From Thunnus maccoyii (Eukaryota; Chordata; Actinopteri; Scombriformes; Scombridae): a stretch of 64,000 bases of DNA. The position numbers and the translations under genes were made by a program. Where the stretch lies: positions 33,120,457-33,184,456 of the forward strand of contig NC_056542.1 of the NCBI RefSeq assembly GCF_910596095.1, in the 5' to 3' direction. The notes beneath the pieces were generated by a model. It worked only from the letters and a program-made list of their open reading frames with translations, ran no database searches and was not told the origin of the DNA. How positions within the stretch are numbered: position 1 is the first letter of the stretch; each line of letters starts with the position of its first letter. Shown piece after piece: positions 1 to 64,000 of the stretch.

Positions 1-1719
1 AGAGAGAAAAAAAAAAGGTCTGATCACTTTCGGATGTTTTCTTCAGCAGATTAATCAAACGCCTCGCATTACACAGATGATTGAGATCCAATTATTTGCT
101 GAATGATATACAATTTTAATTAATTCGAATTTACATTGCATGAGCTTGGAATTAATATTTCTATTTTTAATCTAAGGAAATCTGGCGGGTGAATTAATCG
201 CTCACACTTCCCATGCTCTGACTGTGTAAACCTCCACAGTGTGACTGTGGCCCCGGGTCCTCCATATCCGGCGGGGGCGCTGTCTTCAGCCAGCTGGCAA
301 GGTCAATCTTCTGGCAGGGCTGTGATCTCCAGCCACTGGAGACACAATTAGAGTGGACAGAGGAGACAGATTACACAGCAGGGTGATATATTACAGCTCT
401 GTCAAAATGAGACACACAAAATGGCCTCAGTGACACCCAAAATGGCCTCCGGCGTATTGCTCTGGTAGACTTGGGCTGTCTGCTGAACTGCTCTGACAGC
501 CTGGCTGGCCAAGACGGTTTTAGGCCATTAACCCTCACAGGAAAATTCCACGAAACTCAGCTTTAATTTATCTGTACAATGCCTCCTCTCAAGAAAACCC
601 ACTTTTAGTATTTCTCAAAGATCAAAGTAGTGACACAGGAGTGTCACTACTAACTCTTAACATGGGTCTGAGTGTTCACATTTTACTGACACGAGGTCTG
701 GACACACCAGGAGTATTTGCTGTGTTACACCATTCATTTTTATTTATCCTCCTCTGTTGGAGTAAAAACTGTTCCACAGAAGAACAATGGTTTGCAGACA
801 ATTATGAGACAGGAGTTGATATGTCTTTTGAATAAACTGTGTGAAGTTATTGTCCCATGGTGTTGTGTAGTGGAAGCCTCATTTGATGATCAGAACGAGT
901 GTTGTTCACACTGAATATTTTATTCTCTAAGATTCTGCAGTTTTATAGAAATGGGAGACCTTGCAACTGACATCTTGAATATACATATTTTTCATCACTA
1001 AAACTAGCAACAAAACATAGGGCAGGTTATTTCCTTGAAACTTCTCTGTATGTAGCAACAAACAAGATATTTGCTGTATATTCTCTACGGTAACATTGAA
1101 TAATTACCATTACCAGGTTTCCTGTAATTTGATACATTTACTGTAAATACTGTAAATAGTATTTTGTTTAACATTTCTTGATATATTGTTTAAACTGACA
1201 TGAATTGCCTTATTTAATTATTTAATTAAAACAAGTCACAACACATAGGAACTGATCTTAACTCTATAGAGCTCTATGTTCCCTTTTCAATAACTTTTTA
1301 TTGAACAAAGTGGTATCCAATGGTGAACAAATGCCAGAAGAATGTAAACAGAGGAGTAGAGGGGAAATAGTGAGATTGTGACTGACCAGCGCTTCAGCAG
1401 TTCATAAACTAGCCCTGAGAGTAGTCACTACGTCACCAACCTTCCAGATCTATTTCACATGGATGAACGAATGTCACTTTGTGGTGACCACGGCTTTAAG
1501 ACTGTAAATGAAAAGCTGAATGCTATCTGTATGTCTTTTGTTTCCTTGTCACTTGTGCTCAATTCATCCTGCAAGCCTTCATGCTTTTTATCCAGAGATG
1601 TAATTGAACCAGTGAAAGAAGGTAAATATGATAATATGTAGATGGTGGTTTGAATCCTATCATTGCCGAAACATATGTATGATATCTTGATGATTAACAA
1701 CAAATAATAAAGACATTAC
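1..1719. other. Spacer without recognised gene
   Basis: Mostly AT-rich non-coding DNA with a GC-richer patch near 230-300. The open frames here are short, without family resemblance or consistent splice sites. I see no repeat family that I can name. Confidence 0.5.
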
Positions 1720-1727
1720 ATGTGCAC

Positions 1728-2026
1728 TAGTGCTGTAATTAATGATTATTTTCATTAATCTGCTGCTTAATCATTTTGTAATAATGAAAGATATCCATTA
1801 TAATTTCATGGTGACATCTTCAATTGTCCTGTTTTGTCCAATCAACAGTCCAAAATCCAAAGATTTTCTATCATGTATGACACAGCAAGTCCTCGAATCA
1901 TCACATTTGAGAAGCTGCAACTAGAAAAATGTTTGGAATTTTTACTTAAATGACTAAAACAACTATACAATTATCAATCAGTTACAGATTAATTTATTGT
2001 CTGATCAATTAATCGTAGCAGCTCTA
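1728..2026. mobile_element. hAT-like miniature element with 8-bp target duplication
   Basis: A 299-bp non-coding element. Its left end reads TAGTGCTGTAATTAA and the reverse complement of its right end reads TAGAGCTGCTACGATTAAT. It is flanked on both sides by the same 8 bases, ATGTGCAC, at 1720-1727 and 2027-2034, a duplication length typical of hAT transposition. The interior carries the string found in a very common fish repeat (attaatctg, gtccaatcaacagtccaaa). A second copy lies at 4897-5565. It has no coding capacity and would have depended on a transposase supplied elsewhere. Confidence 0.8.
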
Positions 2027-2034
2027 ATGTGCAC

Positions 2035-4427
2035 TGATGCAAATATTTATAGTCTGTAAGATTTGGTTTTTAAACCCTGGCTCTTCTTCTCTCCCATAAA
2101 GCTGCAACTTCACCAACTGTGCAAAGTCTCCTTAGTCTCAGTCTCTGAAGCTTGGAACTCCTTCAGAGTTGTCAGAGGTCTCTTGTTGTCCTCCCTCACT
2201 ATTCTCCTTCTTGCATGCTCACATAGTTTTCAATGATGGCCTGTTTTAGGCAGATATACAGCCATGTTACAAGGTATTGAAAAAATTATTCTAAATTAAG
2301 GAAAACAAGGGTTGTTGTTGCAAATCCTGTACTTGAAGTAACTGCATCAGACCTGTCCACCAGCACCTTTGTCCATCCCCAACCTGACTCAAGAATTTGT
2401 TCTTGTCCATATCAGATGCTTTGGCTGGCTGTACTAGGATAGCGTATGTATTATGGACTGACAGTTATGTAGAAAATATACATAACAAGGTAAAAAGAAA
2501 TGTATCCTGGGTACAGCAAGTTCCTTATTTTGACCAAATTGAGTCATTTCTCTAGTCGACTTGGCTGTTTGGTTTTCTTTTGATTGTTGTCTTCTGTGCT
2601 GATGTTGGCTCACACTATCTGCTGTGACTGCCAAAAATATGACTAGCATCTCAGATGGAAGATCTGCATATTGTCATGGCAACACTAACAAATTCTCATT
2701 TGAGTATTCAGATACAAGTCACCTGTAGGTTGCATGCTGCAGGATCTGATTTTATAGCACATACCTATGTGGTCCAGATTGAAATTGAACAGATTGGACC
2801 CTGTGCTGCCTTTTTCTCTTCTGACTGATTAGAACAGATCAGATCTGGGTCTGACAGAAAAACAAATCAGACGTCTTTTTTTCCCCCACTGTGTCATCAT
2901 TGACGTGGTTTCGTCCGTTGGCCCATTGTCAAGTGTTGATGTTTCCTAATGAAATGACAACAACACACTTGTGCACTCTGCCATTTCTTACAGTGATGAG
3001 TGATGCTGAGAGCACAGTAAGAGTCTCTCAGATTCTCTCTGTCATTTCAGTTGTAGCCAAAACCAAAAGGCATTTTTGGAAAGCTGGCGTGAGTTTTGTC
3101 GCCCCCTTCTGGCAGTGAGAGTAATTACAAAAACACTGTCGATGTGCTTATGTCATAGGCTATGCCATAGCCATTTCATTTGGTTATTTGGTCCATTGGT
3201 CTGCATGACGCACATGTCAGATCTGTGGCTGCCTGCAGTTACACTTCCCCTGTTTTCACGACTGCAACTTCTATTTCACTTTAAAAAAGAAATTCAGAAC
3301 AGGATTACAAGTCATATATATTTCAAAAATAACTACATATTGTTTCGAGAGCAGCAATAGTAATGTTTACCTCAGAAAGTCACCATATAAGCTCAATAAT
3401 ACCTCACTGCAAACAAATCTAGTATTCCATAGTTCAGATGATTCACAATGTTTATATCTAGTACTGTTAAATTTTATGGCATTTTCATGTTGAAACAACT
3501 GAACCAATGACTCAAACGGGTGGCTTCATTTTTAACATCAGAAAGATTAAGATGCATTGAATAATATACAGTAACATATTATTCAATAATTTGTTACTAA
3601 TAGATCAGTTTGTACAGATGGATAAAATAGAGAGATAGATGGGTTGGCACTGAGGATGATATGAAGCACAGTGTCCTGGCTATGTTTACAAGATGCATGA
3701 ACCATTACACACAGATGACAGGTATGTTACAGTCATTTTAAACGTCTCTTCGGCTGCTGTGATTGTCATTAACCTGTAGGAGCTTACAAACACATTTTTT
3801 TAGATATTTTTCATCACGAATTCCCCCTGCAGTGGTGGCTGTACTCTCCATCATCTGCTTTAAAATAGTTCAAATGACAAAATCCATTTTTTATGAAAGC
3901 CTAATCAGTGCAATAGACAAGTAAAAACAAATTACAAACTACAAAAACAAACAGGACATTTTTAAATAACTAAAAGCAGAGATTATAGCCTATAGCCTAA
4001 GTGATTTGATCAGAATATTTTCACGGATTCAGAGTAAAAAAACTATTGAGCTACTAATTCATGTAGACTAGCCTAAGTGATAATTTAATGAAAGGCCTCT
4101 CTCATTTGAATTTAGTCTTCTATATTTTATTCGGGTATTCAGTTATGTTATTAATTATTCATGACGATTTGGCAGTGCTCTGAAAGACACAATAGGTTCA
4201 GTGCAGCATTTTTCAATATTACTGTGTCACCAAGTCAAGTCTTCTCAACATTTTTGCCTTCAAGTCTCAAGTCAAGTCATGTCAAGTCTCACAGCATACA
4301 GGCAGCTCTCATTTTTAGCTTGTTCATATTATCTATTATTATGATCTTAATGGTTAATTTTTGGGACAAACAGGACAGGATTCGGGATTCGAGACAACTG
4401 CTTGTAATTTTTCAGGACATCTGCTCA
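2035..4427. other. Spacer without recognised gene
   Basis: AT-rich sequence with no convincing coding exon or classified repeat. Open frames of 60-94 codons occur but do not resemble a known family. Confidence 0.45.
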
Positions 4428-4435
4428 CCGTAGTT

Positions 4436-4640
4436 GTGGCTGTAAAATGTTGTTTTGCGTGTCACACAACCCCCGCGAAATGATTTGTTTCACTATCAGA
4501 ATTTGACCTATTCTGTTGGATAACATTTGGAAAGTCTAGTGAGGCCACACAATTAAATGATATCCCCATTCAAGTTGGAGTTAGCCGCTCGGCTGGCGGA
4601 AGTCTCTGGGTGCATATTCAAACAGCCAGTGTGGGAATGT
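4436..4640 (+). repeat. Dispersed repeat family, copy A
   Basis: Shares a string of blocks with 12265-12560: cacaacccccgcgaaatga, tcactatcagaatt, and ccccattcaagtt followed by ggcggaagtc. A related copy is at 25690-26075 and a short inverted copy at 34980-35055. It is probably a non-autonomous DNA transposon common in fish; termini are not clear in this copy. Confidence 0.6.
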
Positions 4641-4896
4641 CCCACCCAATGTGAGATTTAAAACTCTGTATACTGTGAAATACAGAGAGAGTTATCTGGC
4701 AGAGATAGGCTTGATCAGCATTGTGTGAACTTGTTTGGCAAGGGCTCAAATGTAACTGATGTTAATTTATATAAGTTCTGCACTGCAGGTTTAAGTCAAA
4801 AGGAAAAAAACTGACCATATTTATCCGTATCTATAGATAGATGTCCCAGGAGGGAAATTAGTTTGCATACTGTGCACTTTTTTAAATCAACTTTAA

Positions 4897-5565
4897 TAGG
4901 GCTGCAATTAATAAATTCAATTAATCTGCCAATTATTTTCTCAATTAATGACTTAGTCTATAAAATGTCAGATGAGGTGGGAGACTGACCATCTGGTGAC
5001 TCAGTGCAGCCAAAACAACTCGGAGCTTAACGCTCTAAAGACAGTGGAGATGGTTGTTGACTTCAGAATGAATCCAGTCCCACCTGCCCCTATCACCCTG
5101 TGTGACTCCCCAGTCGACAATGTGGAGTCCTTCCACTTCCTGGGAACCATCATCACCCAGGACCTCAAGTGGGAGCAGAACATCAGCAGCCTCACCAAGA
5201 AGGCTCAGTAGAGGATACGGTAGCTGAACAAGTTCAACCTGCCAGTGTCAGTGATGGTGTACTTCTACACCGCCATCACTGAGTCCATCCTCACCTCCCT
5301 CATCACCATCTGGTATGCTGCTGCCACTGCCAAGGACAAAGGCAGACCCTGAGAGGGCTGCAAATCTTCAAGGTGACGTCTTCAGATGTCTTATTTTGTC
5401 TGACCAACAATCCAAACAAAAAGGATGTTCAGTTTACAATGATATGAAACAGAAAAGTATACAATGCTGGCATTCCAGAAGCTGCAGAGAATCTTTGACA
5501 TTTTTGTTTAAAAAAAAAAAGACTAAATGATCAACCAACTAATCGAGTCATTGACTAAAATTACC
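4897..5565. mobile_element. Second copy of the hAT-like miniature, split by a LINE fragment
   Basis: Starts TAGGGCTGCAATTAA, like the element at 1728. Its body resumes at about 5370 with gtgacgtcttcagatgtc and the 'gtctgaccaacaatccaaa' block that is also seen at about 1835-1855 in the first copy. Between the two halves lies a reverse-transcriptase fragment (4968-5365). The right terminus is degraded and I find no target duplication. Confidence 0.6.
4968..5365 (+). pseudogene. LINE reverse-transcriptase C-terminal fragment (Rex1/CR1-group like)
   Basis: The translation contains VEMVVDFRMNP, a block around VESFHFLGTIITQDLKWEQN, and then, past an in-frame stop, 'KFNLPV' and 'FYTAI.ESILTS.ITIWYAAA'. 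This is the conserved thumb and post-palm region of fish Rex1/CR1-group non-LTR retrotransposons, where the strings 'FLGTxIxxDLKW' and 'fNLp...FY.aiiESiL' are typical. Only about 130 codons survive. There is no endonuclease, no YADD motif and no 3' tail. The insertion lies within the miniature element at 4897-5565. The LINE subfamily is uncertain; that it is a LINE is fairly sure. Confidence 0.75.
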
Positions 5566-7328
5566 AAACAACCGGGCTGCATCTGACACACACACACAAA
5601 ACCATCACAGACTACCTGCCCTTAAAGAGCCAACATAGGCGCCGATTCAAGAATTTTGAGCACCCACAGGGAAATCGGATGACCATATCTGGAGAATGGA
5701 CATAGCAGAGAACAGGCAAAGCAGTGTTTTGACTGTAAGCTAAACCTTACTCATTCCTATATTGAACTTTCTTGGTGTCTTTACTCTTAATGCTTTCTTA
5801 CAGTACATTGATATAAAAGTGGTGTGCCAATTTGTATCACCTTGCATCTGACCTGATTGGCTCTAACATGTGCACACTATACCTTTCAAACTAAGGCCGT
5901 GGGCAGCCAGTGTAACACATATAGTTACCTCGTAGCACCAAAACATCGAGGACGACTAAGCACCCCCCACAGGTGGCTGAGAAAGGTAATACTTACACTT
6001 CAGTCATGTTAAACCCCATTTGTCAATATTTATAGTTATAACTATTGAAAGTTTTTTTTTCCATTAAAATTTTTTTTTTTCTTATTGCAAGCAGCACAAG
6101 GTGTATTAATAGTTATGAACCCTGTGCGTCCCTTCATGATTTGTCTAGGCCCATGCTGATCTGTTGTGCCAGCAATGTTTGATTCAGACATATTTCCAGC
6201 TAAATAACTAAACAAGGACAGGATCAGCATGCATGGTGAAGAAACAGACAGGACAGTGCAAAAATCAGGATGGGTTGAAATCTGCCTCTTATTTGAGATG
6301 TCTATGATAAAATTGCTCTGACTTGTATTTTATTTCAGTCAGAGACATTTCAAGAAATCGACCTTTTATAGCAAATGGTTATACAGTTAGATTTGGTGGA
6401 AAAGGCTCTGCTTTGCTCTCAAAGAATGCAAGCAGTGACGGGGATTCTACTGAGAGAGCTAATCCCCCGAAACAAAATGATTGCTTCCGCCATCCTGAAT
6501 CAATGCAACAGCATGTTGCAATTGTCCTTGAATTCTAGCAAAGCCTTTCTCATCTTAGATCTAACTCAATACTCATGACTTTCAGATGAACATACAGCAA
6601 GACACAAATAGTAGGTTGATGCAAAGGAAAATGTAACTAGAGACACATGTTGCTCTTATGCAAACCAGGCCTGCTCTGTTCTCAAAGCTAACCACATTAG
6701 CTCAGTTCAGCTGTAATTCTATTATGATATGAACACCCATAAACCTAGTCTGAGTAAGTATCTCTGGTGACCTCTCCGGCTAAATAGCATGAAAGAGCTA
6801 ATAGAAAACCCCAAAACAACTCCAAACCACCAGTGGAAAATATTCCCAGAACCAATTCAGCTCATACAGGAACACTCAAAGGTATTACTCGGATGAAAGA
6901 GATTCAGCAACATTTAGCAGACTAAGCTGGCAGCAGCACAACACCTGCAAGTATGCAAAAGCCATAAATGCCAATAATTCATCTCATCACAGATGAATGT
7001 GAACAGCACAGCAGTGAAGCTAAACCCAGAACACTGCAGCCTCATATCTTACTGGCATTACCAAATAAACAGGCTGTACTTAACCAAAACACATCTCTCA
7101 TACATACATAAGGTTGAAGATGATGAATGGATAAAATTTAAATCGTTTTCTCATGTTCTATATCTTGTCTATGGAAAACAAAACATTTGTTGTGTGTGGA
7201 TCTTGTTTATCACTTGATAATTTCGTTCCTGAATGGCAGTAGCTACATTTTGTAAAACTGTCAGCAGCTCATCTGTCAGTCAGTGTACAGCAACACTGCA
7301 TAGAGCAGAGGAGCAGGAGCTACCATGC
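5566..7328. other. Spacer without recognised gene
   Basis: AT-rich sequence with two poly-T runs near 6050-6080. The open frames at 6323-6578 have no family resemblance. Nothing else is recognised. Confidence 0.45.
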
Positions 7329-8161
7329 TTTTAGGGTGCCATGCCATTGGTCTGACAGCCCATTATTCCAAAACCCCAAATAATTAGAAAAATGTCCCAT
7401 TGGATGAAAGCCCATAGTCCGACAGTCCGTTATCCCGAAAACAAACATCCACTGCTCCAAAGGCCTGTTGCTGAGAAAATACAGACTCTCCCTTGCAACC
7501 CTAACCCATGATCTTTCCCTAAACCTAACCAAGTGTTTTTTGTGCCTAAGCCTAATCAGACCTTAGCCATAGCTTTGTCACACCATAAAACATCATTACT
7601 TTTTATCCTGACCATAAATAATGGTAGTGCATCATTGGTTATCAGACATGGATAATGTTTATTACCTGACAAATCAGACTGTTATATATTACTGAGGTCT
7701 TCTGCTATATTTGGCGTCATGTTTCACTCAGTAGAACATGTTTACCAGTAAGCTTGGCTCTGCATTTACATTTAAAATGTAAATTAAATGATCAAACAGA
7801 CTTTTCACAATTCACTTAGTTCTTCTAATGAATTTGGCATCATGTTTCATGTTTAACTTAGTTCACACAAGACAAGTTAAAGTTTAATATTAGCTGAAAT
7901 GAAAAGACTTCTTTAGGAGTCATACAAAGCCATATGTTATGATTTACAGTATGTTATGACTTATAAGTTATTTATAAGTTATGTTAAATTAAGTAATATG
8001 TTAACAGAGTCTAGAAAGTAGTAAGGCCAGCAGTCACTGAACTCCAACTCCAGAGTGTGTATTTTCGGAGCAATGGGCCTTTGGAGCAGTGGTCATTTGT
8101 TTTCAGGATAACAGGCCATTGGACTACAGGCCTTTGGTCCAAAGGGTAGTCCCCACTTTTA
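7329..8161. mobile_element. Inverted-repeat DNA element, about 0.83 kb
   Basis: The left arm (7329-7480) and right arm (8049-8161) are reverse complements with mismatches. For example tccactgctccaaaggcc on the left pairs with ggcctttggagcagtgg on the right, and tgttttcgggataac (left, complemented) matches tgttttcaggataac (right). The core is AT-rich and non-coding. No clean target duplication was found, so the superfamily is unassigned. Confidence 0.6.
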
Positions 8162-8517
8162 GTTACCCTCACGTTTGTAGAATGGCCGAACAAAGCAATT
8201 GTTACTTTAGGATGCTGCCAGGAAGAGAAAAAGTTTGAATCAAGCCGTCATTCATAAAGATAGTTTTTTCTGTGACCTGCACCAGTGAGTAGACAAATGT
8301 GGATGCTAATTCAGTGCCTAAACAACCTGTCAGCACCCATTTTTCACTGGCGGGGATCCGTCATTTGATGAAGTACTGCATGTAAAGTTAAGCCCCACAT
8401 ATTTCCCAAGATGAATGGTGTCCTACAGGTGGCCTTCAGCAGTGACACACTGACTGAACTTTCTCATGAGTTTCAGAACTAAATCACCGGACTTATTGGA
8501 TAGCGAAATTATTTGAA
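8162..8517. other. Short spacer
   Basis: No coding sequence or repeat that I recognise. Confidence 0.4.
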
Positions 8518-8695
8518 GAGGTCATATTATGCCCCTTTCCCAGTATTATATTTTCATTTTTGTGGTCCATTTGCAAACATTTGCATGTTTTTATGGTCAA
8601 AAGGCACCTAGTTACAGCTGTTCAAACCATGGATGCAGCTCCTCTGTTTCACTCAGCTTGGGCTGTTTTGTGTCTGCTCAATGCCCCTCTCTTCT
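8518..8695 (+). repeat. Fragment of a common fish DNA-transposon repeat
   Basis: Begins gaggtcatattatgcccc and continues with ttttcattttgtggtc-type text and a 'gcagctcctctgtttcac' block. The pattern 'gaggtc.tattatgcccc' begins a very frequent fish miniature element. It stops at the 3' end of the LINE at 8696, so the LINE may have inserted into it. Confidence 0.5.
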
Positions 8696-10925
8696 AATTG
8701 ATTGATTTGATTTGATTTATTGATTGGGACAGTGTGCAGTTTTAAACATTAAAAATGCACTGCACCGGAGTTGGCTCGAAGCTAATTTGCATCCGTAGTC
8801 CCCCACAATCAAAACATACAACACCATAACAACAAACAGTACAAAGCCAAAAAAAAACAAACAAACAAAACAAAACAAAAAACAAAATAATCCCCCCCCC
8901 AAAAAAAACAAACAAAAAAAAACACACACAGAACACACCATACTAAACACAAAATACAAAGCTACACACAACAGCACAACACATACACCCACAATGTCAA
9001 TCAGAAACTAACAATGCAAACTAGACTCAGTGGTCACACAGCTGATTGGTCTTTAGTAATGTTTTTAGTTTGGCCTTGAATGTATTTATAGAACTACAGT
9101 TCTTCATATCATCAGGTAGGGCATTCCACTGAGTTGTGGCTTTCACAGCTGACTGCCCAAATGCAGTGTGATGAAATGGTATGGTACAATCTTGTATAGA
9201 GGATATTCTGGAGGATCTAACAGAACTTACTGAGCGAGTGTACACAAAGACACATAGTGGAGGAGGGGTCAAACCATTTAAAATTTTATAAACTAGGCAC
9301 AAATTTGAGAATAATCTAAAATTGTCAAAGCTCAGTAAACTGTATTTCTCCAGTACCCTACAGTAATGGAAATGCTTTGGCTTTTTTCTAGAATTTTTAG
9401 AGTTTATTTGTATAAGGACTCAAGAGGTTTTATGGCTGTTTCTCCGGCCTGCCCCCAACATGTGATGCAATAAGACATATGGGAAAGAATCATAGCATGC
9501 ATAAATATCTTGGCTGCGTCCAAAGAGAGACAGTTTCTAATATGTTTAAAATTTGCTAAGTTGTACTTTATGGTTTTAACCGTTTTTAAAACTTGTTTCT
9601 TAAAAATTTGGATCCAGTGTCACACCAAGATATTTAAAATCAGTAACTATTTCAATTTTTTCACCTTTGATGAAAATATCAGCATTAGGAGGTTGTACCA
9701 TAGTTTTAGAGAAAAACATACCTTTTGTCTCAGACTCAGACATGGATGATCAAGCCAATGTGTGATCCTTTCCGATGCAATTGTTAGCTTAGCAGCAGTT
9801 AACTCAGCTGTTTTTGCATGTGTGTACACAACAGTGTCATCTGCATACATTTGTAGTTCTACATCATGGCACTGTTGAGGGAGATCATTAATATATAAGC
9901 TAAATAATAGGGGACCTAACACTGACCCTTGTGGAACACCGATTGTGCACTTCATGTTATTGGACAGTGTGTCACCACCTTTAACACATTGTATCCTATT
10001 GGATAAATATGAAGACATCCATGCCAGTGCTCTAGATGAGAAGTTAAATTTAGAGAGTTTCGATATTAAAACATCATGATTGACTGTATCAAATGCTTTA
10101 TGCAGATCTAAAAATACAGCACCAACTACTCCTTTGTCAAGTCTTGATTAAATTTGCTCTATTAGGTGCAAGGTAGCAGTTTCGGTGGAATGATTTGCTC
10201 TAAAGCAAAATTGCATACAATGTAGACCAAAATTGCTTGTATTAAGAAATGTTGTAAGTTGTTTAATGACAACTTTCTCAGCAACCTTTAAGAGTACTGG
10301 CAGTATACTTATTGGTCTGTAGTTACTGGCTTCAAGGCGGTCTCCAGATTTAAAAATAGGCGTGACAATGGCACATTTCCAGTCATCAGGAAAGGAGCTG
10401 TGTTTAAAAGACAAGTTAATTAAATGAGCAATAGGGGGAGTTAAAATACCTTTGTGTGATTTGACAAACACAGTGTCAAATTAGAAAGCATCTCTACTTT
10501 TGGAGCTTTTTAAGGAGCTGATGATTTTGTTTACTTGTAACTCATTAGTCTCTACCAGCTCGAAAACCTGACCTGTAGCATCTATAGGACCAATATCCAG
10601 TTTCTTTTCTGTAATTTTTTCCCCTATCTCATATACAGACTCAAGAAAAAAATGATTAAAGACAAAAGCAACAGTAAAATGATCTTCAATTAACTTTCCC
10701 TGTACTTTTAAAATCTCCTAAAAATTTTGGGTCCCTCCTTGTGAGATTATCAATGTTTTTTGAGATCAATTTACTGTTGCCTTTCGCCTCATCCAATATA
10801 CTGAGATAAAAACGAGATTTAGCTTCTCTTAGCTCTTGGATAACTTTGTTCCTTAAACCTTTATGTAGCATATTCAAATGATCAGCCAAAGATAGCCATA
10901 GATCTACCTCAGTGCACAACCCACT
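8696..10925 (-). mobile_element. 5'-truncated L2/CR1-group LINE
   Basis: About 2.2 kb, read on the minus strand. The 3' end is the short repeat series at 8696-8725 (attgatttgatttgatttat on the plus strand), a type of simple tail used by L2-group LINEs. Coding remnants run from the pre-RT linker (10686-10919) through the RT to the C-terminal domain (9027-9302). The AC/A-rich stretch at 8840-8990 is 3' untranslated sequence. The 5' end, with the endonuclease, is missing, as is usual for LINE copies that stop during reverse transcription. Confidence 0.85.
9027..10919 (-). pseudogene. LINE reverse transcriptase, broken
   Basis: The enzyme family copies LINE RNA into DNA at a nicked target site. 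Visible parts in order: a linker ending in 'LTRRDPKFLGDF' (10686-10919); the RT fingers, with 'DDWKCAIVTPIFKSGD' and 'ASNYRPISILPV' (10148-10471); an untracked middle stretch reading 'VFLDLHKAFDTVNHDVL' (about 10050-10120); the palm, with 'GVPQGSVLGPLLFSLYIND' and the catalytic 'YADDTVVY' (9647-10018); and a C-terminal segment with 'TQWNALPDDMKN' (9027-9302). The parts lie in different frames with stops, so the copy is inactive although the YADD box itself is intact. Order and spacing fit L2/CR1-group LINEs. Confidence 0.85.
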
Positions 10926-12254
10926 TCACTAGAAATAATGTGAGGGAAATGATGTCCTGTCCTGCCAGAAACAGAAGTCCACATTTTAAACATATTTTGA
11001 ACAGCAACATGTTTACTGCCATTGTCATTTATTTTGCCTACAATATCTGCTCCTGGGAATTAATGCGTGATCAATTTTCTGATTTCTGATCCACTGTGTA
11101 GATGACAATGTATAAATGTTTGCCTACACTGGAATAGAGCTAATACAGAGATTCTTATTATTGAAAACAATCAAAGAGATATTACTTTATACCTTGGCAT
11201 TTTACCATGGAAGCTAAAGAACACTCATGAGTCAGGGCTGTGGATAATAAAAACACAGCATCTGCCCACTGTATCAGTGAACCAAACTATCTGTCTCACC
11301 CCACACAACTAGGTGTATCCATGTTCAGTGAGTGCAGACTGTAGGATTTGTCTGCCTGGATTCCCAAGACATATTGTGACAGTGGCACCATCATTCCAGC
11401 AGTAATGGATTAGCCTCTTTCTTCAGTGTGGAGTTGGTGATAAGCCTGGGATTCTCCTTTTCATTCCTCTGCCTCCACCCACTCCCCATCCCTTCTACTC
11501 TGTAGGTCCGGGGCTATCTACTGCAGGGCTGAGGGAGCTGTAACTGAGGTGCTGCCTGGTGTCAGGGTGTCACTGATAGCTTCTTTAATGCAGATACGCT
11601 TGTGGACTGAGGAGAAGAAATGCTGGCAGAAACTGACAGGGGGACCCCTCTGTCTCCACCTCCTCCTTCCTCCTTCAGTCAAGCACAGAGGGAAGGCCCA
11701 GCCTGATGGACGCCTTCTTACTCAACCTACAACACCAGTTTTAAAGCCAAGAAAAGGGAGGAATTTTTTTAAAGTAACAAGGAAATCGGGAAGGACATTT
11801 TGTGTCTGTAAATTGACACATTAAGAGCTGAAACACAAACTTGGTTTATTTATTTCGTCTCACTCTGGTCTCATTTCCACAGAACTGAAACTCAAAATTC
11901 TCACGAGCAGAACACAATAAATAACATACCAATGATCTCACTCTTTTTACATCCATACTCTTAGTGACACTGAAAGTGTCAGCTTTGTCTAGAGGATGGG
12001 ACTAGAGGAAATCATTATCCAAAAAATTATCCCAAATCTCTCTGAGCATAAATATACTCACATTTTCCTGACAAGTTTCCCTTTTAAATAATTCTTGTGT
12101 ACAAGTGAAATAATCAAGTCCGTGTAAAGGAAAACCAGAGATTTCTTTTGAAACACATTATACATGTTATAAATTAATTGCTGAAAATATGTGAAAAGAA
12201 AATGAACTATGTAGCACTCAATTGTGGCTAAACCGTGTAACGACAATGTCACAT
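10926..12254. other. Spacer without recognised gene
   Basis: No exon with family resemblance. The open frame at 11549-11824 has no recognisable domain and is probably chance. Confidence 0.45.
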
Positions 12255-12264
12255 GATGCACACT

Positions 12265-12575
12265 GGCCCAAAAAGACTTTTTTCCATAGACTTACATTGT
12301 GAAAGAGATGTCTGTAAATCAGCGGATAAATTTTTTTGAGCGTCACAACCCCCGTGAAATGACTTGTCTCACTATCAGAATTAAATCCATTCGGTCCGAT
12401 CACATTTCAAAAGCCTAGAAGAGCCACATGATTGAATTGTTTTATCCCCATTCAAGTTAGCTGGAGGGCTAAACCGGAAGTAGCTGACTTGGCCGGCGAA
12501 AGTCACTAGTGTGTATGCTCTATGGGCCGCACAGATGCAGATGATATAAGAACTAGAGTGCCATGGCTTCAGCTG
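12265..12575 (+). repeat. Dispersed repeat family, copy B (fullest)
   Basis: Reads ggcccaaaaagactttttt, then a 'ccatagacttacattgtg' block and 'gagatgtctgtaaatcagc'. It continues through cacaacccccgtgaaatga to ccccattcaagttagctgg and ends near tgccatggcttc. It shares its middle with copy A (4436-4640) and its left part with copy C (25690-26075). No coding capacity. Confidence 0.65.
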
Positions 12576-12604
12576 GGTGTGCAGTCTGTTGTTTGCTAAT
12601 GGCA

Positions 12605-12985
12605 GCATTAGCATTAGCATCCCTATGTATGCTGCAGTCACAACAGTAGATGTAATCTCTCTGGGCAGATAGGAAGGTCTACATTTAACTATGAGGTATT
12701 CAAGGTTAGCAGAGCAGTGCCTCTCGATAATGGCATTGTCCGTGCACCAAGCTTGTTAACATAAATGCAGAGTCCCCCATGCACCTCTGGAGTCAGTAGC
12801 TGTTGTATCTGCCCTGAGGATGTAGCAGACCAGTAGCTCAATGGCACTATCAGGGATGCTGCTGTTAAGCCATGTTTCCATAAAAATCATGAAATTGCAG
12901 TTCATAATCCTTTTGAGTGGTGATCTGCAGTCGCAGTTCATCCATGTTCACCAGAGACTGTACATTGGCAAGGAAAATGCTGGGT
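12605..12985 (-). pseudogene. LINE endonuclease (APE-type) fragment
   Basis: The minus-strand translation reads 'FMETWLNSSIPDSAIELL', then 'RADTTATDS' and, after frame changes, 'LEYLIVKCRPSYLPRE' and 'VVTAAYI'. In fish non-LTR retrotransposons the AP-endonuclease domain carries 'fTETWLnp.ipDsai', 'RaDR.a' and '.y.PP.a', which nick the chromosomal target. The last motif is degraded here. Only about 125 codons remain and no RT follows, so this is an isolated fragment of a different LINE from the one at 8696-10925. Confidence 0.75.
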
Positions 12986-14756
12986 AGAGATAGCCAATGA
13001 GGAGTTAGTCCTGAGTTAGTTAGTTAGCGTCATGGTATTAGCTGTTACTGGTGAATGGGGCCATTTTCTGTCAATGGTAGTGTGGCAAGACTACGAGGGT
13101 TAGATTTTACTTTTGTTAGTTAAGTGTCCGACAACACCATCTATGGGCATTTCACCCCTAGGAAATTTATTAAAAAGGACCGCCACTCTAAAATTGGTCA
13201 CACAGGTAAGAGTAATACCAGAGACTGACGTGATTCCAAAAATAAAGTATACAAAAAGAAGTTCATTAACAACACTTTAAAATTCACAGCTTACAGAAAA
13301 ATCTCTTGATGGTGATACAAGTGACTGATAGGAAAATTAGTGGCAAGATATTGCACGATCCCTAAGGGCCTTTTTAATTTTTAAGTTTGCTGGTAAAGTG
13401 TATAGACTAGGCACAGGGCTGAGGGCTCACCAGGCGGAGGTAGCTAACTGAGGGGAAGAGGGAAGGATCCGGATACTGCACACATCACATGTGAAAGCCC
13501 ACACATCATTGATTGACACCCCAAAGTGCACTACTGTACAGGACGTGAAGGGACCACCACGCAGGGATCAGTCAGCCACTCGCCACTGACCCATAGCTCC
13601 TGTCCTAGTAAAAGAAAAAAAAGAAGCAAACATTCAGTTAAGGCAACGGGGCAAAAATAAATAAATAGCAAAACTGCCCCGACACCACACAACACTGGTC
13701 CCAAAAGGTCACCACCAAGATTGATCGTGCTCTAAATATCACTTGCACACACACACAGTGAACCCAATAACCCAAACCAAAACAAGAGAAAAAAAATAAT
13801 AATCAAAGATTAATAGGTTAGCTGATGAGTCAGTTTTTTCCTGGTGCAGCTTTAAATCCTTCACTCAACTCTTGTCCAGGAAGTTACTCCATGCATGCGC
13901 AGCAGCGGGCACGCACACACACACACACATACACACACGGGAGAACCCCCAGACAGAACAGCGACAGAACATCAACAGAACAGCAGTAGCGCAGCGGCCC
14001 GCTTCAGAAGTGGAGCCACCTGCGGTAAACTATAGACTGAAATTATTACTCCGAATTACAATTGGATGAATTAAAACAGTGAGTTCACACATACCAGTAA
14101 GTGAAGGCGCAGCTTCCCAGGTGACGCCGCCAAGAGAGGCAGCTCGATGACTGCTAACAGCAATCAGAAACCAAAGTCACATTTTCTGTGCAGCCAAACA
14201 AAAAGCGCGTAAGCGCCAGACAGAAATGAGCCAGCCTACCTCAGGAGTCCAACGCAACGTGTGTAGTACGCACGGCTCTGAGGCCACACACTCCTAGCTG
14301 CCAACCTCCGGCCGAAGTACAGGCCAACTCTGCTGGAGCAGAAAGCACATAAGACACACCACTAATGCGACCCAAAGATGCAGCGATGCCGTCGGAACAT
14401 ATCTGACAAAGTGAACGGAGGAAGCTCGACAACCATCGAGAACCCTCGCCCTTTCAAAGAAGTGAGTAACGATGACACCAAACCTAATTGAAAATAACAA
14501 GTTAACATAACGATGATTGGTGATGGATCGCTTGTTAACTAGTCATTTAAGTTACATTTTTACTGAAGTAAGTCCACATTTACCTAGAAAATAGGTGCTG
14601 AATTAAACAGTGGCTCCTAGTGTTAACAAACATTATGATGAGTTTATAAATTATACTACATTATTAAAGATTAAACCAGTAGTTACAACCACCTACAACA
14701 AAAAAAGCTGCTTATGCATGGAAGCATCAGTTTTAACAATGTACTTTTAAAAATAT
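12986..14756. other. CpG-richer spacer with a CA microsatellite
   Basis: Holds a (CA)n tract at about 13911-13937 and a GC/CpG-richer stretch at 13850-14460 that differs from the AT-rich surroundings. It may be part of an unclassified transposon, but I could not find terminal repeats or a coding domain. Confidence 0.4.
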
Positions 14757-15115
14757 ATTTAATATATCAGTCACAGCCCAATTTTCTGTAAAATGAGTAC
14801 TTTTACTTAAGTACTTTAAGTAAATGTAGCTGATAATACTTCTACACCTTTACTTCATTTTAAATGCAGAACTTTTACTTGTAATGGATTATTTTTACAT
14901 TGTGGTACTGATTTTTTTGTTTTGTTTTTGTTTTAACTTAAGTAAAGGATTTTAATACTTCCACCACTTTTGAGGTATTTGTACTTTACTTGAGTATTTC
15001 CACTTAAGTATGCTACTTTATTCTTCCACTCCACTACAATTCAGAGGAACATATTGAACTTTTTACTCCACTACATTTATCTGACAGCCTTACTTATTAC
15101 TGTTCAGATTAAAAT
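14757..15115. repeat. Common fish repeat rich in 'acttaagta' motifs
   Basis: Contains many direct and inverted copies of motifs such as gtacttttacttaagtact, taagtaaaggatttt and tttgtactttacttgagta, plus 'cttccactccactacaatt'. This signature belongs to a very abundant non-autonomous DNA element in fish genomes. Termini are approximate. Confidence 0.6.
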
Positions 15116-16994
15116 GTAAAAAAAAAAAACATGATAAATAAATAAATGAATAAATAAATAAATCAATGTCTATGTGGGACTCCTTGCCATGTGTCAGATG
15201 TTGTTAGCAGTTCTGCCAAAAAATATTTTCCCTCTAAACTTTTCATATGGTTTCAAGTAAATAACTGTTCAAGACCCAAGGAAAAACTCCCCAATGTTTC
15301 CCTATAAAGCATACAGTGTGTTTAAGGCACATCTTAAACACTCAGTTGCTTGTGGGACAATAAACAGAGGGTTAAAGAGTCCTGAGCCCTCTGGCAGTAG
15401 GTGGAGTTGGGGTGGCAGTGGGTGCCTGCAAGCCGAGCAAGACAGACAATGAGGAAGAGTACCATTTATTAATGAGAAGAGGCACAATAGAAGGTCTGAA
15501 CGCATACAGTGATTGAATGAATGGGATGAAGTGGGAGGTAGGAGGAGAAAGGAGAGGCTTCACCAGAGAGAAAGGCATGAATGATCCTGGCTCAGTCTCA
15601 TCATTGAACCACAGTAAACTTACAATTGAAAGGAATTCACACACCAGGTCAGCTCTACATGCCTTGGACTGACAATTTTGGCCTGATGGCAGCATTAGAG
15701 GAAAGGTCAGAGGTTTAATTCATCCTCTGGGGACCATGAATATCCACAGCAGACTTCACAACAATCTGGCCAGAAGTTATTAGGATAATCTTGTAGCTGA
15801 TTAAAGTTTAAACAGACAGACTGGCATACTCTAACAGTGCCATTCCTAGGCCCTGCTTCTCGCAAAGCAATAATTCAGAGTGAGATGACAAGCACCGTGG
15901 GCTATTCTACTTTATTGGTGGACGGTGATGGCTGTCTCCTTTTTTCTGTACATTCTGGGAGAGGAGAATGGAGCCCAAAGCAGTTGAGAGTATTGGCTTC
16001 ATGAGTCAGTGGTTCAAAAAAAAATAAAAAAAATCAACCAACATAAACCACTACACCAACAATGAACAACGACAATGAAAACGTGTTGCAGGTTGAGGAC
16101 ACCAAGGGATGAAGAACACATCATCAAACTCACAGATATGCTGTCAGGGAAAACAAAGAGTAGTATTAAATGAATGTTTCTCTTCCAGCATACAATTGAG
16201 GGCATGTTCAGTTCAAGGGTGGAGTGGGACCCATGAGAGGTGGAAGAGCTGGGGACAAAAAACAAACCTGTGAACAGCTAAATGTGATCTGACCCAAACC
16301 AGCAAAAACACATGGAGACTGTCAAATCAGCTAAAGGACATTCTATTTCTATTAAAACAGGGTTTGACAAAAAGAAACTTTCCTATTTAAAATGCAAAGT
16401 GTTATCTCTCAAATAACCAAAAAATTATATTTTATATTATATTTTTTATCATCTTCACTGCAACTGATGTCCATCTTTAGTCTTAAAATAAAAAAGGTAC
16501 AATCTTTTTTCACACTGTGAAAATAATCTGCCAGAGGGTAAAATAATTCTCTCTTCTTTTTGCTTCCAATCTTTTTTTTAAATGTGTTTGAGACAATGAT
16601 TGGATTTTTTATTTTTTAAGGAAGAATTTCATGCATTTATTCTGATATGGATAAAACTGAAAACTTGAATATAGGATTAAATGGCATGGACTTCAGCTCT
16701 ATTCTTGCACACTTGATCCAACTAAGGGCCACACACTTTGATGCCTGCCCTGTTCAGGTAGATCTGTTTCTGCTGCTCAACCTGTCAGCATTAAGACCAT
16801 AATTAGATCAGATGTGCTAGAATAGAGCTGGAACAAAAACATTCAAATTTGGATGTTTTCAAAACACAGTAACAAAATGTTAATGAAAATATTATTGAAA
16901 AAACTAATTTTAAAAATGTTTTTTAAAGTTTAAATGTATTTTTTATTTCATAACAAGTACATTACTATCCATGACTCCAGCTTTTCACTTATAT
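15116..16994. other. Spacer without recognised gene
   Basis: AT-rich DNA with an (aaat)n-like patch near 15135-15165. Minus-strand open frames at 15302-15695 and 16014-16265 have no family resemblance. Confidence 0.45.
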
Positions 16995-17047
16995 GGATAT
17001 TGACTAATGACTGGAATTGATTCAATTCCAGTTGTTAGTTAATATCC
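16995..17047. repeat. 53-bp imperfect hairpin
   Basis: ggatattgactaatgact pairs with agttgttagttaatatcc across a centre reading ggaattgattcaattcc. The arms are about 26 bp with roughly four mismatches. It could be a small inverted-repeat element remnant or a structured RNA. Confidence 0.6.
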
Positions 17048-17669
17048 AGCCTAAAACTTTAGTGCTTGGTAGGACTTTGATTGTAGTGTCTCAACATACG
17101 TTTTATTTGCAACTTTGAGTCACTGATCAAATGATTTCATCAAGACAACACAGCAGAAAGCTAGCAAACGACGACACCCGGGAAACGTTAACAGCTAACA
17201 TCCTGAGTGTGGAACAGCCTGTCTCTCAGCATCATAATCCCTGGCTGTGGAGTCAAAATGGAGCACAAACATATATGTTTATTACAATCCAGAGAGAAAA
17301 AATATTAGAATTACAGATTTAAAAATGTTGAAAACAGCAGGGGGGTTAATGTGAGAGCAGGGGGGATGAGCTCAGACAGAAATGTTATTCAGCAAGTAAA
17401 AAAGGTACTGATAAAATGGAAGTAAGGCAAGTCGCAGCATGATCAATGTGCTACTTCACTTGTGAGCAGCTTACTGCATAGACGGGCAAAAGTCTTCAGG
17501 GTGAGTATAAGTAAGCAGAGCAGCGAGAGCCTCCTTCCAATTGTCTAGCTCACAGCTTTGCACAATGTCCCTCCAGTTCTGGGTCACCACTAATGATATA
17601 AGCTGGAGTTGTAGATTAATTAATTTCATTCATTCATTCATTAAACATAAACAAATATCAATCAATCAA
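17048..17669. other. Spacer ending in tetranucleotide repeats
   Basis: No gene recognised. Short (attc)n and (atca)n series at about 17623-17682 mark the junction with the L2 tail. Confidence 0.5.
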
Positions 17670-18960
17670 TCAATCAATTTTTATTTATATAGCGCCAAAT
17701 CACAACAGAAGTCATCTCAAGGCACTTTTCACATAGAGCAGGTCAAGACCGTACTCTTTAATATACAGAGACCCAACAGTTCCCCCATGAGCAAGCACTT
17801 GGCGACAGCAGTAAGGAAAAACTCCCCTTTAACGGGTAGAAACCTCAAGCAGAACCCGGCTCTTGGTGGGCAGCCATCTGCTTTGACCGGTTGGGTTGAG
17901 AGAGAGAAAGAAAGAGGGAAAGGGGGAGGGGGACAGAAGAACAACAATCATAACAATAACAATAAGTATAAGTAGCTATAGCCAGGGAAGGATGCCAACA
18001 GGACTGTGAAGGACCGCGAAGGCTCGGCCTGCATCCCAGGGTTTCCTGCGGGATGAGAAAGCACAAAAAACTCCAGGGAAGAAGCCAAGTTAGTGACATG
18101 CACTGATGGTACATGAATGCATACAGATGGAGAGGAGGAGGAGGAGAGAGGAGCTCAGTACATCATGGGAAGTTCCCCAGCAGTCTAGGCCTATAGCAGC
18201 ATAACTAAGGGCTGATCCAAGGCGAGCCTGGTCGGCCCTAACTATAAGCTTTATCAAAAAGGAAAGTTTTAAGCCTACTCTTAAACATAGGGAGGGTGTC
18301 TGCACCCCGGACCGAATCTGGAAGATGGTTCCACAGGAGAGGAGCCTGATAGCTGAAGGCTCTGCCTCCCATTCTACTTTTAAAGACTGTAGGAACCACC
18401 AGTAAGCCTGCATACTGGGAGCGCAGTGTTCTAGTGGGATAATACGGTATTATGAGCTCTTCAAGATATGATGGTGCCTGACTATTAAGGGCTTTGTAAG
18501 TTAGGAGAAGGATTTTAAATTCTATCCTAGATGTTACAGGAAGCCAATGTAGTGAAGCTAAAATGGGAGAAATATGATCTCTTTTTCTAGTTTTTGTTAG
18601 TACATGTGCAGCTGCATTCTGGACCAGCTGGAGAGTCTTTAGAGACTTGTTAGGGCAGCCTGATAATAAGGAATTGCAATAATCCAGCCTAGAAGTAACA
18701 AATGCGTGGACTAGTTTTTCTGCATCTTTTAGGGACAGGATGTGCCTGATTTTTGCAATATTACGTAAGTGAAAAAAGGCAGTCCTTGAAATTTGATTTA
18801 TGTGGGAGTTAAAGGACATATCCTGATCAAAGATAACTCCCAGATTCCTTTCCGTGGTGCTGGAGGCCAGGGTAATGCCATCCAGAGTAGCTATATCATT
18901 AGTAACATCCATTTTCTCACCATTGAAATGCTGTTCTTTTGCTTGCTTAAGTATTTTTGC
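17670..18960 (-). mobile_element. 5'-truncated L2 (Maui-like) LINE
   Basis: A 1.3-kb minus-strand copy. It ends in an (atca)n tail at 17658-17682 followed on the plus strand by tttatttatatagcgccaaa, the characteristic 3' end of fish L2. The 3' untranslated part lies at 17690-18235 and a single clean reading frame at 18238-18912 covers the RT C-terminus. A second, shorter piece of the same 3' region lies on the opposite strand at 53985-54300. Confidence 0.9.
18238..18912 (-). pseudogene. L2 reverse transcriptase C-terminal part
   Basis: An uninterrupted 224-codon frame. It reads 'RNLGVIFDQDMSFNSHI', 'AFVTSRLDYCNSLLSGCP', 'LQLVQNAAAHVLT', 'ILASLHWLPVTSRIEFKIL' and 'SRLKTFLFDKAYS', a nearly canonical fish L2 thumb and C-terminal domain. 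The fingers and palm with the YADD catalytic site are absent through 5' truncation, so it cannot reverse-transcribe. The good frame suggests a fairly recent insertion compared with the LINE at 8696-10925. Confidence 0.9.
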
Positions 18961-20312
18961 TGAGTTTCTTGAGCAGCTCCTCTACTCCACTGATAGAAAG
19001 CAGGATGACCTCAGCGTAGCGACCATCGTTCAGACACAGCTCCCTCAAAGTTACCGACCAGCAGCACCATCAGTATCTTCAGAAGAACATGGATTAGCCA
19101 TGAACCCAGAAACACACACTACAGTTACATTTGCGATCATGACAAACAATGACAAGGTGTAAAATATGTTAACAGAGCTAATGTGTTGTAATCACATAAT
19201 TAAGTGTGTTTACAGATGAAAGATTTTACCACATGACTGAAGAGGCCTGCTGGAGGAAAAGAACCCGATGTTCTAGCATCAGCAACCGAAGCTGCTACAT
19301 CAGAGTTCTGGAAAGACAAAAAAAGAGAGTATTTAACATTAAATATTCTATTGAACATTAAAGGAGCAGCAAAAACAATGACCATAAAGATTTAAAAATT
19401 GCTCGCATCAGTTTCTGGTATCCAGGTATTATGATCATTCCTGCATAGAAGAAGGGAGATTTTGAAAAATTTTTTTTAGAATAATGACATGAAATTGAAC
19501 ACAGGAAAATGTGTTTTTGTAGACATATTTCAGACCTGTGAATAACATGTGTGACTGAATTTTACAGTCAACCTACCTCTTGCAGTTTCTGCATGGTTGA
19601 CTGTCTTCTTTGGTCCAGCAGACTCTCCTACTTCCCATCTGCATACACACAAACACACATGCTCCAAACATTAATGCAAAATGTATAATATAAGGAATGG
19701 TAGCTGCCATGAGTGCAAATGACTCTTTTCGCTCTCACAAATAACACACATGGTACCTTGATAGTCGAGTTTGGCTAGCTCAGCCTCTCAGCTTGATTAT
19801 GCACCACCCCACATAAAACAGCCTGGGGCCATTTTTTAGTCCCAGGCCATCCCTGGTTGTATGTAGCATAAAATGTAATTTTATGTCTCTGCTGTGCACT
19901 CTCTTGCTGTCTTTCTAATGTACCGATCCATAAAATGGTGGGATGGTGCTACGCATGTGTAGAGCTGTTACACTATATGACACTACATCAATTTTACGTT
20001 GTTGCAACATATAGGTTTTCATCACACAGTAATATGTTCAGACAATCAATAGACGACGATTCAAAATGCCCGTGATCAACTGTAGATGTCGCGACCTTGT
20101 GCAGACATCACTGCGACATATATGTGCTTACTGGGATAGAGGCATCAGTATTACATTGAGACTGTTTCATAACTAAAAAAGTTAAAAGTTCCGTGTAGTA
20201 ATTTTAATAAGAAGTGCAGTGTAGTTTACTACTGCCTCATGTAACCTTACACATAATTCCAACAACAATAATAATAATAATACAATAATAATATTAACGA
20301 AAAAAGAGCTCT
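18961..20312. other. Spacer without recognised gene
   Basis: No family resemblance in either strand. An AT-rich trinucleotide patch occurs at 20263-20290. Confidence 0.4.
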
Positions 20313-20395
20313 GGTATAGGTATTGGCAGAAACCCAAGTTCAGGTATCAGAATTGGATCAGAACTGAAAACAGTGGATCGGTGCATCTCTAGATC
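20313..20395. repeat. DNA-transposon terminal fragment
   Basis: Reads ctggtataggtattggcag and ends ggatcggtgcatctctag. The terminal string 'ggatcggtgcatctct' is typical of ends of widespread fish DNA transposons. The partner end was not found nearby. Confidence 0.4.
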
Positions 20396-22899
20396 ATTCC
20401 AGTGACTCACAGCAAACCGAGCTGCACCTTACTGTGCTGGTAATTTTTATTAATCTTCTAAAACTAATAAAATGGCCAATGCATTAAAAAAAAAATCTAC
20501 ACCAGAAAGTGTAGTGATGGTAAGAGTGAAGTGTTATCATTTTACCTAACAAGGTGAAAAAGTCATTTTTTTTGTTTTAAACTCATCACCTTCATGGTTC
20601 AAACTCTGCTGACATTCATTTCCCCACAATGCTTATAACACTGTAATGAGGATACCCCTATCAGCAGTCCTGCGCCTTCTGTGTTTGATTGTGTTTAATT
20701 TCTGGGTGGTAGCTTTGTTTGCTGTGCATTAAATCATCCTCTGTCACAGGGCCTTCCAGGGGAGATTAGGTTGTAATATAATATGGTATTCAGGGGAGCT
20801 CCAAGAGAAAAATCCATTTACTCCAAAGTGAGCTGCAGCTTCTGTTGTGGCTGCTATGCATGTACATCACGATATGCCCGTGGCGCCTTTTGAGTACTTT
20901 AATATTCGCCAGAATTACATAACAATGCTGCCTTTGTAATCTCTCCTGATTGGCAGAAACTTCCATTAGGACTTTTCATTATACAGTACATCTCAATGTT
21001 TTCAATCTTCTAGTTAATAAATGAGAGGAAGTGCCATAACTCATCACTGTGTTCAAGGAGGTTCAAACAAGAATGTCATGGTGTTTTCCCCAGTTTTAAG
21101 GCAGCCAGATTCCCCAAGTTCCTTGCCACCTTTACTAAATTCTGACCATGATGGCAATAATAAAACTTATTCTGAGAGCACTGCAGTTTGCAGTTAGGCA
21201 TGTAAAGGGTAAGTGTACTGTGAAATATTATGCAGCAGATGTAGACAGGTGCATTGGTTAAAATGGAAGTGACATATATGAAAAATGTGGCTTTTAGTAA
21301 TTCCACAAGCCTAACCAATAGTAGGGCTAAAGAAATTTTGTGTGAGGGTTTTGCAAGAGAAAGGCTCATTAAGTACTTAAAATGGAAATGCTACATCCTC
21401 TGTGGAGCATGAATCTATCCATTACATTTTGACGTTTCCTGTATACAACTGGAGACAGAAACAGCACTCAATGAAACCTTTGGCCCCCCCTCAGGCCACT
21501 GTCACTGAGGTGTCTTCAAGCAAGTCCTGTCGAAGTTTCTTGTTACCTATTTTTATATCTTGCTTGCTTCTTTACATTGCCTGGTCGCTGCGGAGGGGGG
21601 CAGTGGTGGCTAACTAGCTCTGGTACCAATACAAAGAGGAAGATTACTGGCTTCCAGCTTCGATGAAATACTGCTACTCGATGATCTCTCCAGACTGTTT
21701 CAGTCGGCTGGTGCTGGTTGATGGTCATGGCTGGTTTTGTTGCGTCACTATTGCAATGGCCTCCGGAGCAGAGCCCATGTGATGCCAGTCAGGACTGTGG
21801 AGGACCATGTGTGTAGCCCACATTGGCTCCAGAGTCTTCTGTTGGGCTGATGGTCTCTTTTTGTTCCATTAGAGGCTGGCACATGCCCGGGTCTCCCAGG
21901 GAAAGCAGGATTCCTGGGGAAGAGCTCTTAAGTTGGGTGGGCAGATGTTGTGTCAGTCGAGCATTCTGGGGTTGGTTAGATGGCAGCTTGTTCACAAACA
22001 GATAAAAATGCACAGTGACCTGCCCTCTCTGTCATCACGCCTCACTCAGCTGGGGGGTGCTTGTGGCAGTGATCACAGCCAGGAATAGTGGCATTGCACA
22101 GATTTTTAGGCTGCCTCAGTCTCTCATCTGTACTTTTGTGTTGTCATTTTGTATCTCAGGGATATGACGTCAGGTTGTATGTTTCAGTCGGTTCTTGTTG
22201 TAACGTCTCTGCAGGTACTGTCTGGTTTGGATTTAGCAGTTAGGTCTGAGTGGTTGTATGCAGAAATTTGGGCCCAGCTGGAAGCACATCACGTTATTAA
22301 TGGCTTTCACCTCCAATAATGAAGACTGGTAGCGGGCGAAGCATGTACAAAATAGAAACAGTAGTAACCAGGGTGTAAACAGTTCTATGTGTATGTAGTG
22401 TGTGTGACCCTCTAACTGCATGCCCAGCTGACACCTGTTGTCAGTTGCTGGGCTCAGAAGAGAGCAGAGTGGTGGGTGAACCGCCTTTAAGTAGGGCATA
22501 CATGCTACTACCTGTTTGGGTAGTGAGTGCAAAGATCTCTCTAAGCATGTTGAGGTAAACCAAAAGTGAAGCCTGATAGCAAAGCCCATTAGAGAGCTAT
22601 GCGCATACTCATAGAACGAGTTACATTCAATTAACTACTATTTCTGGCTCCAGCTACACTGAATGCTGTAAACACAAAAGGCTAGACCTCATGTTTTTGA
22701 AATCAATTGCAAAATATTCTTTGCATCTTGGAACATAAGTACCAGAGAGCACACACAGAGCAAATGTACCAAAACAATCCAAGCTGTTCGAGAAGCTGCA
22801 CCAACTCCCACAAGTTTTCACCCCTTTTCTCTCTATTTCCTGTTTTCCCTCTCTCCACATTCCCCTCTCTATGCATGCTTTTCACCCTTTCTTGTGTAG
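20396..22899. other. Spacer without recognised gene
   Basis: Open frames at 21076-21369, 21789-22013 and 22233-22589 are without family resemblance or splice consistency. I see no classified element. Confidence 0.4.
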
Positions 22900-23043
22900 C
22901 TACTTATTTTCTCCTTCATCCTTCTCTCCCTCCTCTTTCTCTTATTTGAACTCATCTCTTCCCTTCATTCACACTCTGTCTGTGACCCCACTGCCCCTTT
23001 TCCCTTTTCATTTTCCAATTTCTCTTTCATTCTCTCTCTCTCT

Positions 23044-23091
<48 letters not shown>

Positions 23092-23160
23092 TCTTCATCT
23101 CTCTCCTTCACTCCCCCTCATCTTCCTCTCCCTCTCTTCTCTTTTCTCTATGCTTGTGCA
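22900..23160. repeat. Pyrimidine-rich tract with (CA)n microsatellite
   Basis: A strongly CT-biased plus strand over about 260 bp with a pure (CA)n run at about 23048-23089. The open frames through it are low-complexity artefacts. Confidence 0.85.
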
Positions 23161-23950
23161 CAAATGGGGGATTTACCTAATGCATATCACATCCTATTGC
23201 AGGAACTAGGGGAAATTGAGGGTAAGGCTATAGATTTCTTTCTTCTTGGCATCCTGGCCTGTCCCATGCTGGACTGGTTAATGAAGGGTTATATCCACTC
23301 TCACAGCATAACACCACAGCAAGAATCATTCAATGTCTACTCAAGTGCTACCGGGACAGAAATTGCCTTTGGAAGGCTGGAGTCACTTTGGAGCATTCTT
23401 ACTGGAGCAAAGTGACTTTCACTGCATAATTTTGCGTGCATATAACATTGTGGCAACTTGACCGGATTAAAGAACCAGCAACTTTTGAAAGGGTACTATC
23501 CCAAATAAGCACACAAGACATGACAACCAGAGTGTTTCACCCTCACTAACCACAGTACATGACAACAGAGAAAGACTGACCTGTGTCCCATTTCACTTCT
23601 AATACTGTGAGATACACAGGTCATCCTGGCCATCTGGACGCATCCCATGTAACTGCAACTTCCCTGGTTCTATTTAAGAGATACCTCTTTCACATGTCAT
23701 CCCCCTCTCCTTATCTTCCCATGTTTCCTATCACTCTCTGCTGCCAATGATCAACAAAGGCCAAAATAGCAATAAAATATGCTCGGAGTATTTCTTAAAC
23801 CAAATTAAGAAAACTCATACTCTCCTCCTCCCTCTCTGCTGTCTGTCCATGAGACGCTTCCTCTACCTCAATACAACGAAGATTAATAAAACTTTGTGGA
23901 GCTCACCAAATTGAAAGCGCCTGTCCAGATAGTGTCCCCACACATATATA
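23161..23950. other. Spacer without recognised gene
   Basis: No convincing exon or repeat. Confidence 0.4.
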
Positions 23951-24030
23951 AAGTACCGTCAAAGGTACACACACCTTCCCGTTTACTTAAATGAGAAGGT
24001 GTGTCCAAACTTTTGACCCAATGCTGTACA
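23951..24030. mobile_element. Collapsed Tc1/mariner-like miniature (about 80 bp)
   Basis: The left end taccgtcaaaggtacacaca faces a right end of ggtgtgtccaaacttttga followed by cccaatgctgta. The right string complements the well-known fish Tc1-like terminus 'tcaaaagtttggacacacc'. The two ends sit almost back to back, so the interior appears to be deleted. Confidence 0.6.
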
Positions 24031-24794
24031 TATTCTACATTTAATAATCCTTTCCATGTGACTTGGCTGACTGTTACTGTAAATAAAATCTTGGAAATGG
24101 AGAGACATACAATAACTTACAATTTCATGAGTTGACTGCCTGTACTGTCAAGTACAGACTAAGGTATCTGCCCCAGCTATATTACTTTTAGATAGTTGGA
24201 CAACATTGCTTTGGTGATTGTCACATGCCACTTTGTCTTTGAAGCATATGTCCTATAAGTCCTATTGTGTCTTTGCACAGCAAGAAACATGTTTCAAACA
24301 ACATGTAAAACTAAACTTAAAATATGCAACTGTTTGAATCCTAACAGTTCTTTATAAAAAATAGATGTCTTAACATGTTGACTAAGGTGTTAGAGAGCCT
24401 CACATGGGGGCACCAACTGTTGGATCTAGAGGAGCACGGCTGGTTATTAGTGATAAGAATGAATTATTCATAAAAATGAATACAATTATTAATATGTATT
24501 AATAATAACGGGGCATCATCCTGAAACTGGGACCAATAACCAGACAATAAAGTAGTCTCATAAAAAATTTACCTGGAATGCTAATATCTGAGGGATATTA
24601 ACATTCATGGGTGAATGAAGAATGTTTGAATTCAAGCTCTCAATCAGCCACTTTTCACAATATATAAACAATAATGACAAAAGACTTCTCTTTAAAGATA
24701 TAACAGTGTTTATTAAACAATAATAAAGTAAACAAGGTTAGCCGATGCTTTGATCAATAAATTAATATCCTAAAATCTAATTCTACCAAAACAA
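24031..24794. other. AT-rich spacer
   Basis: No gene seen. The stretch beginning tgttggatctagaggagc near 24418 could be an element end but lacks a partner. Confidence 0.4.
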
Positions 24795-24920
24795 AATATA
24801 ATAATATATATATAATATATATTATATAATAATAATAATAATAATATTAATAATAATAATAATAATAATGATAATACAATTATATATAATAACATAATAA
24901 TAATAATATATATAATAAAC
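24795..24920. repeat. AT-only microsatellite (AAT/TA mixed)
   Basis: Runs of ataataata and tatatata, with almost no G or C over about 120 bp. Confidence 0.9.
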
Positions 24921-25063
24921 ATACATCTATGTGCAGTGAAAACACATGCAAGCGGGAGCGCGTGTGTGTGCGTGTGTGCACTTGTATTTATTACTTCGTG
25001 GGGCCAAGTCACAGGGAACACACCAATGCCCTCGTGAGGCCCAAAATGGTGGGCCCAATACCT

Positions 25064-25106
25064 GAGGCACATCAGGGGAGCTCTAGAGCCTCCCCTGATG
25101 TGCCTC
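25064..25106. repeat. Perfect 17-bp-arm palindrome
   Basis: gaggcacatcaggggag at 25064-25080 is the exact reverse complement of ctcccctgatgtgcctc at 25090-25106. The 9-base spacer and its flank form gctctagagc, itself a palindrome. It lies in a GC-richer block (24930-25280) that may be part of an unclassified element. Confidence 0.9.
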
Positions 25107-25415
25107 TTCCTTTTTTTCCACTTGCCCCACAAGGTGATAAAGTATGGAAACGTGTGAAAAGTGTGGGTGAAATTTTTGCTCTCTATTGCCCCCTATGCCT
25201 GGGTCTGCTGTATTGCCACAGATACACACTACAGGAAGTGTGTAACATTTTAGCCAATGAGACATTGCCTTAAACCTCAAGTGCCAGGTGGATTTATGAT
25301 GGTAGATGGTAGATCATTTTAATACATTTATATTTATTGAAATATGGTGATATCTGTACATATAGAGCCCCAAAGGCAGCCCTGTTGTTTTGTCCAATGA
25401 AATCATGCTAATGTC

Positions 25416-25419
<4 letters not shown>

Positions 25420-25456
<37 letters not shown>
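25420..25456. repeat. (TA)n microsatellite
   Basis: An alternating TA run of about 37 bases, followed by catacatacacacac. Confidence 0.95.
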
Positions 25457-25460
<4 letters not shown>

Positions 25461-25689
25461 CATACACACATTTATCATGTATCAATATATATATCAAAAT
25501 GCTGCGGAGACATCAGAGCCAGCAGTAAATCCCCTTGCCTGAAAAAATATTAAAACTGAAAAACTTGACATATTAATAGCTTTTAGCCTGTCTCAAAATC
25601 TCCACAGTAGGAAGACTAACATGCTGCTTTGTGTCAAACCTCCCACTTCTCCTACACAAATGATTAGTCAGTGATTGACAACTGGTTCA

Positions 25690-26075
25690 TGCAGCGAAAA
25701 ATCCCCCTGCGGCCCAAAAAGGATTTTCTCCATAGACCACCATTGTAAAAGAGATGCCTGTAAAACTGTTGACAGAACCCCTCGAACTGCAAACAACATC
25801 AATTATGACTCTTTCTATTATGAACTTTTGATCCATGGAGGTTTTGTGTTTGTCAAACTTTCCTTGAGCCGAGAAAAGTGATTTAAATATCTGTGACGTC
25901 ATCACAATGTAAAATCTATGGGCTGAGCGGGAGCTTGTGGGCAACACAGAAGCAAACCCGGAAGCTAGAAACTTTTTTTGGCGTATGCGCCAGGCGAGCA
26001 ATTCCTATCGGACTGAATGGGCGCCGTTTTTAGTCCGGTATCCAGCTCTTATAATACATCCATGGCATTGACACA
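25690..26075 (+). repeat. Dispersed repeat family, copy C (divergent)
   Basis: Starts cggcccaaaaaggattttct and continues with 'ccatagaccaccattgt' and 'agagatgcctgtaaaact', paralleling the left part of copy B at 12265-12340. It ends at a block reading ccggtatccagctcttata. No coding capacity. Confidence 0.55.
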
Positions 26076-26544
26076 CACTCGGAGTGCTTCCTCTGTGTAC
26101 TAACGCTGGAACATGTTCATGTGAGCAACAGGTGGGTTAATTTTATTTGAATATGACTTTGTTCATTTAATATTGTTTCTTCTTTGGTACCCAGTTTCTT
26201 GCAATTGTAGCACATCGCTAGCTGCTAATGTTAGCACAGATTGCTAGCTGCTAAACATCAGCTATAGATTGAGGGAGCTGCAGTTTTTCTGGATAAAAAG
26301 CACTATAATGTTCTCATTTCCTTTCTTACTTTATGAACATAGTTTTTGTATTACTACATCAAGTTTACACACATGCTTTTGCACAGCTGATGCACGCAAG
26401 TGCACATGTTACACTCTAAGACCGTGTTTACACCTGGCGTCTCGGGTGATCCGATCACAAGTGGACAGCTCTAATTATGTCTGTTCACAACTGGGGTCCG
26501 TTTCACAAAGCAGGTTTAGTGAAAACTAAACCTGCTTTGTCTGT

Positions 26545-27310
26545 TAACCCTGAAATGAGGGAAACTCTGCGTTTCTTTTCAAATGGAAGTTTTTTGTACA
26601 ATGTCGGAGATGCTGACCACTTGAGTAAGGCAACTGTATGCAGGGCGGTCAGAAAAGCGTGCCTCGCCCTGAAACCGCTTTTACCCATCTTTGTCGTTTT
26701 CCCTGGACATAAACCTGTCAGAGCCATCAAGGAGGAGTTCCACAGGATTGCAGGTGAATGATGTAGAGATCTGTTAAATTAATTTTAAATTATATTCTGT
26801 TAATGACACTGTGCTGCAACTTCAGACTGGGATTGGTAATTTTAATTTCTTTTAGGATTTCCCAGTGTGATTGGCTGCATAGATGGTGTACACATTCCGA
26901 TCACGGCTCCCTCACAAATTAAGCTGATTATGTGAATAGGAAGTCCATTCACAGCATAAATGTGCAGGTACATGTAGATTGACTACTGTTTCAAAAAAGA
27001 CTGCATCATAGTTCAACCAACATCTGTAATTCTCTGTACTGTCAGGATCATATGTGATGCTGCATACATCATTTCCAATGTGGAGGCCATGTGGCCTGGG
27101 TCTGTTCATGACTCGGGGATATATCGCAAGTCTAACCTGAGCAACAGACTGCAACGTGGTAAGCCTAAAGATTTGCACAATATAATTCACTTGTCTCCCT
27201 CCTTTAATACACTCTAATGTATCCACTATACATTACAGTTTGATGGCCTTCTGCCGGGTGACAGGGGTTACCCATGCCAACCTAGGCTGCTGACCCCTTA
27301 CCCTGACCCT
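26545..27310 (+). pseudogene. HARBI1-like transposase, truncated
   Basis: DDE-superfamily transposase that in Harbinger elements cuts and rejoins DNA together with the Myb-like partner. The readable exon 26545-26753 gives 'LRFFSNGSFLYNVGDADHL' then 'SKATVCRAVRKACLALKPL'. An intron (gtgaatg ... cttttag) leads to 'GFPSVIGCIDGVHIPI' (about 26855-26900), with the first catalytic Asp at 26882. A further exon reads 'ICDAAYIISNVEAMWPGSVH' then 'DSGIYRKS', with the second Asp near 27110. A last piece reads 'FDGLLPGDRGYPCQPRLLTP' (about 27240-27300). The first roughly 80 residues and the C-terminus with the catalytic Glu are missing, so it is inactive. Confidence 0.85.
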
Positions 27311-27457
27311 GGACCCAGGACGGCAGAGCAGTCAGAGACACCATATGCCATAATCACTTTAGAGTTTAAGTCACCATCATCACCACCATCACAGCAGTTA
27401 TGACATAATACACGTTTCATTTGGTCTTCTTTATTTCCTACAAATACAAAAGCTAGT

Positions 27458-28884
27458 TTAGTTAACGTTCCAATAGTTAACATAATTCACATAATTCACC
27501 TGTGACCATGCACCCACCTCTAACTTGTGCTCCAGTATTTCAATTATTTCATCTGCCCTCCTAATCTTGCGGTCCAAGTATAGCATTTCTTTATCGGCTT
27601 TCTGTATTTTTTTCAGCAGGTATATTTTGTAAACTTCTTTTACTGGTAACTGGGAATACATAAGGAGGACATTAAATTATACAGTTGCACATGAATTCCA
27701 CAGAATGGTGTTTACTGAACATCTATTTCACTGTGTCAATCTGTGCAGTGGAAGTTGAGGGACCCTACTGGTGCTGCCCAGCCATGCTCTGTTAAAAAGG
27801 ATGAGAATGTGTTAATACTTCAGTGTAGGCTAAATGTCACTCTATATTCCACCAGAATGGTAAGAAATGTGAATGGGAAGAGAACTATCAGTAACATATC
27901 AAGATGTTACCCCTATACGCCTTTCTGGATCCCCCTCTGCAAAGGCAGCAGACATATTCATTCTAGATGAGTGGTATGTTTCAGTATACTTAAACTACCA
28001 TTTGGCAAAATCTTTGGAGTATTGCCTACTTACAGTTACAAGGTCTGTTGTGGCGTGAGGGGGCTCCACCAGGCAGATAGCACCATCAGAATCTGTTGGG
28101 ACAAAAGAAAAAAGGACATGAAAGGCAAATAAATGTGTATGAATAGGCTCAAAAAAAAAAAAAAAAAAAGGCCTAGGCATATTACATTTTATAAAGGCAC
28201 TTGTGTCTTGGGGGGTGGGCTCAGAGGATGAGCTCTCTCCAGGGATTCCCTCAGCCACTGGCCTTCCTAAATTCTGGCTTAGGGCCAGCTCCTCTGCCCC
28301 CGTTAGAGGTGGCGGTGCTGGGCCACAGCCTGTTTTACAGGCATCTGCCTTCTTTCTGTTGGCTGAGAAGAAGTCTGTGTTAGTTTAAATAGGCTTAATT
28401 ATTTAACAGGACATAGATGAGAAGACATTTATGTGTGTGAAAACAGCATTATGTTGGGGATAAAACAACTGCTCAGTCAAACAGCCACTTAATATTTACT
28501 TTACAATGTAAAACATGATCAAAATGAGGTACCCCCATGAGATTATGCCGAGGTCTCACCTGTTTGAACAATGTTTTTATATTTCATCCTAAGCTTCTGC
28601 CAAGTGCACTTCTCCCTGGCGGGATTGCACCTAAATGAAATAAATTAATAGGCGACCATTCAAGCAGTTTTCCCCTGTAATATTATTGTGATTGCAAAGG
28701 ACTACATTTAAACTTACGCATTGACCCAGGTAGCAATGTTCTCCCACGCCGACTCCCTCTCTTTTGCAGCTGCAGCAGTGTTGCACTTCTTTTCGAAAAC
28801 GTGTTCAAACTCGCTGTATGAGCGCATTAAGATTTCTAATTCTAGTGGGGTGAAAAACGCAGCCCTCCTCTTCCCTGTTGCCAT
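27458..28884 (-). CDS. Myb/SANT-like (MSANTD-type) Harbinger partner protein, spliced
   Basis: In PIF/Harbinger elements this second protein binds the element ends and helps bring the transposase into the nucleus. Exon 1 (28718-28884) starts at ATG and reads 'FFTPLELEILMRSYSEFEHV' then 'TAAAAKERESAWENIATWVN', a SANT/trihelix fold, and ends at a gtaagt donor. Exon 2 (28560-28630) keeps phase and reads 'REKCTWQKLRMKYKNIVQT'. Exon 3 (about 28190-28362) reads 'NRKKADACKTGCGPAPPPLT' followed by a Ser/Glu/Pro linker. Exon 4 (28034-28092) encodes 'DSDGAICLVEPPHATTDLV'. A further exon probably begins at 27936, and the last (to about 27493) holds the coiled coil 'VYKIYLLKKIQKADKEML'. The first four exons look undamaged; the 27660-27936 part is less certain. 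Confidence 0.78.
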
Positions 28885-29363
28885 GGCGACTCGTCGAATT
28901 TGGGTTCCATTGATGCTGGCTTTTTATAGTTGTGGTGCACGCGCTTGAGGTGAAATTACTCTGAGTTGATTAAACTGACTCAAATCAGCTGTTCTGAAAC
29001 AGGAAACTCAGAGTTTCCTATCTCAGAGTAGATCAACTCAGAGTTCAGGATTAGACTCAGAGTTTGTTGAACCTGCTTTGTGAAACGGACCCCTGATGTT
29101 AACATGCGTCTCCACATGCATCTTGAGTGACCACTTGCGATTGGATCTCACTTCCCTGCTCTATATGCAACTAAACACCTACATCATTTCTGTTTGCAAA
29201 GACCAAATTCTTTTGATTTTAACCAGTGGGAGGACTGGGGGTCTGTGTATCCTCCGTCCAAAGCTGTGTTAAACTTGTTTGATAACAGGATAAACAAATA
29301 TACAATCCCCTCACAAAAATCAGCCCGTTCTATTGATTTGCTCTAGCACTGCATCGGAATGTA

Positions 29364-29364
29364 C

Positions 29365-29401
<37 letters not shown>

Positions 29402-29402
29402 T
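29364..29402. repeat. (TA)n(CA)n microsatellite
   Basis: Alternating TA followed by acacacacac. Confidence 0.95.
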
Positions 29403-31800
29403 ACCCGATGAAATCGGAGAGGTGGGGGGCAATTTTATATGCCAATAAAACAATTTGCTATCAAAAACAAAAGCCCCTGAATGGTGAAAAGGCTGCTTCT
29501 TTAAAGACATTTATACATATTGTTTCTAAACAAAGAAGTGCTCATTTTAGCCATGGAGTGGTTCAGAATGTGTCATTTTACTAACAAAGTGAAATTCTAA
29601 TTTATAGTATTGTTCTATTGTGACAACAGATTTATGTTCTCATCAAAAACAGACAATATATCACAGGATTTACACGTGTTTCCTATGTATTTTACAGAAA
29701 TATATGAAGTAGCACAAAGCTTATAATGTGATACAGGTTCAGATCACTGCTAAATACTAGTAAGATTGAACACTAAAAACATTCACAGATCTAAAAGTGT
29801 AGGTTCACATCAGAGAGTATTAACGCATTTATCAAATACATGACTTACACTCTCTTATCTATATACACAACATACAAGATATAGTCTACAAAGCTGACAT
29901 GTTAACACTTGTTATTCTGGTTACTTTAAGCTTATTACTCAATATACAGCTGAAGAAAATGTCACAACAACCAGCCAAACCTCCTGCACACTCATTCACT
30001 AATCATACAACATCAACAAGTGACTGAACAGTCACTCAATTAAAAACTGGATCAATTCCAAATGAATGAGTGAGACCAGACAGCTCACTGTAACTTCAAC
30101 AAGCAAACTACCCACAACACACTATATGATCTCTGCTGCATTTGTGTTAAAGAGATGAATTCACACAACAGCCACACAGAGAGACATTTAACCATCAGAG
30201 ATGAAATTAACGATGAAAGAGACAGAGAGAGAGAAGCTGTTTCTGATTCACATTATCTGATGTCTTCTTTCTTTCATGGAGATGAAGTATCCATGTCATA
30301 ACGTCCATTTATGGCTGTTGGTCATCTAGTTTGTTTGTTTGTGGATGCTGGTTAACAAGTCTATTATTAGCAACAATGACACAAGCTAACTCTCCTGGTT
30401 GTTTCTTCAGTTGGTTCTCTCTCCAGCCGCTCCCTGAAGGCGTCCTGCTGCTGCTGCTGCGCCGCACAGTCCAAATCCATTCTCCCATTAGTTTAACAAC
30501 AGTCCTTAACAGTCCTTCAGGGCTGCTACATCAAGCTAACTGTTGCATTGGCTAATGGAAGCAGCTATCTACTGCTCCATAAAAGAAGTGAAACCTAATT
30601 TATCGTTATCTTACGGTCTTCTTCTCTTACCAGTCTGTCACACTCACCTATGTTACAGTGGTAGAGAACTGAAGATGAAATATAGAAACTATCACTGGAC
30701 CGATGCAATGTCAATATTGCATTCTGGTTGTTGATTGGTTAGGGAGGGCGTCCTCCCTTGGAGCATCATTTTATGTGTCTTGGCCAATCATAGATTAGCA
30801 TGAAAAAAAGTGAAGTTCATTAAATTGAGGTAAGAAATCCCATCCTGAGGACAGCAGGAGCTTGTCCTCCTCTGTCCCCCACACCCCCCCACTGCCTCCC
30901 ACCACCACTTCACACAGACTGCCCTTTCTCCTCCCGCCCTGCAGGTGATGCTGTTGAAGCATTTTAATCAGAATTTCAATAATGGATTCTTACCAAAGAA
31001 GAGAAAAAATATTTTATAAATAATACTGAAATTTGATAGTGGTTTATTTCAACCAAATATTCTTCTTTAATATTTTGATCTCCCTCTTGCCTCTCAAAAA
31101 ATAGAGGAGCAACCTCCTCTGCCTCTATGGACCAGCCTCCACTGATATATATATGTAACAAATACTAATGTTATATGCAGCGATCTCCCCGCAGCTGTGT
31201 CTCCCCATTGAGAGACGCTGTGCGCATTTACGCACAAGATACAGTCAGCGTAAGTTAATTGATTATTTAAATCTCCAACACGCCAACAGGATCGGTCAGG
31301 ATCTAATGTTAATTTATGTTCTGTTTTCTTCTACACATCCAATAAGTCAGCTGTTACACACACAGTCCAGGTTTTCTACTGTTTGGAGTAAAGCAGTTGC
31401 CTGAGCACATTATGTTGAGCAGCAAAACTAAAAACTGTAGTTATCAACTTGACAGGACAGAGAAAACTATTCAGCAACATTTAGCTTTTGAAATATTTTT
31501 TTTAGACAGACAAGCAAAAAACAAGTTATTTTCTGGTTTTGGTTTAATTTCTACTCCCATTACTTATTTGAAGAGGAAAACGGGAAGTTGGATTATGTTT
31601 TTTTAATTCACATGAAAAACGGAAAAACAAAATAATGCCTATCTTTATCTTGTTATCAAACTAGTCAACACAGCTTTGGACTAGGAGGCAGCAATGCAAT
31701 TCTTGTGCCTAGTCTGCAGGAAAGTAGAGGACATCAGTTGAGTAGGTGGTCCTTCAGTGTGGCCCAGGACACATTGCATTTACACTGCTAAATGAATATG
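29403..31800. other. Interior of the outer element; no transposase recognised
   Basis: AT-rich DNA without a recognised domain. The stretch 30800-31160, with ggagcttgtcctcctctgtc and ctcctctgcctctatgg, resembles ends of fish hAT derivatives. A CTG run (ctgctgctgctgc) is at about 30448-30460. Confidence 0.4.
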
Positions 31801-32013
31801 GTCACATGTGGCCCAGACCACCTCCGAATGTGGTCTGAGTGATCGGATCTCTTGGGTGCGGTCACACCTGTATTTAGAGATGTCCACCTGTGATCGGATC
31901 ACCTGAGACGCATGTTAATGCCAGGTGTAAACAGGGCCCAAAATTTAGACGATTTGTCTACAATCTTGCGTGAGGTGAAAGGCCTAATAAGCAGCCCTTT
32001 GTGTGTTATTTTT

Positions 32014-33790
32014 AGTTTGGGTCAGTTACCATGGTAACTGACTGTGAAGCTAACCTGCTCACTGGCAGGTTTTCTTCAACAAACCCTGAGTTTTTCTCTT
32101 TTTCCTTCCTCTTACAGAACCACTGCTTCATTTCCTCATTCATTCAGTCCATATCAAAGCACGTTAATTAGTGGAGGTTTACTGTCTGTCAGAATCTAAA
32201 TCCTGGTTGGATATTAGTTTGTTACTCAGGACTTTCTAAAGTTACCACTTTTATGTGCATCAATTATTTCTTTGAACAGTGGTTTTTGCTCCCACATTCA
32301 AATATTACACAGCATGAATTCGGCCTCAGCTCAGAATCAAACCTCTGTATGTCCTTCTGTTATAACACTGTGACTCTCTGCACACAAGACAGCTGTCAGT
32401 TTGTTAGAGCACCTCCTGACCTGAAATGTTTATTGCATTGCTCAGTGTAACACTGAGATTACAATGATTACACTGAGATGTGTAATCTCAGTTTAAATTT
32501 AAACAATCTGTATGAAGCTTTAGACACTTGGGATCAATGAATAATTATCTCTATCTCTATCTGATGGAACATAAATGTTGGAGATTATATGTTAATATTT
32601 CTGAGTGAGCAGGATCACTGAATGCTGTTGAGCCAAGATCCAAATAGATGTCTGAACATTTAAAATCTACTGTATTTTAACCTCGACGCCTTTTCAAGTA
32701 CAAATCATCAAACACATTATTACTGATCAGACTGTGAGCTACAGTCATGTCTCTATGTCTTTAAACTACATATATTTTAAATCTTTAACTATATTTTTCA
32801 TCTTCAGTTGCTGCTTGCTGTGTTTTGTCCCCATCAGATTAAAGCTGAACAAATATATTTAAAATGTAATGTAGCTGCAGCCTGATACACAGTCTGATTC
32901 CACTTTATCATCATTAAGGAAATGTAAGTCTAGTAAATGATGAATTAATCAACTACACTGAATAAAACTTTATTGTGTTAACTCACTGACACTTTTCCCG
33001 CTCTGACTCAGGCTCTTTTTTTTAAGGCTCTGCCTTTTATTTACCTGTTGCCGTGGTGAATCTTAGTATCGGAGCTCCATTGATGATGGCTGTTTTCATT
33101 TATCACCTATGCACTTAACCTAGCCTGGCATAAACCCTGAATTTGGAGTTGATTAAACCTGTGGCGGCTTATCCCAGCTTTTTGATTCCAGAACAACTGA
33201 TCTAAGTTCAATCAATCCTGCATCTGTTCACTCTGGGTTAAGCTGTAAGTGGTAAATAAAAAAAGCCATCATCAATGGAGCTCCAATACTATGATTCATC
33301 ATGTCAACAGGTAGGCTAATTAAAAAGCAGAGCCTCCATTTAAATCCAGTGGATGTAGAGATATTAATCCATGTGTATGTGGACGGTTACAGTTATCTTT
33401 AAAAAAAGAGCCTGAGTCAGAGTGGGGGAAAGAAACGACTGTGCATGACTGTGCATTTAGATAGTCCTGGAGTAACAAACTAATATCCAATCAGGACTTT
33501 GATTCTGACAGTAAACCTAATTAATATTCTTCAATACAAGTTTTGATATGGACTGAATGAATAAGGAAATGAAACAGCGTGCCTGGCTCTGTAAGAGGGA
33601 GGAGACAGAGAGAAACTCTGGATTTTTTGAAGAAAACCTGCCAGTGAGGAGGTAAAGTTCACAGTCACCATGGTAACTGACCCAGAGTTTAAATTACCTC
33701 TCTTTCTGGAACTTGAAAAACAGAATTTCTCTCATCTCAGGGTTAACAAGCTCAGTTTTCACTAAACCCACTTTCTGGAATAACCCTCCA
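32014..33790. mobile_element. Palindromic non-autonomous element related to Harbinger
   Basis: Long inverted arms: 32014-32260 plus 32992-33110 on the left mirror 33225-33690 on the right. Matching strings include gtcagttaccatggtaactg, cactggcaggttttcttcaa and gagctccattgatgatggct (left) with agccatcatcaatggagctc (right). The left arm carries about 740 bp (32260-32990) absent from the right. The right outer end, complemented, reads ggtttagtgaaaact and ttaaccctgagatgag, as in the left terminus of the Harbinger at 26494. The inner arm resembles that element's upstream region near 28880-28950. It has no coding capacity. Confidence 0.7.
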
Positions 33791-33810
33791 GCAGGTCAGT
33801 CAGTCCACCC

Positions 33811-33840
33811 CATAGATATATTTAGTGTTTTATATCTATG
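33811..33840. repeat. Perfect 10-bp-arm hairpin
   Basis: catagatata and tatatctatg are exact reverse complements separated by 10 bases. It lies just left of the first SET-locus exon. Confidence 0.8.
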
Positions 33841-34007
33841 ATCTGCGCCATCTTGGATATACCTGGGGTTCTGGTGACTACTCCACAAAGATCATAAACC
33901 ACTGAATATAAAAACGACTCACTGAAATCATTTGATAAGTTATCAATGAGTTTGTTTTCTCATGTTGAATACCTGTGTAATGATTTAAAAGTTATTTTCA
34001 CAGAGAG

Positions 34008-34116
34008 ATGTTCAAAAGGCAGAGAGGGATACGGCCTGCTGATGATGCAACATCACACATTCTGTCTTTGATGGACAAGCCGGGGTTTATGGAAAGATTT
34101 AATGACAGTAACAAAG
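34008..34116 (+). pseudogene. First exon of the SET locus
   Basis: Preceded by ttattttcacagagag and starting with ATG. It reads 'MFKRQRGIRPADDATSHILS' and continues to 'KPGFMERFNDSNK', ending at a gtacgg donor in phase 1. The next exon supplies the completing bases, so that the SET opening motif follows directly. The segment corresponds to the short helix ahead of the SET domain in KMT5A-type enzymes. It could be an internal exon, because the ATG lies close to a possible acceptor. Confidence 0.6.
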
Positions 34117-34979
34117 GTACGGGGCAGCAGGTCCTTTGGGGGGCAGCATATTACACAAGTGCAAAATTGTGCAAATACACAAATATTTAGCCTACTTGTC
34201 AGAATCAGAGATCTGTTGGCAAAAAAACAACTCTACATAAGCCTGGCTTCAATCATGAATGTTGCAGTAAACGTAAGAGAAATAAACTAAAGTGCTCTAC
34301 ATTTCTTTCAATGGCATATTGCCTGTGTTATATCCTGTCTATATGAATTATAAATGTCTATATTTGTAGTTGGAAAATGATAAAAGGCTGTATTGGCATT
34401 TCCAGAAGGGCTATGAAAGTGTCCACGTTGTGTTACTACACTGCAGTGTTTCCACTGGTAACATTTTGCAGTGGTGGGCTGCCACGCCAAAATCTTTGCC
34501 ACCATTGCAACACTGCAGAAACACGAGATAACTGCTAAAGTATGATAAGGCTGTCTGACGTTAGTGGTTTGATTTATTGTTGATAGGGATGCTTGTTTTG
34601 ATTTTTTTTTTTTCCTGACCAATAGCTGACGCTCGCTAACTGACAAGATTAAAATGTAGTATTTAGAATGAATGAGTGTCTGTGACACATTTAAAAAATA
34701 TATCAATACAACAAACGTTTACTGTATAACAGACGGAATAAAAGAGACCAATAGGCCTACATGAAAAATATTTAACATAAATAAATGTTTAAGTAAATAG
34801 CAAATAGTAGCCAGACTTCCTAATGATCAGAAACAGATTAACAAACGAAAACACACATTGAATCCTCCGGTGAAGAGAGCGTTGAAACGAAAACCACCTC
34901 CGCCTCCTCCTCCGCTCCTGGCTTATTAATGATTGAAAACAGCCAACAGGTTAACAAAACTGAAACTTGCAGTCACAAT

Positions 34980-35055
34980 TTTCAGACCTCAACCTCTAAG
35001 TTTGTGTGACGCTCAAAACAATTTATCCACTGTTTTACAGCCACAACAGTAGGTT
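34980..35055 (-). repeat. Dispersed repeat family, copy D (short, inverted)
   Basis: The reverse complement reads tgttgtggctgtaaaacagt and ttttgagcgtcaca, matching copy A near 4433 and copy B near 12330. Confidence 0.5.
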
Positions 35056-35057
35056 AC

Positions 35058-35130
35058 GGCCAGAGGTGTACTGGCCATCAGGCATACTGGGACGAATTCC
35101 ATGTTTTTGGGCCAGTGGACTGTCAAAACA
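35058..35130 (+). repeat. hAT-like terminal fragment
   Basis: Reads cagaggtgtactggccatca and then gggccagtggac. The opening 'cagaggtg.actggccatc' is a common fish hAT-type terminus. No partner end was identified. Confidence 0.4.
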
Positions 35131-35837
35131 CAGGATGATTATCAGCTAACTGTACTCAGTTTCTAATGGCAGTATGCTGTAAATGGTCAGCAGCTGAAAG
35201 CGCTGTGTCCAGTTAATGGTTGAATGTGGTTTCTGTATAAACTGTGTAGCTGTTTTAATGTTAAATAACTAGTTTTCCCTGCAAATTTAAGGCATTTTTC
35301 GAGTACAGGACAGCACCTTTGAAATGTGATTGTCTTAGCTGATATGATTTGAGAAACATTAACCCCCAAAAACTTAATTTGTAAAAAAAAAACAAAAAAA
35401 AAAAAAGAGGAAAAAGTTGTTATATGAAAATGAGTAAATAACAGGAACAATCAGCGTGTAGTGTCTGTTTGCAAAATCTTACTCGGTAACTAAACTCAGT
35501 GACTTTGAGAGGGTGTCAGACTTAAGTCTTTTAAAAGTCTTTTCAAAATCTTCTAGTGTATAAATCCAATGCCTTCGTGACTCGGCTGGGAACCCCCGCC
35601 CCCACCCCACCCCAGTACACACTGCCCCCACGGTAAATCTCTTGTTCCACAGAAAACACTGCACTGAATCTTTAGCTCCAACATATGTTGGTTTTAAAGG
35701 CAGTAGGCTATAACATCATTTTGTTATGATTATACCACATTTAATTTACAAGCGGTGGATCATGCTGTATGTGACAGGTTAAGACAACTCAATGTTTCTT
35801 CTAATTAAAATGTATATTTAATTATATGTCCTCATAG

Positions 35838-36514
35838 GAAGAGAAGTGTTCGCTACCCAGCCCGTCGAACTAGGTTCTTTTGTCTTGGAGTACAGGGTGA
35901 ACTCAAATCACTGGAAGAATGCCGGTCCAGACACTACTCAGAGAGAGAGAGTACATTTCTGTTTGAATTTGAATGGCGGGAACGTCACTGGTGGTGAGCA
36001 TGTAAAGATACATGTTTCGTAGAGATCAGAGAAATTCTAATTAAGACCTTTTGAATAGTTGATGAATGAGTGAAAGCAGGAACAACTGCAAAAGTTAATT
36101 CAGTGAATCAGATTTGGTTTGTAACTTTAGCCATCACTGAAAAGTCTTGACATTTTAGGCTAATGGAAAGAGTTTTATCTTTATCAGGATGTTCTCCTAT
36201 CACACATCATACAGATAGAGTTGATGTGCTATGTATTTTAAATGACTCTTACAGTAAAACTGTTAAGATGTATACACTTTATGAAATTACATATTTAAGT
36301 AGTACAGTTTAAGTTGAATGCGTAGTTTTCTTATACTTTTCAGTATTGATGCATCCAAAGAAGATGGATCCCTTGGAAGATTAGTGAATGACAACCACAA
36401 ATCTCCAAACTGCATCATGAAAAAAGTCACTACATTTGTGCCTGTTTGCTGTGAAGAAAATAGAAATAGGAGTTGAAATCGATTACAACTATGGTGATTC
36501 AAAATGGCCATGGT
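35838..36514 (+). pseudogene. KMT5A(SET8)-like SET domain, two exons
   Basis: SET enzymes transfer methyl groups from S-adenosylmethionine to lysines; KMT5A acts on histone H4 Lys20. Exon 35838-35993 reads 'GREVFATQPVELGSFVLEYR' and 'FLFEFEWRERHWW', matching the opening 'GrGVfAt..f.kGdFVvEY.G' motif. Exon 36344 to about 36514 reads 'IDASKEDGSLGRLVNDNHKS' then 'PNC', the counterpart of KMT5A 'vDAT.e..rLGRLiNHs..gNC'. It ends with 'EIDYNYGDSKWPW', the counterpart of 'EelLYDYGDRS'. The cofactor and catalytic landmarks are therefore recognisable although the frame is broken. The exon junction in the middle of the domain keeps phase. Confidence 0.85.
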
Positions 36515-36530
36515 GTAAAAAGGGGAGTTG

Positions 36531-37240
36531 TAGGGCTGTGCGATATGACCAAGATCTCATATCCCAAAGATGATATGTGTCCTGATAAATTTTCTGTAAA
36601 TCCAATGAATAAATAGTTTCTGGTCCATGCCCCCCCCCACCCCCACCTCCCAGTCTGTCCATCCTTTGCGTGGATTAAATTAAATTACTCTTCTTGACTT
36701 TTTACTCGTGAAGCTTTTATTGCACTTACAATAACGTAAAGAGTGTTGTTGTCATCAACTCAAGTACTTCACTTGGTTCACCATCTCTCCAATTCTGTGC
36801 TGCACACACGGAGGACTTGGCCCCGCGTGCAGTGAACCACGGAGAGCCGAGGAGACTAGCACAACCATAAGTAACAGCAAGACGCAGAGACTATCAACTG
36901 AGCTGAAATGAAACGTGTGCACATAAATTAGGTAAATAACATAAATAAAGTCTCTACTGCATTTTGCTGTCATTTATAGTCGCCTCTTTCTCAGTGCAGG
37001 CGGAGCTGAGCCCTTCATGTGTGTAGCACAGTGGTGGAGAGTTGATGACGACTACACTCATTATGTTACTGTAAGTGCAATGAAAGATTTGCAAGTAAAA
37101 AGCCAAAAAGAGTAATTTATCAATGTAATCCACACAAAAGATGGACAGACTCCAAATGATGAAAAATATCACCGTAAAGAGAGTGATTTACGACATTTTT
37201 CCTTGTCATGTGATATATATCATCATAATGCAGAGCCCTA
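36531..37240. mobile_element. Long-inverted-repeat miniature in an intron of the SET locus
   Basis: A 710-bp element. The left end is TAGGGCTGTGCGATATGA and the complemented right end is TAGGGCTCTGCATTATGA. Flanks gggagttg (36523-36530) and ctgagttg (37241-37248) match in 6 of 8 positions, suggesting a decayed 8-bp hAT-type duplication. Long arms continue inward; for example left tgttgtcatcaactc (36748-36762) pairs with gagttgatgacgacta at about 37039. The core is short and non-coding. It lies between the second SET exon and the first acidic exon. Confidence 0.75.
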
Positions 37241-37435
37241 CTGAGTTGGTTAGATTAGGGATACAAGTTTTTTTGAGAATTTAAAGTGTGTAAAAATGTG
37301 CCGATTAGTACAGTTACTTTTGTATTTCTCCAGTATTTATATTAATTTGATTATCTGTGTATCTGTGGATTTCATTTTATCTCAGAGATATATGATCTGA
37401 TCAATATAAGTTCTTGTTTTTTATCTGAATTACAG

Positions 37436-38702
37436 TTGAAAAGCAAGCAGGCTCCTGCTGTGGCAGTAGAGACCGAGACGTTCCCTATAGATCATAGTTC
37501 CCATGAGGATTCAAAGAGAGATGATTCTAGCACACAGGTAATGGAGTAATGTAGACACTGTTGTCACTAACTATTTATGTTGACCTGTTCACCATGTAGT
37601 TCTATTACCAAGATATGAAGTTGTTTACATTGCTCTTCTGATACAGCTTTTCAGTCAGGATTACTCATTAGGTGATGTGGTAGGAGCCAGTTAACATCAC
37701 ACACTCATGTTTCGAGTCTTGCCTCATGGGGCCTTTCTGTATGGATTTCACTCTAAGTGATATCATTAAGGCAACACCTGTCAGTATCTAAATTTAATTG
37801 TTACAGGTATACCTTTACACTTCCCCAGCTGTTGCATGTTTAAAAAGGGTATTTTGAACATGATCCATTGCAGCCCATTATATGTTAAAGTTGTTGAGAC
37901 ATCTAGAAAAGAACGTGCCATGCATTTCACTTGAAGTTATATGCTAATTCAGAAACAGTTTTCACATGAGCTAACTTTTATAACTAGCTAATACCTCCAC
38001 ATACATGATTACTATCAGCGTACTGATTATTTTGTGTTTAATTATATCTAGGTGTTTACTGTCCGAGGGTCTTCCCTGGTGGATTATTCCGAAAGTTATG
38101 AAACCAATGAGGACTGTACTAAAGACCAACCTCTGACTCCACACTGTGATGAAGTTGGAAGAAAAAAGAGGAGGACAGAAAACATTCTGGTATGCCTCAG
38201 ATACTTTGAACGCCAGTAACATGTTGATAGGCAACTGATTCAAAAATCCTTCCTCTGTGATTGATTTTTATAGAATGTAAACAAAAATGGATAACCATTC
38301 CTTGATATGATTCCCTTTTTGCAGATGAATAGAGCATCAGATTTTTCTGATCCTCTGCACAATTCACATGCAAGTATAGTGGACCAAACCGATGATGAGG
38401 ATTCTGTAAAAGACCATTCCAGTGTGCAATCAGATGATGAAGTAGTTCCAAGGCTGAGAAGGACAAAAAGCATTCTGGTATGCTTAAGACACTCTTAATA
38501 CCAATATCTAGTTGATGGGCAATTTCACTCCAAATCTTTCCCCTGTAATTGGTTTTAATAGACTGTGAACAAAAATGGATAATCATAACCTCGACAGTTT
38601 TCTGATGCTCTCTGCGATTCAAGTGATGACAGCACAAAGGGCCCTTCCACTTCTATGTCTGAAATGGCTTCACAAAGGCTGAGGAGAAGCTGTAGCCATC
38701 CT
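37436..38702 (+). pseudogene. Four acidic linker exons, partly duplicated
   Basis: Exons 37436-37537 (34 codons), 38052-38189 (46), 38325-38477 (51) and 38598-38702 (35) are each open in phase 0 with ag/gt borders. They are rich in Asp, Glu and Ser and tend to end in a basic patch: 'GRKKRRTENIL', 'RLRRTKSIL' and 'RLRRSCSHP'. The introns 38190-38324 and 38478-38597 are clearly homologous (both start gtatgc and share 'aacaaaaatggataa'). The exon-intron unit was therefore tandemly duplicated. Acidic Ser-rich segments with basic ends suggest a flexible nuclear linker; no fold is recognised. Confidence 0.75.
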
Positions 38703-39169
38703 GTAAGCCTCTTTTTACCTCCTTCATGTCATCACTTAAAGGATAGCACCAGCCAAACTCAACACCATGTTCACTAACTAGAGTGCCAGACATGCATATA
38801 GACGATGCATTAAGGCTGAAATTTTCATACCATCAATATTGTACCGCTATAGGTACATTTGCACTATTCAAACGTTATTTGCACTTTTAAAGAAAAAAAT
38901 ACTTTTACAAAATTTCCATTTGTTTATCCTGGGGTTAGATTATGAATCCTACGAGTGTAGGCATTTGCATTTTCACTGGAATTTTGATTTGTGAATAAAA
39001 TTCTTATTCTAATTTTTTAGTCAACTTGATTGGTATAGTTTAGTATTTGATGATGATCAGGAAGTGTTACTTTTTTTTTCAATGTTTGTGTTTGTCTGGT
39101 GCTCTTGTTAGTGAGTCTGGTATTGATTTTTGGAGGTAGGACTTTGAACATAACACTGAAGTTTTGCAG

Positions 39170-39512
39170 AGCGAGAGGCAAACTCATCCCATGGAAGTGG
39201 AACCGAAGAAAAAAACGGATGGACAAGAATTTATGCATTGTTTTTACTGCTATGGATTGTTCACAAAAAGAGTTATGTGGCGACATTTTCAGGTCTGCAA
39301 ATTCAAGCCTCAGAGTAATACATCTAAAGCAGGTGAAAAAAAAAAGAGTCCAAGCATTGTGTGCTTTTGCTGAACCTGCTCCAGTTGGATTAGCGAAGCA
39401 TACTGGAAGTTCTTAAGTGTTATGAATCAAGACAAGGTTACAGTTGCTATTAAGGAAAACCGCTGCATTCTAGAGTTTGGTTGAATGAGAAGCTAATCAG
39501 CCAACACCAATG
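39170..39512 (+). pseudogene. C2HC zinc-finger part of the last exon
   Basis: After a gttttgcag acceptor the frame reads 'EFMHCFYCYGLFTKRVMWRH' and 'FQVCKFKP'. This is C-x2-C-x11-H-x3-C, a C2HC variant of the classical finger, preceded by the basic 'EPKKKTDG'. A single finger ahead of a recombinase domain would fit DNA or protein binding. Downstream the frame is lost before 39513, where a hAT derivative is inserted. The acceptor phase agrees with the acidic exons upstream. Confidence 0.75.
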
Positions 39513-40213
39513 CAGGGCTCCACTGTGTGAGTATTTCATTCACATTTGCCCCTAAAAATAGATATGTGCCAACTGGAAAAATAATTTACTCACACACTGT
39601 GCGAGTACAAATTACAACCATAAGACTATATGAAACGCTAGAGGACTTTTAAGTTGAAACAACGGATAGAGGAGGTGGAGACGCTTGGCCGACAAGGCAG
39701 TAACCACAGTAACTCAGTCAGTCAGGGACAGACTTGTGCTCGTGCTGAAGAAGTATTTGGTACAATAATTAACATCATCACTAAAGATGAAGCCCCTTAA
39801 TTTTTATTTTGGGCGAAAAAGAGAAGAGGTGAAAGAGGAATCCGGCGAAGTTGATTTGCAAGGTTCAACTGAGGTGGCTCACGCTAGCACAGCGGCTAAT
39901 GCTAGTGATGCTAACAACGCTAACGACGACCAAACTATAAAAGCAGCTGGACGACCGATATCCTTTGCGTGTAGTAGGCATGGGCCTACTTTTGTAAGCT
40001 CATTGTCCTGCTAAAAATGATGAATGATGTATCTTGAAGAATAAGACAACATAAATTTTGATTTACACACACACACACACAGAGCTTAAATATGTATGTA
40101 ATGAATTGTTTTCTTTAATAAACTGTTACTTGGATATTTTTCAGTGTGCTCTTAAATTTCTTTGTGTGCTCCTAAATTTTTTCATTTAGGAAAAAAGTAA
40201 GCATTGAGCACTG
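39513..40213 (+). mobile_element. Small hAT derivative inserted in the recombinase exon
   Basis: A 701-bp insertion. The left end is CAGGGCTCCACTGTG and the complemented right end is CAGTGCTCAATGC, with the CAG start typical of hAT termini. Inside, 39787-40014 opens with 'MKPLNFYFGRKREEVKEESG', resembling the N-terminal tail of hAT transposases, and then stops. The rest of the transposase is absent, making this an internally deleted derivative. Reading resumes after the insertion with 'YIRKKLRELGRL', continuing the interrupted exon. The target duplication is not clean (only caat is shared). Confidence 0.7.
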
Positions 40214-41327
40214 CAATACATTCGAAAAAAACTGAGAGAGCTTGGCAGACTGGTACTGGAAGCAACAAGAGTTAAACCTGTGAAGACTATCAAAGAACTC
40301 ATAAAACCTGAAAAGTACAGTCATGTTGTCACTGCTGCAAGATGCCTAGCTGGATTCAGTGATGAAACTGGCAAATATCAACATCCATCTCTTGCTCGTA
40401 AAGTGGGACACAGTTTGCATTCTTTGGCCATGTTCATTAAGTCCGAAGGATTGAAGATTAAAGATGCCAGCTGCCCAAGATGCTGAGGAATTTACAGAGC
40501 TATATCAAGAAAGTTGGAAATTTGACATTGCAAGCCAAGCGCTAACTCAACTTGACCAGACCAAATGGAATTCTCCTCAACTCCTTCCATTCACGCACGA
40601 TGTCCAAAATCTTCACTGCTATTTGTCTGAGGAACAGCAGCAACACTTGAATGTCCTGAAAGAAAAGCCTTTGCCCTTAAGTGGAAAAGCCTTGCTAAAG
40701 TGAACCTGATGCAAGTAATTCTCTTTAACCGCGGGAGAGCAGGAGAGGTATCCAGAACGGATCTTGTTTGCGTACTTATCAAAGGACACGTCAGAAATGC
40801 ATGAAGATGTCAACTCGGCCCTTACAGCACTTGAGCAGATGCTTTGCAAACATTTTGTATGGATAGCCATAGTAGGAAAGAGAGGAAGGAAAGTTACTGT
40901 TCTCCTCACCCCTCTCATGAGGGAATCGCTTGATACTCTGACTGAGAAGTGAGAAGAATGTGGGTTGCTGAATGAAAATGGATACTTGTTTGCATTGCCG
41001 CATTCTGTCCATTACCTCAGGGGTTCCAACTGCATAAAGCAGTTTGTGAATGAATGTCATGACATCAAAAATCCCAAAGTGCTAACCTCAACGAAACTCA
41101 GGAAACACATCGCTACCCTCTCAACCGTTCTGAATCTCAAGACTACAGAACTTGACCAGTTGGCAGATTTCTTTGGGCATAACATCAGCGACCACAAAAA
41201 GCAGTACCGCCTTCTAGAGGGCACCCTCCAGCTAGCTAAAATAAGCAAAGTTCTCCTGGCGTTGGGACAGGGATGGCTAGGAGAATACAAAGGGAAGAGC
41301 CTGGATGAAATATGTAAGGGGTATTAA
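40214..41327 (+). pseudogene. Tyrosine-recombinase-like catalytic domain, broken
   Basis: Tyrosine recombinases cut and rejoin DNA through a covalent 3'-phosphotyrosine. A helical N-terminal part reads 'IRKKLRELGRLVLEA', 'TIKELIKPEKYSHVVTAARC' and 'WNSPQLLPFTHDVQNLHCYL'. Then come a box-I-like 'LFNRGRAGEVSRTDL' (about 40725-40755) with the first Arg; a basic beta-strand 'GKRGRKVTVLLTP' (about 40876-40914); and the box-II-like 'STKLRKHIATLS', with Arg at 41100. Last is 'FFGHNISDHKKQYRL', with His at 41178 and the candidate nucleophile Tyr at 41205. His-to-Tyr spacing is nine residues, as in XerD. Several frame breaks and the upstream hAT insertion leave it dead. Confidence 0.75.
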
Positions 41328-41398
41328 GTCTTATTATATTGGTGCAATATATGACATGTCAGCAAACAACTATTTGTCATATAAAGATATAGGAGAGT

Positions 41399-42296
41399 AA
41401 AGGCCTTTACACACCGGGGGCAGTTTTTTTGTGCAATGTTTTTTTAAACTTGTTTTTGATGTGTACTTTCATACAGAATGTGAATATTACAAGGTGAAAA
41501 AAGTATAATTTTGAGTTTTCACCCGGTGAATAAAGCATCAACCAATCACGAAGCGTAATTTACACAGACAGCTGTTTCTTGTGAAGGCCCACATGGGGTG
41601 TTGAATATCCCGCTGTATGTGTTTTGAACATATTTACTGTATCTACATTGATTCATCACCTCCCAGTCTGTCTGTGAGCTTGCCTGTTTCACTGCAGGCA
41701 GGCAGGTATGCTCACTCGCTATAGTGGGAATCAATACATTGATTCATGTATCATATGCATCATCATCATGTATTTATACATATACACTGTGGATTTCTTC
41801 CCGTGGAGCCGACATGCAAACTATTTTGTTTCAGTAACTTTCTGCTGTGAGTCAGCCTGGTGAAGGCAGTTTGTCCGGCCGCTGTGCTCTCAGCTCCCCA
41901 GAACACAGGTCAGAGATCATCATCTTCATCACTGAATGATGTCAACATCATCTTGTCCTTGTCCTCCTTCTCGTCACTCGACAAAAGAAGAGGAGAGCAT
42001 TATATCCATTCAATCCACTCTGACTCCGACCTGCGTTCAGTGACTCTGTCCACAGAAGCAGCTGTCTGTCAGCTGCAGCTCCTGGTGAGCTTAGAGCACA
42101 GCGACCAGACAAACTGTCTTCACCGGGCTGACTGACAGCAGAATGAGCTGTCACAAATTCTCTCACAAATTTGTGTTTCTGTCGCAAATTCATATCGCTG
42201 CCAGTGTGAATAGTTTTGATGTGAACTATTCACAGGTGAGCATCTCACATTTTCGTGTTGTTTATTTGTCACACCCCCAGTGTGTAAAAGGCCTTA
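41399..42296. mobile_element. Non-autonomous inverted-repeat DNA element, 0.9 kb
   Basis: The left end aaggcctttacacaccgggg and the complement of the right end aaggccttttacacactggg form about 23 bp of terminal inverted repeat. The interior has no recognised domain. It begins about 70 bases after the end of the recombinase-like frame. Superfamily is unassigned. Confidence 0.7.
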
Positions 42297-42743
42297 ATGG
42301 CGACCAGAGCAGAGAATTACATCACACTCCCTCTATGTTATCTGAGCCTCTCTGTTCTCTGTTTTGATAGCTGGTCTGGTTGCGCGTTCATGTGAGTTCA
42401 TGTGAGTTCACGTGTTCAAATTTTAAGCCTTTTAAATTTAACTTAACCATATGGACACACAAAAAAATTAGCATCACATCATTGACCCATTTGACCTTAA
42501 TTAAAATACAGATGAAGACGGCAAGTTGTGTAGTGGTAATAGTTTTACCAATTGGTTGAGAGGATAATTCTGCTATTTTTCAAGCCAGCCTCTATTTTGT
42601 ATTCAATGTCAATCAGTATAGATGAGAATTCTGTTAACTCGAGTGTCCTCATCAGGTTTTCAACAATGGAAAACTGTCAGGTACTCCCTGTCAACTGAAA
42701 TAAATGTCAATCCACTGTTCAAAAATTAAAGGGGAAAAACGGG

Positions 42744-43449
42744 TAGTTACATATTGTTTCCATAATTCTACAATAAAGGGGTAGACAGACAGCGCAGGTT
42801 TAAATCCAACCCCTCCATGCAGAACCAGACCAGCACTCACAACGGTAGTACATCACCTGGAGACAATCTCGCACACTTCTCCACTGCAATATACAGCAAG
42901 TCTAAAATACAGCAACTATAATTTCAAACTAAAAGATTCTGCTAAAGCAACCAAATCTGTGAAAGCCCTGATGGAGAAACCCCATGTGTTTGTGTATAGT
43001 GCAAAATGGAGAAAAGGGACATTGCCAAATGTTCATGCTACTCACACACTCTGTTTACATGTTACAGACAACTGATATAGGACTATAGGATATATTCCTC
43101 TGTGTGGTTCAATCATGTGCTGTAAGCACACATACCACAGCGTTAGACACAGCACACACAAAGTTTAGCAACTGAAAAAACAAGACATGTCAAATGTTGA
43201 TGTCTTATCACACAACCTTTAGGGCTTTTCAAATATTTGGTTGTTGCTTTAATAGAATCTTTTAGTTTCAAATCATAGTTTCCATATTTAAGATTTGCTG
43301 TCTATTGCAATGGAGGAGTGTGCAACATTGTCTCCAGGTGATTTGCTACTCATGTGAATGCAAATCTTGTTCTGTATGAAGGGGGGGGGGGGGATTTAAA
43401 CCTGTGCTATCGCTATATTGTAGAACTATGGAAACAATATGAAATTACT
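42744..43449. mobile_element. Fold-back element with 0.23-kb arms
   Basis: The left arm (42744-42969) and right arm (43221-43449) are inverted copies over their full length. Left acctggagacaatctcgcac corresponds to the right complement acctggagacaatgttgcac, and both contain 'tttcaaactaaaagattct'-type text. The spacer is about 250 bp. A G run at 43378-43393 is an expansion of the complement of the left arm's ccaaccc region. Non-coding. Confidence 0.8.
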
Positions 43450-43669
43450 CTAAACTGTTGTTGCTCATCTTTGAGAGACACACATGCCATATACTATATT
43501 ATATTATTTTATATAATCTATACTCTTGATCACTGCAAATTGATTGCTGTCACAATGACAAGAAAAATTATGCATGATAAAGATCCTAATCCAGCCAGCT
43601 TTACTGACAGCTACATCATATTTTAATTAGATATATCTGTCTTCTATATTTGAAGAAACTTTTTTTCAG

Positions 43670-43778
43670 TACCCAGATGATGCCAGTATGCCAGAAGCAC
43701 AGGTGTCAGGCTGACATCCCTGCAAGAATGTACCTCCACATCATATGCCCAAAGCCAGAGAGAGTCAGCAAAAACAAG
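43670..43778 (+). other. Candidate isolated exon
   Basis: Preceded by ttttttcag and followed by a gtgagc donor. The frame reads 'TQMMPVCQKHRCQADIPARM' then 'YLHIICPKPERVSKNK'. The spacing of Cys and His (C-x3-H-x2-C, then H-x2-C) suggests a small metal-binding segment, but I do not recognise the family. No other exon could be linked to it. Confidence 0.4.
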
Positions 43779-44299
43779 GTGAGCTTAGAACAGTGGTTCT
43801 CAGTCTTTTTTGGGCCAGCGCCGCCCCTTTCTTCTGTTTTGGCTTTCTGCCTTGTGTGAGGTTCTTTGGCCAAAGTCATTAGATATAAATTATCCTAGCA
43901 GGCCTACATCATATAATATGATGGTAACTCTGTCTAATTCTCAGTTTATCAGTGAAGTGTAGATTGGAGTCTCTATACAGTGACAGCTGCCTCATATGAA
44001 CCTCTGCGTACATAGGTAAAGCCACGCTGCTCTCCTGTATGAAATGGCTGTATCCTCATTCTCTCTGTATTAATGTAAACTATAATAACCTGGTTGTGGA
44101 CCATATCTCTCACCTGCATCTTCCTCACTCCCTCTCCTTCTCCTTGCAGTTCTCATGCATTACGCCTGGGACACACAGGCTGCGTGAGCAGCGCGTGTGC
44201 ATCGCGGAACCTTTTGCTTTTCATTTCGGTGCCCATGTTAATGTAGGAGCGAAAATATGATGAGCTTGTGGAATTGTACTAAGTAATATATAAAACAAT

Positions 44300-44814
44300 A
44301 AGGGTTGCACAACACCAATGGATAGGTGAAAACAACTCCTTTAAAGGAGATTGTTTTCGAAAGTTCTGGTTGCAATCCCTGGGAAAAGAAAATTCTTACC
44401 AGATCGACTTGACCTACGCCGGTCACTGACCCACCCAAAAAGCGTTAGGCTACCAGACAAACAGGAGACATCTGGAAATATTAGGTAAGGGGGGAGCAAA
44501 GTACACCACACACACACACACACACACACACAGCAGAAATTAGGAAATGTCTAAATGGTCCAGAGACATCTACTCCCATTGGTCAAGGTCCAAGTGATCA
44601 TTTGGCTCACGAAAATGCCAAAAGTCACGTCCATTTTGGTATAAATAGGGGTTGGGTGTGAGCTGAAAGGGGCTGCTGCATTTATGACTTTCTGAGTTCT
44701 GTATGTTCGTGTGTAATGAAATAAACTCCTGTTGGTTGTCTGCTCATCTCTCTGGTCTCAGTGTTTGGTGTGAACATCTTAATATAACCTGATTTGCAAC
44801 CCCTATATGAACAG
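44300..44814 (+). mobile_element. Possible solo LTR (fossil)
   Basis: A region with a TATA-type box (tataaatagg, about 44641-44650), followed about 70 bases later by an AATAAA signal and a GT/CT-rich stretch, and ending in ...aaca. This is the layout of an LTR's U3-R-U5. There is no adjacent retroviral gene sequence, so it would be a solo copy. A (CA)n run sits at 44506-44532. The boundaries are uncertain, and an ordinary promoter-bearing repeat is an alternative. Confidence 0.4.
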
Positions 44815-44847
44815 GTTAGAGCAGCCACACAGGCTGCTGCGTCACGA

Positions 44848-44864
44848 GATGACGTCACGTCATC
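44848..44864. promoter_or_regulatory. CRE-like near-palindrome
   Basis: gatgacgtcacgtcatc contains the full TGACGTCA cyclic-AMP response element plus a second CGTCA half site. It lies within the CpG-rich arm of the element at 44163-45414. The motif is clear; any activity is not shown. Confidence 0.45.
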
Positions 44865-45414
44865 TAGAGATTCAAGGTCTCACCTATTTTCTCCGCGTGA
44901 CGTGCGCGGTTCTCAGCAGAAATAAACAGGGAAAACCATCCGTTGACAGTCATATGATATCATACTAGCAACATTACACCCTTCACTGTAGTTTCAATGT
45001 CTATATCTGTAGAATATGTCACAGACATGAAGTGTCACCACTGCGGGTCAGCCTGCGTGGTGCACGCCAGGGCAGGGAGCCTCTCTGACGGGGAACTCCA
45101 GTATGGAGAGTCAGTGACACACGGAGCTTCAGCACTATAATCAATAAAAAATTTTTTTTAAAAACATCCTTTTTGAGGAGTGTATGTGGTTGACACAGAA
45201 GTATCCCCAACCAAACCCCACCATAAATGAAATTTATCATTAAATGATATGAAATATTCTATAATTGATGGCCATTATCAAAGTCAAACTCTATGTAGAA
45301 AGATAAAACTGGCAGCAGAAGCGCCGCAGCAGCAACGCTGCAAGCGTGCATGACGCAGCAGTTCAGCGACGCAAACGCACTGCTGAGGTTCATGCAGGCT
45401 GTGTGTCTCAGGCG

Positions 45415-47520
45415 TTGGGGGGAGAAACGGTTGCTTTGTCCACAGAGAGCATGTGTACGGATGGCGTTCTGTAATGTGCGTTGTCTGATTTCTGATCGAT
45501 AAAGCAACTTACTTTCTCACTCCCGGTGACACAAACACAGCAGTCCCAAGTGGGCCAAACACAACTAAACAGGCAGGAAACTTCAAATACTCCTCGGAAT
45601 ATAGCAGAGCAAAGGGACTCAGTGGTCCGTCAATTCACAACAACACAAGAGCAATAAAGCTTATAAAGCTAAAACTAACAACACACAATCTAACACTGTC
45701 TCTGCCCAGACTTAAAGAGTTTTTACTGGATTTACAGTATATTTATCATGAAAATTATCCAGTGAAAGGTTAATGTGTGATTTGATTAGTTTAACGAAAC
45801 ATAAAGGTAGAAATTCAGACTGAAAAGTTAGCATTTTGAGCAGCACCCTTAAAACAAGCCTTTTTTCAACAATGCGTCATATTACGTCACTAGAGGGAGT
45901 CCCTCTCCCTGTCCCAGCTGCAGTACACTGTGCTGTACTAAGTACGAATGAGTCTGAGCAGTCGTCATTAAGTGAATTTGTATTTCTTTTTTTTTGTTTG
46001 TTTCTAGTTTTGTTTTGCATTTTATCATTTTTCATCACTGTGAATAATTGTGGTTGTTCAGGATGCACAAATTCCAGCCTTTCAGGACCTGATGTCCACT
46101 TTCCTAGCAGGAAAAGCAGCAGCTAGTTTTTGTGCCCGGCTGAGTTTTGTGCAGGTGAAGTCTTCATTGCTGCCTCTGTAACGGAAGAACACAGTTGTGT
46201 GCAGGCCCATTTTAGACAGGAGGGTTATGTTATTTGTGATATGATGAAGTTCAGGATGGGACGTCAAACTAGGACTGTGTGAGGCTGATAGCTAGTACGG
46301 TTCCTCCGGTAAACACAGCTGCCTCATCAGCTCCGCCTTAAGCAGCAGCTCAGTGCCGACCGGAGAGACTCAGCTCAAGAAGACATGAACTGTTCTGGTA
46401 AGTTCTTGTTTCTAATATTTTTAACTTACAAATCAGTCAGGACACTGGCTTGAATTAAGAAGTTATGTCTGACGAGTTTTTATTGTTAAAAAAGCAGAAC
46501 CCAGGAAGTTTTTCAGGTCATCAGACCCTGATGAAGATGTAGAGTCGGTAACGCATTGGTCTGTTTGATTGCCTATGCTCAAAGAATAAATGCATTATTT
46601 CACTTGAAGATGGAGTTTCGTTTTTTTTTCCATGGCTGTCTGCGCAACTTAAGGCCTAATATTCAGCAAGACTTCCTGGATTCTGCTTTTTTGTGTGTTT
46701 TCACCTGCCCTACTAAAGAGCACCTGTCACATGAGCCATCAGAACCATGCAGAGCTTCCTCCTGTTTTGATATGTGGAGTTTTGATTGTTGTTAGGCAGC
46801 ACACCTAACCTGCTAGCTGACGAGGGATAATGCTAACGTTAGTTAACAGCTGGCTAACATTGTTAGCATCCTATTTTGTAAAGGCGGTTACCATTTGACA
46901 CAGCATGATGTTAATTAAGTTCTGTTATCTAACGCAGGATCCTGGTATCTAGTTACATAACTTTGTGACTTTCTGTTTGCTCAGCTGAAACATTTGTGTT
47001 ATGTAGCTGTGATATAAGGTTTTGGGAGATGTTGTAGTAATGAGTGGTGGTGTCTCTGAGGGCCTCTCATATCTAACGTTAGCTGCATTTGTTCCATATC
47101 ACACAGTTATTAATGATTGACCTTCACCATGTTCTCCAGCATAATAGTGTATGTATGACGTTGCACTGTTATTTAAAGTAAGAGTTACTCTCAAAAAGGA
47201 CAGACACGGGTAGTTTCAAGCTTTCTGTGTAACTTTGAGACCATCCTCAGGAGCAGCTAGAGGTGTCAGGAAACAGCTAATAAATACCAGGTGTGCCAGC
47301 TGATTGCTCAGCAGCATCTGATGACGGCTCAACATCATGTAAACACCTTCAGTTCCTTTGATATCCCACATCTTTTGTCATAGTGTGTCAAGAAGGAACA
47401 CACCATTTCTTAAATGTCTGGCATATTGGTAAAAGTTTGTATCCTGATGTTTGTAGTTTAGTTGGCTGTTTTTTATGTCTAACATTTTATTTCAACATAT
47501 TGTTTCTGTTCTGAAACAGA
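45415..47520. other. Spacer without recognised gene
   Basis: No recognised domain. A possible mini-exon with ATG ends at a gtaagt donor near 46385-46398, after a GC-richer stretch (46300-46390) that could be a promoter. It could belong with the fragment at 47521-47760, but this cannot be shown. Confidence 0.35.
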
Positions 47521-47760
47521 TCCAGGGAGGCTTTGGATGCAGGCATGAAGGAGCAGGACTGGAGGACCTGAAGCAGCCAGCCATCATCAACCACCTGTAC
47601 TGGACTGCAGCTTCCAATGCTAAAGGAGATTCTGATGTGATGGAGGCCGAGTGGTGAACCATGTTCAGGACACCCATGAACTCGACACACCTTCATTTCC
47701 CTACTGGGCACATCCACCTCAAAACGACATTTTTCACATGATGGAAAAACTTATGACTTG
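47521..47760 (+). pseudogene. Fragment of a fish transposon-associated protein ('HLYW' motif)
   Basis: After a ttctgaaacag acceptor the frame reads 'LEDLKQPAIINHLYWTAASN' then 'AKGDSDVMEAEW'. A second frame continues with 'VVNHVQDTHELDTP' and 'FPYWAH'. I recall the pattern 'HLYWcaASt..gdge.m..kW.s..NHi.n.H......Fp.C.H' from multicopy uncharacterised fish proteins that look transposon-derived. The Cys/His-like spacing in the second half suggests a zinc-binding part. Only one exon with one frame change is present. I cannot name the parent family. Confidence 0.5.
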
Positions 47761-48415
47761 CATCATCTGCTTATTCTACAGGCTTCTACTGTCAGAGCTG
47801 CATGACAACCATAATGGTAGCTGAGAGGTAACTAGCACCAGTGAAGGTGAGGTATGTTCTGCAGTTTGCCACACAAGGTTCTGCAAAGGTTTGCCCCATC
47901 AAGGAGAAGTTATCATACAGTTAGCAATTTAAAAAAAGAATAGTACACCTAGGATACTACCCTGTGGTACCCCAAACCCCATGATTCTTGACTCTGAAAG
48001 GGTCCCATTAACATCAACCATTTGATTTTATAGTATTGATATAAATCTGAGACCAAAATTAGGATTTAAAATTGACATTTCATAGACTCACAATAAAGGT
48101 TACCAAAATAAATATATAAGAGCATGTACGTAACGTTTTATTCTGTTTAAACCAATTATCTGTTGTAAGACCTTAAAACCTTACCTGAGATTCTGCAGCT
48201 CTGTGCTTCTTTCAGTATGTTGATTTGGGTAACAACTGAAGAATTTCTTGACAGAGCCACAGTGATGTTCAAACCTATCTTTAAATAATCTCAAAAACTT
48301 CTATTTGTATTTCTTTTCCTGAACTTCTGGTTAGATCTTTCACTATGACATCAGAGCTGACCTGAGAGGCTGCAGCTCACCTGTCTGTGTGTCTCTTTGA
48401 CATCAGAGCTCTGTG

Positions 48416-50677
48416 CAGGGCTGGCTAAAGGCATAGGCCATATAGGCAGTTGCCTAGGGCGCTACCTTAGTTACCACCATAAAAGGAAAGAAAAAAATGA
48501 AATAAATAAAAATTCGCCACTGGGCATCCTTCCTCATTTTCTGCCTTGAGTTAAAAAAGAAGGAAACAAATACACTTTGCCCCCCTGTTCTTCACAATCT
48601 TTAATCTGCACTTGTACTGTGCACACTGAAAAAGAGGAATGATGTATGTCACAGACAGGCTAAGTCTGTGAGAAGATGTTAAGAGGCAAATATTCACATT
48701 TTATTTCATAATAAAAAGGTCCAAGCCTTCAGGTGTGTAAGGAAGAAAACAGAGAAAAGAGAAGTAAAAGTAAACCCAATATAGAGGTATGTTGTTTAAT
48801 GTTAGCAATAAAATGACGTTTTGTGTGTAGACATTTCATTTGTAGTGGCTTGCTAGCTAAGTAGCAATAAAGCTAATGTAAGATAATGATGTATCTGCTG
48901 GACTCGGATAACGTTACAGAATGAAGGATATGAATCTGTATGGTAAGCAGGTGGCTAGCTATCTGGATAACTGCTCTTTCCTAGAACGTAAGGCGTTTTT
49001 TTAATTTCACTGACCAATATCAGCGCCACTTAGCACTGTAGCACATCATAGTAAGCTAACTGTCCAGATGCACTCAGGAAACATTTGCAGCTGTTGGAGA
49101 AGTAACATCTGATCTCCTATCTACTCCACTTTCTGAAGCAGGTAAGTTGAGCCAATTATTTGTGGTCTCTGTGTAATTGATAATACATCGCTATGTTGTC
49201 ATTATCATTATTCTTATTCTTATTATTGTTGTCGAGTGTTACAGTTACACACTGGTATCAAATTAAATAAAGTTTATTTGTACAGTGCTACTTTATATGC
49301 AGTAGAATGACACAAAGGACTTAATAGAATGGTGTAACAGTATGGATGCACTTTATGATGCTAGAGAATCTATTTTTATATGCCAGTACTTCGGCCAAAC
49401 CTTTAACCATTTTATAACCCTTCACAATGACAGAAAGCCATGGGAAGTGCTCAAATGAGGTAGACCTACACTGAACTATGGGTCCATTTAAGAAAGTTTC
49501 AAGTCAAATACCAATATTATTTATTATTAAATGGTTTCTTACATACTTTACGCATTATGATGGTAACACTAGCGCAATAAAATACATTGAATCATAAATA
49601 TCATTTCTATATTAAGAAAGAGAACATAGCTTACTTAAATACTAATCAATATTAGACTGCAACCATCTATATTTATTCAAGTTGTCTACAGGACACATTA
49701 AAACTAGAATAACTTATTCCCATGAAAAATAATTTAAAACTAGATTCTTGACCTTTTTTCACTCATGTAATTGAACAGTACTGTCAACCGTTATCTGCAA
49801 TTTATGTTTCAGATGTGTTTATTGCCTGATGCGTTGTAATTTATGAATCATTGTGTGTCTTTACTAAAGGATTAATAACTATATTTGCATGTATGTTTAG
49901 ATTTGCCTGCAGATGAAGGAACAACAGACACAACATACACTGCCACTACTCTACAACCTGCAGACACCATCAACTGGAACATATCCTGAAGTATGTGAGT
50001 CTATCAAGGCAGCACCTGTAGATCCTGCTGACTGGCAGCCCTGTCTGATATGGTGAGGACAGACACAGTCAGCAGAGGGCCATGTCAGGTAAAATAAGAC
50101 TACATTTACAAAATGAGAGGATGGGAGTAGTTCCCATCACCACCACTTTTACAGAAAATTAGTGAATGGAGAGAAAGTCAAGAGAAGCTGGGTGGTATAT
50201 TCTAAGAAAAAAAATAGGCTTGACTGCTTCTGCTGCAGGCTGTTCTCACAAAAAAACTACAAACTAATCAGTAATGGACTCAGAGACTGGAAAAATTGCA
50301 GTTAAATACTCAAAACCCATGAGAACAGTCCAGAACATTCTAGGCACATAACATCATGGAAGGAGTCATCTACTGAGTTTAATGTGTGAATAACCGAGTG
50401 CCAGTGTCTTGGATATTACAGGTAAAGGTAGTTGGTAATATTTAACAATTTATTCATTCTTTGATACATGATTCATTTGTTTGACAAGTAATTTTAATTT
50501 ATAAAAATAAAAATATATATTTTTCTTGAAACCATTGTGGTGTGTGATGTTTGTTGTCCATATTTTAACGTAGAATGAGCAGGTGGGGATGAGGCAATAC
50601 TGGTGGGGTAATATGTTGGGGGGGAGGCACCAAATCCTGATATTGCCTAGGGCACCAAATGGCTAGAGCCGGTCCTG
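48416..50677 (+). mobile_element. Internally deleted hAT element
   Basis: The left end cagggctggctaaaggca and the complemented right end caggaccggctctagcca share a subterminal ttgcctagggc (left) and gtgccctaggca (right). 'ccggctctagcca...ggtgccctaggc' is a well-known fish hAT terminus. The 2.26-kb element holds only an N-terminal transposase remnant (49910-50400). The 8 bases on each side do not match. It seems to lie within the left end region of the second Harbinger. Confidence 0.75.
49910..50400 (+). pseudogene. hAT transposase N-terminus with TTF-type zinc finger
   Basis: The frames read 'VDPADWQP' (about 50010-50040) and 'HFYRKLVNGEKVKRSWVVYS' then 'KKKNRLDCFCCRLFSQKNYK' (about 50140-50265), with a block resembling 'GLRDWKN' after it. 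'W.vYSk.k..lyCFcCkLF' is the TTF-type zinc finger at the start of ZMYM1-like hAT transposases, a DNA-binding part. The catalytic DUF4371 and hATC dimerisation regions are gone. Frame changes and stops are present, so the piece is inactive and the element non-autonomous. Confidence 0.75.
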
Positions 50678-51205
50678 TCTGTCCCCTCTTCTCATTTCTC
50701 AGTTTGTACATCCTTGATTCCTTTCCTTGCCTCCTCTCCCCACGTCTTAGTCCCTCCCACCCCAGATGCGAGCGGAGGAGGTGAGGGAGAGACATGAGGA
50801 TAGAGGAGTTGAGGCAAGGTATACCTCCCATTTCCGTCACAACAACAATTAATGTTTATGGCTACAACAGAGAGAGAGAAAGAAAGACGCTATTCACAGC
50901 AATGGAAGGCAAAACCGCATTATGCCACCCTGCTCCAACATGATGCATTTATGACTGCTTCTTTTTAATGTAGCCTAGTTGTAAAAGAGGGAGCTTATTT
51001 GGTTTGTATTAAAGATAACCAACCACAGGTAGGAAGGTGATGCACATATGGACACATACTTTTATTTAGGTCTCAGCCATACAACATGTTTGCCTTAAAG
51101 GATAGAAAATTGTATTTTAAATCTTGACAACACATTTTATTATGCAAAGTTTGCTGGCTTGAGGATATAACCTATGTATGCTTTAATGTTTTTTCTTTCT
51201 GTAGG

Positions 51206-52250
51206 CTGAAAATCAATCAGCACCCATTTACAAATGCCTAAACAGCACTGTTCCCGTGCTCCAAATACACTTTGACAGGGAACAAGACCTCCTACATGAT
51301 TACCGTCTCAGCTGTGAATCACTGGAGGCCTTGACATGGCGTCTGCCACCTGGGAGGAGACAGGCCTGGGGACACCATATAACTATACTGATAACCGTGT
51401 ACTGGCTCACACACGGTTTATCATACAGTGTGGTGTCCTGGGCCTTTCAAGTTCCTAAAGTGACTGTCTGCAGGCAGGTGCACAAGGGGGCTGGGAAGAT
51501 TGCTGCTCTCTGCCATGAGTTGTTTGTACTGCCTGCTGCTTCAGAGCTGGAGGAGATCAGGCAGTGCTTCCAGCACTTGGCAAACAGCCCTGTCTTTCTG
51601 AAGTATGTGGATGCCATTGACGGGTGCCACATACGTGTGAAGACCCCCTTCTGGACCCAGTGTCCAGGATTACATCAACTGCAAGCTCTTCCCATCCATT
51701 CAATGGTAGGTGGTGTGTGATAGGAAGGGCCGGTTCCTCAATACCTTTGTGGGATATCCTGGGTCGGTGCGTGACACCCGTGTCCTGAAGAACAGTGGAC
51801 TATTCAAAGAGGCTCTGTACCCTCCCTCAGGGTATTTCATTGTGGGGGATGGTGGCTACTGACCAGCCTATAGCCATCATCACCAAGTATCGGGAGCAAG
51901 TGCATGGGAAGGTACAGAGCCGCTTCAGTCAACACCATGCCAAAGCCCACAACATAATAGAGCGGGCCTTTGGCATAATGATGGTGCGATGGAGGTGCCT
52001 ACTATTTAAGGCCTTGGAGGTGAACCATACATTTGCTCCTGTGGTCATCACTGCTTGCTGTCCCCTCCACAACATTTGTCTCACTACAGGAGATATCCTT
52101 GAGCCCACTGAAGAGGTTGAGGAGATTGATGTGCCTCAACCCCATCCAGTGAGGGGCAAACGAAGTAGACATGGCCGGCGAGATAGACTGGCAAACCAAC
52201 TCTCTGGTCCTGACCATAACCCTGTAGAGTTGAATGAACATGATTTGTGA
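51206..52250 (+). pseudogene. HARBI1-like DDE transposase, nearly complete but frame-broken
   Basis: Follows a tttctgtag acceptor. It reads 'HFDREQDLLHDYRLSCESLE', 'TVYWLTHGLSYSVVSWAFQV', then 'KVTVCRQVHKG', a helix-turn-helix-like segment. Next comes 'KYVDAIDGCHIRVKTP', with the first catalytic Asp at about 51619. A second frame carries 'GRFLNTFVGYPGSVRDTRVL', with the second Asp near 51773, and a third gives 'IIERAFGIMMVRWRCLLFKA' with the Glu at 51960. It ends with 'FAPVVITACCPLHNICL' and a basic tail 'GKRSRHGRRDRL'. All three DDE residues survive, but at least two frame changes between 51690 and 51860 break it. It is closer to full length than the copy at 26545. Confidence 0.88.
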
Positions 52251-52853
52251 GATTTTGTTAATTTATGGCCAGTTATTTTCTTTTGGATGTTATGTTTCTT
52301 TTGACAGAAAAGAACTTCTGAGCACTGGCCACATGCATAACTTTTTTTCATTAATGTAATTTCCCATTAAACCATGTGCAAGTTTATTTAGAGCCCTTTT
52401 TTACTGTTACAATATCAAAGGCCTTTATAGACCCACAGGTTATTATTAAAAATTGTATGGGATGTTAAAATAGGCTATCACATCGTCTCGTGATGAGCAG
52501 TTTTACGTTCAGTGTTGATATTGAGTCATGTTGCATTACTGTGCGCAGGGTAAAGGTTTTTCTTATGGGCAGAACTATTTGAGATTAGACTCAAGAATCC
52601 GAAAATGTGTCAATGTGCTGATGTTCAGTTTTAATATGACCATGATCACCTCTGATGTCAGTGTGAATTTAGGTATTAAACGTATTTTTTTTGTCTGGAC
52701 TTGAATTCCAAAAAAAGCTTCTTGATTTGTTTGCAACATGCTTGATTTTAATCACAAGAAAAGTGAACATAAACCAAAGTAAGTCATCGAGCTTTAAAAA
52801 AAAAAAAAAAAAAAGCACAAAGAACAAAACACTAGCTTTTTCTCACTATCTTT

Positions 52854-54531
52854 TCAAAAAGGTCTATGAACCTCTGTATTTTCTTGCATGGCCTGGTGAT
52901 TTCGGTTGAAGCGCTCCTCCTCCTTTGCTGCCTCCTCCTCTAAAAACTGCAGGACCTGGAAGCGCCTTTTTTTGCGGGGAGGGCGACTGGCAGAGGTGGA
53001 TGGCTCAATATCCTCTAAACGGCTGTCTGAGTCAGACTCAAGGGCCTCCTCATCCTCCACTGTCTCCTGGCTCTGGGCAGCCTCACTGGATGTTGAGCCA
53101 CTGCCAGAGGCCACAGCATCCATACTTGACAAAGTGTCTGCTGGGTCCATGACAATGGGAGGATCAATAGATGGCCTCCCACCGATGGCCTCATGCATAG
53201 CGGAAAAATATGGCCATGTAGCTGCTGTGGCCTCTCCCCTGTCAGTCCCCGTCCCCGCTGCGGGGCATCTCAACTCCTACAGGAACACAAGCAAGGTTAA
53301 AGTTATCCAACAGTTCAATGAGCAGACATAAAAAATACTGCACAGACAAACATGAATCCAAGGGGAAACATCACATATCAGTGAGCATTTACCAATAACA
53401 TTTTAACCATACCTTATATTTATGTTTTAGGTTGTCCCACTTTTTGCCACTTGTGTGGGGGTGACGTGCAAGGGCCATCTTCTGAAGAATTTCCCTGTGT
53501 GATACAAGAGATGTGTCAGCAAGTAGTTTAGGTTAGTAATAGGTTTACAGCCACAACAGGTGTCAACTCACATGTAAATAGCAATTGCTATTGAATTTAC
53601 GAGTTTCAGTAGACATCATTAAGATACCAATTGTCGGCACCAATACATAAAGGCTATAGATCATATTTTTACAGTCCAGAAAAATGTCTGTGTCAACACT
53701 GACATGTAGAAACAGTTCAAGGTTGCAATGAACATTAATAGCATATGCTGAAAGCACAACAGTTACAAATTACAGTATCGTGCACTACATAGAAATTCAG
53801 TAACTCACTCCTAGGCTTTTTTTGGCTGTGTGCCTTCTGCCTGTAAACAGGTGATCATTTTCTGCCCTTAGCCTGATAAGGTTCAGCGTTTCATCATCAG
53901 TCCCTGTAAGAAATGAGAAAGTAAAATCTGGTCACAAGACTATACTTTTGGAATAATGGGCAATTGACTATATGACAACATGAACGTTTAAAAGTAGGCT
54001 TAAAACTTTCCTTTTTGATAAAACTTATAGTTAGGACCGACCAAGCTCGCCTTGGACCAGCCCTTAGTTATGCTGCTATAGGCTTAGACTGCCGAGGGAC
54101 TTCCAGTGATGCACTGAGCTCCTCTCTCGTCTTCTCCATCTGTATGTATTCTTTTACCATTAATGCATGTTACTAACTTGACTTCTTCCCCGTAGTTCTT
54201 TGTGTTTTCTCATCCGCAGGAAACCCCATGAACCATGCTCACGTGTTGACGTCCTTCTTCTGTCCTTCACCAGCTGTTCCTGCTATTGTTGCTGCTAGTC
54301 ATGTATCATGTATGCTACAAACAAAGGCAGGCACGAATCTTTCTTAAAGGGGCGCCATCTAACAGCATCTGTGGCTCTACCTGTCCACACTTTCATTCAA
54401 TAAGAAATGCAATGATTATATTTACATATTTACAAAATCACAATAACAAAAATCTATTTCAGCTCTACCAACTAATACAACTTATAAACACAAAAGGAAC
54501 ACTTACATTTGTAGAGTCCTGCTCCTGCCAT
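52854..54531 (-). CDS. Trihelix/MADF-type Harbinger partner protein, four exons
   Basis: The DNA-binding partner of the transposase. Exon 1 (54507-54531) starts at ATG, reads 'MAGAGLYK' and ends at gtaagt. Exon 2 (53809-53903) completes the Trp codon and reads 'WTDDETLNLIRLRAENDHLF' then 'TGRRHTAKK', the first helices of a trihelix/Myb domain. Exon 3 (53413-53494) reads 'EILQKMALARHPHTSGKKWD' then 'NLKHKYK'. Exon 4 (52854-53276) reads 'ATWPYFSAMHEAIGGRPSID', an acidic Ser/Glu stretch and 'RPPRKKRRF', a likely nuclear signal, then a Glu-rich coiled coil. The exon 2/3 join appears off by one base. Intron 1 holds an L2 tail (53985-54300). Confidence 0.78.
53985..54300 (+). mobile_element. L2 LINE 3'-end fragment
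   Basis: Reads gtaggcttaaaactttcctt and gataaaacttatagttagga, then cttagttatgctgctatagg. This matches the complement of 17960-18270 in the other L2 copy. It is a severely 5'-truncated insertion in intron 1 of the trihelix gene. Confidence 0.85.
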
Positions 54532-54850
54532 GGTTTGTATATTCCAGCTGTGTGTCACGCCTCTTTTATACCCCACTGGTGTTGAAAACCCTCCGCAAAG
54601 GATACACTTGTGCGTCATCGCCCATAGCTTCACCAGCAAGCCTCCTCTCTCCTTGAGATGCATTTTAGGAATTGAGACATCCTTAAAAATGATGCGCTGA
54701 GATCGATTTCTGGGTCTTGGGAGGAAGGCAGGAGGACGGAGGAGAGAGGAGACGAGGAGGCACAAAATAGAGAAACAAGAAGAGCCCAGTGTGTCTCTGT
54801 GCTGCTCAGGCGGCTGCTGACAGGATTTCCATAACAAAATGATGCCTGAC

Positions 54851-57240
54851 ATTCACTAACAGATCAGTTGGACAAGCTATGACTAATTTAGCTTATAAAT
54901 AATGTTCATGTCTTATTGACACACACAGGAGCAGCAGGAACCGAAGAATAATTCTTTATTTAGGATATGCAGGCACGGCAAAACTGAACAAACAAAACAA
55001 TGCAGAGCAGAACAAAAAAAGATCCAACAAGACTGAACTGAAACACAAGACTGAAATACTAACTAAACTAACGAGTTTAGGTGAACTGTGGGAGAAAAGG
55101 GTGAAAGCGGTGGAGAAACTCAAGGGGAATGAGGAGATGAAACAGGAGAATGAGAAAGAAGCTGATAGGCTGGGGAAAACAATGGGAAAAGTGCAGTGAT
55201 AACGAGGCCCATGCAGGGCAGGTGTGGAGGGAAAGACAGAACAGACACGGGAAGAAAAACCCAGAGCAGCAGAAAACCAAGAAACCCTCTTCATGATTAA
55301 CCAACATACATAAACCATCTAAGAATATACATGAATATAACCTAAATACACAGGTACACTATAACCTGCAAACCCTCTTATTTACAATTTAATGATGTAG
55401 TTCAAAAGTGGTACACAGAGGCTGTAAATGCAGATTACTCAAATCTACAGAAACAAAAGTTAAACTCCCAGTCACATTTCACCTGTAGTGTGAAAGTAAA
55501 CTTCAATGTCCTGCACAAGGACCGTCTCCCACTCAGTCCAGTATAACAAACAGGGAAAAAGTCTGAGGGTATTTGGTGGACTGGTGGACAATGGCAACAA
55601 AGGAATATAGAGCCAGAATGGGACAGAACCATAAAATTAAATAATAAATATTTTTCACACTAATTTCAAATGTAAATATTTGCATTGATTACAGAACATT
55701 CTTATTAACTAGAAGCTGTTTTCAATTCTTTGACATTTGAAACATTTAAACTGGAAATACTAATTGCTTCAGATTCACCACAGTTCATTCATCACCAGCT
55801 CCACTACTGCTACTGCCCAGCTGCAGCTAGTCGTCAGAGGATTAAACAGCTTGATTTTGAGAGTTACCAGATCATCAGGTCAGCTATCCTACATATCCTG
55901 CTCTGTAACTCTTTATCATAATTACCCATGTTTTGCAGAAAACACACACACCTGGCAACTGGACATTAATCTTACTGTTAATATGTGGAGTTAAAATAGA
56001 GAAATCATTTGAGATTGGTAAAAAAAAAAAAAAAAAAGTAAGGACAATTCAGCAACACCTGTGTCCTTCCTGTCCATACCAAAATCTACGCCTATGGTAA
56101 GATCATAAAAGATTTAAAAAACCAAGGAGGTAGCTGCAAGAGCTGCCTTTTTTGCTCAGAGGATGCAGTTGCTGTTTCAGCTGGGGATTCAACTCTGACA
56201 CTGAAACACGCTCTCCCCTTCACAAAATCTTCAAGGTTTCTGAGAGCATTAATAGCGAGACCGAACATGGGTATTCATCAGCGTTCAGGCACATTCAGGT
56301 CCCTCCTAGAACACAGAAGACAGTGGTTGCAGCTCCTCTCTGTTCAGAGAGTCCCTCAAACATGTAAAACATAGTTCCACCTTGTCTCAGCTTCTTGGAT
56401 TACTTTCTGCTATCTTTAGCTGCTTTTCCATTTTCTCTCTTGTGACAGAATGCTCCAGCAGCATTCCATTTCCACTGGTTGTCAGGTAAATCAGTCACAT
56501 TTTTAAAGGAAATCTTTCACAACCAAATCCAAGGTGAGCGCAAAACATGGATAATGAGTCCAGCCTTCTTTTTGTGCAGCAGAGACAATGGAAGTCAGCA
56601 GCAATTATGTTTTCCAGCCTTTCTGTTATGGACAGAGCTCTTTGTGAGTCATCTTTCAAAATAGCTGCCTATATCATCCTGAGCTGAGCTTTCCTGCCTT
56701 TTACTGTTTGTTTACTGGTTGTAACAGCAGCAACTGATGAGTGATTGCAATATTTCCTCATGTACGCTCATAAGGTAGCCATGATGTGCCTTTCGAACTC
56801 TTGTATTAAGCTGTTTTTCTTTTCTTGTAATCAACCCTAATATATTTGAACAAACAGCAAAAGTGTACCACCTCTCACAGTTAATTATATTATCACCACC
56901 GAGTGAGTAAAAAGGTTAAATTATGCTACATTTTAACAGAGCAAAGGGTGTTGAGAGTTAGGCATGGCAATGTGTGTTGCTGAGGGGAAGACAAATGGTA
57001 AGACAGGACAGAATGGGAAGATATAAAACCCACTATGACAGCCAGTTTCTTCCTTGACAGTTGGTAGCTATAATGATCTGATTTTGTAGCAGTTGACCAT
57101 TAAAAAGGAAAAAGAATCTCCTCTATTGTGTTAAACCCTAATGCATACTGATACTTATTCTGTATTTTGAGCAATGTATCAATGTTCTTTGCCAAATATG
57201 TTCTGGAGAAAATGCCATCCTGCCTAGATTGTAAGATATC
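54851..57240. other. Spacer without recognised gene
   Basis: 54950-55310 is purine-rich on the plus strand and may be part of an unclassified repeat. Open frames in 54956-56664 show no family resemblance. A poly-A run lies at 56021-56037. Confidence 0.4.
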
Positions 57241-57244
57241 TTTG

Positions 57245-57535
57245 AATAACAAACAAATAACAAAATAATGAACACATTTAAATAATTTAATTATTATAGA
57301 AGAACATAAAGTAAAAGTTAAAAAATTTTGGATAATGTGTTCCAGTTATGCTGCTGGGAATAAAGAAGGAGGAGCGCTCACTATTTACAATTACTTTATT
57401 TCAAGATCGAAAAGTCCAAATACATGTTCACAATTCACAAAGTCATCAATAAACTGTATGCTATGACAAGCAAATAACAACAACAAAAATAATTAACACG
57501 TTTAAATACTTGAATTATTGCAGAAGAAGAGGACA
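57245..57535. repeat. Direct duplication of about 60 bp, spaced 220 bp
   Basis: 57249-57310 (caaataacaaaataatgaac ... gaagaacataaag) resembles 57469-57530 (caaataacaacaacaaaaat ... gcagaagaagagg). Both include 'aacac.tttaaata..t.aattatt'. A CT microsatellite follows at 57583-57620. Confidence 0.55.
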
Positions 57536-57857
57536 CATTTTGAACGAATAACACGTTGCTTGCTTGGAACAAAGAAACGGACCGCTCTCTCTCTCTCTCT
57601 CTATCTCTCTGTCTCTCTCTCACGCACACACGAATTTTAATATGAAGCTCGTGACATGCAAATTTAATATTAATTCAAATGACAAAAATACGATATTTTG
57701 AAAAATACTATACCACACAAAAAATGTGTGGTATCAAAGCACAATAATAAGAATAAAGAATAAAAATATTAGTAATAAATAAAGATAAAATAAAATATAC
57801 ACACTGGATCTCTGAATGAGTGAATATGTGTACAGTCTATCAAAAAATATAAATATT

Positions 57858-58810
57858 TCACACCTTCATCCTGTTGTCGTAGTGAACTGTCTCTGGCTTC
57901 TGTTTTGCATCACCAAGTATCTCTACTGATTGGTGCATGGTGCTAAGGATGCAGACATTCTTTTCTTTTTCTTGATAAATAGTGAGCGTTGCCCTGTCGC
58001 TCTGCATCACTTTGGTCTCGTATAGTCCAGCTTTCTGGTGCGCAGATGGAGACAGTGACCTTTTTATTTTTGTTGATGGTGCCAACCAGGCTGGTGTTTT
58101 TTGCCAGGAGTTTGTGGGCAAGGGGGAGTGAGGTAAAAGTTATCTGTGGTTATATTTCTCCACTTCCCTAAAAAAAGGCTCCATCAGTTTTGGAAGCACA
58201 CTCTTCCCCGAGGCTCTGGGTTGTGGGGCGACTCGGATCCCTCCCCAGATAGAGATATCCATTCAACATGTATTTAGTTTCCACATCAGCAGCGAGCCAG
58301 AACTTTATGCTGAATTTGTCAGGTTTATAGGGCATATTGAGTGAATAGTAATTTCTGCCCCTGGTTCATATGAAGCGATGCTGTTTTCAATTTGCCTATC
58401 CCACACCTCACTGACCAGAGCAAAGTTGTCACTTGACAGTCAGATGTGCCTTGTGTCCTTTCTGTCAAACCGTAGGGAGCGCATGATTTCTCTGTACCTG
58501 TTCCTTGGCATGGAGGTGTTAAAGAAGGGAAGACCCAACTCTTTTGACCACAAGTGCTCCACGTCCATGCTCCCCCCGTGATGCACTCCCCTGGCTAAGA
58601 GGAGTGCAATGAAAGCCTTCAACTGCAGCATTACACGATCCATCAGGCACATGAATGCACTCAGAGGGTTGTCAATATTACGGTGTAAGTGTGCAGTTGG
58701 GCCAGGTCCTCCTTTCACAATATTTTGTGGTGCGGTTCTGGCTGTACAAGTGTCCAGACAGTCCTGTCCTTGCCAGTCTCATGCACGGATCCGGTGATGG
58801 TTGCGCCAAC
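57858..58810 (-). pseudogene. piggyBac (PGBD-like) transposase catalytic region, broken
   Basis: piggyBac transposases excise and insert DNA precisely at TTAA. Minus-strand reading: 'GSVHETGKDRTVWTLVQPEP' (about 58725-58790); 'NIDNPLSAFMCLMDRVMLQL' and 'FIALLLARGVHHGGSMDVEH' then 'LWSKELGLPFFNTSMPRNRY' (58440-58718); 'SYEPGAEITI' and 'YMPYKPDKFSIKFWLAADVE' with 'TKYMLNGY' (about 58250-58390); 'NITTDNF' (about 58105-58125), the second catalytic Asp; and 'AGLYETKVMQSDRATLTIYQ' (57858-58121). The 'DEQLFPTKARCRF'-type segment that holds the first catalytic Asp is absent between 'EITI' and 'QYMPYKP', a deletion of roughly 40 bases. With several frame changes besides, it is inactive. Confidence 0.88.
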
Positions 58811-59308
58811 CAGTGGCGGATCTACCGGGGTGGCATGGGGTGGCAGCTGCCACCCTAAAATAATGCCTTGCCTCCCCTGCTGCCACCCCACTTGGCAGCA
58901 ACGAATTCAAAGAAAAGTTATGGCCAACTTGACTTTTACGAGCGCGAATCTCTGATGTCCTACTGCACCGAATGCAGCACGAGAGCGTCAGAGCGGCACT
59001 ACTGGACCTTTTCTTTGTTTATTTTATTTTTAAACTGTGTGGCGCGAAGCAGAGGAGCAAGGAGAGAAGACACGGGAGTAAAGAGGTAAATACCGATTAA
59101 TTATCGAATGATGAAAGTACAGTCCTAGTATAACGTTAGTTGTAAGTTAGTTAGTTAGTGTAACTTGTACAGTTGCTATGTTGCTTTTAAGATGAAAAAA
59201 TCTAGTTGAAGAAGGTTATTTTGTACATGTAACCGTTACATTAATATTGGCTATCGTCTAATTTAAGCTAACATTGATTAACGTTAAACGTCTGTGAATC
59301 CAGCAGAA

Positions 59309-62268
59309 ATGAAGAGGAAAGGTAACATACACAGTTTTTTCGGACCGAAGAGAAAAGCCAAAGAGATTGAAAATGAACAATTGAGCAAGGTAGACGGAGG
59401 ACATGAGGTGAAAGGAGAGAGAAAAGATGAGGAAGGAGAGAGAGGAGAGGACGAGGTGGAGAGAGAGGGAAAGGAGATGGAAGGAAAGAAAGAAGACAGA
59501 GACGAGTTGAAAGGAGAGAGAGAAGGGCAACAGAAACGCGACAGAGTTCAAGGCCAAGGTGACCAGGGACAGGAGGAGGTGACAGAACACAGCGGAGATT
59601 ATATGGAGGGAGTGCACCACCAAGATGAGGACGGAGAAAATAAGAGAGAAGATGAAGTACAGGGCTCAGAAAGAGAAAGGGAAAGGAGCGAACCATCACC
59701 AGCTATCTCCAGTCGAGCTGGTCCACATGGTATGAAATAAGATAATGCATAAGATAAGTTACAGCAGCAAGTGGACAGTAAATAGAGTAAAAAAAACTCA
59801 GTAATAGAAAATACTGTATTAAAATAATAACCATGACACAATTTACATTATTTACAAGAGAAAATGTTGGTATTGATTAGTAATATACCGCAAGTTAAAC
59901 TCCATAACTAAGTATTAGCTATTATATGCTAATTAATGCCTTATAAAATTTTGCTACAAGAGACATTGCTTAGACTTCTTCAAATAAATATAAATATTCT
60001 TGTTAGTCTAAATATGAATAATTGGGGAACTTGTAAATGTGAAAGTGTAATTAGATGGGGACAGAATTTTAATATTTTGTTTGAAATGTATTTTAGATTG
60101 CCAAAATTAAACACATGAATCAAAAAATACTCTAAATGTTACTGTGTGTTTACACAATCTGAAAGTTATAACTAATCAATGACAGTTCCAAATTTATTTT
60201 GTATTTTCTAGTTCTTATATTTTAAGACTAGTTCATATGTAGTGCAGTTTTAATCTTTTCTCCCCTCCATCTTCTAGACATATCTAAGTCCAGGTGTGAG
60301 GTGCCTATGCAACCACAGCGAGGCAGCTTCCCCAAGACCCTCCAAGGAGGAGCCAGAAGAAGCTTTCAAAGTGACTGGTACAAAACTTACCCCTGGCTAG
60401 AATATTCGCAATCAAACAATTCAGCTTACTGCTTTGCATGTAGGCATTTTTCCCTACCTGATGCTCCAAGGACAGTTTTCACCTCATTTGAAGGCTACTG
60501 CAACTGGAAAAAGGCAACCATGAAAGACAGTGGTTTCCATTCTCATGCCAGATCTGAAGGTCACATAAATGCCATGTTTGCTTGGAGAGAGAACAAAAAA
60601 AATTTGGATAAAAATAGCTCAATGTTTGGGTTAATGGATGAGCAAAACAAAAAGCAAGTTGCTGAAAATCAGTACTATGTCAAAACACTTGCTGAAATCT
60701 TGATTCTGACAGCAACTGAAAACATAGCTCAGCGGGGTCACAGGGAGTCTGTTGACTCAGAAAAAAGAGGTGTTTTTCTGTCTATGTTAGACTTGGTGGG
60801 TAACCATAACCCCATTATTAAAAAAAGACTTGAACAACAAGCTAAGAATGCAAAATACACCAGTAAAACAATACAGAACGAAATACTGGAATGCTTGGCT
60901 TCTATGGTTAAAGAAGAAATCATCCAGGAAGTTAAAATGAGCAAGCAGTTTTCGGTTATTGTTGATGAAACTAAAGATGCTCAGAAAAAAGAGCAAATGT
61001 CATTTGTTCTGCGATATTTTTACAATGGTGTGGTTCATGAGAGCTTTCTGGAATTTGAAGTGGCAGAACACCTGCATGCTGCTGCCTTAAGTGAAAAAAT
61101 TATATGCTTTCTTGAAAAGCATGGGCTAGAGTACAAGAATAACCTTGTAGGCCAGGGCTACGATGGTGCGGCAGTAATGCGTGGGACACATGCAGGTGTC
61201 CAGGCAAAAATAAAAGAAGTGGCCAAACATGCCTTCTACATTCACTGCAGTGCACACTGCTTGAACCTAGTCATAGTTGACGCTGTAAAAAGTGTGGCAG
61301 ATGCAGGAAACTTCTTTTCATTATTAGAGCAAATGTATGTGTTTATGTCTGGGTCTTATGTGCATAACAAATGGCTGGAAGTGCGACGAGAGATGTTTGA
61401 TGGCCCACCAAGAGAACTCCAACAGCTGAGTGATACACGCTGGGCCTGTAGACACATAGCATGTCGCAATGTTATGGACAGGTTGCCAGCAATAGTACAA
61501 GTGCTTGAAGAGATTGCATCTGAGAACCATCCACAAAGAGCTGTTGAAGCAAGAGGGATATTGGCCCAGATTGATCTGAATTTTGCTGGCTCTCTTGTTC
61601 TGTTCAGAAAGGTCCTGAGTGACTCCAAATTTTTATCAGACATGCTCCAGTCTAAAACAGTAGACTATGCTAAGGCTGTTGAACTTATTGAAGCACTCAA
61701 AGAGACACTGGTCCAGTACCGTAGTGAAGCCTCTTTTGATGAAATGTGGAGTGAAACACTTGATTTATGTCAACGAAGTAACATTGATACGACTCAGCGA
61801 AAATCAAAGAGGCCAAGACAGACAACAAAGGTGCTTCAAGATACTGTCATCCACTCCACCTTGGGACAGCATGTAGTTCCAGATAGCAAACACACTTTTT
61901 GTGTCTCTGTGTACTATCCAGTTCTGGATAACATGATTGGAGAAATAGGAAGACGATTTTCCAACACAAATTGTGATATTATGCAGGGTGTTCAGGCACT
62001 AAATCCATCAAGTCCAACTTTTCTGAGAGAGGATGCTGTACTGTTATTGGCTGAAGCTTATGACTCCAATATTGAGGATCTCAAACACGAGTTACATCAG
62101 ACGAGGAGAGTACTTGATAGAAAAAAGGGGGAAAATGAGAGTCCTACCACTCTAATGGAGTTCACTCGGTTTTTGGACCCATACCAGGATGTTTTTTATG
62201 AGTTGTTCAGATTGTGTAAAATAGCAGTTGTTTTACCTGTGAGCAGTGCATCCTGTACTCAGCATTGA
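59309..62268 (+). CDS. hAT transposase, two exons, missing part of the C-terminal dimerisation region
   Basis: Exon 1 (59309-59729) starts 'MKRKGNIHSFFGPKRKAKE', chosen because this is the usual hAT N-terminal tail, followed by a Glu/Lys/Arg-rich stretch. It ends at gtatga in phase 1. Exon 2 (60278-62268) begins with the matching phase ('DISKSRCEVPMQPQRG'), giving about 803 residues. The TTF finger is 'RSFQSDWYKTYPWLEYSQSN' then 'YCFACRHF'. The DUF4371/RNase-H-like core has 'FSVIVDETKDAQKKEQMSF' (first Asp) and 'VGQGYDGAAVMRG' (second Asp), then 'IHCSAHCLNLVIVDAVKS'. The frame stops after 'VVLPVSSASC'. The family's hATC block ('ERSFS...') is deleted, and the tail 'SKRTKALDLDKFVKRFAEQH' follows out of frame at about 62265-62355. 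It is probably inactive. Confidence 0.9.
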
Positions 62269-62402
62269 ATCAAAACGCACAAAAGCATTAGATCTAGATA
62301 AATTTGTAAAACGTTTTGCTGAGCAGCATGGAAATCGCCGCATTCAACTGTTATAGACATGACATTGGATAGTGACTATTAAATGTCTCTTTCTTTGTTT
62401 TA

Positions 62403-62603
62403 CAGTGGTGGGAAAAAAGTGTTCAGACACCCTTAAATATGTCCCCAGTCTCAACTTTTATGGAACCTACTTTATGTTTTTAATGTCTTTAAAATTTATT
62501 TAGAGTTTAGCTATGACTGTACTAAAATAAATTGTACTTAAAGACTTAAGAATGATTCTTAATGCAATGTTCAAAATGCATGGGCCCAAAAACTTTTTCA
62601 CTG
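62403..62603. mobile_element. Tc1/mariner-like miniature with TA duplication
   Basis: A 201-bp non-coding element flanked by TA at 62401-62402 and 62604-62605. The left end is cagtggtgggaaaaaagt and the complemented right end cagtgaaaaagtttttgg. 'gttcagacacccttaaa' and 'atgcatgggcccaaaa' resemble fish Tc1/mariner termini. It lies in the 3' untranslated part of the hAT at 58811-63361 and so is younger than it. Confidence 0.7.
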
Positions 62604-63473
62604 TATGTATAAAACTGTCCAGGAACAGTCTACTCACAAAAGTTCTTTGTACATTTTATGACTGGGAGCAAGGTTTATTTTCATGTGACTCCTTTCCAGG
62701 TTTGTGGAGATTTTAATTTAACATACTCTTTTGTAATGTTCTGTATTTGATATGATTTTATTGGTAAAAACCTCATTTGTCAAAAGTATGCTCTGAGTAA
62801 CCATTAAAAGTCATGTCCATTCCTTGTTTGAATACTGTTTATTTCCATAGTTGACCCAGGGCCATCAGTGACCTGAGGTAATCAGATGTAGCAATACTAA
62901 TTTTAGTACAGCGTACTGCATAGATCGTCATGGGTAAGTTTTACTTTGGATAGTTACTTATACAAATGCATTCTGCAATGCTACCACTCTGACACAGTTT
63001 TATTCTTCCTTTCACACATATGTCATTCATCACCAGTGTCCTACCTTAATGCTTTTCATGTGATAATGACCCACATACAGCAGTGTCATCAAAGTTCTTT
63101 CTCTCATTCAGTTGACTGTTTCATATGAAACACTGATTGCATGAGATTAAGTTTGTATGAGTTTGTAAATAGTAGCCCATGCCATTATATCCACATATGA
63201 GACATGTTTTTGAGTTATGTATAAAGTCCTGCAAGCAGAAGTGTTTGTGTAAATTATGTCTACTATTGTCTTATCAAACTGTGATTTAATTCATTGCCAC
63301 CCCTCGAAAATTCCTGCCCCCCTTTTGCCACCCCATAAATATTTTTCTAGATCCGCCCCTGGCGCCAACGCTAAATAATATAAATATTTATAATTAGTTT
63401 AGCTAACATAGGTAAACTAATTATAGGATAGAATAGGTCTGACTAGAAGAATGTGTTTCGCTAGACTGTAAGC

Positions 63474-63698
63474 TTACCTGTTATAGGCCCATGTGGCCCA
63501 CAGCGTCCGAAGGGCAGCTGTGATGACAGACAAGGTGGATGGTCCCTCTCCTGTCACCAGCCTGGGCCTTTTTCGGGATGGCTCTTCATTTTCAGATGAA
63601 GATTCCTCTTCAGAGGAAAATGACGGGACATTGATTTCTCTCCCCTCCTCCCCGTCAGTCATGTCCTGGAGCATTTCCAGAACTTCATGGACAGTCAT
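63474..63698 (-). pseudogene. piggyBac transposase N-terminus
   Basis: Starts at ATG and reads 'MTVHEVLEMLQDM', then an acidic Ser/Glu stretch 'SFSSEEESSSENEEPSRKRP'. Acidic N-termini of this kind begin many PGBD/piggyBac transposases. It is separated from the rest of the protein by the hAT insertion. Assignment depends on the catalytic part on the other side of the hAT. Confidence 0.6.
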
Positions 63699-63744
63699 CT
63701 ATCTTCTGCTCCGGTCCATTTGTCCAAATCCAAATAAATGGCCT

Positions 63745-63840
63745 AAATAAATAAATTTATCTATCTGTCTATTTATATCTATTTATCTATCTATTTATCT
63801 ATTTCTATCTCACTATCTCTCTCTCTGTTTATCAAATCTA
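63745..63840. repeat. (TCTA/TTTA)n tetranucleotide repeat
   Basis: Interrupted tatctatctatttatct series running into a ctctctctc stretch. Confidence 0.85.
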
Positions 63841-64000
63841 GCTAGCTTTAGCTTGTGATATGGCAGCTTACTTATCAAAAGACGCACAGTGGCGCGTTGA
63901 GCACAGCGTTATACAGCGGTTTCTATGAGGGGTAAAAATGACTCCTCAGCGGTTCTAGGTATAAATGATCTTTTTTTTTTTTTCTTTTTATCCCACACCC
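63841..64000. other. Window end
   Basis: Short sequence with a poly-T run at 63972-63985; may be piggyBac 5' flank. Nothing else seen. Confidence 0.35.

Follow-up and report, generated by a model that had tools for sequence, protein, structure and literature searches.

Within the stretch of Thunnus maccoyii DNA analysed here (64,000 nucleotides, hereafter the window), exons resembling a SET-domain histone methyltransferase are followed by a domain resembling the tyrosine recombinases of mobile elements. This raises the question of whether the two belong to one gene, to one mobile element, or merely lie side by side. SETMAR is likewise a fusion of a histone-methyltransferase domain to a mobile-element enzyme; unlike in the present fusion, that enzyme is a mariner transposase and the SET domain is of another type. 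A search of the open-access literature (titles and abstract openings) found no description of a gene with SET plus tyrosine recombinase, which is weak evidence of absence. Our analysis indicates that the locus is probably a pseudogene from a family of multi-exon genes that descends from a tyrosine-recombinase element and is fused to a methyltransferase domain; constraint on the fusion family in a tandem pair of copies on contig C15 (C15A and C15B) is part of this reading.

Structure and decay of the window locus

The preliminary description had joined SET motifs, acidic linkers, a C2HC finger and a recombinase-like domain into one locus on a single strand. This arrangement was confirmed (Table 1). 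SET exons 1–3 aligned to those of C15A, and the intron phases between them, 1 and 2, were the same in both. Exon 1 matched C15A exon 1 with 41% identity over 39 aa (tblastn, E 0.005) and also in a DNA alignment, whereas exon 3 matched its counterpart in two pieces, with 75% and 78% identity. The phases, previously described as compatible, are so for exons 1–3 once two frameshifts are allowed for, but not in the window frame as it stands; exon 2, for example, begins with GREVFATQ..FVLEYRV and ends with FLFEFEWRERHW in a different frame. Exons searched singly gave no more than weak matches in Pfam and the PDB; in the PDB, those of exon 2 were to ASH1L (E 0.16) and the six of exon 3 to KMT5A/SETD8 (E 1.2–1.7). 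The four acidic linker exons between 37436 and 38702 are all bordered by ag/gt, and two of them lie partly in repeats spaced 288 nt apart. By tblastn, the window had no match to the C2H2 finger that comes before the C2HC finger in C15A.

Table 1. Features of the locus, in positions of the window
Feature	Position	Strand	Remarks
Exon 1, start of SET module	34008..34116	+	phase 1 donor AAAG/GTACGG
Exon 2, GREVFATQ..EY part of SET	35838..35993	+	internal frameshift; phase 2 donor TGGTG/GTGAGC; aligned to C15A exon 2
Exon 3, IDASKEDGSLGRLVND...DYNYGD	36344..36526 (end approximate)	+	internal frameshift; donor GT lost
Dispersed repeat, inverted ends GTAGGGCTGTGC / GCAGAGCCCTAC	36530..37240 (ends approximate)		inserted at exon 3 donor
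Acidic linker exon	37436..37537	+	phase 0; from sequence alone
Acidic linker exon	38052..38189	+	phase 0; 3' part recurs 288 nt further on
Acidic linker exon	38325..38477	+	phase 0; contains second copy of the 288-nt-spaced repeat
Acidic linker exon	38598..38702	+	phase 0; from sequence alone
Start of last exon seen, EHN.EVL motif and C2HC finger (39239-39298)	39140..39514	+	tblastn to C15A and C15B
Dispersed repeat within recombinase exon	39515..40192		inserted
Tyrosine-recombinase-like domain	40208..41313	+	three frame changes; TGA 40950-40952; R, K, R, H, Y present; donor GTAAGG at 41314

The last exon had been taken to run to 41327. In the window, however, the donor directly follows SLDEI, so that the exon ends before the stop at 41325-41327, and further 3' exons are present in relatives.

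The window copy is dead, as its earlier description as a decayed copy had it: owing to the frameshifts and the two insertions of dispersed repeats, beside a stop codon, the fusion protein can no longer be encoded. With 40 of 975 candidates scored, the repeat at the exon 3 donor had at least 114 matched stretches; that within the recombinase exon had at least 58, with 40 of 875 scored. Most matches listed for the latter span just the ~171 bases at its start or the ~150 at its end, and a target duplication looked for at its ends was not found.

Relatives of the locus in the same genome

The C-terminal domain occurred at 14 scattered loci in the genome of the window, most of them decayed. At six of these, the window and five others, SET exons lay upstream in the same order and on the same strand, so that at the DNA level the combination recurs elsewhere; one of the six, on C12, was placed by coordinates only, with a SET match of E 2e-4. 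In the fullest relatives a SET domain of KMT5A type is encoded together with an acidic linker, one C2H2 and one C2HC finger and the tyrosine-recombinase-like domain, and some have additional 3' exons. No relatives were confirmed in viral and prokaryote contigs.

In the C15 pair both the SET exons and the recombinase exon are open, and the intron phases match. C15A has canonical acceptors at exons 2–4 and canonical donors at exons 1–3 (phases 1, 2 and 0), and reads in a single frame for 787 residues, the stop that closes it being located beyond a donor. The exons of C15B are likewise open; its first exon has no in-frame ATG past the apparent acceptor, one lying ~11 codons upstream, and its 5' end is therefore uncertain. 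These open-frame relatives show that the combination of methyltransferase and recombinase is real.

We considered whether the two parts could be separate adjacent genes that merely look joined. SET copies in which no recombinase part was detected were present at nine places (56–67% identity; four of them were read downstream), and no SET was detected in the stretches read at 8 of the 14 recombinase-domain loci, as separate genes would allow. Nevertheless, the constant order and strand at the six loci, together with the junction of C15A exons 3 and 4 in phase 0 at canonical sites, make this explanation barely credible. One candidate, a 1743-codon frame with SET on C29, was dropped; it reads N past the SET exon and is uninformative.

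Identity of the SET domain and selection on the C15 pair

The SET domain of C15A matched Pfam with E 7e-18, and among solved structures KMT5A, the H4K20 methyltransferase also named SET8, was nearest (E 4e-20; next class 3e-13). By these comparisons the domain is KMT5A-like, in line with the SET type first proposed. Canonical KMT5A has its SET domain at the C-terminal end (PMC10368294), whereas here SET is N-terminal and is followed by fingers and the recombinase-like domain.

Between C15A and C15B, dN/dS was 0.28 for the SET exons (NG86) and 0.48 (NG86) or 0.59 (YN00) for the recombinase exon, and none of 2000 neutral simulations left the C15 recombinase exon free of stops. The SET exons, however, had a lower dS than the recombinase exon (0.41 and 0.76, respectively), and DNA identity around exon 3 was 93%; gene conversion, not constraint, is therefore possible there.

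Origin of the C-terminal domain

The proposed relation of this domain to tyrosine recombinases was not borne out by the standard libraries, since it matched no Pfam, NCBIfam or PDB profile; a purpose-built comparison did exceed its shuffle controls, and the outcome is thus mixed. Alignment of the family profile to a profile of eight bacterial tyrosine recombinases by hhalign gave a score of 28.1 over 153 columns (P 0.012; probability just 3.6%). None of 400 shuffles scored as high, the best reaching 18.4 among 200 with shuffled template columns and 23.3 among 200 with shuffled query columns, and reversed controls gave 17.4 and 13.9. The Arg, Lys, box-II Arg and GH motifs all fall within the alignment, one after the other; the hhalign output sets the Tyr one column out, although by count its distance from GH is identical. 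Against XerD alone, P was 0.14. The low hhalign probability, the displaced Tyr and the lack of library matches would fit an unrelated helical domain with the R/K/R/H/Y pattern by chance, an explanation that we consider very improbable given the shuffle controls and the ordered motifs across the 153 columns. The domain thus seems, on profile similarity, to be descended from a DNA-cutting tyrosine recombinase. The genome's own recombinases L038/L039, which we take from their motifs to be DIRS-type, did not match the family profile (hhalign P 0.5). A DUF3504 identity was dropped, as 0 of 53 scored PF12012 matches in the genome fell in the 14 family loci.

Of the R...K...R...H...Y landmarks reported earlier, all are present in the window, but the H is that of the later GH and not the His of the HxxR box, which is replaced by T in the window and was His in none of the 13 family rows read. 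Only three of the eight decayed rows (window, C8 and C4) retain all five catalytic residues, the other five having lost catalytic residues too or being fragments, and each of the five open copies of the recombinase exon lacks two or more.

Gene family or mobile element

The preliminary description had left a choice between a decayed mobile element and a gene derived from one. A dead Crypton-like element carrying its own SET domain, which would place marks on the chromatin of donor or target sites, with the open copies as domesticated offshoots, is an unlikely explanation, but one with several observations on its side. The loci are scattered and mostly decayed, and the decayed window, C8 and C4 copies retain recombinase residues that are absent from open copies. 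Furthermore, the SET copies on C11, C14 and C29 have 0.9–1.1 kb in common with C4 at 81–84% identity, introns included, and C11, in which no recombinase part was detected, also shares sequence lying 3' of the recombinase part of C4. Such sharing of introns and 3' sequence between contigs counts against the gene reading, because a mobile element would give the same. On the other hand, non-coding DNA is shared among some copies but the stretches of copies read showed neither terminal repeats nor target duplications nor ends in common, the copy number is low, and the HxxR His is missing throughout. Several copies lie close to contig ends (C8 at 35.14 of 35.147 Mb, C23 at 26.50 of 26.53 Mb and C14 at 0.056 Mb), so that chromosome-end duplication could account for the spread, and those on C9 and C15 are tandem or inverted duplicates.

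We consider a gene family derived from a recombinase element the probable explanation, as the open C15 exons and the six loci combining both parts support it. Under this reading, the recombinase part, which is similar to tyrosine recombinases at the profile level, would descend from a tyrosine-recombinase mobile element. Since catalytic residues are lost from all open copies, DNA binding or dimerisation would be its most likely role. The SET domain would most likely methylate histones, perhaps at H4K20, at the sites to which it is guided by the fingers and the recombinase fold. The window copy decayed through frameshifts and the two repeat insertions.

Comparison with known systems

In animal Cryptons the recombinase is the sole recognisable domain (PMC3212892), whereas here it is fused to a SET domain. 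The Crypton-derived DUF3504 genes (ZMYM2-4, QRICH1, KCTD1 and KIAA1958) resemble the present family in that a recombinase domain was retained after loss of catalytic residues and joined to other domains (PMC3212892); they differ in that the present family has no DUF3504 match, and the main text of that paper does not mention a SET domain.

Expansions of KMT5A-like genes are described in the main text of PMC10368294 for Hydractinia (up to 65 genes), Hydra (24) and sea urchin (61). They resemble the present family in that the SET domain is mostly N-terminal, the genes are long and have C-terminal ends in common, and the copies are scattered and divergent; the words 'recombinase' and 'integrase' are absent from that text. 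The Hydractinia and sea urchin expansions may be of the same kind as the present family. We tentatively raise the further idea, itself rather doubtful, that an old animal tyrosine-recombinase element travels with its own KMT5A-type methyltransferase, in which case the N-terminal-SET genes of Hydractinia, Hydra and sea urchin would be its copies or tamed genes and the window a fossil of another branch.

A single gene combining a recombinase fold with a histone methyltransferase would offer, ready to use, the means of writing a chromatin mark at selected sites in DNA, and in this it would be comparable with SETMAR.

SET and recombinase parts occur together at several loci

The preliminary description had joined a KMT5A-like SET domain, a C2HC finger and a tyrosine-recombinase-like domain at one locus. 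Relatives were sought in the window's own genome (782 Mb, 54 contigs), where the window spans C10:33120457-33184456; the resulting counts are minimum values, as scoring was confined to the best candidates. The last 124 residues of the locus (window 40953-41324) matched at least 14 places, including the window itself and two of one C4 locus, giving 13 loci; searching again with the C8 relative added a C12 locus, for at least 14 in all. SET exons lay upstream on the same strand at 6 of the 14: the window, C15A and C15B (a tandem pair), C4:12.215 Mb, C8:4.266 Mb and C12:2.675 Mb, the last paired from coordinates only (SET match E 2e-4). At the other eight, neither the fetched 10-kb stretches around them nor genome-wide SET queries yielded a SET exon. 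The described joining was borne out by the shared order and strand at these six loci and by the in-phase exons of C15A.

A FastTree tree of the recombinase part took in five of the SET bearers, which did not group together. The window clustered with C8, C23b and the inverted C9 pair; C15A/C15B lay elsewhere, as did C4 with C23a. Several supports were low (two deep nodes, 0.16-0.33). Most simply, the fusion would be older than this genome's family, and some copies would have lost SET. Five more places carried SET exons of this subtype, some close to contig ends, and neither recombinase-part genome query matched there; sequence was fetched for those on C14 and C29, and downstream of the latter it consisted of N.

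C15A, our model relative, has four exons with canonical acceptors (exons 2-4) and donors (exons 1-3) in phases 1, 2 and 0, and its 787 residues run SET, acidic linker, C2H2, C2HC, recombinase-like part. Its stop is situated past a donor (EEIEIEG/GTATGT) and the acidic stretch after the stop is kept in C15B; therefore, the protein is probably longer. The 5' end of C15B is uncertain, since no in-frame ATG follows the apparent acceptor of its first exon and one is present ~11 codons upstream. A C-terminal exon from C4 (WSPAEVAAVMRHF...IRDFVRN) matched at least 16 places. Among recombinase-bearing copies it lay 3' of that part at C23:26.50 (E 1e-35) and in both C9 copies (5e-5, 8e-5), with weaker matches at C11:28.96 (0.25) and C8:35.14 (0.78). 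Two SET copies, C11:27.79 (2e-18) and C20 (8e-10), also had it downstream; C10:19.47 Mb (3e-32; match only) and further weak places were also matched. This exon was not found in the window.

Identity of the two domains

The C15A SET domain matched Pfam SET (E 7e-18), and its nearest solved structures were KMT5A (E 4e-20; next class, 3e-13), in agreement with the type first proposed. Its EY, GRLVND and YNYGD were aligned opposite KMT5A EY, GRLIN and YDYGD, which we take to be catalytic positions. The window pieces were too short for placing alone (exon 3 to KMT5A, E 1.2; exon 2 to ASH1L, 0.16; 36421-36573 to Pfam SET, 0.095).

The recombinase-like part was not recognised by Pfam, NCBIfam or PDB profile search, and none of the 26 places found by a genome-wide Phage_integrase search was a locus of this family. 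Against a family alignment of eight rows, XerD by itself gave P 0.14. When a profile of seven family rows, six of which the program retained, was compared with XerD and seven plasmid recombinases, the score was 28.1 across 153 columns (P 0.012, E 0.012, probability 3.6%), with Arg, Lys, box-II Arg and GH in register; Tyr was one column off because of a gap in the printed alignment, and by count it is nine residues after His in both. This score exceeded the best of 200 template-column shuffles (18.4) and the best of 200 query-column shuffles (23.3), and reversed profiles gave 17.4 and 13.9. Two DIRS-like recombinases from the same genome did not match the family profile (P 0.5). For the predicted match the outcome was mixed: none in the libraries, and one with the purpose-built profile that scored above all 400 shuffles. 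Judged from these alignments, homology to tyrosine recombinases is likely, not certain.

Decay, catalytic residues and selection

The window copy is decayed, as had been thought: exons 2 and 3 carry frameshifts, the exon 3 donor is gone, the recombinase part has one TGA and three frame changes, and two dispersed repeats are inserted. At least two of five catalytic residues were lost in all five open copies, all five were kept in three of eight decayed rows, and the HxxR His was replaced in 13 of 13 rows by T, K, M, A, S, C or Q.

Between C15A and C15B, dN and dS were 0.117 and 0.413 for the SET exons (153 codons; ratio 0.28, NG86) and 0.360 and 0.757 for the recombinase exon (609 codons; ratio 0.48 by NG86, 0.59 by YN00). 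In substitution-only neutral simulation, one copy of the latter was stop-free in 0 of 2000 runs. The lower SET-exon dS and the 93% DNA identity over exon 3 and its borders may also come from gene conversion. The younger C9 pair (ratio 0.46 by NG86, 0.73 by YN00; simulated pairs still open, 13/2000) is weaker evidence for selection than C15. Open frames paired with lost catalytic residues suggest a tamed mobile enzyme. The DUF3504 genes (PMC3212892) are a similar case, with a recombinase domain retained although catalytic residues were lost.

Features and copies (residues in the order Arg-I, Lys, box-II Arg, His/Trp, Tyr; 13 rows, C12 not among them)
Feature	Position	Residues or remarks
Decayed C8, window, C4		R K R H Y
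Decayed C23b		R Q R H C
Fragment C23a		Cys replaces box-II Arg; H, Y kept
Fragments, two C9 inverted copies		Lys, box-II Arg to N, K; H, Y kept
Fragment C8b		G at box-II Arg; H at His
Open exon C15A		C K Y H Y
Open exon C15B		N N R C Y
Open exon C9a		R K R P T
Open exon C9b		K K R P T
Open exon C11		R Q R - Y
Recombinase part, no SET found	C8:35.14; two on C23; C9 pair, 7.4 Mb; C9 inverted pair, 0.47 Mb; C11:28.96	
Further SET exons	C14:55657; C41:7989; C29:5000; C1:40960397; C7:35181094	
Inserted dispersed repeat	window ~36530-37240	
Inserted dispersed repeat	window ~39515-40192	
Repeats 288 nt apart	window 38147-38298 / 38435-38586	resemble tandem duplication of acidic linker exon and its intron
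DUF3504 gene pieces	C15:8289687-8291839; C15:8243475-8245197	
DUF3504 gene piece	C11:28907241-28909367	
678-aa open frame	window 60232-62265	DUF4371 E 2e-25; presumably hAT-type transposase-like gene
Two open frames	window 51205-52247	presumably Harbinger-like; second (51789-52247), DDE_Tnp_4 E 3e-10; first, no Pfam match
Reverse transcriptase fragment and second frame	window 9647-10144, 18238-18978, minus strand	RVT_1 E 1e-21; second, no Pfam match, LINE-like by eye

Mobile element or gene family

Apart from unrelated repeats, the recent duplicates on C9 and a stretch of C4 and C23a that continues beyond the exon, the DNA shared by the recombinase-bearing loci was mostly exonic. The clear duplicates comprised a C9 pair at 7.4 Mb and the C15 pair, both in tandem, and an inverted C9 pair at 0.47 Mb. 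SET copies on C11, C14 and C29 resembled C4 over 0.9-1.1 kb (81-84% identity), in introns too; the C11 copy also had C4 sequence from 3' of the recombinase part, and the 8 kb of C11 examined showed no recombinase part. Several copies lay close to contig ends. This sharing would fit either duplication of chromosome ends or a mobile element that has undergone internal deletion. The flank portions examined showed neither terminal repeats nor target duplications, and no empty sites. Pieces of DUF3504 (Crypton-derived) genes flank the C15 pair on both sides on the same strand, and on C11 another such piece is ~52 kb away from the recombinase-like gene; this may be chance.

KMT5A-like expansions in other animals

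According to PMC10368294, Hydractinia has as many as 65 KMT5A-like genes, sea urchin 61, Hydra 24 and Nematostella one. SET is N-terminal in most Hydractinia genes, the early-activated ones are highly divergent and not adjacent, and the longer Hydractinia and urchin genes are alike at both ends; 'recombinase' and 'integrase' are absent from the main text. Our boldest claim is that these C-terminal ends may be the recombinase-like domain; if so, those expansions would call for a new reading.
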